Origin: Bacillota bacterium
Lineage (GTDB): Bacteria; Bacillota; Sulfobacillia; JAJYWN01; JAJZPE01
NCBI GenBank assembly: GCA_021787335.1
Contig: JAJYMC010000064.1
Coordinates: forward strand, 1-51,507
Reading direction: 5' to 3'
DNA: 51,507 nucleotides
Positions 1-51,507 of this stretch are shown one piece after another. Position 1 is the first letter of the stretch, and every line of letters starts with the position of its first letter. The notes below the pieces were generated by a model. The model did no database searches and was not told the DNA's origin. It saw only the letters and a list, made by a program, of their open reading frames with translations. The translations under genes and the position numbers were made by a program.

Positions 1-48
1 ATCCGGCGGATCCACACCGGCGAGTCGATCAGCGTGCTGTTCGAGTAA
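1..48 (+). CDS. C-terminal end of an unidentified gene (5' end outside window)
   Basis: Reading from base 1, an open frame runs fifteen codons to a TAA stop at 46-48 and ends in HTGESISVLFE. A strong hairpin terminator follows 24 bases later, which supports this being the real end of a transcribed gene. Too little is visible to name a family. Confidence 0.55.
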   Translation: MRRIHTGESISVLFE

Positions 49-71
49 GGCCTGACCGTAGCGCAGCAAGG

Positions 72-95
72 AAGCCGGCCCAGGGCCGGCTTTTT
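72..95 (+). terminator. Rho-independent terminator
   Basis: Perfect 8-bp stem GCCGGCCC / GGGCCGGC (74-81 and 83-90) with a one-base centre, flanked by AA and followed by TTTTT. It closes the transcript of the gene cut off at the left edge. Confidence 0.85.
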
Positions 96-373
96 GTGTC
101 ATAACCGCCGGGTGCGTTCGACGGTTCCTATCCCTTGTCCCGGTCGTTCGAGCGCTTGGAAGTGACCCCATAGGCTTCCCTTCGAGGCTCATGCACGCTA
201 GTCTGCCGCACCTCCGCCGGCCGTTCCCGGTAGACCACCCCGGCCGCCCGCCGGCCGGCCACAAACGACAGAACAGACGAGACGTATTGGTTCAGGCTGA
301 CGCCGTCGGCATCGGCCAGCGGAACCGGGCCCGCACAGTCGCCGTCATAAGGATGGAGACGTTTCCCATTGTT
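96..373. other. Intergenic stretch without a recognised gene
   Basis: Between the terminator and the ribosome binding site of the lipoprotein gene I see no supported gene. Short open frames exist on both strands but lack ribosome binding sites and overlap one another. No convincing promoter was found; one must lie here because a terminator stands upstream. Confidence 0.4.
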
Positions 374-386
374 GGGAGGGGACGAA

Positions 387-1829
387 GTGCCCGAGAAACT
401 CGACCGCGGTATCCCAGTGACCAGAGGACTACGCCGAAAGCTGGCTATAACGGCGGCCCTACTGGTGTCGGCTTGTCTGGCCCTTGGCCTGGTTGGCTGC
501 GCGGCCTCGGGTGGCCGCGAAGAGCCTGCTGAAGAGACCCTGAGCGCGGACGACATCGAGGGGATCCAGATCAGGATGCTCTTCCGGGGAGAGCCCGTCG
601 GGGTGACGGTCGAGATCCCCAGCTCCAACAAGCAAGGGACGGCGGCGCTGGTCGACCTCCTGAACGCCGCGTCCTCCACGGGCAGCAAGAGCGTCACGGA
701 CCTCCCGCCATATGACCGCCTGATCGAGGTGAAGCTCCGGCCGGTGAAGACAGTATACCTTTACGAAAAGGACGGGGCGTATTTCGCCGAAACGCCCTAT
801 GTGAGCATCAAGAAGCTGACCGAGCAAGCCTACAACCAGGTACGGGGCTATTTCGGGCCCATCCGACCTTTTCCGGAGGACACGGATAAGGCGGAGTTCC
901 TCGGGGCCATCCGGGACATGATCGCCCGCTACCGTTCCGGGAATCCGCCCGCGAACCCCATGGAACACATGTACGACGCCGCTCCCAGCGGTATCGAGCT
1001 CCCGAACGTGGACTCGGCCGACGATTTCGAGCTGACCGACGGCGATGGGACGGAGTGCCTGTACCTGGCTGTCGTTCGCTTCGGCCCGGCGAACGACTAT
1101 CGGATGAAGATGCTGCTCAACAAGGCGTCATCGTCCGGCGAGACCGCGGCTTCGTGGGTTGTCTCGGGGGTCCACTTCCAAGGGCCGGACAGCAAAGCGG
1201 CCTACCTGTTTGACCTGGCCATCGCCAACCGCTTCGACTATGTCCCGAGGTTTGAGGAGGGCAAGGCACCCGCCGAGGGCCCGGAGTACCTGTACTACGC
1301 CCTCGTCCTGGACCCGGAACGGTTTAAGGCGGACGGCTTTCTGGCCAAGGAATACGTGGAAGATATCATTGCCTCACATTTCGAGGTGGACAAGGTCGTC
1401 CACGGACCCTCACGGGACTGGAACTTCGACGGCAAGGTCTATACGGTCGCGCGTCCTGGCAGCTACGCGACCGAGCCCGTGTACGGGCTGAAGGACTACA
1501 ACACCTATGACCAGGACGGCCGGGCGATCTATGATGTAGTGCTCGAGTATTACTCCTTCGACGAGTTCGCGTACGCTTCGGTCTTCGAGTACCGATTGCC
1601 CGGACCGGGCGATAGTGCGAGCCCGTCAGATCCCATGAAATACGTGCTCAGCAAGAAGGGCGACCGGATCAAGAGCGGAGAACTGACGGTCGCGGGGGCG
1701 ATCCAGGAGATGATCGCCGAGGGCGATACCAAGGGCTTCAGGGCGTTGACGACTGAGCGCTTCAAGTTCTACTTCGACGAGCACACGGGGAAGGTCGTCT
1801 TTCTAGAGCACAGCACCCAGTATCGCTGA
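387..1829 (+). CDS. Predicted lipoprotein of unknown function
   Basis: About 480 residues. I chose the GTG at 387 because GGGAGGGG (374-381) sits five bases upstream; an ATG at 369 in the same frame has no such site. The N-terminus has basic residues (RGLRRK), a hydrophobic stretch and a lipobox LVGC, with the cysteine near residue 38, so export and lipid anchoring outside the membrane are likely. The body is acidic and rich in Tyr and Phe, has no transmembrane segment and no motif I recognise. It stands alone, with a terminator upstream and a separate promoter before the next gene. Confidence 0.75.
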   Translation: MPEKLDRGIPVTRGLRRKLAITAALLVSACLALGLVGCAASGGREEPAEETLSADDIEGIQIRMLFRGEPVGVTVEIPSSNKQGTAALVDLLNAASSTGSKSVTDLPPYDRLIEVKLRPVKTVYLYEKDGAYFAETPYVSIKKLTEQAYNQVRGYFGPIRPFPEDTDKAEFLGAIRDMIARYRSGNPPANPMEHMYDAAPSGIELPNVDSADDFELTDGDGTECLYLAVVRFGPANDYRMKMLLNKASSSGETAASWVVSGVHFQGPDSKAAYLFDLAIANRFDYVPRFEEGKAPAEGPEYLYYALVLDPERFKADGFLAKEYVEDIIASHFEVDKVVHGPSRDWNFDGKVYTVARPGSYATEPVYGLKDYNTYDQDGRAIYDVVLEYYSFDEFAYASVFEYRLPGPGDSASPSDPMKYVLSKKGDRIKSGELTVAGAIQEMIAEGDTKGFRALTTERFKFYFDEHTGKVVFLEHSTQYR

Positions 1830-1875
1830 TGCCCTCATCGATTAGCCATTCACGAAAGCTTGCCAAGACCCGGCG

Positions 1876-1904
1876 GCAGGAATACCGCCTTGTCCCGCGA
1901 ATAA
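1876..1904 (+). promoter_or_regulatory. Sigma-H-like promoter before the mutase genes
   Basis: GCAGGA (1876-1881), 17 bases, GAATAA (1899-1904). This is the arrangement of the Bacillus spoVG sigma-H promoter (AGGA-type -35, GAAT -10). An overlapping sigma-A-like alternative, TTGTCC (1890-1895), 17 bases, TATACC (1913-1918), matches four of six bases in each box. The gene starts about 140 bases downstream. The assignment is inferred from pattern only. Confidence 0.5.
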
Positions 1905-2048
1905 ACATTTGGTATACCAGGCGAGGTCCTTGCCCGGTTATCATTTTGTCCGGGCGAAACCACGTGGTTTTCGCCTGCGTATCCATGCCTGCCCCGCCCG
2001 GAACGATAGGAATCCGCAGCACAAGTCACCAGACCGGGAGGTTCGGCT

Positions 2049-3842
2049 ATGAAGGACTCTTCAGCCAAGAAAGGCCAGGCCCCGTCGGCGAACTGCTCGC
2101 CGGCCGAGCGGGCCGCCCAGAGCGCCGCGCCCAACTGCGCCCCAGGCGCCTCCGCCGCGTCCGCCATCGCGGACGCCCCGGCCGCGCCCGAGCCCGGCGC
2201 GGCCTACGACCCGTCGGTCATCCAGGTGGCCGAGAAGCCGGAAGCGGGCCGCGAGCGCAAGAAGGTCTTCCAGACCATCTCCAGCAAGCCGATCAAGGCC
2301 CTCTACACGCCGGCCGACGTCGCCGACCTCGATTACGACGAGGACCTCGGCACGCCGGGCGAGTTCCCCTTCACCCGCGGCATCCATGAGTCCATGTACC
2401 GCGGTCGGCTCTGGACGATGCGCCAGTTCTCCGGCTTCGGTTCGGCCGAAGACACCAACGCCCGTTTCAAGTACCTCCTCGCCAACGGCCAGACCGGCCT
2501 GTCGACGGCCTTCCACATGCCGACGATCATGGGCTACGACTCGGACCACCCGCGGTCCGACGGCGAGGTCGGCAAATTGGGCGTGGCCATCGACTCCCTG
2601 GCCGACATGGAGATACTGTTCAGCGGCATCCCCCTCGACAAGGTCTCGACCTCGATGACCACCAACGCCCCGGCCTCCATCCTCCTGGCCATGTACATCG
2701 CCGTGGCCGAGAAGCAGGGCGTCCGCGCCGACCAGGTCTCGGGGACCATCCAGAACGACATCCTCAAAGAATACATCGCCCAGAAGTCCTACATCTTCCC
2801 GCCGCGGCCGTCGATGCGGCTCATCACCGACATCTTCGCCTACGCCGCCAAGCATGTGCCGCGATGGAACACCATCAGCATCAGCGGCTACCACATCCGC
2901 GAGGCGGGTTCCACGGCCGTCCAGGAGCTGGCCTTCACTCTGGCCGACGGGATGGAGTACGTCCGCGCCGGCGTCGAGGCCGGCCTCGACGTCGATGAGT
3001 TCGCCCCGCGCCTCTCCTTCTTCTTCAACGCCCACAACGACCTCTTCGAGGAGATCGCCAAGTACCGCGCCGCCCGCCGGATCTGGGCCCGGGTCATGCG
3101 CGACCGGTTCAAGGCCAAGAGCCCGCGGTCGTGGATGCTCCGCTTCCACACCCAGACGGCCGGCTGCTCGCTCACCGCGCAGCAACCCGAGAACAACATC
3201 GTCCGTACGGCCATGCAGGGCCTGGCGGCGGTCCTCGGCGGCACCCAGTCCCTGCACACCAACTCGATGGACGAGGCCCTCGCCCTGCCCAGCGCCAAGG
3301 CCGTGACCATCGCCCTCCGCAGCCAGCAGATCCTGGCCGAGGAGAGCGGGGTCGCCAACACCATCGACCCGCTGGCCGGTTCCTACTTCGTCGAGGCCCT
3401 CACCGACGAGATGGAGAAGGGCGCCGAGGAATACTTCGCCAAGATCGAGGCCCTCGGCGGGGTCATCCCGGCCATCGAGAAGGGCTTCTTCCAGCGCGAG
3501 ATCGCCGACGCGGCCTACCGCTTCCAGCGGCAGGTGCAGGCCGGCGAGCAGACCATCGTCGGGGTCAACAAGTACGTCTCCGGCGAGCCGCTCTCGATCC
3601 CCATCCTGAAGATCGACCCTGAGGTCCAGCGGCGGCAGATCGAGCGGACGCGGCGCGTCCGGGCCACCCGCGACCAGAAGGAGTGGGCCGACTCGCTGGC
3701 CGCCCTCAAGCGGGCCTGCCAGGGGACGGACAACGTCATGCCGCACATCCTCCGGGCCGTCAAGGCCTACGCCACCCTCGGCGAGCTGTGCGACGTCATG
3801 CGCGAGGTCTTCGGGGTCTATCGTGAGCCGGCCATCTACTGA
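2049..3842 (+). CDS. icmA: Adenosylcobalamin-dependent acyl-CoA mutase, large subunit (isobutyryl-CoA-mutase type)
   Basis: 597 residues of the methylmalonyl-CoA mutase family, catalytic barrel only; the B12 domain is a separate gene (4511-4912). GGGAGG (2036-2041) precedes the ATG. Residues 1-65 are an Ala/Pro-rich extension. Family motifs: [13 protein letters not shown] (118-131), TIQNDILKE (233-241), SISGYH with the conserved His282. By alignment from memory with the Propionibacterium enzyme, the two residues that read the substrate carboxylate, Tyr89 and Arg207, are Phe127 and Gln245 here. Phe plus Gln is the pair known from isobutyryl-CoA mutase, which interconverts isobutyryl-CoA and n-butyryl-CoA. 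Subunit sizes also fit IcmA/IcmB. The downstream acyl-CoA dehydrogenase fits a C4 acyl-CoA role. No MeaB/MeaI-type GTPase gene is in the window. Family certain; substrate inferred. Confidence 0.85.
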
Positions 3843-4482
3843 TTCGCAGCAGACCGGACCGGCCCCGATCACCGCGGCTCTTATCTTCGTAGCCCTGTTC
3901 GTGAGAATCGCCCTTCGGCAATGGTTGCAGGCCAGGGGAAGCCAGGCTGGCTTTCCGGTCTGGGTGCTCTCGGCGTATGTTCTCCTGCCGGCTATGGCCT
4001 GGGTCGAGCGCAAGCGCCTGGCGGCTTTCTACCTGACCACCGCAAACCTGCGACAAGCTCTCAAGGAAGGGCTGTTGCTGGCGGCCCTGGCCATCCCAGA
4101 GGCGGTCGGCGCCGCCCGGTTCCTGGTCGGCGGGATAGCCTGGGCCCCGCCTGGCATGGCCTTCATGGCCTTGGCCAACGGGTTCTTCGCCGCATCGCTC
4201 ATCGAGGAGCCGCTCTTCCGCGGCTTTCTGCTCGGGTTCCTGCGTCGTTGGGGCCTCGGTGAAGCGGCGGCCGTCATCATCCAGGCCGTCATCTTCCTGA
4301 GCGGGCACCTTCGCTATGCGGCGCGGGGGCAGTGGTGGATGTTCGCCTGGGTCCTGGCGTGGGGGCTTATCCTCGGATGGCAGGCCAGCCGTCACCGGAC
4401 GATCGCCGGGACGGTCGTCACGCACGCCCTGGTCAACACGATCGTCTTCATGTTCATCGGCGGGGCGGTGACTTCGCTCTAG
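3823..4482 (+). CDS. CPBP family intramembrane metalloprotease (CAAX protease-like)
   Basis: About 219 residues with several hydrophobic segments. The family's motifs are present in order: EEPLFRG (EExxxR), FLSGH (FxxxH) and HALVN (HxxxN). Such proteins are intramembrane peptidases; characterised relatives act in prenyl-protein processing, bacteriocin immunity or signalling. The GTG start at 3823 overlaps the end of the mutase large-subunit gene by 20 bases and the B12-subunit gene follows 28 bases after the stop. It is therefore co-transcribed with, and sits inside, the mutase gene pair. No direct link to acyl-CoA chemistry is known to me. Confidence 0.8.
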
Positions 4483-4510
4483 GCCCAGTTTCCTACGGGG
4501 GGATCGATCC

Positions 4511-4912
4511 ATGGAGGAACGCAAGATCAGAGTCCTGGTCGGCAAGCCGGGCCTGGACGGCCACGACCGTGGGGCCAAGGTCGTTGCCCGCGCCTTTCGG
4601 GACGCCGGGATGGAGGTCATCTACACCGGCCTGCACCAGACGCCGGAGCAGATCGTCGAGGCGGCGCTCCAGGAGGACGTCGACGTGGTCGCTCTGTCCA
4701 TCCTCTCGGGCGCCCACAACACCCTCGTCCCCAAGGTGGTCGACCAGCTCAAGGAGAAGGGGATGGGGGACGTCCTCGTCCTCGTCGGGGGCATCATCCC
4801 CGAGGACGACGTGCCCTTCCTGAAATCGGCCGGCGTGGCCGGCTGCTTCGGCCCCGGCACCAGCACTGACGACATCGTCGCCTTCACCCGCGCCAACGTC
4901 CGCCGGGCCTGA
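4511..4912 (+). CDS. icmB: Cobalamin-binding small subunit of the acyl-CoA mutase
   Basis: 133 residues, a stand-alone B12-binding domain. The DxHxxG motif is GLDGHDRG (residues 14-21); its His would be the lower axial ligand of adenosylcobalamin. Further B12-fold signatures are LSILSGAH and VGGIIPEDD, which line the nucleotide-loop groove. Length fits IcmB or archaeal-type mutase small subunits (about 130-140). It should pair with the large subunit at 2049-3842 even though a CPBP gene lies between them. Only a G-rich stretch (about 4496-4502) serves as ribosome binding site. Confidence 0.88.
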
Positions 4913-4967
4913 GGGCCGGGCGACGGGCCACATCGCTACCAGATGAACCAATAAGGAGGAGCCGGCG

Positions 4968-6107
4968 ATGGACTTCCGACTCACCGAAGAACAGCAAATG
5001 ATCCGCCGCACCGCCCGTGAGTTCGCCGAACGCGAGCTGGCCCCGGTGGCCATCGAGCTCGACAAGACCGGCGAGTTCCCCTGGGACAACTGGCACAAGA
5101 TGGCCAAGCAAGGCTTCGTCGGGATGACCCTTTCGCCGGAGTATGGCGGGGGCGGGGCCGGCCTGCTTGAATTCACCCTGGTCCTCGAGGAGCTGTCGCG
5201 GGTCTGCGCCTCGACCGCCGTCATCCTTGAGGTCCATAACTCGCTGCACGCCGAGACCATCGAGCATTTCGGGACCCCGGAGCAGAAGCAGAAGTGGCTG
5301 CCCGACCTGGCCACCGGGAAGAAGCTCGGGGCCTTCGCCCTGACCGAGCCGAACGCCGGCTCGGACTCGGCCGCCCAGCAATCGACGGCCGTCCTCAAGG
5401 GTGACCATTACGTCCTCAACGGCCTGAAGTGCTTCATCACCAGCGGCTCCAAGGCCGACCTGTATCTTGTCATGGCGATGACCGACAAGAGCAAGGGCAA
5501 CAAGGGTATCACCGCCTTCGTCGTCGAGAAGGACCGCAAGGGCGTCTCCTTCGGCCTCCCCGAGGACAAGATGGGCATCCGGGCCTCGATCCAGACCGAC
5601 CTCATCCTCGAGGACGTCGAGGTCCCGGTGGAGAACCGGCTCGGCGCCGAGGGCGACGGCTTCAAGATCGCCATGACCGCTCTGGACAGCGGGCGCATCG
5701 GCATCGGCGCGCAGGCCCTGGGCATCGCCCAGGCGGCCCTGGACGCCTCGGTGGCCTACGCTAAGCAGCGGGTCCAGTTCGGCAAGCCCATCGCTGAGCT
5801 CCAGGCCATCCAGTGGAAGCTGGCCGAGATGGCCACCGACATCGACGCCGCGAGGCTGCTGCTCTACCGCGCCGCCTGGCTGCGCGACCAGGGCGGCCGG
5901 GTCAGCAAGGAGATCGCCATGGCCAAGCTCTTCTGCGCCCAGGTGGCCATGCGGCATACCGTCGAGGCCGTCCAGATCCACGGCGGCAATGGCTACATGC
6001 GCGAGTACAAGGTCGAGCGGTATATGCGTGACGCCAAGATCACCCAGATCTACGAGGGTACCTCTGAGGTCATGAAGCTCATCATCGCCTCGAGCCTGTT
6101 GCGGTAG
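4968..6107 (+). CDS. Acyl-CoA dehydrogenase, short-chain (butyryl-CoA) type
   Basis: 379 residues, the normal length. AAGGAGGAG lies just before the ATG. The FAD/substrate signatures are clear: FALTEPNAGSD, the C-terminal QIHGGNGYMREY, and IYEGTSE, whose first Glu (E363) is the catalytic base position of short-chain enzymes. It removes alpha,beta hydrogens from acyl-CoA and passes electrons to an electron-transfer flavoprotein, which is not in this window. It closes the mutase operon and is followed by a strong terminator, so a butyryl-, isobutyryl- or other short acyl-CoA is the likely substrate. The exact chain length cannot be read from sequence. Confidence 0.92.
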   Translation: MDFRLTEEQQMIRRTAREFAERELAPVAIELDKTGEFPWDNWHKMAKQGFVGMTLSPEYGGGGAGLLEFTLVLEELSRVCASTAVILEVHNSLHAETIEHFGTPEQKQKWLPDLATGKKLGAFALTEPNAGSDSAAQQSTAVLKGDHYVLNGLKCFITSGSKADLYLVMAMTDKSKGNKGITAFVVEKDRKGVSFGLPEDKMGIRASIQTDLILEDVEVPVENRLGAEGDGFKIAMTALDSGRIGIGAQALGIAQAALDASVAYAKQRVQFGKPIAELQAIQWKLAEMATDIDAARLLLYRAAWLRDQGGRVSKEIAMAKLFCAQVAMRHTVEAVQIHGGNGYMREYKVERYMRDAKITQIYEGTSEVMKLIIASSLLR

Positions 6108-6150
6108 CAGATAACGGAGGTCCGCGCCCGCGCCAGTCACCCGTAACGAA

Positions 6151-6182
6151 AAGCTCCCGCCCAACGCGGGAGCTTCTTGTTT
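6151..6182 (+). terminator. Rho-independent terminator of the mutase/dehydrogenase operon
   Basis: Perfect 10-bp stem AAGCTCCCGC / GCGGGAGCTT (6151-6160, 6166-6175) with loop CCAAC, then a T-rich tail (CTTGTTTTC). It lies 43 bases after the dehydrogenase stop. Confidence 0.88.
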
Positions 6183-6228
6183 TCATGGGGTCACGGCAGA
6201 GAACGGATGGGCACGCGGAGGCCCTGTT

Positions 6229-7875
6229 TCACCGGCCGGCGGCCAGCCCCTTCAGATCGAGGACCTCGATCCAGATGGTGCTGTGGACCGACGAGTAGAC
6301 CGGAATGGCCAACCGGTCGCCGGATGGGGAGGGCAGGATGGGCTGGCCAAGGTAGTCCCCGGCCGTGGCGGTCAGGATGGCTGTCTTGCCGCTGTCCCCG
6401 CCCCTGCCGGCCGCGCCCGGTTTGAGCAAAGCAATCTCGGTGTCACCCACGGAGAGGACCGCGTCGCCGACCCATCGGGCGTGGAGGACGTCGGTCGTCA
6501 GGAGATGAGTGACCGACAGGCCCGCGTCAAGGTTATTGGCGTCGAGGAGGTCGAGCCCCTTGCCATCGACGGGCAGAACCAGCGCGCGCCCGTCATGCCA
6601 GGTCCCGGCGGGCTCGCTCAAGGTGCCGCCGCTGACGGCGTCATTCTGCTTGGTGGTCGGGACGAAGGCGACGATCTTGGCCACCGCGTCGGCCACGCCC
6701 CGGACCGGGTACCAGTCGCCCTGGTCGTCCTGGGCGAAACCGGTGAGGAGCAACAGCCGGCCGTCGGGGGACCAGGAGGTCTGGGCGAGGAACCACTTCA
6801 GCTTGTCCACGGGGAAGCCGGCCTTGGCCAGGGCGGGGGCCAGGTCGATGGTCAACTTGACCTCCCCGGCCGGGGAGATCAGCCGTAGCTCGGTGGCCAC
6901 GAAGGGCTCGGGCTGATCCGGGCTCAGCTCCACGTTGTCGCTGGACTGGCCGCTCGTGGGGTCGAAGCCGATGACCCGCAGGCCGTCGGCCGAAAGGCCC
7001 ACCGGCTCAGCCCTGACCTGGTCGGCGGAATCCCAGACGAAGTCGTAGGCCACCTCGTAATTGTCAGGGCCGGCGACCCGGCTCGTCTTGCCGGTCGGCA
7101 GGTCGATCAGGAGCCACTCGCCGTAGCTGCCCTCGGTGTACCCGTGAAGGTAGCGGCGAACGACCAGCTGCTTGCCATCGGGCGACCACGTGGGCGTGCT
7201 GAAGTAGTTAAGCTGGTCGAACGAACCGATGGCCTTGAGCACGCCGTCCGCGAGGTTCAGGGACCAGAGCTTGCCGACGGTGGCGGCGTCGGTGGGGTAG
7301 AGGGCGCCGACGATGGTCGAGCCGTCCGGGGACCAGGTCAGGAAATCGGCGGCGAGGCTCGGGTTGGTCTGGCCGGCCCCGGCGTAGGACCAGGTCGACA
7401 CCTTGCCGGTGGCCAGCTCAAGGACGGCCAGGCAGCCGTCCACGCTATAGGCCAGGCGCGCCCCATCGGCCGAGAGGTCGTAGCTCCCTCTGACGTCTTT
7501 GACTTCATAGACTTTCCTGGCGGCCAGGTCGGCCATGGCTCGAAGGTCGCCGCCGGCGAGGATGCCAAGGGCCCGCGGGCCGAGCCAGCCATAGGCGGCC
7601 TCCTGATAGGGGACCAGGAGCGGGCCGACCTGAAGGCCGAGGGCCGACGCGGTCACGGCGGGGCTGCCCGTCCCGCTGGTGTCGACCGCCCCCGGGGTGA
7701 TCGGGTTGATTTTCCCAGCCTGTCCTTCGGTCGGGTTCAACTGGACGTCGTCGCCTTGGCCGCCGGTCTTCGGGCTCGCGGTCAGCTTGCAGCCCGAGGC
7801 GAGGAGAGTCAGGGCGAGAAGAATGGTTGCGGCCAGAAAGAGCGGCTTCTTTCTCAGCAACGAACGGCCTCCCAT
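6229..7875 (-). CDS. Predicted lipoprotein with WD40/TolB-like beta-propeller repeats
   Basis: About 548 residues from the ATG at 7875; an in-frame ATG at 7968 would add 31 polar residues ahead of the signal peptide. The 7875 start gives a classic lipoprotein leader: basic SLLRKK, hydrophobic core, lipobox LLASGC. The body has repeated WSPDG blades (for example TWSPDGSTIVG, TWSPDGKQLVV, SWSPDGRLLLL), as in TolB or PD40 propellers. It is probably an extracytoplasmic binding protein; no catalytic residue is recognised. It is divergent from the phosphoesterase at 8023. A TATAAT on the minus strand (7981-7986) lacks a matching -35. Confidence 0.8.
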   Translation of the reverse strand: MGGRSLLRKKPLFLAATILLALTLLASGCKLTASPKTGGQGDDVQLNPTEGQAGKINPITPGAVDTSGTGSPAVTASALGLQVGPLLVPYQEAAYGWLGPRALGILAGGDLRAMADLAARKVYEVKDVRGSYDLSADGARLAYSVDGCLAVLELATGKVSTWSYAGAGQTNPSLAADFLTWSPDGSTIVGALYPTDAATVGKLWSLNLADGVLKAIGSFDQLNYFSTPTWSPDGKQLVVRRYLHGYTEGSYGEWLLIDLPTGKTSRVAGPDNYEVAYDFVWDSADQVRAEPVGLSADGLRVIGFDPTSGQSSDNVELSPDQPEPFVATELRLISPAGEVKLTIDLAPALAKAGFPVDKLKWFLAQTSWSPDGRLLLLTGFAQDDQGDWYPVRGVADAVAKIVAFVPTTKQNDAVSGGTLSEPAGTWHDGRALVLPVDGKGLDLLDANNLDAGLSVTHLLTTDVLHARWVGDAVLSVGDTEIALLKPGAAGRGGDSGKTAILTATAGDYLGQPILPSPSGDRLAIPVYSSVHSTIWIEVLDLKGLAAGR

Positions 7876-8022
7876 GGAAGTGATTGTGCCCCAGGTGATC
7901 GTCCCTACGGTCTTTGACGACGGCCCGTCCTTCGCGGTTCCGAAGGCCGGGCCGTTTTCCGTGGTCATCTTCAGGTAACAATTATAGCGTGGGGCCCTTG
8001 AGCGCCTCTTGGGGGTGAGCTA

Positions 8023-9621
8023 ATGTCCATCCGTCCCACCCGCTTCAATCGAGGACTGATCATCGCCCTGGCCGTCGTCGTCGCCGCGGGACTGGCCGGC
8101 GGCGGCTACTGGCTCGGGTGGCGTCACGTCGCCCGACGGCTGGCCGAGCAAGAGCAGCGACTGGCCAAGAAACTGGGCGGGGACGGGGTCCTGGCCGGCC
8201 GCGCGGCCGGCGTCGTTTGCGACGTCAATGGTCCCGGTGACGGCCCGGTCGTGGTCGTCCGCGACCAGGGCAGCGGCACGATCGTCACCGTCGTGACCAC
8301 CGCCCGGACGGCCGTCGTCAAGGGCGGCGCGGCCGCGGGCGTGGACGCCGTCAAGCCTGGCATGACGGTCGAAGTCGTCGGGGACTTCGCCGACGGCCTC
8401 ATCACCGCCAGGCAGGTGACCGTGACCGGCGAGATGCCCGCCCCCGGCGCCGCGCCCGGCGGGACGATGGGCTCGGGCCACCCGACCGAGCCGGGCGGCC
8501 TGGCGACCGGCGGCATCCCCCCGGGGGCCTCGGGCGTCCCGGCCCCGGCCGGCTTCCCAGGGGCCAAGATCAAGCACGTCATCTACATCATCCAGGAGAA
8601 CCACAGCTTCGATAGCTACTTCGGGACCTTCCCCGGGGCCAACGGCCTGCCGGCCGACCTGAAGCTGCCGACCACGCCCGGCGCCGTCCCGACCATCGCC
8701 CCGTTCCATCAGCCCGGCCTGACCCACGACATGCCTCACACCTGGAACGACGCCTGGAAGGCGTACGACGACGGCAAGATGGACGGCTTCGTCCACGTCG
8801 CCGGCTCGCCGGACGCGATGGGCTACTACGACGCCTCGGACCTCCCGAACTACTGGGCCTATGCTAAAGAGTTCGTACTCATGGACGGCTTTTTCTCCTC
8901 ATTGATGGGCCCGTCCTTGCCGAACCACCTCTACATCGTGGCCGGCCAGTCCGGCGGGGTGACCGCGAACATGCGAGAGGCGCCGGAGGCCGGGTTTGAT
9001 TTCCCGACCATGGCGTCTCTCTTGGCGAAGTCCAGTGTGACCTGGAAGTTCTATGACGGCAAGCCTGACCCGAAGGTCTTCTCGCTGTGGAACCCGCTGC
9101 CCGGCTTCGCCGAGTTCAAGGCCGACCCGTCCCTGGCCGACCACCTCGTCGGCACCGACCAGCTTTTCTACGACCTGCGGCACGGCACGCTGCCCCAGGT
9201 GGCCTGGGTCGTGCCGAACGACGCGGAGAGCGAGCATCCGCCGGCGAACCTGCGCCTCGGGATGTGGTACGTGACCAGCCTCGTCAACGCGGCGATGAAG
9301 AGCCAGTACTGGGACGAGACGGCCATCGTCCTGGCCTGGGATGACTACGGCGGCTTCTACGACCACGTGCCCCCGCCGCGGATGGACCAGTACGGATACG
9401 GCCCCCGCGTTCCGGCGATGGTCATCTCGCCCTACGCCAAGAAGGGCTTCATCGACCATACCCAGTACGACCTGACCTCGGTCCTCAGGTTCATCGAGGA
9501 CCGCTTCGGCCTGCCGGCCCTGACCGACCGCGACCGCGACGCCAACGACCTCCTGACGGCCTTCGACTTCACGCAGGCCCCGCGGGGCCCGTCGCTCATC
9601 CTGCCTCCCGTGGCAAAATGA
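8023..9621 (+). CDS. Membrane-anchored phosphoesterase (acid phosphatase / phospholipase C family)
   Basis: 532 residues. GGGGGTGA precedes the ATG. Residues about 10-32 form a single transmembrane anchor. Residues about 60-135 look like a small beta-domain of the DUF5666 kind. Residues about 180-525 are the phosphoesterase domain of the AcpA/PlcC family: the opening motif is [17 protein letters not shown], and [14 protein letters not shown] is the later metal-site motif. Members hydrolyse phosphomonoesters or phospholipids outside the cell. The Gly/Pro-rich stretch between the domains (about 140-178) is a linker. The exact substrate cannot be told. Confidence 0.88.
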
Positions 9622-9626
9622 CCGCC

Positions 9627-10520
9627 CTACCGACCCGAAGTGACCGTGCCCGAACGGGACGTGACCCGCCCGCGCGGAGTGATCTCCGTCACCAGCGCCA
9701 CGCTGACCAGGATCAGCCCGAAGCCGATCAGCGTGCCCAGGTCGAACCTCTCGTGCAGGAAAAGGGAACCCCAGAGCGTGCCAAAGGCCGGGACCAGGTA
9801 GGCGTTCATGGAGGCGAAGATCGGGCCGACCTCGGCGATGAGCCGGAAGAAGAGCAGGTAGGCGACGGCCGTCGTCAACACGAGCCCCAGGACACACCCG
9901 ATGGCGGTGGCCGACGGAGCTTGGCGGGGGAGGGTGAACGGGACCAACGGAAGCAGGACCAGCGAGGCGAAGAAGAGGCTGCCCATGGCCAGGACCTGGG
10001 GATGCTCCTCCGGGACCTTGACCCTCATGTAGACCGGGGCCAGGCCGTAAGAGACGGCGGCCGCCAGGGACAGCCCGGCGGACACGAGCGTCGCCGGGGT
10101 CACCGGGACGGGGCCCAGGCCGATGATGGCGACCGCGCCGATGAAACCGACGGCCAACCCGGCTGCCTTGCGGACGGTGAACACCTCGCCCATCATCAAC
10201 GCGGCGAAGACGGCCGCGAACAGCGGGGTCGTGGCGTTCAGGATGGAGGCCAGCGAGGCCGGCAGGCGCAGCTCGGCGGCGGCGATGAGGACGAAGGGGA
10301 GGGCTGAGTTGATGACCCCGACGGCCAGGTGGTGACGCCAATGGGCGCGGAACCTGGTCGTCCCACGAGTCGCCAGGATGTAGCCGAGAAGCAACAGGCC
10401 GGCCATGAGTACTCTCAGCTCGATGAGGAGGACCGGCCCGAAGACCGGCACGGCCACGCGGACGAAGATGAAGGAGCCACCCCAGAGGGCCGAGAGGAGG
10501 ATGAGGGCAACTAGATTCAT
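9627..10520 (-). CDS. EamA/DMT-family transporter
   Basis: About 297 residues from the ATG at 10520, with ten hydrophobic segments arranged as two EamA repeats; the first opens MNLVALILLSALWGGSFIFV. The family exports amino acids and other metabolites. Its ATG overlaps the stop of the D-aminoacylase gene by four bases, so the two are translationally coupled. Export of a D-amino acid or a product of the aminoacylase is a fair guess but not shown. The gene ends five bases from the convergent phosphoesterase gene. Confidence 0.88.
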   Translation of the reverse strand: MNLVALILLSALWGGSFIFVRVAVPVFGPVLLIELRVLMAGLLLLGYILATRGTTRFRAHWRHHLAVGVINSALPFVLIAAAELRLPASLASILNATTPLFAAVFAALMMGEVFTVRKAAGLAVGFIGAVAIIGLGPVPVTPATLVSAGLSLAAAVSYGLAPVYMRVKVPEEHPQVLAMGSLFFASLVLLPLVPFTLPRQAPSATAIGCVLGLVLTTAVAYLLFFRLIAEVGPIFASMNAYLVPAFGTLWGSLFLHERFDLGTLIGFGLILVSVALVTEITPRGRVTSRSGTVTSGR

Positions 10521-12127
10521 GCGCCGTGCCTCAGCATCCGGCCCGGAAGCGCCCCGGTGGGCCGGCCGTCCCTCAGCGTGAACCGGCCGTTGACGAGAAC
10601 GTGGGCGATGCCGGTCGCGAAGCGGTTGGGGTTGGCGTAGGTGGCCGCGTCGGCGATGGTCGCCGGGTCGAAGATGGTGATGTCGGCGGCCAGACCCTCG
10701 CCGAGCAGGCCGCGGTCGCGCAGCCCGAGCTTGGCGGCGGGGAAGCCGGTCATCTTGCGCACCGCCTGCTCGAGCGGCAGGAGCTTCTCGTCCCGCACGC
10801 ACTGGCCGAGGACCCTGGGGAAGGTCCCGTAGGTCCGGGGGTGCTGCCGCCCTTCGGCCCCCAGGGCCAGGCTGACGGTATCGCTGCCGACCATGACGAA
10901 CTCCTGGGTCAGGAGCAGCCGCATGTCATCGTCGCGGGACATGAAGATGACCATCCCGGTGGCCAGGCTGACGAGGAGGATGTCGAAGACGGTGTCGTAG
11001 ACGTCCTTGCCCCAGTCGGCGGCGATGTCTTCGACGCCGCGGCCCTCCAGGGACTTGTCCGGGCAGGTGGCGATAAGCACCCCGCTGAACGGGAGGGTGG
11101 CAAAGTCGTTGTCCCAGCCGGGCAGGGGCCCCCGCATGTCGACTTTCATCCGGGCCCGGGCGGCCGGGTCGAGGAGGCGGCGGCGCAGGTCCTCCTGCCC
11201 GCCTTCATGGGCCCATGGCGGGAGCAGGGAGGACAGGCTGGTGGCCCCGGCGGTGTATGGGTAGTGGTCCGCCGTGACGTCGATCCCCTCGGCCCGGGCG
11301 GCCTGGATGGTCTCGATGAGCTTCGGGGCGGTGCCCTGAGCCGGTCCGGCGCATTTCAGATGGGAGATCTGCACGGGGATGTGGGCCTCGCGGCCGATGG
11401 TGATGGCTTCGGCCACGGCGCCCATGAGCCCGCGCCCCTCGCTCCGCATGTGGGTGAAGTAGACCCCGCTGTGCTCGGCGGCCACCTTGGCCAGCTCGAC
11501 GACCTCGGCCGTCTCGGAGTAAGAGCCGGGGGTGTAAATGAGCCCGGTGCTGAGGCCGAAAGCCCCGTCGCGCATGGCTTCGGCCACCTGACGGCGCATC
11601 GCGTCGAGCTCCTCGGCGGCCGGGCGCCGGTTCTCGAAGCCCATGGTGTTCATCCGCACGGTCCCGTGGCCGACCAGGCCGGCCAGGTTGAGCGCCGTCC
11701 CGCGGGCCTCGATACGGGCCGCCAGGTCGGCGTAGCTGTGCCAATCATAGTCGACGCCCACGTCCGTGGTCCCGATCATCGCCTTGACCGGGTCGACCGA
11801 CCGCTCGGTGAGCGGGGCCGCCGAGTAGCCGCACTGGCCGAAGACCTCGGTGGTGACCCCCTGGGTCACCTTGCTGTCGGCGGTCGGGTAGGCCAGGATA
11901 GAGACGTCCGAATGCGAGTGCATGTCGATGAACCCGGGCGCGACGGTCAACCCGTGGACGTCGAGGACCTCGACGGCGCGGCCGACGAGCGGTCCGGGCC
12001 GGCCAGGCGTACTCCGGGCGATGGCCGCGATACGGCCGTCACGCAGTCCGATATCGGCATAAAACCACGGCGAGCCGGTCCCGTCGATGACCCGCCCGCC
12101 GGTGATGACCAGGTCGAAGGAAGCCAT
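10517..12127 (-). CDS. N-acyl-D-amino-acid deacylase (D-aminoacylase), amidohydrolase superfamily
   Basis: About 536 residues. The ATG at 12127 has GAGGTG six bases upstream; an ATG at 12145 lacks a site. Metal and family motifs in order: DMHSHSD (HxH), FGQCGYS with the conserved Cys, THMRSEG, ISHLKC, ADHYPY and VGSDTV (the catalytic Asp region). The enzyme hydrolyses N-acyl-D-amino acids to D-amino acids and a carboxylate in the cytoplasm. It is followed by a coupled EamA exporter and preceded by a sigma-H-like promoter. A dihydropyrimidinase-like role is less likely, given the ADHYPY and FGQCG motifs. Confidence 0.9.
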   Translation of the reverse strand: MASFDLVITGGRVIDGTGSPWFYADIGLRDGRIAAIARSTPGRPGPLVGRAVEVLDVHGLTVAPGFIDMHSHSDVSILAYPTADSKVTQGVTTEVFGQCGYSAAPLTERSVDPVKAMIGTTDVGVDYDWHSYADLAARIEARGTALNLAGLVGHGTVRMNTMGFENRRPAAEELDAMRRQVAEAMRDGAFGLSTGLIYTPGSYSETAEVVELAKVAAEHSGVYFTHMRSEGRGLMGAVAEAITIGREAHIPVQISHLKCAGPAQGTAPKLIETIQAARAEGIDVTADHYPYTAGATSLSSLLPPWAHEGGQEDLRRRLLDPAARARMKVDMRGPLPGWDNDFATLPFSGVLIATCPDKSLEGRGVEDIAADWGKDVYDTVFDILLVSLATGMVIFMSRDDDMRLLLTQEFVMVGSDTVSLALGAEGRQHPRTYGTFPRVLGQCVRDEKLLPLEQAVRKMTGFPAAKLGLRDRGLLGEGLAADITIFDPATIADAATYANPNRFATGIAHVLVNGRFTLRDGRPTGALPGRMLRHGA

Positions 12128-12160
12128 GCCAGCACCTCGTTCCAAGAAATAAACCTGAAG

Positions 12161-12189
12161 TTATTCGAGACCCGAGCAAAAACTCCTGC
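12161..12189 (-). promoter_or_regulatory. Sigma-H-like promoter for the D-aminoacylase operon
   Basis: On the minus strand GCAGGA (12189-12184), 17 bases, GAATAA (12166-12161). Both boxes and the spacer are the same as in the promoter before the mutase genes. It lies 34 bases upstream of the ATG, a normal leader length. Confidence 0.55.
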
Positions 12190-12290
12190 TATACGAGACG
12201 AAGAGAGATTCTGTCATCCCTGGAGGAGCCCATCCACGAAAAGGTGAAATCAGCACCCGGCAAAGTCGGTGCGAAAGAAGGGGATGGGCT

Positions 12291-12788
12291 GTGAAGGCCG
12301 TCGTCGTCTATGAATCCCTGTGGGGAAATACCGCCGCCATCGCCCGGGCCATCGCTGAAGGGATCGGGCCGGGCGTGAGGGCGCTCACCACTTCCGAAGC
12401 GTCCGGCGCGGCTGTGGCTGACGCCGATCTGATCGTGGCCGGCGCGCCAGTATTCGGGTTCAGCCTGGCGTCCGACAAGATGCTGCAGGGCATCGCCGCG
12501 AATCCGGGCAACCCGCCGGCGCCGCCCGATGTGTCGCACCCGTCCTTGCGCTCGTGGCTGGACGCACTGCCACACGGGAGCGGCCGGTCGGCGGCCTTCG
12601 AGACGCGCCTGTCGTGGTCGCCCGGCGGCGCCACGCCGGCGATCGTCCGCGCCTTGGAGCGAGCCGGGTTCAGCCCTGTGGCCAAACCGGCCCGCTTCAT
12701 CGTCAAGGGGAAGTTTGGACCGCTCCGCGACGGCGAGCTGGAGCGGGCACGGCAGTGGGGAGCCGAACTCGCGAAGGCCATGGAGTGA
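12291..12788 (+). CDS. Flavodoxin-like protein
   Basis: 165 residues starting at GTG 12291 behind GAAGGGGATGG. The N-terminus VVVYESLWGNT matches the flavodoxin FMN-phosphate loop ([ST]xxGNT), and the 50s loop region GAPVFGF fits the FMN-stacking loop. The later part (LPHGSGRSAAFETR) resembles small flavodoxin-domain proteins of Actinobacteria and Bacillota rather than classical electron carriers. It probably binds FMN in the cytoplasm; a redox partner cannot be named. It stands alone between the divergent aminoacylase and a convergent surface-protein gene. Confidence 0.78.
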   Translation: MKAVVVYESLWGNTAAIARAIAEGIGPGVRALTTSEASGAAVADADLIVAGAPVFGFSLASDKMLQGIAANPGNPPAPPDVSHPSLRSWLDALPHGSGRSAAFETRLSWSPGGATPAIVRALERAGFSPVAKPARFIVKGKFGPLRDGELERARQWGAELAKAME

Positions 12789-12817
12789 CCCATGCGCTGG
12801 AGTACCGAAAATGAAGA

Positions 12818-12843
12818 ACGCCGCCCCTCCAAGGGGGCGGCGT
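12818..12843. terminator. Inverted repeat between convergent genes, possible terminator
   Basis: ACGCCGCCCC / GGGGCGGCGT (12818-12827, 12834-12843) with a six-base loop forms a very GC-rich perfect 10-bp stem between the flavodoxin-like gene and the convergent surface-protein gene. Neither side has a real T run, so termination efficiency is uncertain. Confidence 0.45.
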
Positions 12844-12887
12844 CGCTGTCTATCGAGGTAGCTGCGGGGATAGCCCCCGCGACGTCT

Positions 12888-15332
12888 TCACGGCCCGAGC
12901 TGCAAGAACCCCGGCGAAAGCAGCGGCGTCAACTCCGGCAGGTCAAGGTATGGGCGCGACCACTGGTTCTGGGTTGTACCGTAGTCGACGATGAGGGGTG
13001 CGCTGGACTGCCGGATGGCCTCGCCGGCGCCCATATAGGCCACAGCGTAGATGTGACGGCTGGTTGTGATGCCCGACGGCTTGAAGTTGAAGTTCCCGCC
13101 GGCGTCGGTGGTGGCCTTGCCGACCAGCGACCACTGCGAGGGCAGGTTGACACAGGCGTTCTGGTCCAGTTCATAGAGCCTGATCTCGGCCGAGGGAACG
13201 CCGGCGAACTGTTCGACCATCCCCGTCCGCATCGGCACCATCTTGGTCGTCCCCAGCGTCCCGGCGATGACGACCTGGCCGGGGGGAGCGGGCACGGTCG
13301 GTTTGGCCACCGTCAGCGTGTAGTTGGTGAGGTTGGCCTGGATCAGGAGCGATGGTCCGGCGACCGCGGGAACAAGCACCTTCACCGGCGTACCGTCATC
13401 CGGCACATCGATTGGCAGAACCCCGTCGGCCGGCCGGTAGGTCTCGGTCTCGTACCGTCCGATGCTGAGGTTGTTCGGCCGTTTCACCAGCCGCGCCAGG
13501 GTGAACTCGGTGATCTTGGCCGTCCCGTATAGACTCTCGACCTCGACGTACCACTGGTTGCCCGAGCCGGGCGGCCAAGCCGTCGCGGCGTAGGCCGGCA
13601 GGGGCACGTCGATGACCAGGTCCCGGCTGGTGTCCGGGCATGAGAACTTGTTCGGCTGATCCCAGACGGTCAGAGGGGCCTTGCCGACCACGCCGACCCT
13701 GACGCGCAGCCCGGCGCGGCGGTATTCATGGCTGACGGCGATGCGGGCGGTGAAGGCCGACGCCGTGCCGGTCCGGTCCGAGGCTTTGTTCTCGAAGTAG
13801 CGGGCCCAGATGAGGTTGTTCTCCAGGGACTCATACGGGAGATAGAAGTAGCCGTTCTCCAGGACGCGGTCGCCCCACGACCCCAGGAGCTTGAAAGCCC
13901 CCAGGCTCTTCCCCGGGTTCAGATGGAAGTTGTCGTAGCCGACCACGGTGACGCAGGCCCGCTTGAGGTTGTTCGCGTAGGTCTCGCTGCCCAGCATCCA
14001 GCCGGGCGTGCCGCCGAACTGGCCGGTGTTGCCGAGGATCGCCGGGAGGGGACCGCCGGCGACCACCGGGCCGTAGACTTGGAGCAGTTCCTTGAGGCCA
14101 TCGACGCCCAGCGACTGGACCTTGACCGGGTCGCTGAAGGACTTGACCCGGTAGAGGGCCGCATCCTGGTCGACGGCCGCCGTCGGCTGGGGCATCAGGC
14201 TTGTGTCCCAGTAGTAGATGGGGTTGCCCCAGACGTCGTGGACCGGGTTGCCGTAGGGGTCCTTGAGCGTCGTCTTGACCGTCAGGTCGTAGTTCGAAGG
14301 TAGCGACGTCTCAGAGGCGATGCCCTGCTCCTCGACGATCGTCGTCTCGTAATGCGGCCAGTAGTCGGGAGGCGCCATCGGGTGCGCCTTGTACCACGGC
14401 CAGAAGAGCTTGTCGTACTCGTTATCCAGATACCAGTTGGAGAGGTCGGGCGTATAGGGGTGCTCCATCTCCTTGAGGATGGTCATGGTCTGGGTGATCG
14501 CCCTCAGGAGGGTGCCGGACCAGCCATCCTGGTTCTGGGTCAGGGTGACGTACTTGGAGTAGTCGAGTTTGATCGGCACGACCATGGACACCATGGCCGG
14601 CGGGTCGGCGGCCTGCGCGGCGCCCCCTTCGACGATGTACTCCTCGACCTCCGGGTCGGACAAGGCGATGGCGTGGCCCCCGGTCACCTGATTGACGCCA
14701 TTGAAGATGAGCTTGATCCGGCTCGACAGATTGAGCCCGGACGGTTTGAGCACCGTGAGCGTCTTGAACACCGGCGGGGTCAGGGACGTGGCCAGGGCGG
14801 GGCTGACGTAGTAGGCCCCGGTGGCCGCGTCGACGGTCAGCTTGGCCCCGAAGACCTGGGTCACCGTTTCGAGGGGGACCAGCAGTTGGCCGCCGACCAC
14901 CTTCGGCGCCACCGCGAGGGTGAGGGGACTCCCGTTCTTCAGGGCCACCTTGCTCCCCGCCTGCAGGAAGAGGGTGGTGCCGCCCTTGGTCAGGGACAGG
15001 CTCTGGGCCAGGGCGTTCCACTGGGCCGTGGCTCCGAGGGCCTGCCCGAGCGGTGTCCCGGGGACGAGGAGTTGCGTGCCCTCGAGGACCGGGTCCACGC
15101 TCAGTTCCAGAGGGTTGCCGTTGATGAAAATGGGTGTCTCACCGATGGGCGGTTCGGGTTGTGGGTTCAGGGCCAGGGCCGGAGAGGCGACGACGACCAG
15201 GGCCAGGGTGAGAGCGATTACCACAGTCAGGGCCATGGACACGGGTCTGGCGAACGGAGTCAGGTTACGGCGTAGGGTCACGTTACGGCGCAAGAGAAGC
15301 ACCCCTTTCATGAAGCCCGGGGTCTTGGCCAC
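12888..15332 (-). CDS. Secreted surface protein: copper-amine-oxidase-type stalk domain plus triad-less papain-like domain
   Basis: Up to 814 residues from the GTG at 15332; the true start is uncertain because no clear ribosome binding site is seen. A signal peptide (hydrophobic core about residues 31-55, ending ALA) is followed by LNPQPEPP, a motif seen at the mature start of Bacillota surface proteins. Residues about 66-177 hold two beta repeats of the copper-amine-oxidase N-terminal-like domain. Residues about 260-505 align with papain-type C1 peptidases: NQDGWSGT where papain has NQGSCGSC, VTVVGYDN, and GSWGDxxxENGYFYLP. The Cys, His and Asn of the triad read Thr274, Ala459 and Gly484, so peptidase activity is unlikely. 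The C-terminal 300 residues are beta-rich with an SpaA-like segment near AEIRLYEL. Confidence 0.72.
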   Translation of the reverse strand: MAKTPGFMKGVLLLRRNVTLRRNLTPFARPVSMALTVVIALTLALVVVASPALALNPQPEPPIGETPIFINGNPLELSVDPVLEGTQLLVPGTPLGQALGATAQWNALAQSLSLTKGGTTLFLQAGSKVALKNGSPLTLAVAPKVVGGQLLVPLETVTQVFGAKLTVDAATGAYYVSPALATSLTPPVFKTLTVLKPSGLNLSSRIKLIFNGVNQVTGGHAIALSDPEVEEYIVEGGAAQAADPPAMVSMVVPIKLDYSKYVTLTQNQDGWSGTLLRAITQTMTILKEMEHPYTPDLSNWYLDNEYDKLFWPWYKAHPMAPPDYWPHYETTIVEEQGIASETSLPSNYDLTVKTTLKDPYGNPVHDVWGNPIYYWDTSLMPQPTAAVDQDAALYRVKSFSDPVKVQSLGVDGLKELLQVYGPVVAGGPLPAILGNTGQFGGTPGWMLGSETYANNLKRACVTVVGYDNFHLNPGKSLGAFKLLGSWGDRVLENGYFYLPYESLENNLIWARYFENKASDRTGTASAFTARIAVSHEYRRAGLRVRVGVVGKAPLTVWDQPNKFSCPDTSRDLVIDVPLPAYAATAWPPGSGNQWYVEVESLYGTAKITEFTLARLVKRPNNLSIGRYETETYRPADGVLPIDVPDDGTPVKVLVPAVAGPSLLIQANLTNYTLTVAKPTVPAPPGQVVIAGTLGTTKMVPMRTGMVEQFAGVPSAEIRLYELDQNACVNLPSQWSLVGKATTDAGGNFNFKPSGITTSRHIYAVAYMGAGEAIRQSSAPLIVDYGTTQNQWSRPYLDLPELTPLLSPGFLQLGP

Positions 15333-15454
15333 GGACTCTGCGGGCTCTCGTCCACACCATGATTCTATGCGAGAAGGCGGCCCCGCTCTGTCGAACGAAG
15401 CCGCCCCCGGGGAATGTTTTTGGCCAGTCCGTCTCCACTTCGCGGACGATGGAA

Positions 15455-16654
15455 TCAGATGGTCCCGACCGCCGCCTCCAGCCGCTCCATCGCTTCCTTC
15501 AGCATGGACCGCGGGCAGGCCAGGTTGACCCGCTGGAAGCCCTCGCCGCCGGGGCCGAAGATGTAGCCGTCGTTCAGGGCCAGCCGGGCCTTGTCCCGGA
15601 CGAACCGCTGCAGCTCGACCGGGCCCAGGCCGAGCCCGCGGCAGTCGAGCCAGCCCAGGTAGGTGCCCTCGGGCCCGTAAGCCTTCAGCCGCGGGATCCG
15701 CGTCGCCACGAAATCCATGAAGTACCGGACGTTCTCGGTCAGGTAGGCCCGCAGCTGCTCCAGGTACTCGTCCCCGTGGCGGAAGGCCGCCTCCGTGGCC
15801 GCGTAGCCGAAGAGGTTGCCGTTGTTATTGCCTGCCCGCGTGAGCCCGTAGCGCCGCCGCAGGTCGCCGTCGGGGATGACGGCGAACGACGTCGCCAGCC
15901 CCGGCACGTTGAAGGTCTTGGCGGCCGACATGAAGGTCACCGTGTTCCGCGCGACCTCTTCCGACAAAGTGGCCGTGACCGTATGCTTGGCCCCCTCAAT
16001 GAGGAGGTCGCAATGGATCTCGTCGGAGAGGATGAGGAGGCCGTCCTCGGCGCAGATCCGGGCCAGGGTGGAAAGCTCGTCGCGGGTCCAGACCCGGCCG
16101 ACCGGGTTGTGCGGGCTGCACAGGATGAGCAGGGAGGCCCGGGAGGCCCTGGGCGCGGCGCCCCCGCCGGCCTTGCCCCGCAGGAGGGCCTCGAGTCCGG
16201 CGAAGTCCATCGTGTAGCGCCGGCCGTCGGTGACGAGCTGGTTGTATAGCAGATGGCGACCGGTGTTCTTCACCGCGCTGAAGAACGGAAAGTACACCGG
16301 GGGCTGCACAATGACCTCGTCGCCGGGGCGCGAGAAGGCCTCGACCGCTGAATAGAGCCCGTTGACCACGCCGGCGCTGAAGACGATCCATTCCTTCTTG
16401 ACCCGCCAGCCGTGACGCCGCCAGAGCCAATCGACGATGGCCTCGTAGAGGGAGTCCGGCGGGAAGGAGTAGCCGTAGAAGGGGTGCTCGGCCCGCTTGC
16501 GAAGGGCCTCGACGACCGGCTCGGGGGCCGGGAAGTCCATGTCGGCCACCCACAGGGGCAGCGCGTCCTCGTGGCCGAAGTACTCGGCAATCTTGTCCCA
16601 CTTCTCTGAGCTGGTGTTGCGTCTCTCGATGAGCCGGTCGAAGTCGTAGCGCAT
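15455..16654 (-). CDS. MalY/PatB-type aminotransferase (cystathionine beta-lyase)
   Basis: 399 residues, PLP fold type I. Landmarks: WVADMDF near the N-terminus, CSPHNPVGRVW (Asn binds PLP), LSDEIHCDL (the DEIH Asp binds the pyridine nitrogen) and SAAKTFNVPGL with the Schiff-base Lys. These match the MalY/PatB group, which cleaves cystathionine or cysteine to pyruvate, ammonia and a thiol. GGAGG just before the ATG lies inside the end of the kinase gene upstream, two bases away, so the two are one operon. Its link to the sugar kinase is unclear. An aromatic or other aminotransferase activity cannot be excluded. Confidence 0.9.
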   Translation of the reverse strand: MRYDFDRLIERRNTSSEKWDKIAEYFGHEDALPLWVADMDFPAPEPVVEALRKRAEHPFYGYSFPPDSLYEAIVDWLWRRHGWRVKKEWIVFSAGVVNGLYSAVEAFSRPGDEVIVQPPVYFPFFSAVKNTGRHLLYNQLVTDGRRYTMDFAGLEALLRGKAGGGAAPRASRASLLILCSPHNPVGRVWTRDELSTLARICAEDGLLILSDEIHCDLLIEGAKHTVTATLSEEVARNTVTFMSAAKTFNVPGLATSFAVIPDGDLRRRYGLTRAGNNNGNLFGYAATEAAFRHGDEYLEQLRAYLTENVRYFMDFVATRIPRLKAYGPEGTYLGWLDCRGLGLGPVELQRFVRDKARLALNDGYIFGPGGEGFQRVNLACPRSMLKEAMERLEAAVGTI

Positions 16655-16656
16655 CC

Positions 16657-17643
16657 TCAGTCCTCCGTTTTGATGCCCTTCAAGTCCCCGGCCGTCCGGT
16701 CGAGGTTGGCGTAGACCTGGTCGTCGGCGGTCAGGCCGTGGTCCTCGAGGGCCATCAGATAGGCGCCGACGCCCGGTTGATAGGCGAGCAGGTGCAGGCG
16801 GGCCGCCGGGCAGGTCCGGTGGATGGTCAGGTGCATCGCGTCGACGAGGAGCGGGTTCTTGCCCTTGTAGACGCTGCCGGCCAGGACCACCTCGACCTGC
16901 TCGGCCTCCATCCCCAGCTGCCGGATGACCCCGACGACCTGGTCGCCCTGGGCCGTGCCGATGGAGACCAGGATGTCCTGGGCCGCCTGGTCGCCCCGGT
17001 TGGCCAGCTCGAAGACCAGCGGCGAGACCCGCATCAGGTCCTCGTAGGCGTAGGACGAGGTCATCATCTCGTCGAGGTCCTTGAACCCCATGAGCTTCGG
17101 GATCTCGGTCTCCAGGAGCGACCTGGGGCCCGACCGCTCGAGGGAGCAGAAGGCCCAGTGCATCGCGTCGCGGACGATGTCGGCCGCGCCCCCGCGGTTA
17201 CCCGTCTCGTAGCCCATGGCGTGAAGGACGGCCTGGCGCCCGTCGCGGCTGCGGGCGGCGGCGTTGGCCCCGCTGCCGGAGATGGAGACGGCGCCCCAGC
17301 CCGCCTTGGTCCCGCCGCGCAGGGCGACCCAGGTGTCGTTGAGGACGCGGAAGGGCGTCTCGCCGAGGAGCGCGCGGGAGCCCCGCTCCAGCTCCTCGAA
17401 GTCGACCGGGCGGTCGGCCCCGGCCAGGCCGAGGGCTACTCGGGCCAGGTCGCCACGCGAGCGGCTGGCCTCAGCGCAGGCGGCGTCGAGGGCCTCGCGG
17501 ACGGCCGTCATCGCCGCGTCCAACCCGACCAGCTGATAGTTACCAGGGCCCGAGCGGCCGCGGCCGACGATGTTCCCCTTGTCGTCGCCAACGACGGCCA
17601 GCGTCTTGGTGGCCCCGCTATCGATCCCCGCGAAGAAGGGCAT
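16657..17643 (-). CDS. BadF/BadG/BcrA/BcrD-family ATPase, N-acetylglucosamine-kinase-like
   Basis: 328 residues of the ASKHA fold. Phosphate-1 loop: GIDSGATKTLAV. Phosphate-2 loop: SISGSGANAAA. An adenosine loop is near VVLAGSVYKGKNP. No CxxC iron-sulfur pair typical of dehydratase activators is visible, so a cytoplasmic N-acetylhexosamine kinase of the human NAGK type is the better reading. GGGAG lies before the ATG. Followed at two bases by the MalY gene. A PIG-L deacetylase and a sugar-type transporter occur 5 kb away, which is compatible with amino-sugar use but does not prove it. Confidence 0.82.
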   Translation of the reverse strand: MPFFAGIDSGATKTLAVVGDDKGNIVGRGRSGPGNYQLVGLDAAMTAVREALDAACAEASRSRGDLARVALGLAGADRPVDFEELERGSRALLGETPFRVLNDTWVALRGGTKAGWGAVSISGSGANAAARSRDGRQAVLHAMGYETGNRGGAADIVRDAMHWAFCSLERSGPRSLLETEIPKLMGFKDLDEMMTSSYAYEDLMRVSPLVFELANRGDQAAQDILVSIGTAQGDQVVGVIRQLGMEAEQVEVVLAGSVYKGKNPLLVDAMHLTIHRTCPAARLHLLAYQPGVGAYLMALEDHGLTADDQVYANLDRTAGDLKGIKTED

Positions 17644-17764
17644 GCTTTCAACTCCCTTATGCTAGGGTTTTCGAGGGTTCGCGTACCAGGGTTTCGGGGG
17701 CCTCGCGGCGTATTCCTCCAGCGGCGAGCGGGTGAACCGTGGAACCCGCCGCGGGAGGGGCCCA

Positions 17765-18517
17765 GTGAACATCATCATCACCGGCGGGAACAGCGGCATC
17801 GGCTTTCACCTGACGAAGGAGCTGATGCAGGCAGGTCACCGGGTGGCCGTCTTCGACCTGGCCGGCTCGGCTCTGGCGCCACTGGCCGCGACGTACGCCG
17901 ACCGGCTCATCTTCCAGCGCTGTGACGTGACGTCAGACGCCGACGTCCGGGCGGCCGTCGACGCCGTGCTGGCGGCCTGGGGAGGCATCGACGTCCTGGT
18001 CAACAACGCCTGCCTGGCGACCTTCGGCCCGTTCGTGGACCGCGACCTCGACGATATCCGGCGGGAGTTCGAGGTCAACTACTTCGGCTACCTGCGTCTC
18101 ATCACCGCCGTGCGGCCGGCGATGGCGGCCCAGGGGCACGGGGTCATCCACAACGTCAGTTCGGGCGTGGGCATCACCGGCTTCCCGGGCATCGTCGGCT
18201 ACGCCTCGACCAAAGGGGCCATCGAGGCCATGACCCGCACACTGGCCCTCGAGCTGGCCACGGCCGGCATCACGGTGAACCTCATTCACCCGCCCCTGAC
18301 CGACACCAAGTCCGCAGCGCCGCTGGGCGTCCCCAAGCCGATGATGGCTGACCCCGCCGTGGTCGGGCGCCGGCTCGCCCGGCGCATCGGGTCGAAAAAG
18401 CCGGTCATCACGCCGGACCTCACGTCGGCCATCGGGCTCCTCGGGATGAGATTGTTCCCCAGCGCCTTCGGACGCTTGCTCGGCGCGGCGACGGCCCGGG
18501 CCCGCGAGGGCAGGTAG
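17765..18517 (+). CDS. Short-chain dehydrogenase/reductase
   Basis: About 250 residues. I chose the GTG at 17765 because GGGAGGGG lies directly upstream and the protein then begins right at the Rossmann strand; a GTG at 17732 would add an unusual Arg-rich tail. Motifs: TGGNSGIG (cofactor glycine loop), NNA, a Ser in NVSSGVG and YASTK (catalytic Tyr-x-x-x-Lys). The C-terminal region (KKPVITPDLTSAIG) resembles SDRs acting on lipids or ketones. Oxidises or reduces an unknown alcohol/ketone with NAD(P). It is followed 15 bases later by the regulator-fusion gene, probably in one operon. Confidence 0.9.
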   Translation: MNIIITGGNSGIGFHLTKELMQAGHRVAVFDLAGSALAPLAATYADRLIFQRCDVTSDADVRAAVDAVLAAWGGIDVLVNNACLATFGPFVDRDLDDIRREFEVNYFGYLRLITAVRPAMAAQGHGVIHNVSSGVGITGFPGIVGYASTKGAIEAMTRTLALELATAGITVNLIHPPLTDTKSAAPLGVPKPMMADPAVVGRRLARRIGSKKPVITPDLTSAIGLLGMRLFPSAFGRLLGAATARAREGR

Positions 18518-18532
18518 GAGAGGGGGAGCAGC

Positions 18533-20260
18533 TTGGCCAACCTGCACCGGCTGCAATGGATCGACGCGGAGATAAGGGCCGGGCGGTATCCGAACGCCAG
18601 GGCTCTGGCCGATCAGTTCGAGATCTCGCGGCGTCAGGCCCTGCGGGACCTGGAGTACCTCCGTGACTCGCTGGGCGCGCCGCTCGTCTATTCGGCCGCC
18701 CACCGCGGCTTCCACTATGCCGACCAGGCCTATATTCTGCCCGGTCCCTACGTTACCCCCGCCCAGCAAGGCCTGCTGACCCACCTGGCCGCCTACTACG
18801 CCGACGTCTCCCGGCGCGACGACCGCTTCGCGACCACCTATGCCGAGATGGCCGCCCTCTTCAGCCGGTTGGGCGGGGCCGGCGTGCCTGCCGCGGGCAC
18901 ACCCACCACCCAGCTGAATGTGGCCAGCACTCCCTACCGCGCCATCCTCGCCACCCGCGAGACCGTCCCCTCGCCGAGCCTCAAGCCATACTGGCGAGGC
19001 CCCGTCGCCCCTGGCTCAGTAGCCTGCGAGTTCGACGACCCGATGGCCTTTGTCGCCGCCCTGGTCCAGGCCCGCAAGCCGACCCGGGTCCAGTGGCCGG
19101 CCTGGCTGAGGGAGCGCGTCCGGGTCCGCCTGGCCGAAATCGGCGAAGCCCAGACTGAGGTGACATCCCCTGTCACACTGCCTCTGGTATCCTCGGGGTG
19201 CGAAACCACCCCGTCCGCCAAGGGCGGGGACACCAAAGGGAGGAACCATGAGATGACAGGTATGAGAGCGGTCGGCGGGCAGCCCACGGCGGGCACGGCC
19301 AGGAAGACCATCGACGCCCGGTTCACGCCCCTCTGGACCAGCTACGGCGGGGCGGCTTACGGGGTCCTGAAGGCGGCGGGGATGTACGACGGGGACATCG
19401 CCCGGCTGATGGGCCAGACCGGCCTGGCCTTCCACCTCATCTGGCACGAGACCTGCTGCCCTTCATCAGTGACCATGTACGACTGGGCCGAGGAGCACCA
19501 GGCGGCCATGGAGCGCCTGGGGGTGCTGGCCGAGGCCTTCATCGGCATGCCCGGATCGCCGGCCTACGAGGCCGCCCGGCGGCGCGCGGTCACCAACATC
19601 AAGGCGGCCATCGACCGCGGGGTCGGGGTCATCCTCTGGGGCGTCGACACCGGTGAGTTCGGCGTGGTCTACGGCTACGAGGACGCGGACGGCGTCTTCC
19701 TCGTCGACGGGGTGGGGAAGACGGCGGCGGGCTCGAACCCCATCCTCTACGAGAACGTCGGTAAGAGCTTTGGGGGCGCGCCAATCCTGCACTACCAGGC
19801 CCCGGTGGAGAAGGTGCCGTACGACGCGGCCCGGTCCTACCGGGAGTCCCTGGCCTACTATGTCCGGCACATGGAGAGCGGGAGCCATTTCGCGCCGGCG
19901 TACAAGGCCGGGCTCCTCGCCTACGACAACCTGGCCCGTTCCCTGGAACGCCGAGACTACAACCCGTTCGGCCTCAGGTACGGCCTCAACGTATACAGCG
20001 AGGCGAAGGAGCTGGCCGCGGGTTACCTGGACTTCCTGGCCACCGAGTGGGACAAAGGGCTCGGCCCGGCGGCCGAGACCTTCAGAAAGCTCAGCGGCGT
20101 TTACGCCCGGATGCAGAACACGCTGGGCGCCGGCGACTGCGACCCGGCCGCCATGAGCCTGCCGGTGACCGCCGACCAGGCGGACCGCATGCTCCCACTG
20201 GTGCGAGAGGCCAAGGCCCTCGAGAGCGAGGCCTTGGCCCGGGTGAAGAAGGTACTGTGA
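18533..20260 (+). CDS. HTH (YafY/WYL-type) regulator fused in frame to a BtrH-like domain
   Basis: 575 residues, TTG start behind GGGGGAG. Residues 1-65 form a winged HTH of the YafY/DeoR kind (ARALADQFEISRRQALRDLE). Residues about 185-220 (FDDPMAFVAALV to WLRERVRVRLAEI) look like the C-terminal end of WYL regulators, where such a protein normally stops. Instead the frame continues through about 30 residues that read like an intergenic region, then about 335 residues beginning at Met241 that weakly resemble butirosin-H-like proteins (CCPSSVTMYDW). The ATG at 19253 has GGGAGG upstream, so the second part may also be made alone. Either a natural fusion, a lost stop codon, or a sequencing error. 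Confidence 0.6.
   Translation: MANLHRLQWIDAEIRAGRYPNARALADQFEISRRQALRDLEYLRDSLGAPLVYSAAHRGFHYADQAYILPGPYVTPAQQGLLTHLAAYYADVSRRDDRFATTYAEMAALFSRLGGAGVPAAGTPTTQLNVASTPYRAILATRETVPSPSLKPYWRGPVAPGSVACEFDDPMAFVAALVQARKPTRVQWPAWLRERVRVRLAEIGEAQTEVTSPVTLPLVSSGCETTPSAKGGDTKGRNHEMTGMRAVGGQPTAGTARKTIDARFTPLWTSYGGAAYGVLKAAGMYDGDIARLMGQTGLAFHLIWHETCCPSSVTMYDWAEEHQAAMERLGVLAEAFIGMPGSPAYEAARRRAVTNIKAAIDRGVGVILWGVDTGEFGVVYGYEDADGVFLVDGVGKTAAGSNPILYENVGKSFGGAPILHYQAPVEKVPYDAARSYRESLAYYVRHMESGSHFAPAYKAGLLAYDNLARSLERRDYNPFGLRYGLNVYSEAKELAAGYLDFLATEWDKGLGPAAETFRKLSGVYARMQNTLGAGDCDPAAMSLPVTADQADRMLPLVREAKALESEALARVKKVL
19160..19243 (+). promoter_or_regulatory. Operator-like palindrome and internal ribosome binding site inside the fusion gene
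   Basis: GTGACA TCCCC TGTCAC (19160-19176) is a perfect 6-bp inverted repeat of the TGACA/TGTCA kind bound by YafY/WYL-type regulators. GGGAGG follows at 19238-19243, nine bases before an in-frame ATG (19253). Together they look like the leader of a separate second gene preserved within an open frame. Confidence 0.45.
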
Positions 20261-20334
20261 AGCCGCCAGCAAACCATATCGGACGCCGGTCCAATGCCGG
20301 CGGCAGGTCTTCGTTCTTCCTTTGTTAAAGCCCC

Positions 20335-20393
20335 TTGACGAAAAGACGACCGTGGTAATAAGATGTTACATGAAGGGCACAATAATGATGTGC
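20335..20393 (+). promoter_or_regulatory. Promoter and operator of the XRE/ImmA/PIN module
   Basis: TTGACG (20335-20340), 18 bases, TAAGAT (20359-20364) is a good sigma-A promoter. GCACA ATAATGA TGTGC (20377-20393), an inverted repeat covering the expected transcript start, is a likely binding site for the XRE repressor encoded next, giving autoregulation. Confidence 0.6.
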
Positions 20394-20433
20394 GGGTAAC
20401 GATATGGCAAAGGACCCGAAGGGGGTGGGTTTC

Positions 20434-20787
20434 ATGACTAAGCTCTCCATGACCGATATCGGAGCCAGGCTCAGGGAAAGCCGGATGGCCCGGGGGTTAA
20501 CTCAGGATGAAGTGGCTGGGCATCTTGGTGTTACGAGACCGGTAGTCTCAAAGATAGAGGCGGGCAACAAACTCATCAACTCGATCGAGCTTCTGAACTT
20601 GGCGGAGCTCTATGGAGTAGCGGTGGATCAGATATTGTCTCCAGCCACAGAGTCAATGTCGTTCAGCTTTAGAGGCGCGGCGAAGTCGCCGGACTCCAAG
20701 AAAGCAGTGATGCTACTAGAGAAGGTAGTAAGAGAAACCGAATCCCTGGAGGACATGTTGGCCAGGAAGGGTGCAGTTCAGCAGTGA
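20434..20787 (+). CDS. XRE-family transcriptional regulator (antitoxin- or ImmR-like)
   Basis: About 117 residues from the ATG at 20434, which has GGGGGTGG six bases upstream; an ATG at 20404 lacks a site. The N-terminal HTH is IGARLRESRMARGLTQDEVA to VVSKIEAG, followed by the dimerisation helices around ELLNLAELYGVAVDQIL. The C-terminal 40 residues are a charged helix. The stop overlaps the start of the metallopeptidase gene by four bases. In COG2856 modules the peptidase cuts or partners the XRE repressor; here a PIN gene follows as third member. Base composition is clearly less GC-rich than the neighbours, which suggests transfer. Confidence 0.88.
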   Translation: MTKLSMTDIGARLRESRMARGLTQDEVAGHLGVTRPVVSKIEAGNKLINSIELLNLAELYGVAVDQILSPATESMSFSFRGAAKSPDSKKAVMLLEKVVRETESLEDMLARKGAVQQ

Positions 20788-21575
20788 AACATAGGCGTAG
20801 GGATATTGATGTCCACTTGGAGGAGATAGTCCGCCGGGCAGAGGTAAAACGCCGGGAACTAGGGTTAGTAGAAGGGCCAGTTATGGATCCTTTCGCAATA
20901 GTTGAGGCGCAAGGGGCCATTCTTGTCCGGTGCCCGGTTGAAGATAAGGAGCTCTCAGCCATCCTCTGCAGGAGCGGCAAATACCAGGCGATGTTGTTGA
21001 ATACTGCCCAGACTCTCGGCCGTCAGGTCTTCTCCGCTATTCACGAGGCTTACCATTTGTGGTTTGATGAATCTCTTCGGTTCGAGGAGTTGTCTGCCCC
21101 GACCGCATCCGGAGCTGAGGAATCAGCCGACTGTTTCGCGGCTGAGTTTCTCATGCCGGAGGGCTCAATCGACGATGCAGTCTATGGCCTTGGAATCAGT
21201 GACCGCGACATGCAGCGCGAAGACGTTATAGTGCTCCAGCAGCGATTCCGAGTCAGCTATACGGCCATGGTCAAACGCCTGTGCGAGCTCAAGTGGATTT
21301 CTGAAACCTGTTCGGAAGAACTCAGGGCTTTGGCCGCAAACACAAATGAAGCCAAGGAAAAACTCCGGGCATTAACCCTCAGCCTGCAGGGGGACATCAG
21401 GTTAGTCGAACCAACCAACGACCGTTACGTTACACCGAGGCTAACGCACGCCGCCTTTCTGAACTACCGTCACGGCAATATCTCCATGAAGAAGCTCGCC
21501 GAGATACTAAGGCTTGCCTTCGTCCCGGAGACAGCTATCAAGAAGCTGGTGGAGGAAGAGGAAGCGAAGCCTTGA
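20784..21575 (+). CDS. ImmA/IrrE-family metallo-endopeptidase
   Basis: 263 residues, GTG start. Zinc motif HEAYH (87-91) after FSAI, with the third-ligand region EESADCFAAEFLMP (112-125), both standard for the family (COG2856). The C-terminal half is helical and unassigned. Characterised members cleave XRE repressors (ICEBs1 ImmA, Deinococcus IrrE) or serve as toxins. It overlaps the XRE gene by four bases and the PIN gene by one (TGATG), so the three proteins are made together. Whether it is toxin, activator or antitoxin protease cannot be read from sequence. Confidence 0.9.
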   Translation: MKHRRRDIDVHLEEIVRRAEVKRRELGLVEGPVMDPFAIVEAQGAILVRCPVEDKELSAILCRSGKYQAMLLNTAQTLGRQVFSAIHEAYHLWFDESLRFEELSAPTASGAEESADCFAAEFLMPEGSIDDAVYGLGISDRDMQREDVIVLQQRFRVSYTAMVKRLCELKWISETCSEELRALAANTNEAKEKLRALTLSLQGDIRLVEPTNDRYVTPRLTHAAFLNYRHGNISMKKLAEILRLAFVPETAIKKLVEEEEAKP

Positions 21576-22120
21576 TGTTACTGGTCCTGGATACAGACAT
21601 CGCCATAAACTTGGCGCGAATCGGGGAGCTTGGGGTGCTGTCCCGACTCTATTCCAACGTGGCGACGACCTCCGCTTCCTGGCGCGAAGCTAAAGGACAA
21701 AGCAGGGCGGATATGAAGCGCGCCATCGCGGATGGTCACCTCGCGATAGTCAGGCTATCGACCTTGGGCCCAGTCCGCCGACGGGTGGTCAAGAGCCTAT
21801 TCGGCATCGTCCGGCGCAGCCTGGACCTGGTTGAAGCGGCCGCGGTCTGCGCCGCCTTGGAACTCGGTGGAGCGGTGGCAACTGATGACAAGGCGGCAGC
21901 CCGGATCATCAAGGAGATGTACGGCCTGCCGTGCTATAACCACAAGGAGATCCTTTTCGAACTGCAAGAAAGAGGCTTGCTTCCGTCTGACAAGGTCGGT
22001 GATATTTATCGTCGCCTGCACGAGCGGGACAAGCCGGATAAGTCAGGGCACCGCCCCGATTGGACAGAGGTTCGACAGGCACTTATACGTCGCCAATGGT
22101 CGACGACATCTTCCTCCTAG
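21575..22120 (+). CDS. PIN-like ribonuclease domain protein
   Basis: About 181 residues. The ATG at 21575 overlaps the peptidase stop as TGATG. Acidic residues typical of the PIN nuclease site are seen: LDTDIAIN (D6/D8), a Glu in SWREAK, LDLVEAAAV and ATDDKAAA. The spacing fits PIN/DUF3368-like proteins, which cut RNA with Mg2+ or Mn2+. The C-terminal 60 residues (LHERDKPDKSGHRPDWTEV) are charged. It is the third gene of a likely toxin/antitoxin-type module with XRE and ImmA. Its TAG stop shares the CTAG tetramer with the convergent PIG-L gene. Confidence 0.78.
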   Translation: MLLVLDTDIAINLARIGELGVLSRLYSNVATTSASWREAKGQSRADMKRAIADGHLAIVRLSTLGPVRRRVVKSLFGIVRRSLDLVEAAAVCAALELGGAVATDDKAAARIIKEMYGLPCYNHKEILFELQERGLLPSDKVGDIYRRLHERDKPDKSGHRPDWTEVRQALIRRQWSTTSSS

Positions 22121-22902
22121 CAGGTCTCCGCGTCGACGTTGGCGTGGAGGTGGGTCGGGGTCAAGACCTTGAAAGCTTCGGCCTTCTCCATCCGCGGCTC
22201 AGGCTTCCCGGCCTGGGCCGCCGCCTTTCTCGCCGCCTCGGTGTTCTCTCGCGCCTTGGCTTCGAAGTAGAAGCTGAACATGCCCAGGATGTGCTCGGGG
22301 AACTGGCTCTCGTGGGCCTTGATGGCGGCCATCTTCTGGTCCCACGTGGCGTCGACGTCGAGCCAGGTGTTGGGCCTGGCGGTGAAGTAGAAGGCGGCCA
22401 TCGGCAGGTCGAAACCATTGGTCTTCTCACCGGTCTTGGTCTCCGCGGGGAAGACGGAGAAGATGACCGCCTCGGCCGCGGCCAGCCCGACCGCGCGGTG
22501 GTCGGGGTGGGCTTCATAGGTCAGCCAGGGGTCGGGTAGGAGGACGGCCTGCGGCCTCTTCTCCTGGATCAGCTCGATGAGCCGTTGGCGCAGCTCGAGC
22601 CCGGGCAAGGGCATGGCGTCCGGGTAGTTGAGCCAGACGAGGTCGGTCACGCCCAGCTCGGAGGCGGCCTTCTGCTGCTCGAGCCGCCTGATGGCGGCCA
22701 TCTTCGACCGGGTCATCCCCGGGTCGGGGCTGCCGAAGCCGCCGTCGGTAACGGTCACGTAGGTGACGTGGGCCCCGGCCCGGACCAGCCGGGCGATGGC
22801 CGCGCCAGCCGCGATTTCTAGGTCATCGGGGTGGGGCTGGATACACAGAACTTCCCTGGCTGAGTCGAGGTCCGGGATGGGGATGAGGTCTACGGCGCGC
22901 AA
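22117..22902 (-). CDS. PIG-L family deacetylase (LmbE-like)
   Basis: About 261 residues from a TTG at 22902 that has AGGAGGTG six bases upstream; a GTG at 22941 would add 13 residues without a site. Zinc motifs: CIQPHPDDLE (PHPDD) and EAHPDHRAVG (HPDH). The family removes acetyl groups from N-acetylglucosamine-containing small molecules or lipids (MshB, BshB, LmbE). With the BadF/NAGK-like kinase and a sugar-type transporter nearby, an amino-sugar or thiol-cofactor role is possible. A sigma-H-like promoter lies about 50 bases upstream. Confidence 0.9.
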   Translation of the reverse strand: MRAVDLIPIPDLDSAREVLCIQPHPDDLEIAAGAAIARLVRAGAHVTYVTVTDGGFGSPDPGMTRSKMAAIRRLEQQKAASELGVTDLVWLNYPDAMPLPGLELRQRLIELIQEKRPQAVLLPDPWLTYEAHPDHRAVGLAAAEAVIFSVFPAETKTGEKTNGFDLPMAAFYFTARPNTWLDVDATWDQKMAAIKAHESQFPEHILGMFSFYFEAKARENTEAARKAAAQAGKPEPRMEKAEAFKVLTPTHLHANVDAETC

Positions 22903-22950
22903 TATCGACACCTCCTGGAGGGCTTCGGGTCGCTCGGTCACTGGTAGGCC

Positions 22951-22977
22951 ATTCTCCGCGGGACTCCGGTTTCCTCC
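22951..22977 (-). promoter_or_regulatory. Sigma-H-like promoter for the PIG-L gene
   Basis: On the minus strand GGAGGA followed by AA (22977-22972), 17 bases, GAATGG (GAAT at 22954-22951). The -35 element AGGAAA fits the sigma-H consensus well. It is divergent from a second such site at 23008. Confidence 0.5.
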
Positions 22978-23007
22978 GACCCGCCCGGCCGGACCTGCTG
23001 AACGCCC

Positions 23008-23036
23008 GAAGGTATTCCGCGTCCGAGGTCGAATCC
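23008..23036 (+). promoter_or_regulatory. Possible sigma-H-like promoter for the GPH transporter gene
   Basis: GAAGGT ATT (23008-23013), 17 bases, GAATCC (23031-23036). The -35 has AGGT in place of AGGA, so it is weaker, but spacing and orientation match and it faces the transporter gene 80 bases downstream. Confidence 0.35.
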
Positions 23037-23116
23037 AGGCATCAAGGACGAGCGGTCATTCCGGGTGTGGCCTTCGGGCCCCCGGGGCGGCCAGCCGTCG
23101 GGAAGGAGAGAACGCG

Positions 23117-24457
23117 GTGACCAAGGCACAGAAGATCCTTTACAGCTTCGGCTCTTTCGGTGCGTCGCTCCCCGCTCAAGCCGTTGGCGCCTTTCTCCTA
23201 TTCTTCTACGTCGATCGGCTCAAGATGCCGCCGTCCCTCTATGGCACGGGGATGGTCATCTACGCCATCTGGAACGCCATCAACGACCCCCTGGCCGGGC
23301 AGATCTCGGACAACACCCGGACCCGCTGGGGCCGGCGCATTCCTTACATCCGGTGGCTGATGGTGCCGCTGGCGGTGGCCTTCGTCCTCATCTGGACCCC
23401 GCCCTTCGCCTCGGCCGTCGGCCACGAGATGGCCATGTTCGCCTACTTCCTCATCGTCCTGTTCCTCTTCGACGGCCTCTACACGTTCGTCATCCTCAAC
23501 TGGACCGCCCTCTTCCCGGAGATGTTCCCGACCCTCGGTGAGCGGACCCAGGTCTCGGCCTGGCGCCAGGCCTTCGGCATCGTCGGCAACATCATCGGCG
23601 TGTCGTTGCCCCCGATGCTCTATCCGGTTCTCGGCTGGGCCGGGATGGCCTTGGCCTTCGGCGTCCTGACCCTCATCTCGCTGGCCCTCTCGCTCCTGGG
23701 GTCGAAGGAGAACCCGGCCTTCGCCGAAGAGCAGGGGCTGGCCCTCATCCCCGCCCTCAAGGCGACCTTCGCCAACCGCTCTTTTATGACCTTCGTCATC
23801 GCCGACTTCGTCTGGCAGTTCACCTTCGGAGTCCTCCTGGCGGTCATCCCCTTCTACGCCAAGTATGTCTTGCACATCGAGGGCTTCCTCCAGACCCTGC
23901 TGACCGGGATCATCTTCGTCGTCGTCATCCCGATGGTCTTCGTCTGGAACGCTGTGGCCGTCAAACGGGGAGCCCGTAACACGGTCATCATCTCGTCGAT
24001 CATCTTCGCCCTCGCCCTCATCCCATTCGGGCTGGCCAGCTCGGTCACACCGGCCTACTTCATCGCCGTCCTCGTCGGCTTCGGGCTGGCCGGGCTCATC
24101 CTCCTCCTCGACGTCCTCATCGCCGACATCGTCGATGAGGATGAACTGAAGACGGGGCGGCGCCGCGAGGGGATGTACTTCGGCATCAACGGTTTCATGG
24201 TTCGCCTGAGCATCGCCTTCCAGGGCCTCGTGGTCACGGGCATCATGACCGCCACCGGTTACAACGCCAGCGCGGCGACCCAATCGGCCTCGGCCATCGC
24301 CGGCTTCCGCATCCTTCTGACGGTCGTGCCGATCATCGGTATCGCCATCGGCGTCTGGATGATGAGGCTCTATCCGCTGCATGGGCAGCGCCTGGCCGAG
24401 GTCAGGCAGGCCATCGCCCAGCGGCGCGGGGAGGCCCCCCAGACCGGCAAGGTCTAG
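23117..24457 (+). CDS. Glycoside-pentoside-hexuronide (GPH) family cation symporter, MelB-like
   Basis: About 446 residues from the GTG at 23117, which has GGAAGGAGAG just upstream; the open frame extends further 5' without a start of merit. It has twelve hydrophobic segments. The signature NDPLAGQISDNTRTRWGRR (after helix 2) is the cation/sugar motif of the melibiose-carrier family, and DVLIADIVDEDELKTGRRREG matches the cytoplasmic loop before helix 9. The protein probably takes up a sugar or glycoside with Na+ or H+. It is divergent from the PIG-L gene and followed by a hydrolase. Confidence 0.88.
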   Translation: MTKAQKILYSFGSFGASLPAQAVGAFLLFFYVDRLKMPPSLYGTGMVIYAIWNAINDPLAGQISDNTRTRWGRRIPYIRWLMVPLAVAFVLIWTPPFASAVGHEMAMFAYFLIVLFLFDGLYTFVILNWTALFPEMFPTLGERTQVSAWRQAFGIVGNIIGVSLPPMLYPVLGWAGMALAFGVLTLISLALSLLGSKENPAFAEEQGLALIPALKATFANRSFMTFVIADFVWQFTFGVLLAVIPFYAKYVLHIEGFLQTLLTGIIFVVVIPMVFVWNAVAVKRGARNTVIISSIIFALALIPFGLASSVTPAYFIAVLVGFGLAGLILLLDVLIADIVDEDELKTGRRREGMYFGINGFMVRLSIAFQGLVVTGIMTATGYNASAATQSASAIAGFRILLTVVPIIGIAIGVWMMRLYPLHGQRLAEVRQAIAQRRGEAPQTGKV

Positions 24458-24492
24458 CACCTGGCCGTTCTGAAGCAAGGAGACAGTAAAAC

Positions 24493-25245
24493 ATGCTTGA
24501 GGGAAGCACGCCTCCCATCGAAAGCTGGGCCCACAACGGCAGCGTGCGACTCCACCACCTGAGGTCGGGCGGGGAAGGGGCCAGCCAGGGCACGCCTGTT
24601 CTCTTCATCCCGGGCATGTCCCAGATAGCCGATGACTTTGCCGGGCTCATGGCCTCGCTGGCCCCGCGGGGCTGTGTGGCCGCGACCCTGCGTGGGCGTG
24701 GCCGCAGTGACGTGCCCCAGAGCGGCTACACGTTGGAGGACCACGTCGCCGATATCGAGGCGGTCGTTGCCCAGTCCGGGCTCGGCCGCTTTCACCTTTT
24801 CGCTTTCTCCAGGGGCGTCGCCTACGCGCTCGGCTACGGCGTAAGTCACCCGGACCGTTTGGCCAGCCTCATCATCGGGGACTACCCAGGTCACCACTCG
24901 GCCATCTCGCCGGAATGGGTGGACGCGTTCCTCGCCAGTACGTTCCAGGGAAAGACCGCCCGCGAACGGATGCCCGAGCACGCCATCCGAGCTATCCAGC
25001 GCGAGGCCCGCCAGATCCTCTTCTGGGACGATCTCGCCCGCGTGAACTGCCCCGTGCTCATCCTCAAGGGCGGTGCGGAGGGGTCTCTTTTGCCGATGGA
25101 CCAGGCCGAGCGCTACCTGCGCGCCCTCCCCGACGCGCGACTGGTGGTCTTCGATGGCTTCGGCCATGACCTGTGGGCCGACGGTGGAATCCGCCTGGCG
25201 GAGACCCTGAAGGAATTTCTGGCCGGTGCTGAACGTGATCATTGA
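24493..25245 (+). CDS. Alpha/beta hydrolase
   Basis: 250 residues. The oxyanion-hole region is LFIPGMSQ, the nucleophile elbow AFSRG (Ser106, an atypical elbow where the first Gly is Ala), an acid in VLILKGGAEGSLL, and the catalytic His225 in GFGHDLW. AAGGAGA lies upstream of the ATG. It is likely a cytoplasmic esterase or lactonase. The PHP gene downstream overlaps its last 20 bases, so the two are coupled; transcription probably continues from the transporter gene 35 bases upstream. Confidence 0.88.
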   Translation: MLEGSTPPIESWAHNGSVRLHHLRSGGEGASQGTPVLFIPGMSQIADDFAGLMASLAPRGCVAATLRGRGRSDVPQSGYTLEDHVADIEAVVAQSGLGRFHLFAFSRGVAYALGYGVSHPDRLASLIIGDYPGHHSAISPEWVDAFLASTFQGKTARERMPEHAIRAIQREARQILFWDDLARVNCPVLILKGGAEGSLLPMDQAERYLRALPDARLVVFDGFGHDLWADGGIRLAETLKEFLAGAERDH

Positions 25246-25825
25246 CCTGCATAACCACGCCGAGCTGTCGAATCCAAGGGCAGTGAGCCTCGGGCTGGCC
25301 GATTACATTAGGGGCGCCCGGGCGCACGGCGTGGCGGTGGCCATCACCGAGCACAACCGGGTCTATGACCGTGGCGGCACCCACCAGGGCGTCCTCGTTC
25401 TACCGGGAATGGAAGTGCTCAACGACTATGGAGATTACCTCATCTTCGGCGCGCCCGAGGACGCCGTTGAGCGCCGTGATGTCTTCGAATTCATCGACTA
25501 TGTCCACGCCGGCGGCGGCATCGTCGTCGTGGCCCATCCGTATCACGGGTCCGGCGTCTGCCGCACGGCGCCCGACCTTGCCGATCGAATCGTGGCCGCC
25601 GCCGATGCCGTGGAGACCCTGAACGCCAACGCCGCTGAAGAGAGTCGGCGCTTGGCGGAGGACCTCGCCGCCAGACTCGGCAAGCCGGCCACCGGGGGCA
25701 GCGACGCTCACCGGCCAGGTGAGGAGTTCCGTACCGGCACCCGATTCCCGGATGACATCCGCGATGTGGCCGGCTTGGTCAAGGCGGTCAAGGCCGGGCG
25801 ATGCAGGCCGATTCAGATCCGCTGA
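25226..25825 (+). CDS. PHP-domain metal-dependent phosphoesterase
   Basis: About 199 residues, GTG start at 25226 (a GTG at 25235 is an alternative). Metal ligands of the PHP fold are all present: DLHNHAE (HxH), TEHNR, LPGMEV (Glu), VAHPYHG and GGSDAHRP (DxH). The family hydrolyses phosphoesters (histidinol phosphatase, nucleoside 3',5'-bisphosphate phosphatase and others). It overlaps the hydrolase gene by 20 bases. The short length fits the small single-domain PHP proteins whose substrates are unknown. Confidence 0.85.
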   Translation: MLNVIIDLHNHAELSNPRAVSLGLADYIRGARAHGVAVAITEHNRVYDRGGTHQGVLVLPGMEVLNDYGDYLIFGAPEDAVERRDVFEFIDYVHAGGGIVVVAHPYHGSGVCRTAPDLADRIVAAADAVETLNANAAEESRRLAEDLAARLGKPATGGSDAHRPGEEFRTGTRFPDDIRDVAGLVKAVKAGRCRPIQIR

Positions 25826-25877
25826 CCCCGACGGCGGCATGGGAAAACGATGAATTGAAGGGGAAAGGGGCTTATTC

Positions 25878-26438
25878 ATGTCGTCAACTCCTACGCTTGT
25901 CGGTACTTGTGTCATTCTTCGGGCACCGCGTGAAAAAGATAAGGCTGATCGCCTGGCGTGTCCGCGCAACGCCGAGGCCGTTCGTATGTATGGTGGGGAC
26001 TATCTTAACCTCAAACCAGTGACGGTTGAGGAGGTCGAGCAGTGGTACGAACGCTATTCCTCCGAGCCACTGTGGTGGGTAATTGAGGCGGAGGGCAGAT
26101 GTGTTGGTAATGCGCGGCTGGGTTCACTTGACGAAAAGAACCATGGTGCGCGGTACGCCGTTGGCCTGTTCGACTCGACGGTCTGGAACCGAGGTTATGG
26201 GACCGAAACAACTCGCCTCGTCCTTCGCTACGCCTTCGAGGAGCTGCGCCTGCACCGAGTCGATGTGATCGTATTGGAATATAACCTTCGTGCTATAGCC
26301 TGCTACAAGAAATGCGGCTTCGTGCACGAGGGTACCGCACGTGAGAGTGTTTTGGTTGCCGGGGAGTGGCACAGCGACATTCAGATGAGCATCCTAGAAC
26401 GGGAATATCGTGCGGTTTCGTCAAGCTGGAACCTATAG
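25878..26438 (+). CDS. GNAT-family N-acetyltransferase (RimJ/RimL-like)
   Basis: 186 residues. GGGGAAAGGGG lies upstream of the ATG. The acetyl-CoA site reads VWNRGYGTET (motif A, R/QxxGxG/A), followed by LHRVDVIVLEYNLRAIACYKKCGFVHEG, split here as the typical motif B of RimJ/RimL acetyltransferases: N-x-R-A-I-x-C-Y-K-K-C-G-F. It acetylates a protein N-terminus, a polyamine or an antibiotic; the target is unknown. Codon use is slightly less GC-rich than in its neighbours. It is followed by a strong terminator. Confidence 0.88.
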   Translation: MSSTPTLVGTCVILRAPREKDKADRLACPRNAEAVRMYGGDYLNLKPVTVEEVEQWYERYSSEPLWWVIEAEGRCVGNARLGSLDEKNHGARYAVGLFDSTVWNRGYGTETTRLVLRYAFEELRLHRVDVIVLEYNLRAIACYKKCGFVHEGTARESVLVAGEWHSDIQMSILEREYRAVSSSWNL

Positions 26439-26506
26439 CCACCACGGTGCCCTATATGAGGGGGCGGTTAATCACGGACCTCCCACACGAAGGCTACAAG
26501 AAGAGG

Positions 26507-26543
26507 GGCGGCTCCGCCATACCTGGCGAGGCCGCCTTTTTTC
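26507..26543 (+). terminator. Rho-independent terminator after the acetyltransferase gene
   Basis: Stem GGCGGC.TC.CGCCA / TGGCG.AG.GCCGCC (26507-26519, 26524-26536) with loop TACC, followed by six T. Confidence 0.9.
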
Positions 26544-26571
26544 GTTAGACTTGCCATCCTGCGGGGCCCCC

Positions 26572-26598
26572 GGCGGTTCAGGCTCACAGAAAACCGCC
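26572..26598 (+). other. Small hairpin in the region before the chemoreceptor gene
   Basis: GGCGGTT / AACCGCC (26572-26578, 26592-26598) with a 13-base loop. It is upstream of the putative promoter and has no T run. Apart from the terminator, this hairpin and the promoter-like site, the 320 bases between 26438 and 26758 hold nothing I can name. Confidence 0.35.
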
Positions 26599-26626
26599 AA
26601 ATTGTGCCACGGTTCGACAAACGACT

Positions 26627-26653
26627 GAAATCCGGGAGGCGTTTCAACGATAA
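26627..26653 (+). promoter_or_regulatory. Possible flagellar-type (sigma-D/sigma-28) promoter for the chemoreceptor
   Basis: GAAA (26627-26630), exactly 15 bases, AACGATAA (26646-26653), against the consensus TAAA, 15 bases, GCCGATAA: three of four and six of eight matches. Chemoreceptor genes are often in this regulon. Pattern match only. Confidence 0.4.
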
Positions 26654-26757
26654 ATATAAACGAAAGGCCAAAAAACGTTTTAATGCCAACCAAGCCAAGG
26701 GCAAGCAGCGTCGACCGCAGAACCTCCAGCGACATGGCGTGAAAGGAACGAACCCCA

Positions 26758-28908
26758 GTGGGCAAGCTCAAGTTCCGTCGTCTGTCCTTAAGAATGAAAC
26801 TGCTCGTCCTGCTGCTCGGCGTGTCCCTCGTACCGATGACCGGCGCGGTGACCATCGGGCTGTATATCGGGCAGATGAACGTCCAGAACGCCGTCACCCA
26901 GGCCCGCGGTGAATTCACCGCCAAGCTGGGGCTGGACGTCAGCGGCTGGGTCGACGAGCGCGTCGCCGACGTCAGGACCCTGGCCGTCGACCCGACCGTG
27001 CGGTCGATGGACGCCAGGCAGGTCCAGCCGTTCCTGGCCAAGTTCCAGGGGACCTCCGGTTACTTCGAGACGATCGCCCTGGTTTCGGCCAAGGGCCTGA
27101 GCGTGGCCCAGAGCGACGGCAAGAGCGGCATCAGCGTCGCGGACCAGCCCTACTTCGCGGCGACCATGAGCGGGGAGGAATCCGTCAGCGACGTGGTCCT
27201 CTCCAAGTCCACCAACAACCCCGTCATCGTCGTCGTCTCCCCGGTCCGCAACGACGCGGGGCGGCCCGTCGGACTCATTCTCGGCATAATCAGGCTGGAT
27301 ACAGTCCTCGCCCAGCTGGCCCAGGCCAAGCCAGGCAAGACCGGCGTGGTCTACCTGGTCGGTGGCAACGGGGCCTTCATCGTCCCTCCGCGCGGCGAGA
27401 CCGCCGCCAATCAGAAGCCCAGCAGCCGGGCCATCCAGGAACTCGTCGCCGGCAAGAGCGGAACGGCACTCTACAAGGACTATCGCGGGGTCCCCGTCTT
27501 GGGAAGCTACCTCTGGCTACCCACGAGGCATTGGGGCCTGGTCGTCGAGCAGACCAAGGGCGAGGTTTTCGGTTCCGTCACCACCATGACCCTGCTCACC
27601 GTGCTCGGAATCGTCGTCGCCGCCATCGTCCTCGTGCCCATGTCGGTCTTCGTCGGCAACTACGTCGCCAACCCCGTCAGCCGGGTGGCCCATCAGCTGG
27701 AACGCATCGCCTCGGGCGAGGCCGACCTCCGGGCCGAGCTCAAGGTGACCACCGGCGACGAACTCGAGGACCTGGCCGGCGCCTTCAACCGGCTGATGGC
27801 CTCGATCAGGACCATGGTCCAGCAGATCGCCATGGCCGCGGCCCAGGTCCGCGAATCCGGGGCGGCCATCGCCCAGGCCTCGGCGCAGGCCGGGGTGAGC
27901 AGCGAACAGGTCTCGACGGCCGTCGCCCAGGTCACCCGCGGCGTGGGCGAGCAGACCAAGGACATCACCCAGTCCGCCGAGGCCGTCGACAAGGTCGCCG
28001 GGCTGGCCAGGGAACTGGCCGAAGGGGCCAAGGCCCAGGCCGCCAGGGCCGAAGAGACCAACCTGGTCGTCGCCCGAATGGGCTCCGACCTCGAATCTGT
28101 GGGCAGCAAGACGCAGGAAGTCGCCCAGGCTTCGGCGGCGGCGGCCAAGGCCGCCCGCGAGGGCGGGGAGACCGTCGTCCGCGTCGTCGAAGGGATGGAC
28201 AAGGTCAGGGAGACCGTGGCCACGGCGGCCGAGCGGGTCCGCAGTTTCGGAGATGCCTCGGCCCGCATCGGTGAGATCGTCGCCCTCATTGACGAGATCG
28301 CCCGGCAGACCAACCTTCTGGCCCTGAACGCGGCCATCGAGGCCGCCCGGGCGGGCGAGCAGGGCAAGGGCTTCGCCGTCGTCGCCGATGAGGTCCGTAA
28401 GCTGGCTGAGAAGTCCGGCGGGGCGGCCCATGAGATCGGCGGGCTCGTCGGGGAGATCCAGTCCGGCGCGGCCGACGTCGTCAAGGCCATCGAGGCCGGC
28501 AGCGAGCAGGCGCAGATGGGGGCCCAGGTAGCCGGCGAGGCCGGCGACGCCCTGGCCACCATCAGCCAGGCGGTCGCCGACGCCGACCAGCTCATCCAGG
28601 TCATCCGCGGTGGAGTCGAGGAGGTCGCCGCCCGCGGGCGCGACGTCGGGAACGACGTGGCCCGGTTCGCCGGTGATTCCTCGGCCCATGCGTCATCGAC
28701 CCAGGAGGTCCTCGACGCGACCGCCGGGTTCGTCGATGCCATCCAGCGCATCGCCGCCGTCAGCGAGGAGAACGCGGCCAGCTCCGAGGAGGTCTCGGCC
28801 TCGGTCGACGAGCAGAGCCGCGCGCTCAAGCAGATCTCGACCATGGCCGACCAGCTCTCGACGGCCGCCGGGCACCTGGACGAACTGGTCCGCCGGTTCG
28901 TCGCCTGA
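26758..28908 (+). CDS. Methyl-accepting chemotaxis protein with extracellular Cache domain
   Basis: 716 residues, GTG start; GAAAGGA lies about ten bases upstream. Order: transmembrane segment about 12-36; extracellular double-Cache sensor about 40-270 (typical stretches [14 protein letters not shown] and [16 protein letters not shown]); second transmembrane segment about 275-300; HAMP about 301-357; long coiled-coil signalling domain with the conserved hairpin tip [20 protein letters not shown] and [15 protein letters not shown] about 512-552. The tip binds CheA/CheW. Cache domains of this kind bind small ligands such as amino or organic acids. No other chemotaxis gene is in the window. Confidence 0.95.
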
Positions 28909-28955
28909 CCCGCCCCGCCGAATCATTTCCGACTGGTCCATCAACGCAGAACAAG

Positions 28956-28982
28956 GCCGCCCGCAGTCCGGGCGGCTTTTCC
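28956..28982 (+). terminator. Rho-independent terminator after the chemoreceptor gene
   Basis: Stem GCCGCCCG / CGGGCGGC (28956-28963, 28969-28976), loop CAGTC, then TTTT. Confidence 0.88.
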
Positions 28983-29069
28983 ATCTTGCCGAAGAGGAAA
29001 CCCCGGCCCGCGCGACTAATTTATCGGGGTCACATCCTCGTCAGGACCAACCAAAGGGGGCGCATCGGC

Positions 29070-30494
29070 ATGATGACCGGCCAGGAGTACCGCCAGTCCA
29101 TCCTCGAACTCAAGCCCAAAGCCTTCATGTTCGGACGGGAGATCACCGACCTCTCCGCCAATGGCTTCACCGGTGCCAACCTGAACGGCGTGGCCGAGAC
29201 CTACGACATGGCCCAGGACAAGGACCTGGCGCCGCTCTTCGTCACCAAGTCCACCCTCAGTGGCCGGGAGATCAGCCGGTACACGCACATCAACACGTCG
29301 GCCGAAGACCTGATGGCCCGGATCAAGGTGGCCCGCCGGGTCTGCCAGCGGACCGGGGTCTGCCTCGGACGCTGTGGGGCCGACTCGCTCAATGCCCTCT
29401 GGGCCACGACCTACGAGCTGGACCAGAAGCACGGGACCAGGTACCACGAGCGGTTCAAGGCCTTCCTGCGACGGGTGCAGGACGAGGACCTGGTCACCAC
29501 CCTGGCCCTGACCGACCCCAAGGGCGACCGCAGCCTCCGCCCGAGCCAGCAGCCGGACAAGGACATGTACGTCCGCATCGTCGAGCGGCGGCCGGACGGC
29601 ATCGTCGTCCGCGGGGCCAAGGCGATGATCGCCGGGGCCACGGCCGCCCATGAGATCCTCGTCCACCCGGGGACCGGCCTCGGCCCCGAGGAGGCCGATT
29701 ACGCCGTCGCCTTCGCCGTGCCCAACGGCACGCCGGGGCTGTACCACGTGGTCGATCGACAGTCGGCCGACGAGCGTAAGAACACGGATTCCTGGGATAA
29801 GGGCAACGTCCGCTACGGCTCGCTCGAGGCCCTCATCGTCTTCGAGGACGTCTTCGTCCCCAACGAGCGCGTCTTCATGGCCGGCGAGACCGAGTTTGCC
29901 GGGGAGGTCGTCAACCGCTTCGCCCTCCTGCACCGCGTGGTCCTGGCCGGCTGCCTGGCCGGTTGCGCCGACGTCCTGGCCGGGGCCACGGCCATCGTCG
30001 CCGAGGCCAACGGCCTCGGCAAGCAGATGCGCGACAAGCTGGCCGAGATGACCTACTACGGGGAGGCCCTCTACGCGGGCGCCCTCGGGGCCTGCAGCCA
30101 GCCCGCGGCCACCGCCTCGGGCGCCGTCTTCCCGGACCCGCTCCTGGCCAACGTGTCCAAGTGGCACGTCACGTGGATGCCCCATGAGATCCAGAAGGCC
30201 GCCGAGGAGGTTGTCGGGGGAAGCCTGGCCTGCATGCCGTCCCAGGCCGACCTGGAGAGCGAGGCCGTCGGCCCGGTCGTTCGAAAGTACCTGCAGGGCG
30301 CGGCCGGGGTCCCGGTCGAGACGCGGATGCGGGCCATCCGGCTGGTCGAGAACATGGTCGCCGGGCCGGGTCGCCTGGGTTCCCTGTGCATGCACGGGGC
30401 CGGTTCGCCGGCGGCGGCCAAGATCATGGTCCGCGCCCTGTCGGGGCTGGAGAACAAAAAAGCCCTGGCCAAACACCTGGCTGGGCTGTCCTGA
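29070..30494 (+). CDS. 4-hydroxybutyryl-CoA dehydratase-like FAD/[4Fe-4S] protein (HpaB superfamily)
   Basis: 474 residues from the ATG at 29070 with AAAGGGGG upstream; a TTG at 28986 lies in the terminator and is unlikely. The sequence aligns along its length with Clostridium aminobutyricum AbfD (490 residues, from memory): TTYELDQKHGTRYH, TDPKGDRSLRPS, IVVRGAKA, CMHGAGSP. The four cluster ligands of AbfD (Cys99, Cys103, His292, Cys299) are kept as Cys98, Cys102, His288 and Cys295; both catalytic glutamates (LEALIVFED and RLVENM) are also kept. However AbfD Gln101, Tyr296 and Lys300 read Gly100, Leu292 and Leu296. AbfD turns 4-hydroxybutyryl-CoA into crotonyl-CoA. A related dehydration or isomerisation is likely; the exact substrate is uncertain. 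Confidence 0.82.
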   Translation: MMTGQEYRQSILELKPKAFMFGREITDLSANGFTGANLNGVAETYDMAQDKDLAPLFVTKSTLSGREISRYTHINTSAEDLMARIKVARRVCQRTGVCLGRCGADSLNALWATTYELDQKHGTRYHERFKAFLRRVQDEDLVTTLALTDPKGDRSLRPSQQPDKDMYVRIVERRPDGIVVRGAKAMIAGATAAHEILVHPGTGLGPEEADYAVAFAVPNGTPGLYHVVDRQSADERKNTDSWDKGNVRYGSLEALIVFEDVFVPNERVFMAGETEFAGEVVNRFALLHRVVLAGCLAGCADVLAGATAIVAEANGLGKQMRDKLAEMTYYGEALYAGALGACSQPAATASGAVFPDPLLANVSKWHVTWMPHEIQKAAEEVVGGSLACMPSQADLESEAVGPVVRKYLQGAAGVPVETRMRAIRLVENMVAGPGRLGSLCMHGAGSPAAAKIMVRALSGLENKKALAKHLAGLS

Positions 30495-30539
30495 AGCAGA
30501 CTGTCGGCGGGCGGAGCCGGGGCCGCCCAGGCGGGCCGG

Positions 30540-31445
30540 TTACTCGACGGGCACCCACCGGTTGTACGGGGCCCGGATGAGCTTCGCCGGGTGACTGGCC
30601 GTCTCGGCTGAGGCGGCGATATCGGCCCACTCGATCCGGTTCAGGAAGATATCATGGTCCCAGTGGACCGGGATGAGGGTCCGGGGCCTGAGGCAGCCAT
30701 CGATGACCGCGGCCGTGTCTTCGGGCCCGGTTATTTCTTTTGTCGGCTCCTTGGTCTGAGGGTGGGTGAGCAGCCCGGCGATGTTGACCACGGCCACGTC
30801 GACCGGGCCTTTGGGCATGGAGCGTAGACGGTTATCGCCACTGATGTAGATAACCGTGGACGTTCCGCCCGCCCTCGGAAGGCCGATGAAGAAGCCCAGC
30901 ATCGGGCCACCGCAGGGCATGACGCCATAGCGGTCGGGGCGCTCGGCAAACCTGGCTGCCGCCCGCGAACCGTCCTCGCCGGTCAGCCAGTGGTCCCCGG
31001 CCAGGGGCCGCAGGACCGGCCGGCCGGGGTCGCCGACAACCGCCCGGCCGGGGTCTTCGCCGGCTTGTCCCACCGGCTCCAACGAAGGAAGCTCGTAGGC
31101 CCCCCCGCTCTCCAGGGCGAAGGTCCGCTCGGGGGCGATGCCGCAGACCGTCCGCAGCGTCTCGGCCACCTCGGCCGACCCTCCGAACCGGCACCCGAGC
31201 CGGGCGGCGGCGATGGCCTTGACCGTTTCCAGGTCGAAATGGTCGAAATGGCCGTGGGTGACCAGGACCACGTCGGGGGCGAAGCCGGCGATGTACTCGT
31301 CGAAGGCGGGGGCATGCGGGTTGGGCGTGTACCACGGGCCATAGACGCCTGCCCGCGAGAAGACAGGGTCGACGACCACCACCGGGCCACCTTCACCCAG
31401 GCGCAGGCTGACGCTGGCCGCTCCGTGCCAGGCGAACTCCAACAA
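30540..31445 (-). CDS. Metallo-beta-lactamase-fold hydrolase (UlaG-like)
   Basis: About 301 residues. I prefer the TTG at 31445, eight bases after GAAGGAG; a GTG at 31472 gives nine more residues. The metal motif is THGHFDHFD (HxHxDH); later ligands are in YISGDNRL (Asp) and IPVHWDHD (His). The fold and motif pattern fit the UlaG/L-ascorbate-6-phosphate-lactonase-like group rather than beta-lactamases. A stretch around GEDPGRAVVGDPGRPV looks inserted relative to the core fold. It follows the ATP-grasp gene by 40-70 bases, so it is probably under the same c-di-AMP riboswitch. Confidence 0.85.
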   Translation of the reverse strand: MLEFAWHGAASVSLRLGEGGPVVVVDPVFSRAGVYGPWYTPNPHAPAFDEYIAGFAPDVVLVTHGHFDHFDLETVKAIAAARLGCRFGGSAEVAETLRTVCGIAPERTFALESGGAYELPSLEPVGQAGEDPGRAVVGDPGRPVLRPLAGDHWLTGEDGSRAAARFAERPDRYGVMPCGGPMLGFFIGLPRAGGTSTVIYISGDNRLRSMPKGPVDVAVVNIAGLLTHPQTKEPTKEITGPEDTAAVIDGCLRPRTLIPVHWDHDIFLNRIEWADIAASAETASHPAKLIRAPYNRWVPVE

Positions 31446-31511
31446 GACGGTCACTCCTTCGGGTCGGGACACTGCTGGGGGCCCGGGCCCGCAGCGTGTC
31501 CGGACGCTCCC

Positions 31512-32405
31512 TCAGGCTCGGGCGCGATAGTCCGCCCGCATCCCATAACGCCGTTCGGCCGTCTCCATGATCAGGCCGACGGCCTCGGTCAGGCTCAGGC
31601 CGGACGAGGTCAGGGCCCGGACGAAGGCCGAACGCCGCGGCTCCAGGCAGGGCAGGGGATCGATCGATTCGACCAGCACCGGCCCATCGGCCGGGGCGAC
31701 CAGCCGGACCTCGGCGTAGTCGCGACAGCCGAGGGCGTGATAGGCTGTCAGGGCGGCTTCTCCGGCCTCTGGACGCCGCGCCTCGAGGGCCTCGCCTTCC
31801 TCGCCGGGCAGGCGCTCGATGAAGGTCTGGGGGTCCTCGTTGCCGATCACGGCCACGCTGAAGCGGAGACCAGCTGGACGCCGCAGGACCAGCGCCGGGC
31901 GGGAGGGCCCGACCTTGGCCGCGCGAAGGGCGAGGCCGAGCGACTCGGCGTCTTCCGCGAGCAGCGGGCCGAGGACCTCGGTCGCTCCGGTGACTTCCGT
32001 GCAGCGGACGAGGACTGGGAAGGCCAACTGACGGGCGGGGGCCTCGGGCTCGCCCGTCCGGCAGACGGCGAAGTCGGCGAGGGGTGTCCCGCCGGCCTTC
32101 AGGGCCCGGTAAGCGGCGGCCGGCGAAAGGGCCAGCACGCAAGGCGCCAGGCCCGACCCGGCGTACCGGAAGCCGGCCATCTCCAGGTCGGCCACCAGGC
32201 GCACCCTGGCGTGCAGGGAGCGGTCGCCGGCCGGGTGGAGGACGAGGCCGAGGTCCTCCTGGGGGGCCAGGCGGCGGATCTCCTCAGATGGTAGAAGCAC
32301 GGGTTCGAGGGCCAGTTCCTCGATGGCCTTGCGGACGGCGGCGGTGGCCCCCGGTGCCGCCGCGCTGGTGACGATACCGATGCGCGGTGAGAGGGTTGAA
32401 GACAC
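31512..32405 (-). CDS. Degenerate D-alanine-D-alanine-ligase-like ATP-grasp protein
   Basis: About 297 residues from the GTG at 32405, behind AGGGAGGA. The layout follows D-Ala-D-Ala ligases: RIGIVTSAA at the start, YAGSGLAPCVLALSPAAAYR (the SG..A..A.DK region, with the Asp-Lys replaced), FPVLVRCTEVTG where ligases have FPxxVKPxxxGSS (Lys changed to Arg, Ser loop changed), YHALGCRDYAEVRL and VESIDPLPCLEP where ligases have ExNPxPG (Asn changed to Asp). Several ATP and Mg residues are thus altered, so catalysis is doubtful; a binding or regulatory role is possible. It is directly downstream of a c-di-AMP riboswitch and terminator. Confidence 0.65.
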   Translation of the reverse strand: MSSTLSPRIGIVTSAAAPGATAAVRKAIEELALEPVLLPSEEIRRLAPQEDLGLVLHPAGDRSLHARVRLVADLEMAGFRYAGSGLAPCVLALSPAAAYRALKAGGTPLADFAVCRTGEPEAPARQLAFPVLVRCTEVTGATEVLGPLLAEDAESLGLALRAAKVGPSRPALVLRRPAGLRFSVAVIGNEDPQTFIERLPGEEGEALEARRPEAGEAALTAYHALGCRDYAEVRLVAPADGPVLVESIDPLPCLEPRRSAFVRALTSSGLSLTEAVGLIMETAERRYGMRADYRARA

Positions 32406-32438
32406 GGCGATTCCTCCCTTCGCGGGCGCCGACGACAA

Positions 32439-32459
32439 AGCCCGGGGATACCCCGGGCT
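32439..32459 (-). terminator. Expression-platform terminator of the c-di-AMP riboswitch
   Basis: On the minus strand AGCCCGGGG / CCCCGGGCT (32459-32451, 32447-32439) with loop TAT, then TTTG. It lies between the riboswitch aptamer and the ATP-grasp gene start, as expected for an OFF switch working by transcription termination. The T run is short. Confidence 0.7.
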
Positions 32460-32507
32460 CTGAAGCGGCAAGAGGAATGGGCCGCGGCCGCCCGCAGGCG
32501 GCGCGGA

Positions 32508-32653
32508 GCCTGACCTCTTCCACGCTTACGAGGTTAGCTGTCGGGTTCGGGTCGAAAGGTGACCCTACCGCCGCCGATTGACCGGCCGGCGGATTCACCC
32601 CGGTTCGAGTGGGTCCCCCGTTTCCCCTGAGGGGAATTCAGCGTTCTCCAGGC
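32508..32653 (-). promoter_or_regulatory. c-di-AMP riboswitch (ydaO/yuaA type)
   Basis: On the minus strand the conserved blocks appear in order and spacing: ACGCTGAAT, ACGGGGGACCCA, GGGGTGAATC, CGACCCGAACCCG, and ACAGCTAACCTCGTAAGCG. These are the signature blocks of the ydaO/yuaA aptamer as in Bacillus subtilis. GCCTG (32653-32649) can pair with CAGGC (32512-32508) to close P1. A consensus -35 promoter lies just upstream and a hairpin terminator downstream. In known cases c-di-AMP binding lowers expression of cell-wall hydrolases and of potassium or osmolyte transporters. Confidence 0.92.
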
Positions 32654-32673
32654 CCGTATGATTGTCGGCCCTT

Positions 32674-32702
32674 AGTCTATCCCAACGCCCGGGGCGTGTC
32701 AA
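32674..32702 (-). promoter_or_regulatory. Sigma-A promoter of the riboswitch transcript
   Basis: On the minus strand TTGACA (32702-32697, full consensus), 17 bases, TAGACT (32679-32674). The predicted transcript start near 32667 is about 14 bases before the riboswitch P1 stem. Confidence 0.8.
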
Positions 32703-32749
32703 AGACGCTCGGCGGCCCTCAAAGGCAGGCCGGGCCGGACTAACAGGAA

Positions 32750-33799
32750 TTACCGGGCCGCCCGCCGAAAAAACCCACCGGCGCTGGCCCGCTCGCCGGG
32801 AGCCAACAGGCGGCTCTCGTCGATGAGTTCGGATACCGTCACCAGACGATATCCCTGGCCGGTCAGGTAATCGATGATCTGCGGCAGGGCCTGGGCGGTC
32901 TGATCGACCGGATGCATGAGGACGATGCCGCCGTTGCCGACCCGCTTCTTGACCCGCTCGACGATGGTGCCCACGCCGGGGCGCATCCAATCGACCGTGT
33001 CCGCGCTCCACATGATGGCCCGCATCCCCAGCTGGGCGGCGACGTCAAGGCCCCGCCCGTCAATCTCCCCATACGGCGGGGAGAAGATGCGCGGCCGGTT
33101 GCCGGTCAGCTTGGCGACGGTGTCGGTGCCCCGCTCGATCTCCGACCTTATCTGGTCCGGCGAGAGCTGCTTGATGTGCCGATGGGCGTAGCCGTGGCTG
33201 GCCACCTCGTGGCCGCCCCGGACGATGGCGGCGGCCAGGTCGGGCTGGTCCTCGGCCCAGGTCCCGACGAGGAAGAAGGTCGCCCGGACCTTCGCCCGCT
33301 CCAGGATGAGCAGGATCTCGGCCAGGGGCTCCTCGCCCCAGGCGACGTTGAAGGTCAGGGCCACCTCGCGACGGGCGGTATGCCCGTGCCGGGTCGGCAG
33401 GTCGGCGAAGTGGTCGAGGCCGACCTCCGGCGCGACCGCCTCGCTGACCAGGGCGACGGCCATGCGAGGCCGGGCCGTCATGACCGCCTTCTCGGTGGCG
33501 GCCACGTCGACGCGGCGGCCCGGGAGGCCGGGGACGGCCGACTGGTCGCGGTGGTCGACGGCGGCGTTGACCGGCCGGACGTCCCGGTCCCTGGCCATCT
33601 CGAGGACCAGCCGGTGGAGCGCCTCCCCGTCGAGGCCGCCGACCTCCTGGCCCTCCAGGGTCACCCCCGTCCGCACCAGCGCGCCCCCGGGCCGGTGCCC
33701 GCCGACGGCGCAACCGGCCGCGAAGAGCGTGACCCAGATGATGGTCAAGACGACGCAGAGCCCGACGGCGACACGCGTGCGGGTCGCCAAAGCGCTCAC
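32750..33799 (-). CDS. Polysaccharide deacetylase-like protein (YlxY-like), exported
   Basis: 349 residues, GTG start. The N-terminus has a hydrophobic segment ending in FAAGC (Cys30), a possible lipobox. Residues about 40-125 resemble the small peptidoglycan-binding-type domain that carries the PGRRVDVxAT motif. Residues about 145-330 form the NodB domain: ATFFLVGTWAEDQPDL, SHGYAH with His202/His206, FSPPYGEID and VLMHP. The first NodB motif, usually TFDDGP, is TFNVAWGEE: the catalytic Asp is Asn151 and the metal Asp is Val152, as in YlxY-type proteins. Activity is therefore uncertain; a wall- or sporulation-related role is inferred. The gene ends upstream of the riboswitch promoter. Confidence 0.8.
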   Translation of the reverse strand: MSALATRTRVAVGLCVVLTIIWVTLFAAGCAVGGHRPGGALVRTGVTLEGQEVGGLDGEALHRLVLEMARDRDVRPVNAAVDHRDQSAVPGLPGRRVDVAATEKAVMTARPRMAVALVSEAVAPEVGLDHFADLPTRHGHTARREVALTFNVAWGEEPLAEILLILERAKVRATFFLVGTWAEDQPDLAAAIVRGGHEVASHGYAHRHIKQLSPDQIRSEIERGTDTVAKLTGNRPRIFSPPYGEIDGRGLDVAAQLGMRAIMWSADTVDWMRPGVGTIVERVKKRVGNGGIVLMHPVDQTAQALPQIIDYLTGQGYRLVTVSELIDESRLLAPGERASAGGFFRRAAR

Positions 33800-33881
33800 T
33801 CCAATGCCGGACCCGTTTCCGCGGAGCCCGCGGACCTGTTTCGCCCCTACACCTTAACGTCAAGTCGAGAGGGGTGCGATC

Positions 33882-34889
33882 ATGAGTGACCCCACCAGGC
33901 CGGCCGGCCCGCCGAAGACCTTCTTCGGGCTCTCGGCGCCGCCGGGGGGCAGGGTCGAGCGCCTGATCCCGGTCGGCAGCCCGGCCGTCGGGCAGTCCAC
34001 GCTGCCGCTCATCATCATCCAGGGGGCCAAGCCCGGGCCAGTCGCGGCCTTCGTCGCCGGCCTCCACGGGGCCGAGTACGTGGGCATCGAGGCCCTCTTC
34101 CGGCTGGCTCGCGACCTGAAGACGGCCGAGCTGGCCGGGACGGCCGTCCTCATTCCCATCGTCAACATGCCGGCCTTCCAGGCGCGACGGGCCTTCGTCT
34201 GCCCCATCGACGACCGCAACCTCAACCGGGTCTTCCCGGGCCGGCCCGACGGGACCTTCAGCGAGGTCCTGGCGGCCACCCTGATGGAGGAGGTCGTCGG
34301 GCGCGCCGATTGCCTGGTCGACCTGCACGGCGGCGACCTGGTCGAGGACCTGACCCCGTTCTGCCTCTGCTTGGAGTCGGGCCGGGTCGACGTCGACCGT
34401 CTGGCGCTGGACCTGGCGCGGGTCTTCGACCTGCCCATCATCGGGGCCATTCGCGGGCGGGGCGGCGGCTGGAACGCCGGCGGCTCACTGATGGCGGCGG
34501 CCGCGGCGCGCGGCGTCCCGGTGATCATCGCCGAGGTCGGCGGCGGGGGACGCCTGCCCGAGGACGACGTCGAGCGGCACCGTCATGGGCTCATGAACGT
34601 CCTGCGGCAGATGAAGATGCTCCCGGGCTGGCCGACCCTGGGCACGGCGCCGGTCATGGTGGCCGACATGGTCTGGCCGCTGTCCGACGTGGACGGTGTC
34701 TTCTACCCGCACGTCAGGGCGGGCGAGAGGGTCCGCGCCGGCACGGTCATCGGGCTTCTGCACGACTACTTCGGCAACCTCATCAAGCCCGTCCACGCCC
34801 CAGCAAGCGGGCTGGTCATGTTCGTCACGACCAGCCCGGCGGTGATGCGAAATGGGGCGCTGATGGGCATCGGAGTGCTCGAGGGCTAG
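33882..34889 (+). CDS. Succinylglutamate desuccinylase/aspartoacylase-family protein (M14-like deacylase)
   Basis: 335 residues. GAGAGGGGTG lies upstream of the ATG. Zinc ligands: GLHGAEYVG (HxxE) and VDLHGGD (His); DDRNLNRVFPG is the substrate-carboxylate NxxR region; the general-base Glu is probably in IIAEVGGGGR. The C-terminal 90 residues (PHVRAGERVRAGTVIG) form a biotinyl-like hammerhead add-on common in this group. The enzyme likely removes an acyl group from an N-acyl amino acid or related amide in the cytoplasm. It is divergent from the deacetylase gene and its TAG stop shares CTAG with the convergent GerMN gene. Confidence 0.87.
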   Translation: MSDPTRPAGPPKTFFGLSAPPGGRVERLIPVGSPAVGQSTLPLIIIQGAKPGPVAAFVAGLHGAEYVGIEALFRLARDLKTAELAGTAVLIPIVNMPAFQARRAFVCPIDDRNLNRVFPGRPDGTFSEVLAATLMEEVVGRADCLVDLHGGDLVEDLTPFCLCLESGRVDVDRLALDLARVFDLPIIGAIRGRGGGWNAGGSLMAAAAARGVPVIIAEVGGGGRLPEDDVERHRHGLMNVLRQMKMLPGWPTLGTAPVMVADMVWPLSDVDGVFYPHVRAGERVRAGTVIGLLHDYFGNLIKPVHAPASGLVMFVTTSPAVMRNGALMGIGVLEG

Positions 34890-35935
34890 GGCTCAGGGTT
34901 GATCCAGCGCGGCCGGCCGAGGACCCGCCCCATGTTGACGTGACCGATGTTCTCGGAGACGACCTTCCCATCGATGGTGAACTGGACCTTCTCGACGCCG
35001 GGGAAGGTGGTCACGGTCAGGACCAGCGAGTCGATCATCAGCGACTGGCGCGCCGGGTCCTTGCCGAAGGCGTCCTTGAAGCGCGACGTGACGTCGATGG
35101 TGGCCGTCTTGTCCTCGATCTTCACCGATTTCACCTTGATCGCCGGATCGACCGTGGCCCGTAGCTTGAAATCGCCGCGCAGGAGGTCCTGCTTCAGAAG
35201 CTCGATGGCCTGCTTGATGCCGTCGGCGGGGCCCTGCGATGTCAGGGCCACCTTCTCAGGCACCAGGTAGGCCCGGTTGCCGACATAGATGCCGAGGTAG
35301 AGCCAGACGTTCTGGCCGTCGCTGACCTTGCGGACGGCCTTGAACGGCTCCGCGCCGGCGATGCCGTGGAAGAGGATCGGGACCGTCTGGCCGTCGACCA
35401 GGAACTTGACCGAACTCACCCACGACTGCTCGCTGACGGTGTTGATGATCCCATCGAGGGCCATCGACGCGCCGGTCGAACCCCATTTCGAGCTGACCGC
35501 GATGACCTCGGACGGGAGATCGAGGCTGAGCACGCCGGTGGCGATGGTCACCTTCCCGATGGCCATCGGCGGGGCCGCTTTCATCAGTCCGCTGTCCGCC
35601 AATGGGCCCTTCAGGAACTCGTCAAGGGCCGCCCGGACGGGGTATTCGGTCTTGGTCACGACCCGCGAGACCGGCACGAGGAACATGGCGTCGGGGTCGG
35701 CGAAGTAGACCGTCACCCGCTCCTTGCCCGCCGGTGCGGCTGAGGTGGCCGGGATGTAGGTCAGCTGGACCGCCGACAGCGGGGCGGTGCTGAGCGATGG
35801 GATGATCCGGTCGAGGCCGACCTTGACCAGCGCCGAGCGGCCGAGTTCCGCCAGGTTGCCGGCGTTCTCCTGGAGGTACCCGGCGGCGAAGAACATGGCC
35901 ACCACCAACAGCACGATGGCGATTCTTTTGGCCAC
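34886..35935 (-). CDS. Exported protein with two GerMN-type domains
   Basis: About 349 residues from the GTG at 35935; GAGGGGG lies eight bases upstream. An ATG at 35983 would place the hairpin and this site inside the coding region. A signal-anchor (IAIVLLVVAMFFAAGYL) is followed by two GerMN domains at about 70-190 and 210-330, each with the VTVYF.D / LVPVSR and WLYLGIYV / AYLVPEK pattern. GerMN domains occur in spore germination protein GerM and in lipoproteins of Bacillota; the molecular role is unclear. The ribosome binding site is inside a perfect inverted repeat (35945-35989), suggesting translational control. Confidence 0.85.
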   Translation of the reverse strand: MAKRIAIVLLVVAMFFAAGYLQENAGNLAELGRSALVKVGLDRIIPSLSTAPLSAVQLTYIPATSAAPAGKERVTVYFADPDAMFLVPVSRVVTKTEYPVRAALDEFLKGPLADSGLMKAAPPMAIGKVTIATGVLSLDLPSEVIAVSSKWGSTGASMALDGIINTVSEQSWVSSVKFLVDGQTVPILFHGIAGAEPFKAVRKVSDGQNVWLYLGIYVGNRAYLVPEKVALTSQGPADGIKQAIELLKQDLLRGDFKLRATVDPAIKVKSVKIEDKTATIDVTSRFKDAFGKDPARQSLMIDSLVLTVTTFPGVEKVQFTIDGKVVSENIGHVNMGRVLGRPRWINPEP

Positions 35936-35944
35936 AGTATAAAC

Positions 35945-35989
35945 CCCCTCATGGGTCTCGTCCCTACAATAGATGCCGCCCATGAGGGG
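35945..35989 (-). promoter_or_regulatory. Leader hairpin covering the ribosome binding site of the GerMN gene
   Basis: CCCCTCATGGG and CCCATGAGGGG (35945-35955, 35979-35989) form a perfect 11-bp stem with a 23-base loop in the mRNA leader. The Shine-Dalgarno GAGGGGG is the 3' arm, so folding would hide it from ribosomes. CATAAT (minus strand, about 35996-35991) is a possible -10 before it. Confidence 0.55.
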
Positions 35990-35999
35990 ATTATGCTAA

Positions 36000-36028
36000 G
36001 AGAGCCCGCCGAAGACCGGCGGGCTCTC
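36000..36028 (-). terminator. Hairpin terminator after the EVE-HNH gene
   Basis: Perfect 12-bp stem GAGAGCCCGCCG / CGGCGGGCTCTC (36000-36011, 36017-36028), loop AAGAC. On the minus strand it is followed by TTAGCATAAT, only weakly T-rich. It lies 41 bases beyond the stop of the nuclease gene. Confidence 0.6.
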
Positions 36029-36069
36029 CTGACTGAGTGGGTGTCCAGACCAGGGTGCTCTTCCTGGCG

Positions 36070-37395
36070 TCAGAACAAGGTCGAAAAGGGCGCAGACTGG
36101 GGCTTGGATCCACGATAAACCTGTCTGGCATGGTACCTCAAGGCCTTGGAGTCCAGGCGGTGCCTAATGACCAGCTTTTGACCCAGTAACCGCGGTTCAA
36201 CCTGGCCGTGGATGGTCAGGTGCTCTGGTTCGACCATCATTGCACCATAGTCGAACAGGGCATGATGATTAGGGCAGAGACAGAGCATATTCTCGGGGTC
36301 ATCATGGCCCCCGTGATCCCCTCCAAGCGGCCGGACGTGGTGCGTCTCCGCGTAGCCGCTTCCATCGCTCAGGGTTAGCCTGGTTCCGCAGACTTGGCAC
36401 GTGTAATCATACAACCGCTTGATCCGACCGCTAGTGGCCGTGTCTCTGATGATTCGCCGGGTCGTCGCCAGCACCCTGGTCGGGGGCTCATCGCTATCGG
36501 CCGCGAAGTCCGATTCCGCGTCCGGCCGGCAAGAACCCATGGTTTCCGCGTATTCAACTAGCGCGGCCCAATGGTCAGGTTGAAGGGAGAAGTTAGTCCC
36601 ACGCGGATTTCGCCATAGGAGGAGGCCATCGAAGCGAGGATCCTGTCTGAGCATCTCTTTATCGATGACGTGGGGCAGATGGTATAGATGGGTGACCTTC
36701 ACTCTGAGCTTCGGCTGATTGGCTTCCTCGGCCTTTCGCCAGTATTGACTTGGCGTGTGTTCGGGCCGTTTCACTTGCGGTTCGCCGGCCACTTGACCAA
36801 GCGCGACCACACCCGCCTCCGGACCGGACCTCCAGATGACCGCTCCGTCACCGACCTTGATCCTCTTTTCATACCTTGTGACGGTCCAGTCGTCTGCAGC
36901 CATAGCTGCGAAGTAACCGTCGAGACGGAAAATCTTTGGGCTGCATTGAAAGAGCCAGAAATTGCGGCTGCCCAAGTCGCCCTCGAGTTCACGGTGAAGT
37001 AGGTCGTAGTCGAGTGCTACGACTTTCGAGCTGTCACAAGCGGGGGCCTTCATGAGGTTTGCCCTGGCGCTACTCTGGGATACCCTCAGCCGTGAAAGAA
37101 GGGCGAACAAGAACGCCGAACGGAACCGCCCCTCAAAGCCCTCAACCCGAAGGTCCTCGGGCTGCAAGCTGGTAGTTCCCTTAGCCAATAGCAGTCCGAC
37201 CGCTTCGAGTATCGACGACCATGGGATAACCTCGGCAGGGCGCCAAACGTACTCATCTTGAGCAGTCCTCACAATGAGCCCCTCTTGGGTAATCTCCTCG
37301 ATCTTGTTCGGCCTCCCGCGAGTGGCCGTCGTTAAAATCCGACCCTTCAGCGGCAACAGGACTGCGTCCAGGCCATATGGGATGGAACTCACCAT
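36070..37395 (-). CDS. EVE-domain / HNH endonuclease fusion (modified-DNA restriction-like)
   Basis: 441 residues, GGAGGG four bases before the ATG. Residues about 10-105 match an N-terminal module seen in related HNH proteins (GRxxTTATRGRPNKI, FRSAF). Residues about 145-283 are an EVE/PUA-like domain: NFWLFQCSP, WTVTRYEKRIKVGD, VIWRSG, RNPRGTNFSLQPDHWAAL. EVE domains bind modified bases. Residues about 329-385 are HNH: YTCQVCG (zinc Cys333/Cys336), ETHHVRPLGG, PENMLCLCPNHHALFD (zinc and the HNH Asn/His). The combination suggests cleavage of modified DNA, as in type IV restriction. Base composition is lower in GC than the neighbours, which fits acquisition. Confidence 0.85.
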   Translation of the reverse strand: MVSSIPYGLDAVLLPLKGRILTTATRGRPNKIEEITQEGLIVRTAQDEYVWRPAEVIPWSSILEAVGLLLAKGTTSLQPEDLRVEGFEGRFRSAFLFALLSRLRVSQSSARANLMKAPACDSSKVVALDYDLLHRELEGDLGSRNFWLFQCSPKIFRLDGYFAAMAADDWTVTRYEKRIKVGDGAVIWRSGPEAGVVALGQVAGEPQVKRPEHTPSQYWRKAEEANQPKLRVKVTHLYHLPHVIDKEMLRQDPRFDGLLLWRNPRGTNFSLQPDHWAALVEYAETMGSCRPDAESDFAADSDEPPTRVLATTRRIIRDTATSGRIKRLYDYTCQVCGTRLTLSDGSGYAETHHVRPLGGDHGGHDDPENMLCLCPNHHALFDYGAMMVEPEHLTIHGQVEPRLLGQKLVIRHRLDSKALRYHARQVYRGSKPQSAPFSTLF

Positions 37396-37557
37396 GATTC
37401 CCTCCGTTCCCAGACTAGATGGGTGTCACTGAGTAAGTTGTCTCAGAGCTGTGGTTCGAATTCGCGTACAAAGTCTAAGAAAAATAGCGAAGCCCCATTG
37501 GCCAGGTGCGGCTGATGGGGGTCTGAAGGATAGAGTACGGTTGTTCTGCAGGACGCT

Positions 37558-37809
37558 CTAGACAGAGTGCGTCTCACTCAGACTGTCGTCCTCGGGCCCT
37601 GAGTAGTCAAGGACAGTCGCGCCGGGGTTCGCGGCAATCAGTTGATCCATGGCCTTGATCACCCGTGCGCTCAACCATTCCTCGCCACATGAGGAACAGC
37701 GCCTCACGGGCACGTCAACGATCTGAATTCGGCGCCCGCCGCGGAGCCTGGTCAGTGTGGAGTTAGCCGGGGCCATCTGTCCGTCACATACATGGCACCG
37801 TGCCATCAT
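37558..37809 (-). CDS. YgiT-type zinc-finger protein (MqsA N-terminal-like)
   Basis: 83 residues; GGGAGGG precedes two adjacent ATG codons (37809, 37806). Two CxxC pairs, CHVCDG (near residue 5) and CSSCGEEW (near residue 38), with VDVPVRRC between them, are the YgiT zinc-finger signature. In MqsA this domain binds the MqsR toxin, while a separate HTH domain binds DNA; that HTH is absent here. No toxin gene (MqsR, DUF4258) is found next to it, so it is an orphan. It has its own good promoter and lies beside the EVE-HNH gene in a lower-GC patch. Confidence 0.82.
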   Translation of the reverse strand: MMARCHVCDGQMAPANSTLTRLRGGRRIQIVDVPVRRCSSCGEEWLSARVIKAMDQLIAANPGATVLDYSGPEDDSLSETHSV

Positions 37810-37844
37810 CCGTCCCTCCCAACAGTTGATGATTGAGCGATTCC

Positions 37845-37874
37845 ATCATAGGACGGCCATCTGGAGGTAGTCAA
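37845..37874 (-). promoter_or_regulatory. Sigma-A promoter of the YgiT-type gene
   Basis: On the minus strand TTGACT (37874-37869), 18 bases, TATGAT (37850-37845): five of six matches in both boxes. A partly symmetric ATGAT...ATCAT just downstream could be an operator, but the match is weak. Confidence 0.7.
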
Positions 37875-37921
37875 CCGATTGTCGAACGGTCCCCAAAGGC
37901 AACCGCCCCAACACACCACAG

Positions 37922-37947
37922 ATAAACCCGCCTCGAGAGAGGCGGGT
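37922..37947 (-). terminator. Rho-independent terminator of the tex gene
   Basis: On the minus strand ACCCGCCTC / GAGGCGGGT (37947-37939, 37934-37926), loop TCTC, then TTTAT. It lies 29 bases past the tex stop codon. Confidence 0.82.
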
Positions 37948-37975
37948 CTGAAGACATGGGCAAGGGACGTTTCTC

Positions 37976-40156
37976 TTATTGCTCCGGCGGCAACCCTTTC
38001 AGACTCAGCGAGATCCGGCCCCTCTGCAGGTCGACCCCGAGGACGCGGCACCTGACGACGTCCCCCACGGCCACAGCGTCACTGGGATGCTTGACGAAGC
38101 GGTCGGCCAACTCGGACACATGGGCGAGGCCGTCGTGCTTGACCCCGATGTCGATGAAGGCCCCGAAGTCGACGACGTTGCGGACCGTCCCGCGCAGGAC
38201 CATCCCGGGCTTCAGGTCGTCGATGCTCAGGACGTCGGTCCGGAAGAGCGGCTTCGGCAGCTCGTCGCGGGGGTCGCGGTCCGGCTTCTCCAGGGCCTCA
38301 ATGATGTCGCGCAGGGTCGGCAGCCCGACGCCGAGTTCGGTGGCCACGTTGGCCAGGCTCGTGTCCTTCAGCTTGAGCTTGAGCAGCCCCAGCCGCGCCG
38401 TGCCGACATCGGCCAGGGCGAACCCGAACTTCTCGAGGAACTTCTCGGCCGCGGCGTAGGACTCGGGGTGGACCGAGGTGTTGTCGAGCGGGTGACCGGC
38501 GCCGGGGATCCGGAGGAAGCCGGCGCACTGGGTGAAGGTGGCGTCGCCGAGGCGCGAGACCTCCTTCAGCTCCTTGCGGGAGTCGAAGCGCCCGGCCTTA
38601 TCGCGGTAGGCGACGATGTTCTTGGCCACCGTCGGGGTGACCCCGGCGACGTAGGAGAGCAGGGAAGGGGAGGCCGTGTTGAGGTCGACGCCGACGGCGT
38701 TCACCACCGATTCGACCACGCCGCCGAGGGTGTCCTCGAGCCGGCCCTGGTTCACGTCGTGCTGGTACTGGCCGACGCCGATGGCCTTGGGTTCAATCTT
38801 GACCAGCTCGGCCAGGGGGTCCTGGAGGCGGCGGGCGATGGAGATGGCCCCGCGGATCGACACGTCGAGGTCCGGGAACTCCGAGCCGGCCAGCTTCGAG
38901 GCGGAATAGACGGAGGCGCCGGCCTCGCTGACGATGACATAGCCGAGGCCAGCTGGGTCGGGCAACTCGCGCAGGATGCCGGCGACGAAGGCCTCGGTCT
39001 CGCGCGAACCCGTCCCGTTGCCGATGGCGATGGCCCCGATCTTGTACTTCTGGATGAGCCGGCGGACGACGACGGTCGCGCCGGCGATGTCGTTCTGGGG
39101 CACGGTCGGGTAGATGACCCCGGTCTCGAGCAGCCGGCCGGTCTCGCTGACGACGGCCCACTTGCAGCCGGTCCGGTAGGCCGGGTCGACGCCCAGAACG
39201 ACGCGGCCGCGGATGGGCGGCTGCAAGAGCAGGTTGCGCAGGTTCAGGGAGAAGACCTTGATGGCCTGCTCCTCGGCGCGGATGGTCAGCTCGGCGCGGA
39301 CCTCGCGTTCGATGGACGGGGAGATGAGACGGTCGTACGCGTCCTCGGCCGCCTTCTGGAGATAGGGAACGGCCGGCGAGTTCGGCTCCCTGACCACCCG
39401 GCGCTGCAGGTCGTAGACGATGGTCTCGCGTGGGGCCTCCAGCTTCACCTTGAGGGCGCCCTCGTGCTCGCCGCGGTTGACGGCCAGGACGCGGTGCGGC
39501 GGCATCTTCGCCAGCGGCTCGCGGTAGTCGAAGTACATCTGGTAGACCGCGGCCTCCTGGGCCTTGGCCGGATCGGCGATGGCCACGGACAGGACGCCTT
39601 CGTTCGAGGTCCGACCGCGGACCTCCTTGCGGACCTCGGCGTCGTCCGAGACCTCCTCGGCGACGATGTCCATCGCCCCGGCCAGCGCGGCCTCGGGAGT
39701 GGCGACGCCCTTCTCCGGGTCGACGTAGGGAGTGGCCGCCTCGAGCGGCGCGGGCATGTCCGCGGCCTGGGCCATGAGTAGGGCGGCCAGCGGTTCGAGG
39801 CCGCGCTCGCGGGCGATCATCGCCCGCGTCCGCCGCTTCGGTCGGAACGGCAGGTAGAGGTCCTCGACCTCCTGTAACGACTCAGCGGAGGCGATCTTCG
39901 CCTCCAGCTCCGGGGTGAGTTTGCCCTGCTCACCGATGAGCCGGAGGACCTCCTCCTTGCGCTCCTCGAGCTTACGCAGATAGGTCAGGCGTTCGTGGAG
40001 GTCGCGGAGGACGTTCTCGTCCATCTCGCCGGTCTGCTCCTTGCGGTAACGGGCGACGAAGGGAATGGTATTCCCCTCGTCGAACAGCTTGACGGCGTTG
40101 CCGACCTGCGTCGTCCCCAATGACAGCTCTTTGGCCAAGCGGGAAACAATGTCCAT
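37976..40156 (-). CDS. tex: Tex-family S1 RNA-binding transcription accessory protein
   Basis: About 726 residues from the ATG at 40156 (MDIVSRLAKELSL); the frame stays open further upstream but crosses the promoter. Order: N-terminal helical Tex domain with IPFVARYRKE and LYLPFRPKRRTRA; YqgF/RuvC-like domain from about 315 (VVLGVDPAYRTGCKWAVV); helix-hairpin-helix pair from about 485 (LNTASPSLLSYVAGV); C-terminal S1 domain from about 648 (GTVRNVVDFGAFIDIG). Tex is a conserved cytoplasmic factor affecting transcription and RNA handling. It has a strong sigma-A promoter upstream and a terminator downstream, so it is monocistronic. Confidence 0.95.
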   Translation of the reverse strand: MDIVSRLAKELSLGTTQVGNAVKLFDEGNTIPFVARYRKEQTGEMDENVLRDLHERLTYLRKLEERKEEVLRLIGEQGKLTPELEAKIASAESLQEVEDLYLPFRPKRRTRAMIARERGLEPLAALLMAQAADMPAPLEAATPYVDPEKGVATPEAALAGAMDIVAEEVSDDAEVRKEVRGRTSNEGVLSVAIADPAKAQEAAVYQMYFDYREPLAKMPPHRVLAVNRGEHEGALKVKLEAPRETIVYDLQRRVVREPNSPAVPYLQKAAEDAYDRLISPSIEREVRAELTIRAEEQAIKVFSLNLRNLLLQPPIRGRVVLGVDPAYRTGCKWAVVSETGRLLETGVIYPTVPQNDIAGATVVVRRLIQKYKIGAIAIGNGTGSRETEAFVAGILRELPDPAGLGYVIVSEAGASVYSASKLAGSEFPDLDVSIRGAISIARRLQDPLAELVKIEPKAIGVGQYQHDVNQGRLEDTLGGVVESVVNAVGVDLNTASPSLLSYVAGVTPTVAKNIVAYRDKAGRFDSRKELKEVSRLGDATFTQCAGFLRIPGAGHPLDNTSVHPESYAAAEKFLEKFGFALADVGTARLGLLKLKLKDTSLANVATELGVGLPTLRDIIEALEKPDRDPRDELPKPLFRTDVLSIDDLKPGMVLRGTVRNVVDFGAFIDIGVKHDGLAHVSELADRFVKHPSDAVAVGDVVRCRVLGVDLQRGRISLSLKGLPPEQ

Positions 40157-40207
40157 GCGCCGGGTTATCGTCCCTTCGTCCCTTAGTTGGGTGTTCCAGT
40201 CCTCACT

Positions 40208-40237
40208 ACTATAGCCAAACGGAGGCCACCGAGTCAA
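40208..40237 (-). promoter_or_regulatory. Sigma-A promoter of tex, overlapping the start codon of the divergent gene
   Basis: On the minus strand TTGACT (40237-40232), 18 bases, TATAGT (40213-40208). Each box matches five of six bases. The -35 box overlaps the first base of the ATG of the divergent EamA gene, so promoter and coding sequence share bases. Confidence 0.7.
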
Positions 40238-41175
40238 TGCCCCGTTCCCCCGCCCTCGGTTACACGTTCGTCACCCTGGCCGCCCTCCTGTGGTCGACCC
40301 TGGGGATCTTCGGGCGGCTCCTCTACGCCCGCGGCGCCACGGCCCTGACCGTGGCCACCTCACGGCCGCTCCTGGCGGCCCTCATCCTGCTCGTCGCCAT
40401 CGGCGCGACGCGGCCGCGGCTGCTCCGGGTCAGGCCGCGGGACCTGGGCTTCTTCGCCGGCTACGGGCTCATCAGCGTGGCCGTGTTCTACTACACCTGG
40501 TTCTACGCCGTCGAGAAGACCGGGGTGACCACGGCCGTCCTGCTCCTCTACACGGCGCCCGCCTATGTCGCCGTCTTCTCGGCCATCTTCTTCCGCGAAC
40601 CGATGACCCGGGTCAAGTGGCTGGCCCTCGCGCTCGCCATCGGGGGCAGCGTCCTCGTCTCGGGGGCCTACGACCCGGCCGCCCTCCGCCTGAATGGGCC
40701 GGGCGTGGCCGCCGCCCTGATCGCGGGCCTCACCTATGCCCTCTATAGTGTCTTCGGCCGTTTGGCCGGCGTTCGCTTCAGCCCGTGGACGACCCTCTTC
40801 TACACCTTCGCCTTCGGGGCCGTGTTTCTGTTCGCCGTCTGGCTCCCGACAAGCCCGGGGCAGGCGGCGGTCATTTTCCGGGCCTGGCCGCTGGTGCTGG
40901 CCGCGGCCATCTTCCCAACCATCGCCTCATACAGCCTCTACCTCTTCGGTTTGTCGATGGTCGAGACGAGCAAGGCCTCCATCACCGCCAACCTCGAACC
41001 GGTGGCGGCCGTGTTCCTCGCCCGCGTCATCCTCGGCGAGCGCGTCGCCGGGCCGGAGTTGGCTGGGGCGGCCCTGGTCCTCGGCGGAGTCCTGGCCATC
41101 CAGGTCACCGACCTGCTGGCGGTCGACCGAGGCCGCTCGAAACGCGGGACCGGGGAGGAGGGGGTGAGCCCATGA
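40237..41175 (+). CDS. EamA/DMT-family transporter
   Basis: 312 residues, ATG at 40237 with GGAGG 11 bases upstream. Ten transmembrane segments in two EamA repeats; the first begins YTFVTLAALLWSTLGIFGRL and the second GVAAALIAGLTYALYSVFGR. The motif TSKASITANLEPVAAVFLAR is a hallmark of the family's last helices. It is an inner-membrane exporter or importer of a small metabolite. Its stop overlaps the HAD gene start by four bases. A weak promoter (TTGGGT, 17 bases, TATAGC) precedes it, divergent from the tex promoter. Confidence 0.9.
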   Translation: MPRSPALGYTFVTLAALLWSTLGIFGRLLYARGATALTVATSRPLLAALILLVAIGATRPRLLRVRPRDLGFFAGYGLISVAVFYYTWFYAVEKTGVTTAVLLLYTAPAYVAVFSAIFFREPMTRVKWLALALAIGGSVLVSGAYDPAALRLNGPGVAAALIAGLTYALYSVFGRLAGVRFSPWTTLFYTFAFGAVFLFAVWLPTSPGQAAVIFRAWPLVLAAAIFPTIASYSLYLFGLSMVETSKASITANLEPVAAVFLARVILGERVAGPELAGAALVLGGVLAIQVTDLLAVDRGRSKRGTGEEGVSP

Positions 41176-42086
41176 ACCCGCGGCCAGAAAACCGTCCTGA
41201 GGACTTCCGCCTGCGGCTCCTCGCCCTGGACATCGACGACACCCTGACCGGCTCCGACCACACCATCAGCGCGGCCAACGTGGCGGCCATCGCCGAGGCC
41301 CGCGCCGCCGGCGTCGAGGTCATCCTGATCACCGGCCGTCGCTACAAGGGCTCGGCCGAGCGGTTCGCCGTCCAGCTCGGCCTGGGTGCCCTGACCTACT
41401 GCTACTGCGGGGCCAGCGCCAACCGGCCGGACGGCGTCGTCGACGAGCACCGACCGCTCCCGTTCAACCTGGCTCTGGACATCGCCCGCTTCGCGCACGA
41501 TCGGAGCCTGCCGATGCAGGCCTACATGGACGACGTCATCTACGGCGAACCGTCCGTCGGGGAACGGGGGAGACTCTTGGAGGGCCTGGGGTTGCTGAGC
41601 GCGGCCAATACCATCGTCCCGGACCTGGCCGCCTTCTTCACCGACCAGGGGCGGCCGCCGACGCAACTCGTGCCCCTGGGGGCGGAGGCCGTCGAGGCGG
41701 TCCGCGAGAAGTTCGGGGCCCTCTCGGCCGGCGAGGACGCGGGCCCGGGGACCGAATACGGCCCGCTCCAGCTCTACCTCCACGACCCCGGCACGATGCT
41801 GGTCCGGATGACCATCCTCAAGGGCGGCGTCAACAAGGGCGAGACGCTGGCCCGCCACTGCCGTCGTTTCGGCTTCCTCAGGAGCGAGACGGCCGCCCTC
41901 GGGGACAGCGCCATGGACGCCCCGATGCTCGCCTTCGCGGCCCGCGGGGTGGCCATGAGCACGGCCCCCGATTGGGTCAAGGCCCACGCGTCGGCCGTCG
42001 CCCCGGCGGGCGATGACGCCGCCGCCGTCGTCATCCGGCGGCTCCTGGGCGGGCAACAAGGAAATCCGGCCCGTTCGCCAGAATAG
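41172..42086 (+). CDS. Cof-type HAD-IIB family phosphatase
   Basis: 304 residues. The ATG overlaps the EamA stop (ATGA) and GGAGGGGGTGA lies upstream. HAD motifs: LALDIDDTLTG (DxDxT), LITGRR (motif II Thr), LKGGVNKGETLARH (motif III Lys) and ALGDSAMDAPML (motif IV). The size and the large cap between motifs II and III match the Cof/YkrA group of sugar-phosphate and nucleotide phosphatases. It acts in the cytoplasm; the substrate is unknown. Part of the EamA-HAD-unknown-Nudix cluster. Confidence 0.92.
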   Translation: MNPRPENRPEDFRLRLLALDIDDTLTGSDHTISAANVAAIAEARAAGVEVILITGRRYKGSAERFAVQLGLGALTYCYCGASANRPDGVVDEHRPLPFNLALDIARFAHDRSLPMQAYMDDVIYGEPSVGERGRLLEGLGLLSAANTIVPDLAAFFTDQGRPPTQLVPLGAEAVEAVREKFGALSAGEDAGPGTEYGPLQLYLHDPGTMLVRMTILKGGVNKGETLARHCRRFGFLRSETAALGDSAMDAPMLAFAARGVAMSTAPDWVKAHASAVAPAGDDAAAVVIRRLLGGQQGNPARSPE

Positions 42087-42093
42087 AAAGGGC

Positions 42094-43545
42094 ATGAGCC
42101 CGAGCGACTTCGCCCTGACCCAAGACGAAACCGAGGCCCTGGTCTGCCTGCGTGAGCTCATCGCTCTGGCGCGGGCCGGGGCACCCGTCTGGCCGGGTTG
42201 GGACCCCGGGCTGGTGCCCTTCTTGCTTTACAAGCCCTCGGGGAACGCCTTCCTGGTCAATCACCCTTTCCCGCCGGCCGAGTTCTACGTGGTCAACATC
42301 GGCGGGGCCCTGGGGAAGGTCTACTATTACCACGGCGAGCTGCGCAAGCTCCGCCGGGCGGGGTCGGGCGAGATCAACGGCTTCGAGTCGGCCATCGTCC
42401 CCGTCGCTCTCGGCACCGGGCTGGCCCGTTCGGAGGTCTTCCTGGCCCGCCTGGCCGGCGAGGCCTTCCACATCCACCAGCGCAGCCTGGGCATCTTCCC
42501 GCCGCTGGCGGGCGTCTCCGACGCCTATCCCGAGCTGTCCCCCGAGAACAACGCCCTCGGCAACCTCGAGGGCCGAGTCCTCTATGAGGCCCTGGCCCTG
42601 GCCGCCCACCCGGGCGTGGCCCGGGAAGACGTGGCCCCCCTGGCACGCGAGTTCCTCGCCGTCCGCGAGGCCCGCCACAAGGTCCTTTCCTGGGAGATGG
42701 TCCAGTACGAGCAGACGGCCGAGGCTTACGACGGCCTTGCGGCATATGCCGAAGAACGCCTGCTGGCCTTCGGCGCCGACCCCGCCTACACGGCGACGCG
42801 CGATTGGCGCGATTTCTTCGGGCGCGAACGTCTGGAACAGGGTGGGGAAGAGGTGGCCCGGCGGCGCGAGCGTCTGAACATCATCAACCAGCACGGCGAG
42901 GGCGCCGTGGCCGAACGCTTCTACCTCACCGGGGCGGCCATCGCCCACCTCCTCGATACGCTGCAGCCGCGGTGGCCGGCGGCGCTGGGCCAGACCGGCA
43001 CGTCGCTGACGGACGTCCTGGCCGAGGCGGCCGCCTTCGTCCCCGCGTCGATGCCCCACCTACTGGCCGCCGCGCAAGTCCGCCACGACTATGACGCACA
43101 ATATAAGGACGAGCGGGAGTTCTCCGCGGCCGAGGCGGCCAAGCGCGAGGAACTGCTGGATTCAGTCCTCAGCCAGCCCGGACGCCGCTTCGTCTTCGAC
43201 CTGAGCGCGGTCCGCCTGACCGGCTCGGACATCGAACCGGTCAGCGTCGAGCGCATCGACGAGACCCGCCGCGTCCACAAGCGGCGCTGCACCTTCTTCT
43301 ACCGGGAGACGATGCTGGACTTCCGGGGCGTACCCGTGGTCGAGGACCGGGCCAAACGCTCCCTCCTGGTCATCGTTCCCCCGCGCGACCTGGAGTTCAG
43401 GGTCGACCACGCCCCCTATTCGCCGTCCGAGGACGGCCGGTTCCACCAGCGTCTTGAGCTGACCGGCCCGGGGATCAAGGTCATCGCCTCGTCGGGGGCG
43501 GTCGAGTACGACGAGGGCACCGTCTATGTCCGCATCGAGCGATGA
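42094..43545 (+). CDS. Conserved protein of unknown function, possibly a degenerate metallopeptidase
   Basis: 483 residues from the ATG at 42094 (GAAAGGG upstream). I do not recognise a family with confidence. Residues 116-130 read FLARLAGEAFHIHQR, resembling the HEAFHxxQ zinc helix of some putative peptidases with the first His changed to Gly122; QYEQTAEAYDGLAAYAEERL (205-224) sits where such proteins have a third-ligand Glu helix. The second half (HKRRCTFFYRE, LVIVPPRDLEFRVDH) looks beta-rich. No signal peptide is seen, so it is cytoplasmic. It starts seven bases after the HAD gene and ends 12 bases before the Nudix gene, so it is in one operon with both. Confidence 0.6.
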   Translation: MSPSDFALTQDETEALVCLRELIALARAGAPVWPGWDPGLVPFLLYKPSGNAFLVNHPFPPAEFYVVNIGGALGKVYYYHGELRKLRRAGSGEINGFESAIVPVALGTGLARSEVFLARLAGEAFHIHQRSLGIFPPLAGVSDAYPELSPENNALGNLEGRVLYEALALAAHPGVAREDVAPLAREFLAVREARHKVLSWEMVQYEQTAEAYDGLAAYAEERLLAFGADPAYTATRDWRDFFGRERLEQGGEEVARRRERLNIINQHGEGAVAERFYLTGAAIAHLLDTLQPRWPAALGQTGTSLTDVLAEAAAFVPASMPHLLAAAQVRHDYDAQYKDEREFSAAEAAKREELLDSVLSQPGRRFVFDLSAVRLTGSDIEPVSVERIDETRRVHKRRCTFFYRETMLDFRGVPVVEDRAKRSLLVIVPPRDLEFRVDHAPYSPSEDGRFHQRLELTGPGIKVIASSGAVEYDEGTVYVRIER

Positions 43546-43557
43546 GGGAGTGAGCGC

Positions 43558-43989
43558 GTGACCCGAGAGGTTTCGGCCGGCGGCGTCGTCTACCGCCGGG
43601 GGCCGCATGGCGATGCCGAAGTCCTGATGATCCAGGACTCCTATTCGCGCTGGACGTTCCCCAAGGGTATCGTCGAGGCGGGCGAGACGCCCGAGCAGGC
43701 GGCCCTCAGGGAGATCCGCGAGGAGACCAACGTCACGGGGCGCATCGAAGCGCCCCTCGGCTCGACCAATTACAAATATCACGGCGGGCCGCGCGGCCTC
43801 ATCGACAAGACCGTCCACTACTTCCTCGTCCGGGCCGACGAGGGCGTGATTGCCCGCCCGTTGCCGGGCGAGGTCAAGGAGACGCGCTGGTGTGGGCTGG
43901 ACGAGGCCCTGCTCATCTCGGCCTACCCCAACAACCGCGACATCCTCGGCATGGCCGTGGAGATCATCAAAGGGCGCGCGGGTCATTGA
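43558..43989 (+). CDS. Nudix hydrolase
   Basis: 143 residues, GTG start with GGGAGTGA upstream. The Nudix box is GIVEAGETPEQAALREIREE, matching GxxxxxExxxxxxxREUxEE; the following residue pattern TNV is normal. The opening VSAGGVVYRRG and the KYHGG loop recall the bis-nucleoside polyphosphate / diphosphoinositol group. It hydrolyses a nucleoside diphosphate linked to another moiety. Last gene of the EamA-HAD-unknown-Nudix operon; the region beyond it is the tRNA gene on the other strand. Confidence 0.92.
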   Translation: MTREVSAGGVVYRRGPHGDAEVLMIQDSYSRWTFPKGIVEAGETPEQAALREIREETNVTGRIEAPLGSTNYKYHGGPRGLIDKTVHYFLVRADEGVIARPLPGEVKETRWCGLDEALLISAYPNNRDILGMAVEIIKGRAGH

Positions 43990-44065
43990 TCATCGCGGTC
44001 GACGCCGTCGACGCGGCGACGAATGGCGCGGCGTCACCACGGGACCGCGAAACGACGACGAAACA

Positions 44066-44105
44066 CAAAAAGAGCCGGACTCGTCTTGACAACGAGTCCG
44101 GCTCT
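44066..44105 (-). terminator. Rho-independent terminator of the tRNA-Pro gene
   Basis: Perfect 13-bp stem AGAGCCGGACTCG / CGAGTCCGGCTCT (44071-44083, 44093-44105) with a nine-base loop. On the minus strand it is followed by TTTTTGTGTTT. It begins four bases after the mature tRNA end. Confidence 0.93.
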
Positions 44106-44108
44106 CTG

Positions 44109-44183
44109 TCGGGGTGAGAGGATTTGAACCTCCGACCTCATGGTCCCGAACCATGCGCGCTAACCAAACTGCGCTACACCCCG
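44109..44183 (-). tRNA. tRNA-Pro, anticodon CGG
   Basis: Read on the minus strand: acceptor CGGGGTG / CACCCCG, D arm with GCGCAGTTTGGTTAGCGC, anticodon stem CATGG / CCATG around loop TTCGGGA (anticodon CGG, reads CCG codons), T arm GGAGG TTCAAAT CCTCT, discriminator A. CCA is not encoded. A near-consensus promoter lies upstream and a terminator directly downstream. Confidence 0.97.
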
Positions 44184-44197
44184 ATTGAACACAACCA

Positions 44198-44226
44198 ATT
44201 ATAAAGGTTTTCGCGTTCCCAGTCAA
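44198..44226 (-). promoter_or_regulatory. Sigma-A promoter of tRNA-Pro
   Basis: On the minus strand TTGACT (44226-44221), 17 bases, TATAAT (44203-44198, full consensus). The tRNA 5' end is 15 bases from the -10 box. Confidence 0.9.
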
Positions 44227-44277
44227 TGCGACCGTAGCCGTTCGCGGCCGCCGCTGCCCGCGCTCGCCACGCTTACC

Positions 44278-44306
44278 TTGACCACTTATTATACGGGTGG
44301 TAGAAT
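44278..44306 (+). promoter_or_regulatory. Sigma-A promoter of the MATE gene
   Basis: TTGACC (44278-44283), 17 bases, TAGAAT (44301-44306): five of six matches in each box. The gene start is about 70 bases further on, in an AT-rich leader unlike the surrounding DNA. Confidence 0.78.
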
Positions 44307-44379
44307 CCTTTTGTATACAGTAAGATTTCTCTATTTAAGCAATGATCGCTATCGACTTTGTCTTGGGGAGCTCTGATTA

Positions 44380-45825
44380 ATGGCCGAAATGCCTGAAGCG
44401 CCGCTGGACGGCGCATTGATCCAACCGAGTCCGGCCAGACCCCCAGGCCGGCCGGCCAGGCAGGGCGTCCGTCTCGTGGCGACGGGCGAACCTACCCGGG
44501 CGGCCCTTCGCGCCCAAATCGTCAAGCTGGCCGGCCCGGCCATCGTCGAGCAGTTCCTGATCACCCTCGTCCAGATGGTCGACATGATCATGGTCAGCCG
44601 TCTCGGCGCGGCCGCGACGGCCGCGGTCGGCCTCACGAACCAGCCCATCTTCCTGGCTCTGGCCGCTTTCATGGCCCTCAACGTCGGGACGACGGCCATC
44701 GTCGCCCGCTCCATCGGCGCCGGCGACGTCGAGCAGGCCCGCCAGGCTGCGCGGCAGACGCTCGTCCTCACGATCATCATGGGCCTCGGCATGGCCGCCG
44801 GCCTGTATCTGTCGGCCGGCTGGGTCATCCGGGCGATGCGCGCCGGCCCCGACGTGCTGCCGCTCGGCGTGACTTTCATGCGCTTCATCGCCGCCTCGAT
44901 GATCTTCAGCACCTTCTCGATGAGCCTCTCGGCCGTCCTTCGCGGGGCCGGCGACACGCGGACCCCGATGATGGTCAATGTCGCCGCCAACCTGGTCGTC
45001 ATCATCCTGGACGCGCTGCTCATCTACGGGAACCTGGGCGCGCCGCGGCTCGGCATCGCCGGGGCCGGCGTCGCCACGTTGGTCGCCCGTCTCGTCGCCG
45101 CCATCCTCACGGCCAGGGTCGTCTTCGGCGGCCGGTCGGTCATCAAGCTGTCCCTGCGTGAGCGGTTCGGCTTCGACCGGGTGATGATCGGCCGCATCAT
45201 GCGCATCGGCGTCTGGGCGGCGGCCGAGCAGTTCATCATGCGGGCCGGGATGATCCTCTTCGTCACCGTCGTCGCCGGCCTCGGCACGGACACCTACGCC
45301 GCGCATCAGATCGCCATCAACATCGTCGGCCTATCGTTCATGCCCGGCCTGGGGTTCTCTATCGCGGCCACGACGGTGGTCGGCCAGAGCCTCGGCCAGA
45401 AGCGGCCGGACTGGGCCGAGAAGGGCGCCTACGAGACGCGTCGCCTGAGCATGATCGTGGCCACCTTCATGGGCCTGGTCTTCTTCTTCGGGGCGCCGCT
45501 CCTGATGCGGCTGTACACCCCGGAGATGGATGTCATCACCCAGGGCATCATCGCCCTCCGCATCATCGCCCTCATCCAGCCGGCCCAGTCGACGGCCTTC
45601 GTCCTGGCCGGCGGTCTGCGCGGGGCGGGTGACACGACCTGGCCGGTCATCTCCACCGCCGTCGGCGTCTGGGGCTTCCGCGTCTTCCTCAGCTGGGTCT
45701 TCGTCGAGATTCTCGGCTGGGGGATCGCCGGGGCGTGGTGGGCCATGGCCGCCGACCAGGCCGTCCGTTCGCTCATCATCTACTACCGCTTCCACGGCGG
45801 GCAGTGGAAGAAGGTCACCGTCTAG
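44380..45825 (+). CDS. MATE-family efflux transporter
   Basis: 481 residues; GGGGAG about ten bases before the ATG. After a polar N-terminal tail of about 40 residues come twelve hydrophobic helices in two similar halves. Family signatures: PAIVEQFLITLVQMVDMIMV, FSTFSMSLSAVLRGAGDTRTP at the end of the first half, and AFVLAGGLRGAGDTTWP at the matching place in the second half. It exports drugs or metabolites in exchange for Na+ or H+. It is a single-gene unit with its own promoter and terminator. Confidence 0.93.
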   Translation: MAEMPEAPLDGALIQPSPARPPGRPARQGVRLVATGEPTRAALRAQIVKLAGPAIVEQFLITLVQMVDMIMVSRLGAAATAAVGLTNQPIFLALAAFMALNVGTTAIVARSIGAGDVEQARQAARQTLVLTIIMGLGMAAGLYLSAGWVIRAMRAGPDVLPLGVTFMRFIAASMIFSTFSMSLSAVLRGAGDTRTPMMVNVAANLVVIILDALLIYGNLGAPRLGIAGAGVATLVARLVAAILTARVVFGGRSVIKLSLRERFGFDRVMIGRIMRIGVWAAAEQFIMRAGMILFVTVVAGLGTDTYAAHQIAINIVGLSFMPGLGFSIAATTVVGQSLGQKRPDWAEKGAYETRRLSMIVATFMGLVFFFGAPLLMRLYTPEMDVITQGIIALRIIALIQPAQSTAFVLAGGLRGAGDTTWPVISTAVGVWGFRVFLSWVFVEILGWGIAGAWWAMAADQAVRSLIIYYRFHGGQWKKVTV

Positions 45826-45854
45826 ACGACCGGCCCGAGCGGGGATGGCGAAAC

Positions 45855-45868
45855 ATATACTAGTATAT
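45855..45868. repeat. Perfect 14-bp palindrome
   Basis: ATATACTAGTATAT, strikingly AT-rich in a GC-rich setting, between the MATE stop codon and its terminator. It could be an operator or part of a promoter for the small gene at 45970; nothing more can be said. Confidence 0.4.
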
Positions 45869-45875
45869 AGAGAAC

Positions 45876-45913
45876 GAGCCCGGGGCACGCCAGCCCCGGG
45901 CTCGCCTGTTTTT
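45876..45913 (+). terminator. Rho-independent terminator after the MATE gene
   Basis: Perfect 10-bp stem GAGCCCGGGG / CCCCGGGCTC (45876-45885, 45894-45903) with an eight-base loop, followed a few bases later by TTTTT. Confidence 0.87.
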
Positions 45914-45969
45914 CCGGCTCATAAGGCTCCCCAAGCCGCATAAGGTCTATCAGAAAGGAGGTCGGGGCC

Positions 45970-46254
45970 GTGGACCAGTTCCTGTCCCTTCAATCCCTGG
46001 GCACCTTCACCGGCGTCGTGCTGGCCGTCAACGTCGTCGTCCAGGTCATCAAGGACCTTCCCGGGTTGACGAAGATCCCCACCCGGTTGGTGGTCCTGAT
46101 CGTGTCCGAGGGCATCATCTTCGGCCTGGCCGCCGTCCAGAACACCCTCAACGCTCAGGCCATCCTGGTGAACTTCCTGAACGGCTTCGTCGTCGCCGCC
46201 TCGGCCATGGGCACGTGGCAGGTCGCCAGGGACAACGGCATCCTGGGCAGATAG
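45970..46254 (+). CDS. Small holin-like membrane protein
   Basis: 94 residues, GTG start behind AAAGGAGGTC, one of the best ribosome binding sites here. Three hydrophobic stretches (about 11-26, 43-57 and 68-84) are joined by short polar loops, with Gly/Ala-rich helices as in small phage-type holins. No lysin or phage gene is beside it, and terminators flank it on both sides, so it is expressed alone. It may be a domesticated holin or an unrelated membrane peptide; the family call rests only on size and topology. Confidence 0.65.
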   Translation: MDQFLSLQSLGTFTGVVLAVNVVVQVIKDLPGLTKIPTRLVVLIVSEGIIFGLAAVQNTLNAQAILVNFLNGFVVAASAMGTWQVARDNGILGR

Positions 46255-46305
46255 CCGGCGTACCAGTCCTCCTCCGTCCTCTCTGACCCCCTGTCCTCTT
46301 GACTC

Positions 46306-46330
46306 GAGGCCATTTCGGCCTCTCTTTTTT
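46306..46330 (+). terminator. Rho-independent terminator after the holin-like gene
   Basis: Stem GAGGCC / GGCCTC (46306-46311, 46317-46322), loop ATTTC, then TCTTTTTT. Confidence 0.85.
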
Positions 46331-46367
46331 GTGACCCGACCGGACGGCGCCCCGCCGGGCCTCGGCG

Positions 46368-46396
46368 GAAGGTATTTCGGTCCTGACCGCGAACCA
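46368..46396 (+). promoter_or_regulatory. Possible sigma-H-like promoter before the marR gene
   Basis: GAAGGT ATTT (46368-46373), 17 bases, GAACCA (46391-46396). It is a weaker variant of the sites at 1876, 12189 and 22977 and nearly repeats the one at 23008 (GAAGGTATT). It is about 95 bases before the start codon. Confidence 0.3.
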
Positions 46397-46461
46397 TTCG
46401 GGGGTGACGGGGGAGGAGAGCGGCGGTGACGTCGCCGTGAGCCACCCGTCAAACCTTGTTG

Positions 46462-46475
46462 ATTCATTAACGAAT
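46462..46475 (+). promoter_or_regulatory. Operator-like palindrome before the marR gene
   Basis: ATTC A TTAA C GAAT, a near-perfect 14-base inverted repeat just ahead of the ribosome binding site. Its place and symmetry suit a MarR-family autoregulatory site. Confidence 0.45.
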
Positions 46476-46491
46476 ATAGGAGAACCAGTTA

Positions 46492-47067
46492 ATGAGTAAA
46501 CTGAATTCGGACACAAGCGCCCGGGCGAGGCCCGCCCGGGCTTCATCAGGCCGCCGTCCCGGCCCGCTGGCCGGCCCGGCCCACGGTCAGGTCGCCGCGG
46601 GGCAGGAGCGGTGGTGGCCGGAGGCCGCGCCGGACGGCGTGGTCCCGATGCTGCGGCTGGCGGCCTCGCTGGTCGCCAGGCGGGACGAGGCCTACTTGCG
46701 GGCAAGCTATGGCCTGACGACGGCGCAATACCAGTTCCTCCTGGAGGTCCACAAAGCCGGGGAGATGACCCTGTCGGCCGCAGCGCGACACCTCGGCTGC
46801 ACCAAGGGGAATGTCACCGGGCTGGCCGGGCGCCTTGAACGCGATGGCTACCTGGTCCGCGAGGGGAGCCCCCTGGACCGCCGCTTGGTGCGCGTCCGCC
46901 TGACCGAGAAGGGCCAGGCCATCTGGGGCGCCCGTGAAGCCCTGTCCCGTGAGCACGAGCGGGTCGTCCACGCCCTTGATCGCGATGACCGGGCCCGGCT
47001 CATGGCCCTGTTGCGGAAGCTGCTCCCAGCCCTGGCCGGGGAGACGGAGGACGTCGAAGCGCGGTGA
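46492..47067 (+). CDS. MarR-family transcriptional regulator
   Basis: 191 residues; AGGAGA lies before the ATG. Residues 1-45 are a disordered Arg/Pro/Ala-rich tail, unusual for the family. The winged HTH is LSAAARHLGCTKGNVTGLAGRLERDGYL, given here only as its parts LSAAARHLGCTKGNVT and RLERDGYL, with the wing GSPLDRRLVRVRLTEKG. It probably represses the MFS gene that overlaps its last four bases, releasing it when a small ligand binds. A palindrome at 46462-46475 is the likely binding site. Confidence 0.92.
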   Translation: MSKLNSDTSARARPARASSGRRPGPLAGPAHGQVAAGQERWWPEAAPDGVVPMLRLAASLVARRDEAYLRASYGLTTAQYQFLLEVHKAGEMTLSAAARHLGCTKGNVTGLAGRLERDGYLVREGSPLDRRLVRVRLTEKGQAIWGAREALSREHERVVHALDRDDRARLMALLRKLLPALAGETEDVEAR

Positions 47068-48347
47068 ACGAGCCCACTCAGGCGAAAACGGAGCCCATTC
47101 AAGCGAAAGCGTCACCGGCCCGCAAAGCCGAACGCCGCCCCGCCGACTGGCGGGCCCTGGTCCTTCTGTTCTTCGTCGGCTGGATCCTCATGTACGCCAA
47201 CCGGACCGTGCTCTCGCCCTTGCTCAAACCGCTGGGGACCCTCTGGTCACTGAGCGAGACCCAGCTCGGCCTGCTGAGTTCGGCCTTCTTCCTGATGTAC
47301 ACCCTTCTCCAGGTGCCCTTCGGCTGGCTGGCCGACCGTTTCGGCCGCCGGCCTGTGCTGGTCTCCGGCTACCTGGCCCACGGGATCGGCGCGACCCTCT
47401 GCGGGCTGGCTCCCGGGCCGGGCGCCTTCCTGGGGCTGCGCATCCTGACCGGTTCCAGCCAGGGATCCTACTACGCGACCCAGTACGCACTGGCGGCCGC
47501 CAGCATCCCCGTCGAGCGGCGTGGGGTGGGCATGGCCGTCATCAACAGTGGGATGGCCTTCGGCATCGCCCTGGGGCTGGCCGCGTCCGGCACCTTGGTC
47601 TACGGCCTCGGCCTGTCGTGGCGCGTCCCGTTCGTCGTCCTGGGACTCGTCACCCTGGTAGTCGCCGCGGCCATGGCGGTCCTGGTCCGGGAGAGTGGGC
47701 GGACATCCGCGTCCGCCGCGCAGTCCGCGCCCGCCGCGCAGTCCGCGCCCACCGTCCAGCCGGCCGCTCATCCCACCGCCTCCGGCCACCATTTCCACCG
47801 CAACCTCATCGCCGCCTGCGGGGCTTCCTTCGTCAGCATGTACGGCTTCTACGTCATCCTCACCTGGCTGCCGTACTACCTGCAGACGGCCCGCGGCTTC
47901 ACGGGGGCCCAGGCCGGCAACGTCTCGATGCTGATGGCCTTCGCCGCCGTGCCCGGAGGCATCCTGGCCGGACGCCTGTCGGATCGGATCGGTGGTCGCC
48001 GCCGCCTCGCCGTGGCCCTGTTGCCCTTGGCGGCCGTAGCCCTGGCGGCCATCGTCGCCCCGGGCGGCCCGGTCTTCCTGGCGGCCGCCCTCATCCTCTA
48101 CGGGCTCACGGGCAAGCTGGTCGTCGACCCGCTGCTCGTGGCCCTGGTCGCGGACGCCGCCCCACCCGAGCGCTACGCCTCGGCCTTCGGCATCCTCAAC
48201 TTCTTTGGCACGACCTCCATGGTCCTCGCCCCGGTTATCACCGGCGTCCTGGCCGAGCGCACCGGCAGCTTCGGATGGGCCTTCCACCTGGCCGCCGTCC
48301 TGAGCCTGCTCGGCCTGGCCTTCCTGGCCGTGGCCCGGGAGGAATGA
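47064..48347 (+). CDS. Major facilitator superfamily transporter
   Basis: 427 residues, GTG start overlapping the marR stop (GTGA). Twelve transmembrane helices; the loop 2-3 signature is GWLADRFGRRPVL and the matching one in the second half is GRLSDRIGGRRRLAV. The sequence style (YANRTVLSPLLKPL, SSQGSYYATQYALAA) resembles anion:cation-symporter-type MFS carriers. The central cytoplasmic loop holds a repeat of AAQSAPAAQSAPTVQPAA, a low-complexity linker. Control by the MarR protein in the same operon is likely; the substrate is unknown. Confidence 0.9.
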   Translation: MNEPTQAKTEPIQAKASPARKAERRPADWRALVLLFFVGWILMYANRTVLSPLLKPLGTLWSLSETQLGLLSSAFFLMYTLLQVPFGWLADRFGRRPVLVSGYLAHGIGATLCGLAPGPGAFLGLRILTGSSQGSYYATQYALAAASIPVERRGVGMAVINSGMAFGIALGLAASGTLVYGLGLSWRVPFVVLGLVTLVVAAAMAVLVRESGRTSASAAQSAPAAQSAPTVQPAAHPTASGHHFHRNLIAACGASFVSMYGFYVILTWLPYYLQTARGFTGAQAGNVSMLMAFAAVPGGILAGRLSDRIGGRRRLAVALLPLAAVALAAIVAPGGPVFLAAALILYGLTGKLVVDPLLVALVADAAPPERYASAFGILNFFGTTSMVLAPVITGVLAERTGSFGWAFHLAAVLSLLGLAFLAVAREE

Positions 48348-48381
48348 GCTTTCACCAGTCCCTTCGGAGGAGGAGTCGCGG

Positions 48382-48903
48382 TTGAACCTGTGGTACCTAT
48401 TCCTGGCCTTCGCCCGGGTCGGCATCCTCGGCTTCGGCGGGGGCCCGTCGTCTGTCCCACTCATCCGGATCGAGACGGTAACGAACTTCCACTGGATGAC
48501 CGTGGAAGAGTTCGCCGACGTGTACGGGATGGCCAACGCCCTGCCCGGCCCGGTCGCCACGAAGATGGCCGCGTCCATCGGCTATAAGGTCGCCGGTTGG
48601 GCGGGCGTGGTCGCCGCCGAGTTCGGCGTGGTCCTGCCCTCGCTCCTGGCGATGCTCCTCCTCTTCGCGGCCTTCAACAGGTTCAAGGACCTCCCCGCGG
48701 TCAAGGGGATGATCGCGGCCATCAAGCCGGTGGTCATCGTCCTCCTACTCCTCCTGATCGTCGACATGTGGCCGAAGAGCATGGGCAACGCCTTTCACTG
48801 GGGCATCGCCGTGGCCGCCTTCGTCCTGGCCTACTTCCTGAAGGTCCATCAGGCCATCGTGGTCGTGGCCGCGCTGGCCTTCGGCGCCATCTTCCTGAGA
48901 TAA
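48382..48903 (+). CDS. Half-size chromate transporter (CHR domain)
   Basis: 173 residues, TTG start six bases after GGAGGAGGAG. A single CHR domain: FARVGILGFGGGPSSVPLI at the start, MANALPGPVATKMAASIGY and VVLPSLLAMLLLF, with five or six hydrophobic stretches. Short CHR proteins normally work as pairs encoded by two adjacent genes of opposite topology; here no second gene is present. It is 34 bases after the MFS gene and 14 before the aldolase gene. Chromate or sulfate transport is the family's known role, but a lone half may do something else. Confidence 0.88.
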   Translation: MNLWYLFLAFARVGILGFGGGPSSVPLIRIETVTNFHWMTVEEFADVYGMANALPGPVATKMAASIGYKVAGWAGVVAAEFGVVLPSLLAMLLLFAAFNRFKDLPAVKGMIAAIKPVVIVLLLLLIVDMWPKSMGNAFHWGIAVAAFVLAYFLKVHQAIVVVAALAFGAIFLR

Positions 48904-48917
48904 CCCGGAGGGACGTC

Positions 48918-49571
48918 ATGCCCGTAAAGAAAGCGGGCGGGCCCGCGCCCGCCCGCAGCCAGTCAAGGGGGAAGCTCGTCGCCACCGTGGACGAGCTGTT
49001 CAAAGCCGGCCTCATCACGCCGACCGGGGGCAATGTCAGCGTCCGCCGTCCCGGCGGGGCCCTGATCACGCCAAGCGGGAGGCACAAGGGCTCGCTGCGA
49101 CCGGAGGACCTGGTCGAGGTCAACATCACCGGTCGTCCGGAGACGCCCGGCGCCCGGCCCTCGGTCGAGACGGGGATGCACCTTCTTATCTACAGGCGGC
49201 GCCCCGACGTCAACGCGGTCATCCACACCCACGCGCCGATGGCCACCCTGCTTGGGTTGCTCGACCTGCCCGTGCCGCCGGTGACCCTCGACGCGGTCCG
49301 CTTCACGGACCTACCGTCGGTGCCGTTCGCCATGCCGGGCTCGGATGAACTGGCCGAGGCGGTCGCCGACCGGCTGGCCGCCGCGCCGGCGGCTCTCCTG
49401 CGGAACCACGGCCTCCTGACCGTCGGCGCCGATCTCCGCGCCGCGGCGGACGCGGCCCTGGCCCTGGAGGAGGTGGCCCACCTGGTCGTCACCTGCAGGC
49501 TCCTCGGCCAAGAGCCGTCGACCATCCCCCCCGAAGCGGTTGAGGCCTTGAAGAAACTCTTCATCGGTTAG
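48918..49571 (+). CDS. Class II aldolase/adducin-family protein
   Basis: 217 residues from the ATG at 48918, with GGAGGG five bases upstream. Motifs of the L-fuculose-phosphate-aldolase family: PTGGNVSVR, SVETGMH with the catalytic-position Glu, IHTHAPM (zinc HxH) and LLRNHGLLTVG (third His). The short N-terminal basic tail is not part of the fold. It would cleave or epimerise a sugar phosphate or decarboxylate a related compound in the cytoplasm. Neighbours give no hint about the substrate. Confidence 0.9.
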   Translation: MPVKKAGGPAPARSQSRGKLVATVDELFKAGLITPTGGNVSVRRPGGALITPSGRHKGSLRPEDLVEVNITGRPETPGARPSVETGMHLLIYRRRPDVNAVIHTHAPMATLLGLLDLPVPPVTLDAVRFTDLPSVPFAMPGSDELAEAVADRLAAAPAALLRNHGLLTVGADLRAAADAALALEEVAHLVVTCRLLGQEPSTIPPEAVEALKKLFIG

Positions 49572-49585
49572 GACGGTCTGTAGCC

Positions 49586-50050
49586 ATGAACAAAATGTTG
49601 CTCAACATGGTCAAGGAACGGATGAAGAAGCGCTCCATGCGACTCACCCCCCAACGGGTGGCCATCCTCGAGGTCCTCGATCGGGACCGCGCGGGGCACC
49701 TTGGGGCCGATGAGATATATGCGCGCCTGCGCCGGGCCCATCCCGAGATCGGACTGGCCACGGTCTACCGCACCCTGGACATGCTGGAGCAGATCGGCGT
49801 CCTGCACAAGACGGACTTCGGCGAGGGCCGCAGCCAGTTCGAACTCGATCCTAAGGATGAGGGGCACTACCACCACCACCTCATCTGCCTGGAGTGCGGG
49901 CGCATAACCGAGTTTCAGGACGACCTCCTGGACCAGCTCGAGGCGGAGATCGCCCGCAAGTCCGGCTTCGCTGTGGTCGACCACACCCTGAGGGTCTACG
50001 GTTACTGTCGCCCCTGCCAGGCCAAGCGGGAGGGCGTCACTTCCCCTTGA
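49586..50050 (+). CDS. Fur-family metalloregulator
   Basis: 154 residues. N-terminal winged HTH with LTPQRVAILEVL and IGLATVYRTLDML; C-terminal dimer domain with the metal site HYHHHLICLECGRI and the second zinc pair CRPC near the end (YGYCRPCQAK). Two CxxC pairs indicate a structural zinc as in Fur and PerR. It represses metal-uptake or stress genes when loaded with metal. Whether it senses iron, zinc, manganese or peroxide cannot be decided; the HHH pattern is compatible with Fur. Its 3' end overlaps the convergent gene by 14 bases. Confidence 0.92.
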   Translation: MNKMLLNMVKERMKKRSMRLTPQRVAILEVLDRDRAGHLGADEIYARLRRAHPEIGLATVYRTLDMLEQIGVLHKTDFGEGRSQFELDPKDEGHYHHHLICLECGRITEFQDDLLDQLEAEIARKSGFAVVDHTLRVYGYCRPCQAKREGVTSP

Positions 50051-50717
50051 AATCCCCGACCAGTTCGCCCAGGCGGTGCCAGGCCAGGCTGACCCGGTCG
50101 GCGCCGGTCGGGGCGCCGAGGAGGAGGTCCATCCGGGCCCGGTCGATGAGGTCGGCCACCTCCGCCAGGTCTGCCTTGGCCTCGGCGGGAGCCACGGCCA
50201 TCACCTCGGCCATGGTCGCGCCGGCCAGCTCCAGCTCGCGGCGGGCCTGACCGCGGTTATCCTCGGCCAGGTCCAACTGGACCTGAAGGATCTCGCTCTT
50301 CGCCTTCAACAGCAACGTCTTCACCTGGAGGGACAGCGCCAAACGCTGTTCCTCCTCCAGTTTCTGGCCCAGTCCCTGCCTGACCGCCGCTTCCAGGGCG
50401 CTCAACCGGCGCTCCACGGACTCCCTGAAGACCGCGTCCGATCCCGCTCCGGCCGCCCCGCCGGTCTCGCCGCCGGCCACGGGCTCCCCGGCTGCGCCCT
50501 CGCCGGACTGGGCCGCGACCGCCTTTTCCAACTTGGCCGCGAACTCCGTCCGGAGCGCCTCCACCTCCCGCTGGCGTTCGAAACGCTCCCCGGTGACCTG
50601 CCAGGCCGCGACGATCCAGCTCAGGCCGGCCACCAGGGCCAGGACGACGACGGCCACCAGAAGGTTCCGGACCAGCCTCACGGCGGCCTCGCCGGCTTTC
50701 TTCACATCGGCCCACAT
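50037..50717 (-). CDS. Single-pass membrane protein with coiled coil, unknown function
   Basis: About 226 residues from the ATG at 50717; GAGGTG lies six bases upstream. A transmembrane segment (about 17-38, LLVAVVVLALVAGLSWIVAAW) follows a short basic cytoplasmic end. Then come a charged helix (ERQREVEALRTEFAAKLEKA), a Gly/Ala-rich linker (about 75-95), and two long amphipathic helices, the second ending in DFKGK. I do not recognise the family. It could be a membrane-tethered scaffold. The right end of an IS605-type element lies only about 60 bases upstream, so the original promoter may have been displaced. Confidence 0.65.
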   Translation of the reverse strand: MWADVKKAGEAAVRLVRNLLVAVVVLALVAGLSWIVAAWQVTGERFERQREVEALRTEFAAKLEKAVAAQSGEGAAGEPVAGGETGGAAGAGSDAVFRESVERRLSALEAAVRQGLGQKLEEEQRLALSLQVKTLLLKAKSEILQVQLDLAEDNRGQARRELELAGATMAEVMAVAPAEAKADLAEVADLIDRARMDLLLGAPTGADRVSLAWHRLGELVGDFKGK

Positions 50718-50779
50718 GCCCATCACCTCGTGTTTGGACAGCCCCCACGAGACAAGCATATGAGCCTCGTCCACCCGAC

Positions 50780-50928
50780 TTGACAACTCCCCGGACTAAA
50801 GCCCGAGGATTCCCGGAGGCTCGCGCATTCCGGTTCCTGCTTCATCGCCCGTGCCGTGCCTGTCAAACAGGCTTTGGTCTTACCGTGGCTCCACAGGCAC
50901 TTCCCGCGTGTCCCGCGGTGCAGGCTTC
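50780..50928 (-). ncRNA. Right end of the IS605-type element, probable omega-RNA (reRNA) scaffold
   Basis: Directly 3' of the TnpB stop lies a gene-free stretch ending, on the minus strand, in GAATCCTCGGGCTTTAGT then CCGGGGAGTTGTCAAG. The terminal hairpin CCTCGG / CCGGGG with loop GCTTTAGT and the tail GAGTTGTCAA are the usual right-end pattern of such elements. In studied TnpB systems this region is the guide RNA scaffold, and the bases beyond the end are the guide; here the guide would begin about 50778 and run toward lower coordinates. Confidence 0.6.
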
Positions 50929-51507
50929 TCAGGCCGAAACACCCAGGAGGCGGAGCCCTTCCGACTCGATGTTTTGAGCGGCGTTCACGTCCCGGTCATG
51001 GACGACGCCGCATTCTGGGCAGGTCCACCGGCGAACGGACAGAGGCATCTGATCCATCTTGTGGCCGCAGTCGTGGCATAGTTTGCTGGACGGGAACCAA
51101 TGGTCGATTTCCACCAGCGTCCTGCCATACCACTTGGCCTTATACTCCAGTTGTCGGATGAGCTCGCCCCATCCCACATCATGGATTGCCTTTGCCAGCG
51201 TATGGTTCCGGACCATGTTCTTCACCGCCAGCGACTCCACGCACACCACTTGGTTTTCGCGGATGAGTTGAGTCGTCAGCTTGTGAAGCCAGTCCTCGCG
51301 GCGGTCGGCAATCCTTGCGTGAATGCGAGCGACCTTCAGGCAAGCCTTCGCGCGGTTCTTGGACCCTTTCTGCTTCTTTGCCAGCCGACGTTGGGCCCTG
51401 GCAAGCCGCTTCTCGTCCCTTGCGAAGAACTTAGGATTGCCCACGGGTTCTCCATGACTGGGGATGATGGCATGTTTCAAACCACAATCGATACCGACCG
51501 TCTGCTT
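50929..51507 (-). CDS. tnpB: TnpB (IS200/IS605 OrfB), 5' end outside the window
   Basis: The last 192 residues or so are visible; the frame is open to the window edge. RuvC-I: VGIDCG at the very edge (Asp at about 51488). RuvC-II: VVCVESLAVKNM with the catalytic Glu. Zinc finger: CHDCG and CPECG. RuvC-III: HDRDVNAAQNI with the catalytic Asp. All three nuclease residues are intact, so the RNA-guided nuclease may be active. IDHWFPSSKLCHDCG is the usual TnpB signature. The right end with a guide-RNA-like region lies downstream. Whether tnpA accompanies it cannot be seen. Confidence 0.92.
   Translation of the reverse strand, partial: KQTVGIDCGLKHAIIPSHGEPVGNPKFFARDEKRLARAQRRLAKKQKGSKNRAKACLKVARIHARIADRREDWLHKLTTQLIRENQVVCVESLAVKNMVRNHTLAKAIHDVGWGELIRQLEYKAKWYGRTLVEIDHWFPSSKLCHDCGHKMDQMPLSVRRWTCPECGVVHDRDVNAAQNIESEGLRLLGVSA

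Follow-up and report, generated by a model that had tools for sequence, protein, structure and literature searches.

The window, by which we mean the whole 51,507-nucleotide stretch of DNA analysed, carries on its minus strand a promoter, a c-di-AMP riboswitch aptamer, a degenerate gene related to D-Ala-D-Ala ligase (Ddl), here called the pseudo-ligase gene, and a gene for an MBL-fold hydrolase (Table 1). The promoter reported in the initial annotation was located at 32702-32674 (TTGACA, a 17-nt spacer and TAGACT). It is the sole sigma-70-like match across 1.36 kb, compared to 0.0 expected in shuffled sequences, and both hexamers are also seen in the leaders of the two orthologous loci (G001 and G002; the window's own genome is G000). 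The aptamer begins 21 bases after the promoter end, ahead of the pseudo-ligase start at 32405. Its earlier assignment to the ydaO/yuaA class was borne out by covariance-model search: cmscan aligned it over positions 1-134 of the 134 in RF00379, with a score far above the gathering cut-off (93.8 versus 38 bits, E 6e-21), and this is the single such match in the window. The orthologous aptamers score 95.0 bits (G001) and 91.8 bits (G002), each directly 5' of a pseudo-ligase gene, and the three are 82-89% identical in pairwise comparison. With other members of RF00379 (ydaO/yuaA, e.g. the B. subtilis kimA leader), the window aptamer shares all conserved blocks and the leader position; it differs in its target, a degenerate ATP-grasp protein, and in the weak terminator tail that follows it.

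Table 1. Features of the riboswitch-led unit and the gene 5' of it, in window coordinates
Feature	Position	Strand	Basis or remark
Polysaccharide deacetylase gene (sporulation PdaB/YlxY-like)	32750..33799	(-)	5' of promoter; context, outside the unit
Sigma-70-like promoter, TTGACA-N17-TAGACT	32674..32702	(-)	promoter scan
c-di-AMP (ydaO/yuaA) riboswitch aptamer, RF00379	32508..32653	(-)	cmscan
Predicted alternative helix, AAGCGUGGAAGAGG (32527-32514) with CCUCUUGCCGCUU (32475-32463)	32463..32527	(-)	MFE and constrained folds
GC-rich hairpin, possible terminator	32436..32462	(-)	folding; ahead of gene
Degenerate Ddl-like ATP-grasp protein (pseudo-ligase), 297 aa	31512..32405	(-)	weak Ddl matches, motif loss, fold, dN/dS
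MBL-fold metal-dependent hydrolase	30540..31445 (or from 31472)	(-)	PF13483/PF12706

Elsewhere in the window, positions 36073-37395 encode a fusion of an EVE domain and an HNH endonuclease (PF01878, PF13391) that resembles a modification-dependent restriction enzyme, and the product of positions 37558-37809, which is small and bears a CxxC..CxxC zinc motif, looks by eye like the N-domain of a YgiT/MqsA-type antitoxin.

Between the aptamer and the gene lies a GC-rich hairpin with the core GCCCGGGG-TAT-CCCCGGGC (32458-32440; extended stem 32462-32436). It had been annotated as a terminator. The hairpin itself is present and kept in all three orthologues, but its role in termination is uncertain, as the U-tract is weak: the tail reads UUUGUCG in the window, with U3 in both G000 and G001, and CUUUUUG (U5) in G002. 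A terminator scan of the window leader did not call the hairpin, because of its UUUGUCG tail. A plain intrinsic terminator thus found no match in the window, but given the U5 of G002 one may still operate.

In the MFE fold of the free leader, AAGCGUGGAAGAGG, comprising the 3' strand of aptamer helix P1 plus flanking nucleotides, pairs with CCUCUUGCCGCUU, and in the predicted folds this helix and P1 are mutually exclusive. The strong GC hairpin comes next, followed by the ribosome site. The 3' arm of the alternative helix (CCUCUU) is predicted to be able to pair with the Shine-Dalgarno sequence as well. When P1 was enforced in constrained folds, this pairing reached a probability of up to 0.98 in G001 and ∼0.29 in G000, and was absent in G002; Shine-Dalgarno masking as the sole mechanism therefore has strong fold support in G001, weak support in G000 and none in G002. 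We infer from the modelled folds that the alternative helix is the expression platform. Because the conserved hairpin has a weak U-tract (U5 in G002), both termination and ribosome-site masking are possible, and the switching step might be either one, with the predicted competition between the two hairpins being ambiguous. Termination and translational control have both been described for c-di-AMP switches (PMC9960051). In the mechanism we propose, bound c-di-AMP would hold P1 in place and free the CCUCUU arm, and hairpin termination or Shine-Dalgarno masking would follow. By analogy with published ydaO switches, which behave in this way, the unit would be off at high c-di-AMP by either route.

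The pseudo-ligase gene likely starts at GTG 32405, with the ribosome binding site (RBS) AGGGAGGAAU at 32419-32410, and ends at 31512; a 319-aa version of the ORF begins at a TTG further upstream, within the leader. The protein misses all Ddl family cut-offs in Pfam and NCBIfam (PF07478, 20.7 versus 24 bits; TIGR01205, 18.5 versus 245.65 bits), and what weak match there is corresponds to the C-terminal domain. Searched with phmmer, it matches Ddl and VanA chains at E values of 1e-8 or weaker. Its AlphaFold2 model, built from a 16-sequence alignment that includes Ddl-like relatives, has a pLDDT of 87, and the structure matches listed (Foldseek, VIA) are all Ddl-type ligases, with Z values of ∼25-27 over ∼275 residues, among them 3i12 (Z 27.0). 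Compared with Ddl (PF07478/TIGR01205), then, the protein shares a predicted whole fold and a weak sequence match, whereas its catalytic residues are replaced or deleted and its scores fall under every cut-off. A separate, intact canonical Ddl is encoded elsewhere in the same genome.

The extent of the catalytic loss was read from a residue alignment of the three orthologues, that of the window included, with ten comparison proteins (five canonical Ddls and Ddl-like relatives). The positions considered were both lysines of DKxxxK, the lysine of VKP, the serine of GSS, both acidic residues of VEE..GREF, Tyr and Lys of DYxxK, Arg and Asp of ARVD, Glu and Asn of ExN, and the following Gly. All 13 are changed in each of the three orthologues, and the ten comparison proteins retain nearly all of them. 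The motifs had been described as altered in the initial annotation, and so they are, though far more widely than was stated there. Gone from all three proteins are the ATP lysines, the acidic ATP ligands, the Mg2+ ligands D/E/N and the catalytic Arg, and the lid segment containing DYxxK is largely deleted. In E. coli DdlB numbering, the changed counterparts include K97, K144, E180, E187, K215 (segment deleted), R255, D257 (R or H in the three orthologues), E270 and N272. In the ungapped alignment of ESIDPLP, S occupies the position of the ExN Glu and D that of the ExN Asn, with a Glu one residue upstream. An alignment retaining all ATP and Mg ligands would have refuted the initial proposal; the ligands are absent, and the proposal of a non-catalytic homologue is supported by the sequences of all three proteins. 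Assembly error cannot account for the motif losses, as three genomes share them. TTLL12 is an example of a pseudoenzyme with an ATP-grasp fold. As in TTLL12-type proteins, the fold has been kept without working ATP-grasp residues; the lineage and role are unrelated, the window's protein being bacterial and riboswitch-led.

Orthologues of the pseudo-ligase occur in G001, the only same-genus genome (76% identity), and G002, the only same-family genome (56%). When 84,980 species genomes (GTDB contigs) were scanned for more, the same-genus genome came up and no further close orthologue. The open frame, start and RBS are kept in the three genomes at dS ∼0.5-0.9, and the residues that replace the catalytic ones are themselves largely conserved. 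Values of dN/dS (NG86) for the three pairs are 0.29, 0.44 and 0.44, compared to 0.18-0.19 for canonical Ddl in the same genomes, 0.13-0.21 for HpaB and 0.25-0.31 for the MBL, PDA and AstE neighbours (MBL, 0.28-0.31). These ratios indicate that the gene is under purifying selection, somewhat relaxed. Judged by its sequence, this is a conserved pseudo-ligase, an enzyme turned non-enzyme, as opposed to a decaying gene. The search for the same riboswitch-gene pair elsewhere, suggested at the outset, found it kept in three related bacteria, and the pairing of switch and dead ligase is a conserved variant peculiar to the window's family.

The next gene, for the MBL-fold protein, lies 66 nt past the pseudo-ligase stop, with a TTG start at 31445 and its own RBS (AAGGAG). 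The protein scores 37.9 bits against PF13483 (cut-off 24), and its metal motif HGHFDH fits HxHxDH. This gene adjoins the pseudo-ligase gene downstream, an order conserved in all three genomes, and the two are likely co-transcribed, as the initial annotation had inferred.

RF00379 is present in 134 of the 154 genomes of the bacterial class. The window's genome, a 3.5-Mb assembly, has eight such aptamers, and copies other than the one described here lead genes of the kimA-like and peptidoglycan-binding kinds, which is usual for the switch class. A diadenylate cyclase domain was found twice in the genome; taken together with the eight aptamers, this suggests that c-di-AMP is probably made. We read the genes downstream of 29 new RF00379 loci, drawn from the best-scoring matches listed. 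A Ddl-like ATP-grasp gene comes first at five of these, and an opine-dehydrogenase-like gene at two more, as well as at one locus of the window's genome (L001). Further pairs of switch and ATP-grasp gene were collected by coordinate matching of aptamer and protein matches, or by cmscan. Intact Ddl-like genes lie directly behind RF00379 in 13 other genomes (G003, G008, G023, G028, G029, G047, G049, G059, G065, G071, G072, G073 and G074) from five families besides the window's, a count that is not a rate, as the set was partly chosen for known closeness of both features. Chance pairing is unlikely, because a genome has only ∼1-9 PF07478 matches in all. With the window's own family, the total comes to 16 genomes and six families. 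The initial annotation had proposed a non-catalytic or altered ligase homologue as a new kind of target for this switch; as stated, this is not supported, since Ddl-like genes recur behind it in the class. What sets the window's family apart is only that catalysis has been lost. None of the papers searched, a set without the target lists of Nelson 2013 and Block 2010, was found to link D-Ala ligase, ATP-grasp or octopine to this switch.

The switch-linked Ddl-like genes (G003, G008, G023, G028, G029 and others) resemble the window's in superfamily and in having RF00379 directly upstream, and some of their products share the motif ALGCRDYA with the window's protein. Unlike it, they have intact ATP-grasp motifs. 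The neighbours differ as well, with an MBL gene in the window and, for several of the others, opine-dehydrogenase-like plus B12-binding proteins or a solute-binding protein. The order in G003, G008, G049 and G023 is ATP-grasp, octopine-dehydrogenase-like (PF02317 in G003) and B12-binding protein; in G029, G047 and G059, a family-5 solute-binding protein comes next after the ATP-grasp gene. Contig C58 of the window's genome has two switch-led units in tandem (L043, positions 2925-10254 of G000:C58:57000-70000). Unit 1 consists of RF00379, an octopine-dehydrogenase-like gene, a B12-binding/mutase-like protein and a Ddl-like ATP-grasp gene with intact motifs. In unit 2, a second RF00379 leads an opine dehydrogenase gene with an internal shortening and a further B12 protein.

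Other genes also follow the switch in this class. At four loci (L091-L094, in G012, G038, G053 and G018), a gene for a GNAT-like acetyltransferase (213-220 aa, by eye) starts ≤10 bases after RF00379, apparently another recurrent target. At six more (L020, L021, L027, L061, L063 and L078), a gene for an oligopeptide-type solute-binding protein with an extra N-terminal part (VIDxEANRKDEAEAIAANLR) comes directly after RF00379, or after RF00379 and an ATP-grasp gene.

We estimate a probability of about 0.72 that a c-di-AMP riboswitch leads here a short operon whose first gene encodes a selected Ddl-like ATP-grasp protein lacking catalytic residues. Other readings were weighed against this one. The protein could still be a ligase or kinase-like enzyme, its active site rebuilt from other residues: the fold is predicted to be intact, and an E and a D near the old Mg2+ site, invariant in the three orthologues, are candidates (in ESIDPLP, the leading Glu and the Asp that stands for the old Asn). 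But both ATP-phosphate lysines, both VEE..GREF acidic residues, the K215 lid segment and D257 are gone from all three, and we regard a rebuilt site as unlikely. Conservation of the frame, start and RBS at the dS values given above, dN/dS well under 1, largely conserved replacement residues and the aptamer identity of 82-89% all argue against a decaying leftover whose function has moved to the second switch-led locus, on contig C58. That reading draws on the intact Ddl-like gene there and on a dN/dS somewhat above that of the neighbours; we consider it improbable.

The switch might instead chiefly serve the MBL-fold hydrolase, with the ATP-grasp remnant merely carried along. The MBL gene is next in line in all three genomes and is somewhat better conserved at family distance (64% versus 56%). 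Yet it has its own RBS, it is ATP-grasp genes that recur behind the switch, and MBL orthologues at the three loci examined elsewhere in the class have neither RF00379 nearby nor an ATP-grasp neighbour. A class-wide functional tie between MBL gene and switch was thus not seen at these loci, and there is little likelihood, in our view, that the hydrolase is the main target.

The likeliest function of the pseudo-ligase within the c-di-AMP regulon is a non-catalytic one, as a binding protein or as a partner of another protein. Subfamily HMMs score it at 75 bits (switch-linked group), 84 bits (c40-type group) and 33 bits (canonical Ddl), suggesting that it comes from a non-canonical Ddl-like family, as the first two scores exceed the last. 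Placement among the Ddl-like groups by tree and subfamily HMMs failed, since the window's family sits on a very long branch (4.5 changes per site) and two Ddl-like groups tie. Its ancestor would have been a non-canonical Ddl-like ATP-grasp ligase from a family often switch-controlled in the class; the present protein would work without ATP, most likely binding a small molecule or a partner. One candidate partner would be the intact ATP-grasp enzyme from another switch-led locus of the same genome. We suggest, tentatively and at rather long odds, that a dedicated pseudo-ligase under c-di-AMP control serves an active Ddl-like ligase as regulator or partner, so that the messenger would tune a biosynthetic enzyme via its dead homologue. 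The active ligase's pathway might then be that of wall precursors or the switch-controlled opine-dehydrogenase/B12/ATP-grasp pathway.

Deltaproteobacteria and Sandaracinaceae have proteins of ∼680 aa in which two Ddl-like ATP-grasp halves are fused in tandem (L108, 4726-6750; L109, 4888-6927; L120, 4759-6852). By eye, the active site in the first half of the deltaproteobacterial L108 is partly degraded (LNPN for VKP, FRRIDTLPA) and the second half is intact; by analogy, this joining of a degraded to an intact half makes a dead-plus-active pair thinkable.

Known targets of c-di-AMP switches are mostly transporters of potassium, amino acids and osmolytes, along with wall-remodelling proteins (PMC7266159, PMC9960051). 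With Ddl-like ATP-grasp genes recurring behind the switch in this class, c-di-AMP could also be tied to the ligation of amino acids, and among switch targets a dead ligase maintained by selection would stand out as unusual. The set of opine-dehydrogenase, B12 and ATP-grasp genes led by the switch hints at an uncharacterised pathway of small-molecule metabolism, possibly for an osmolyte.
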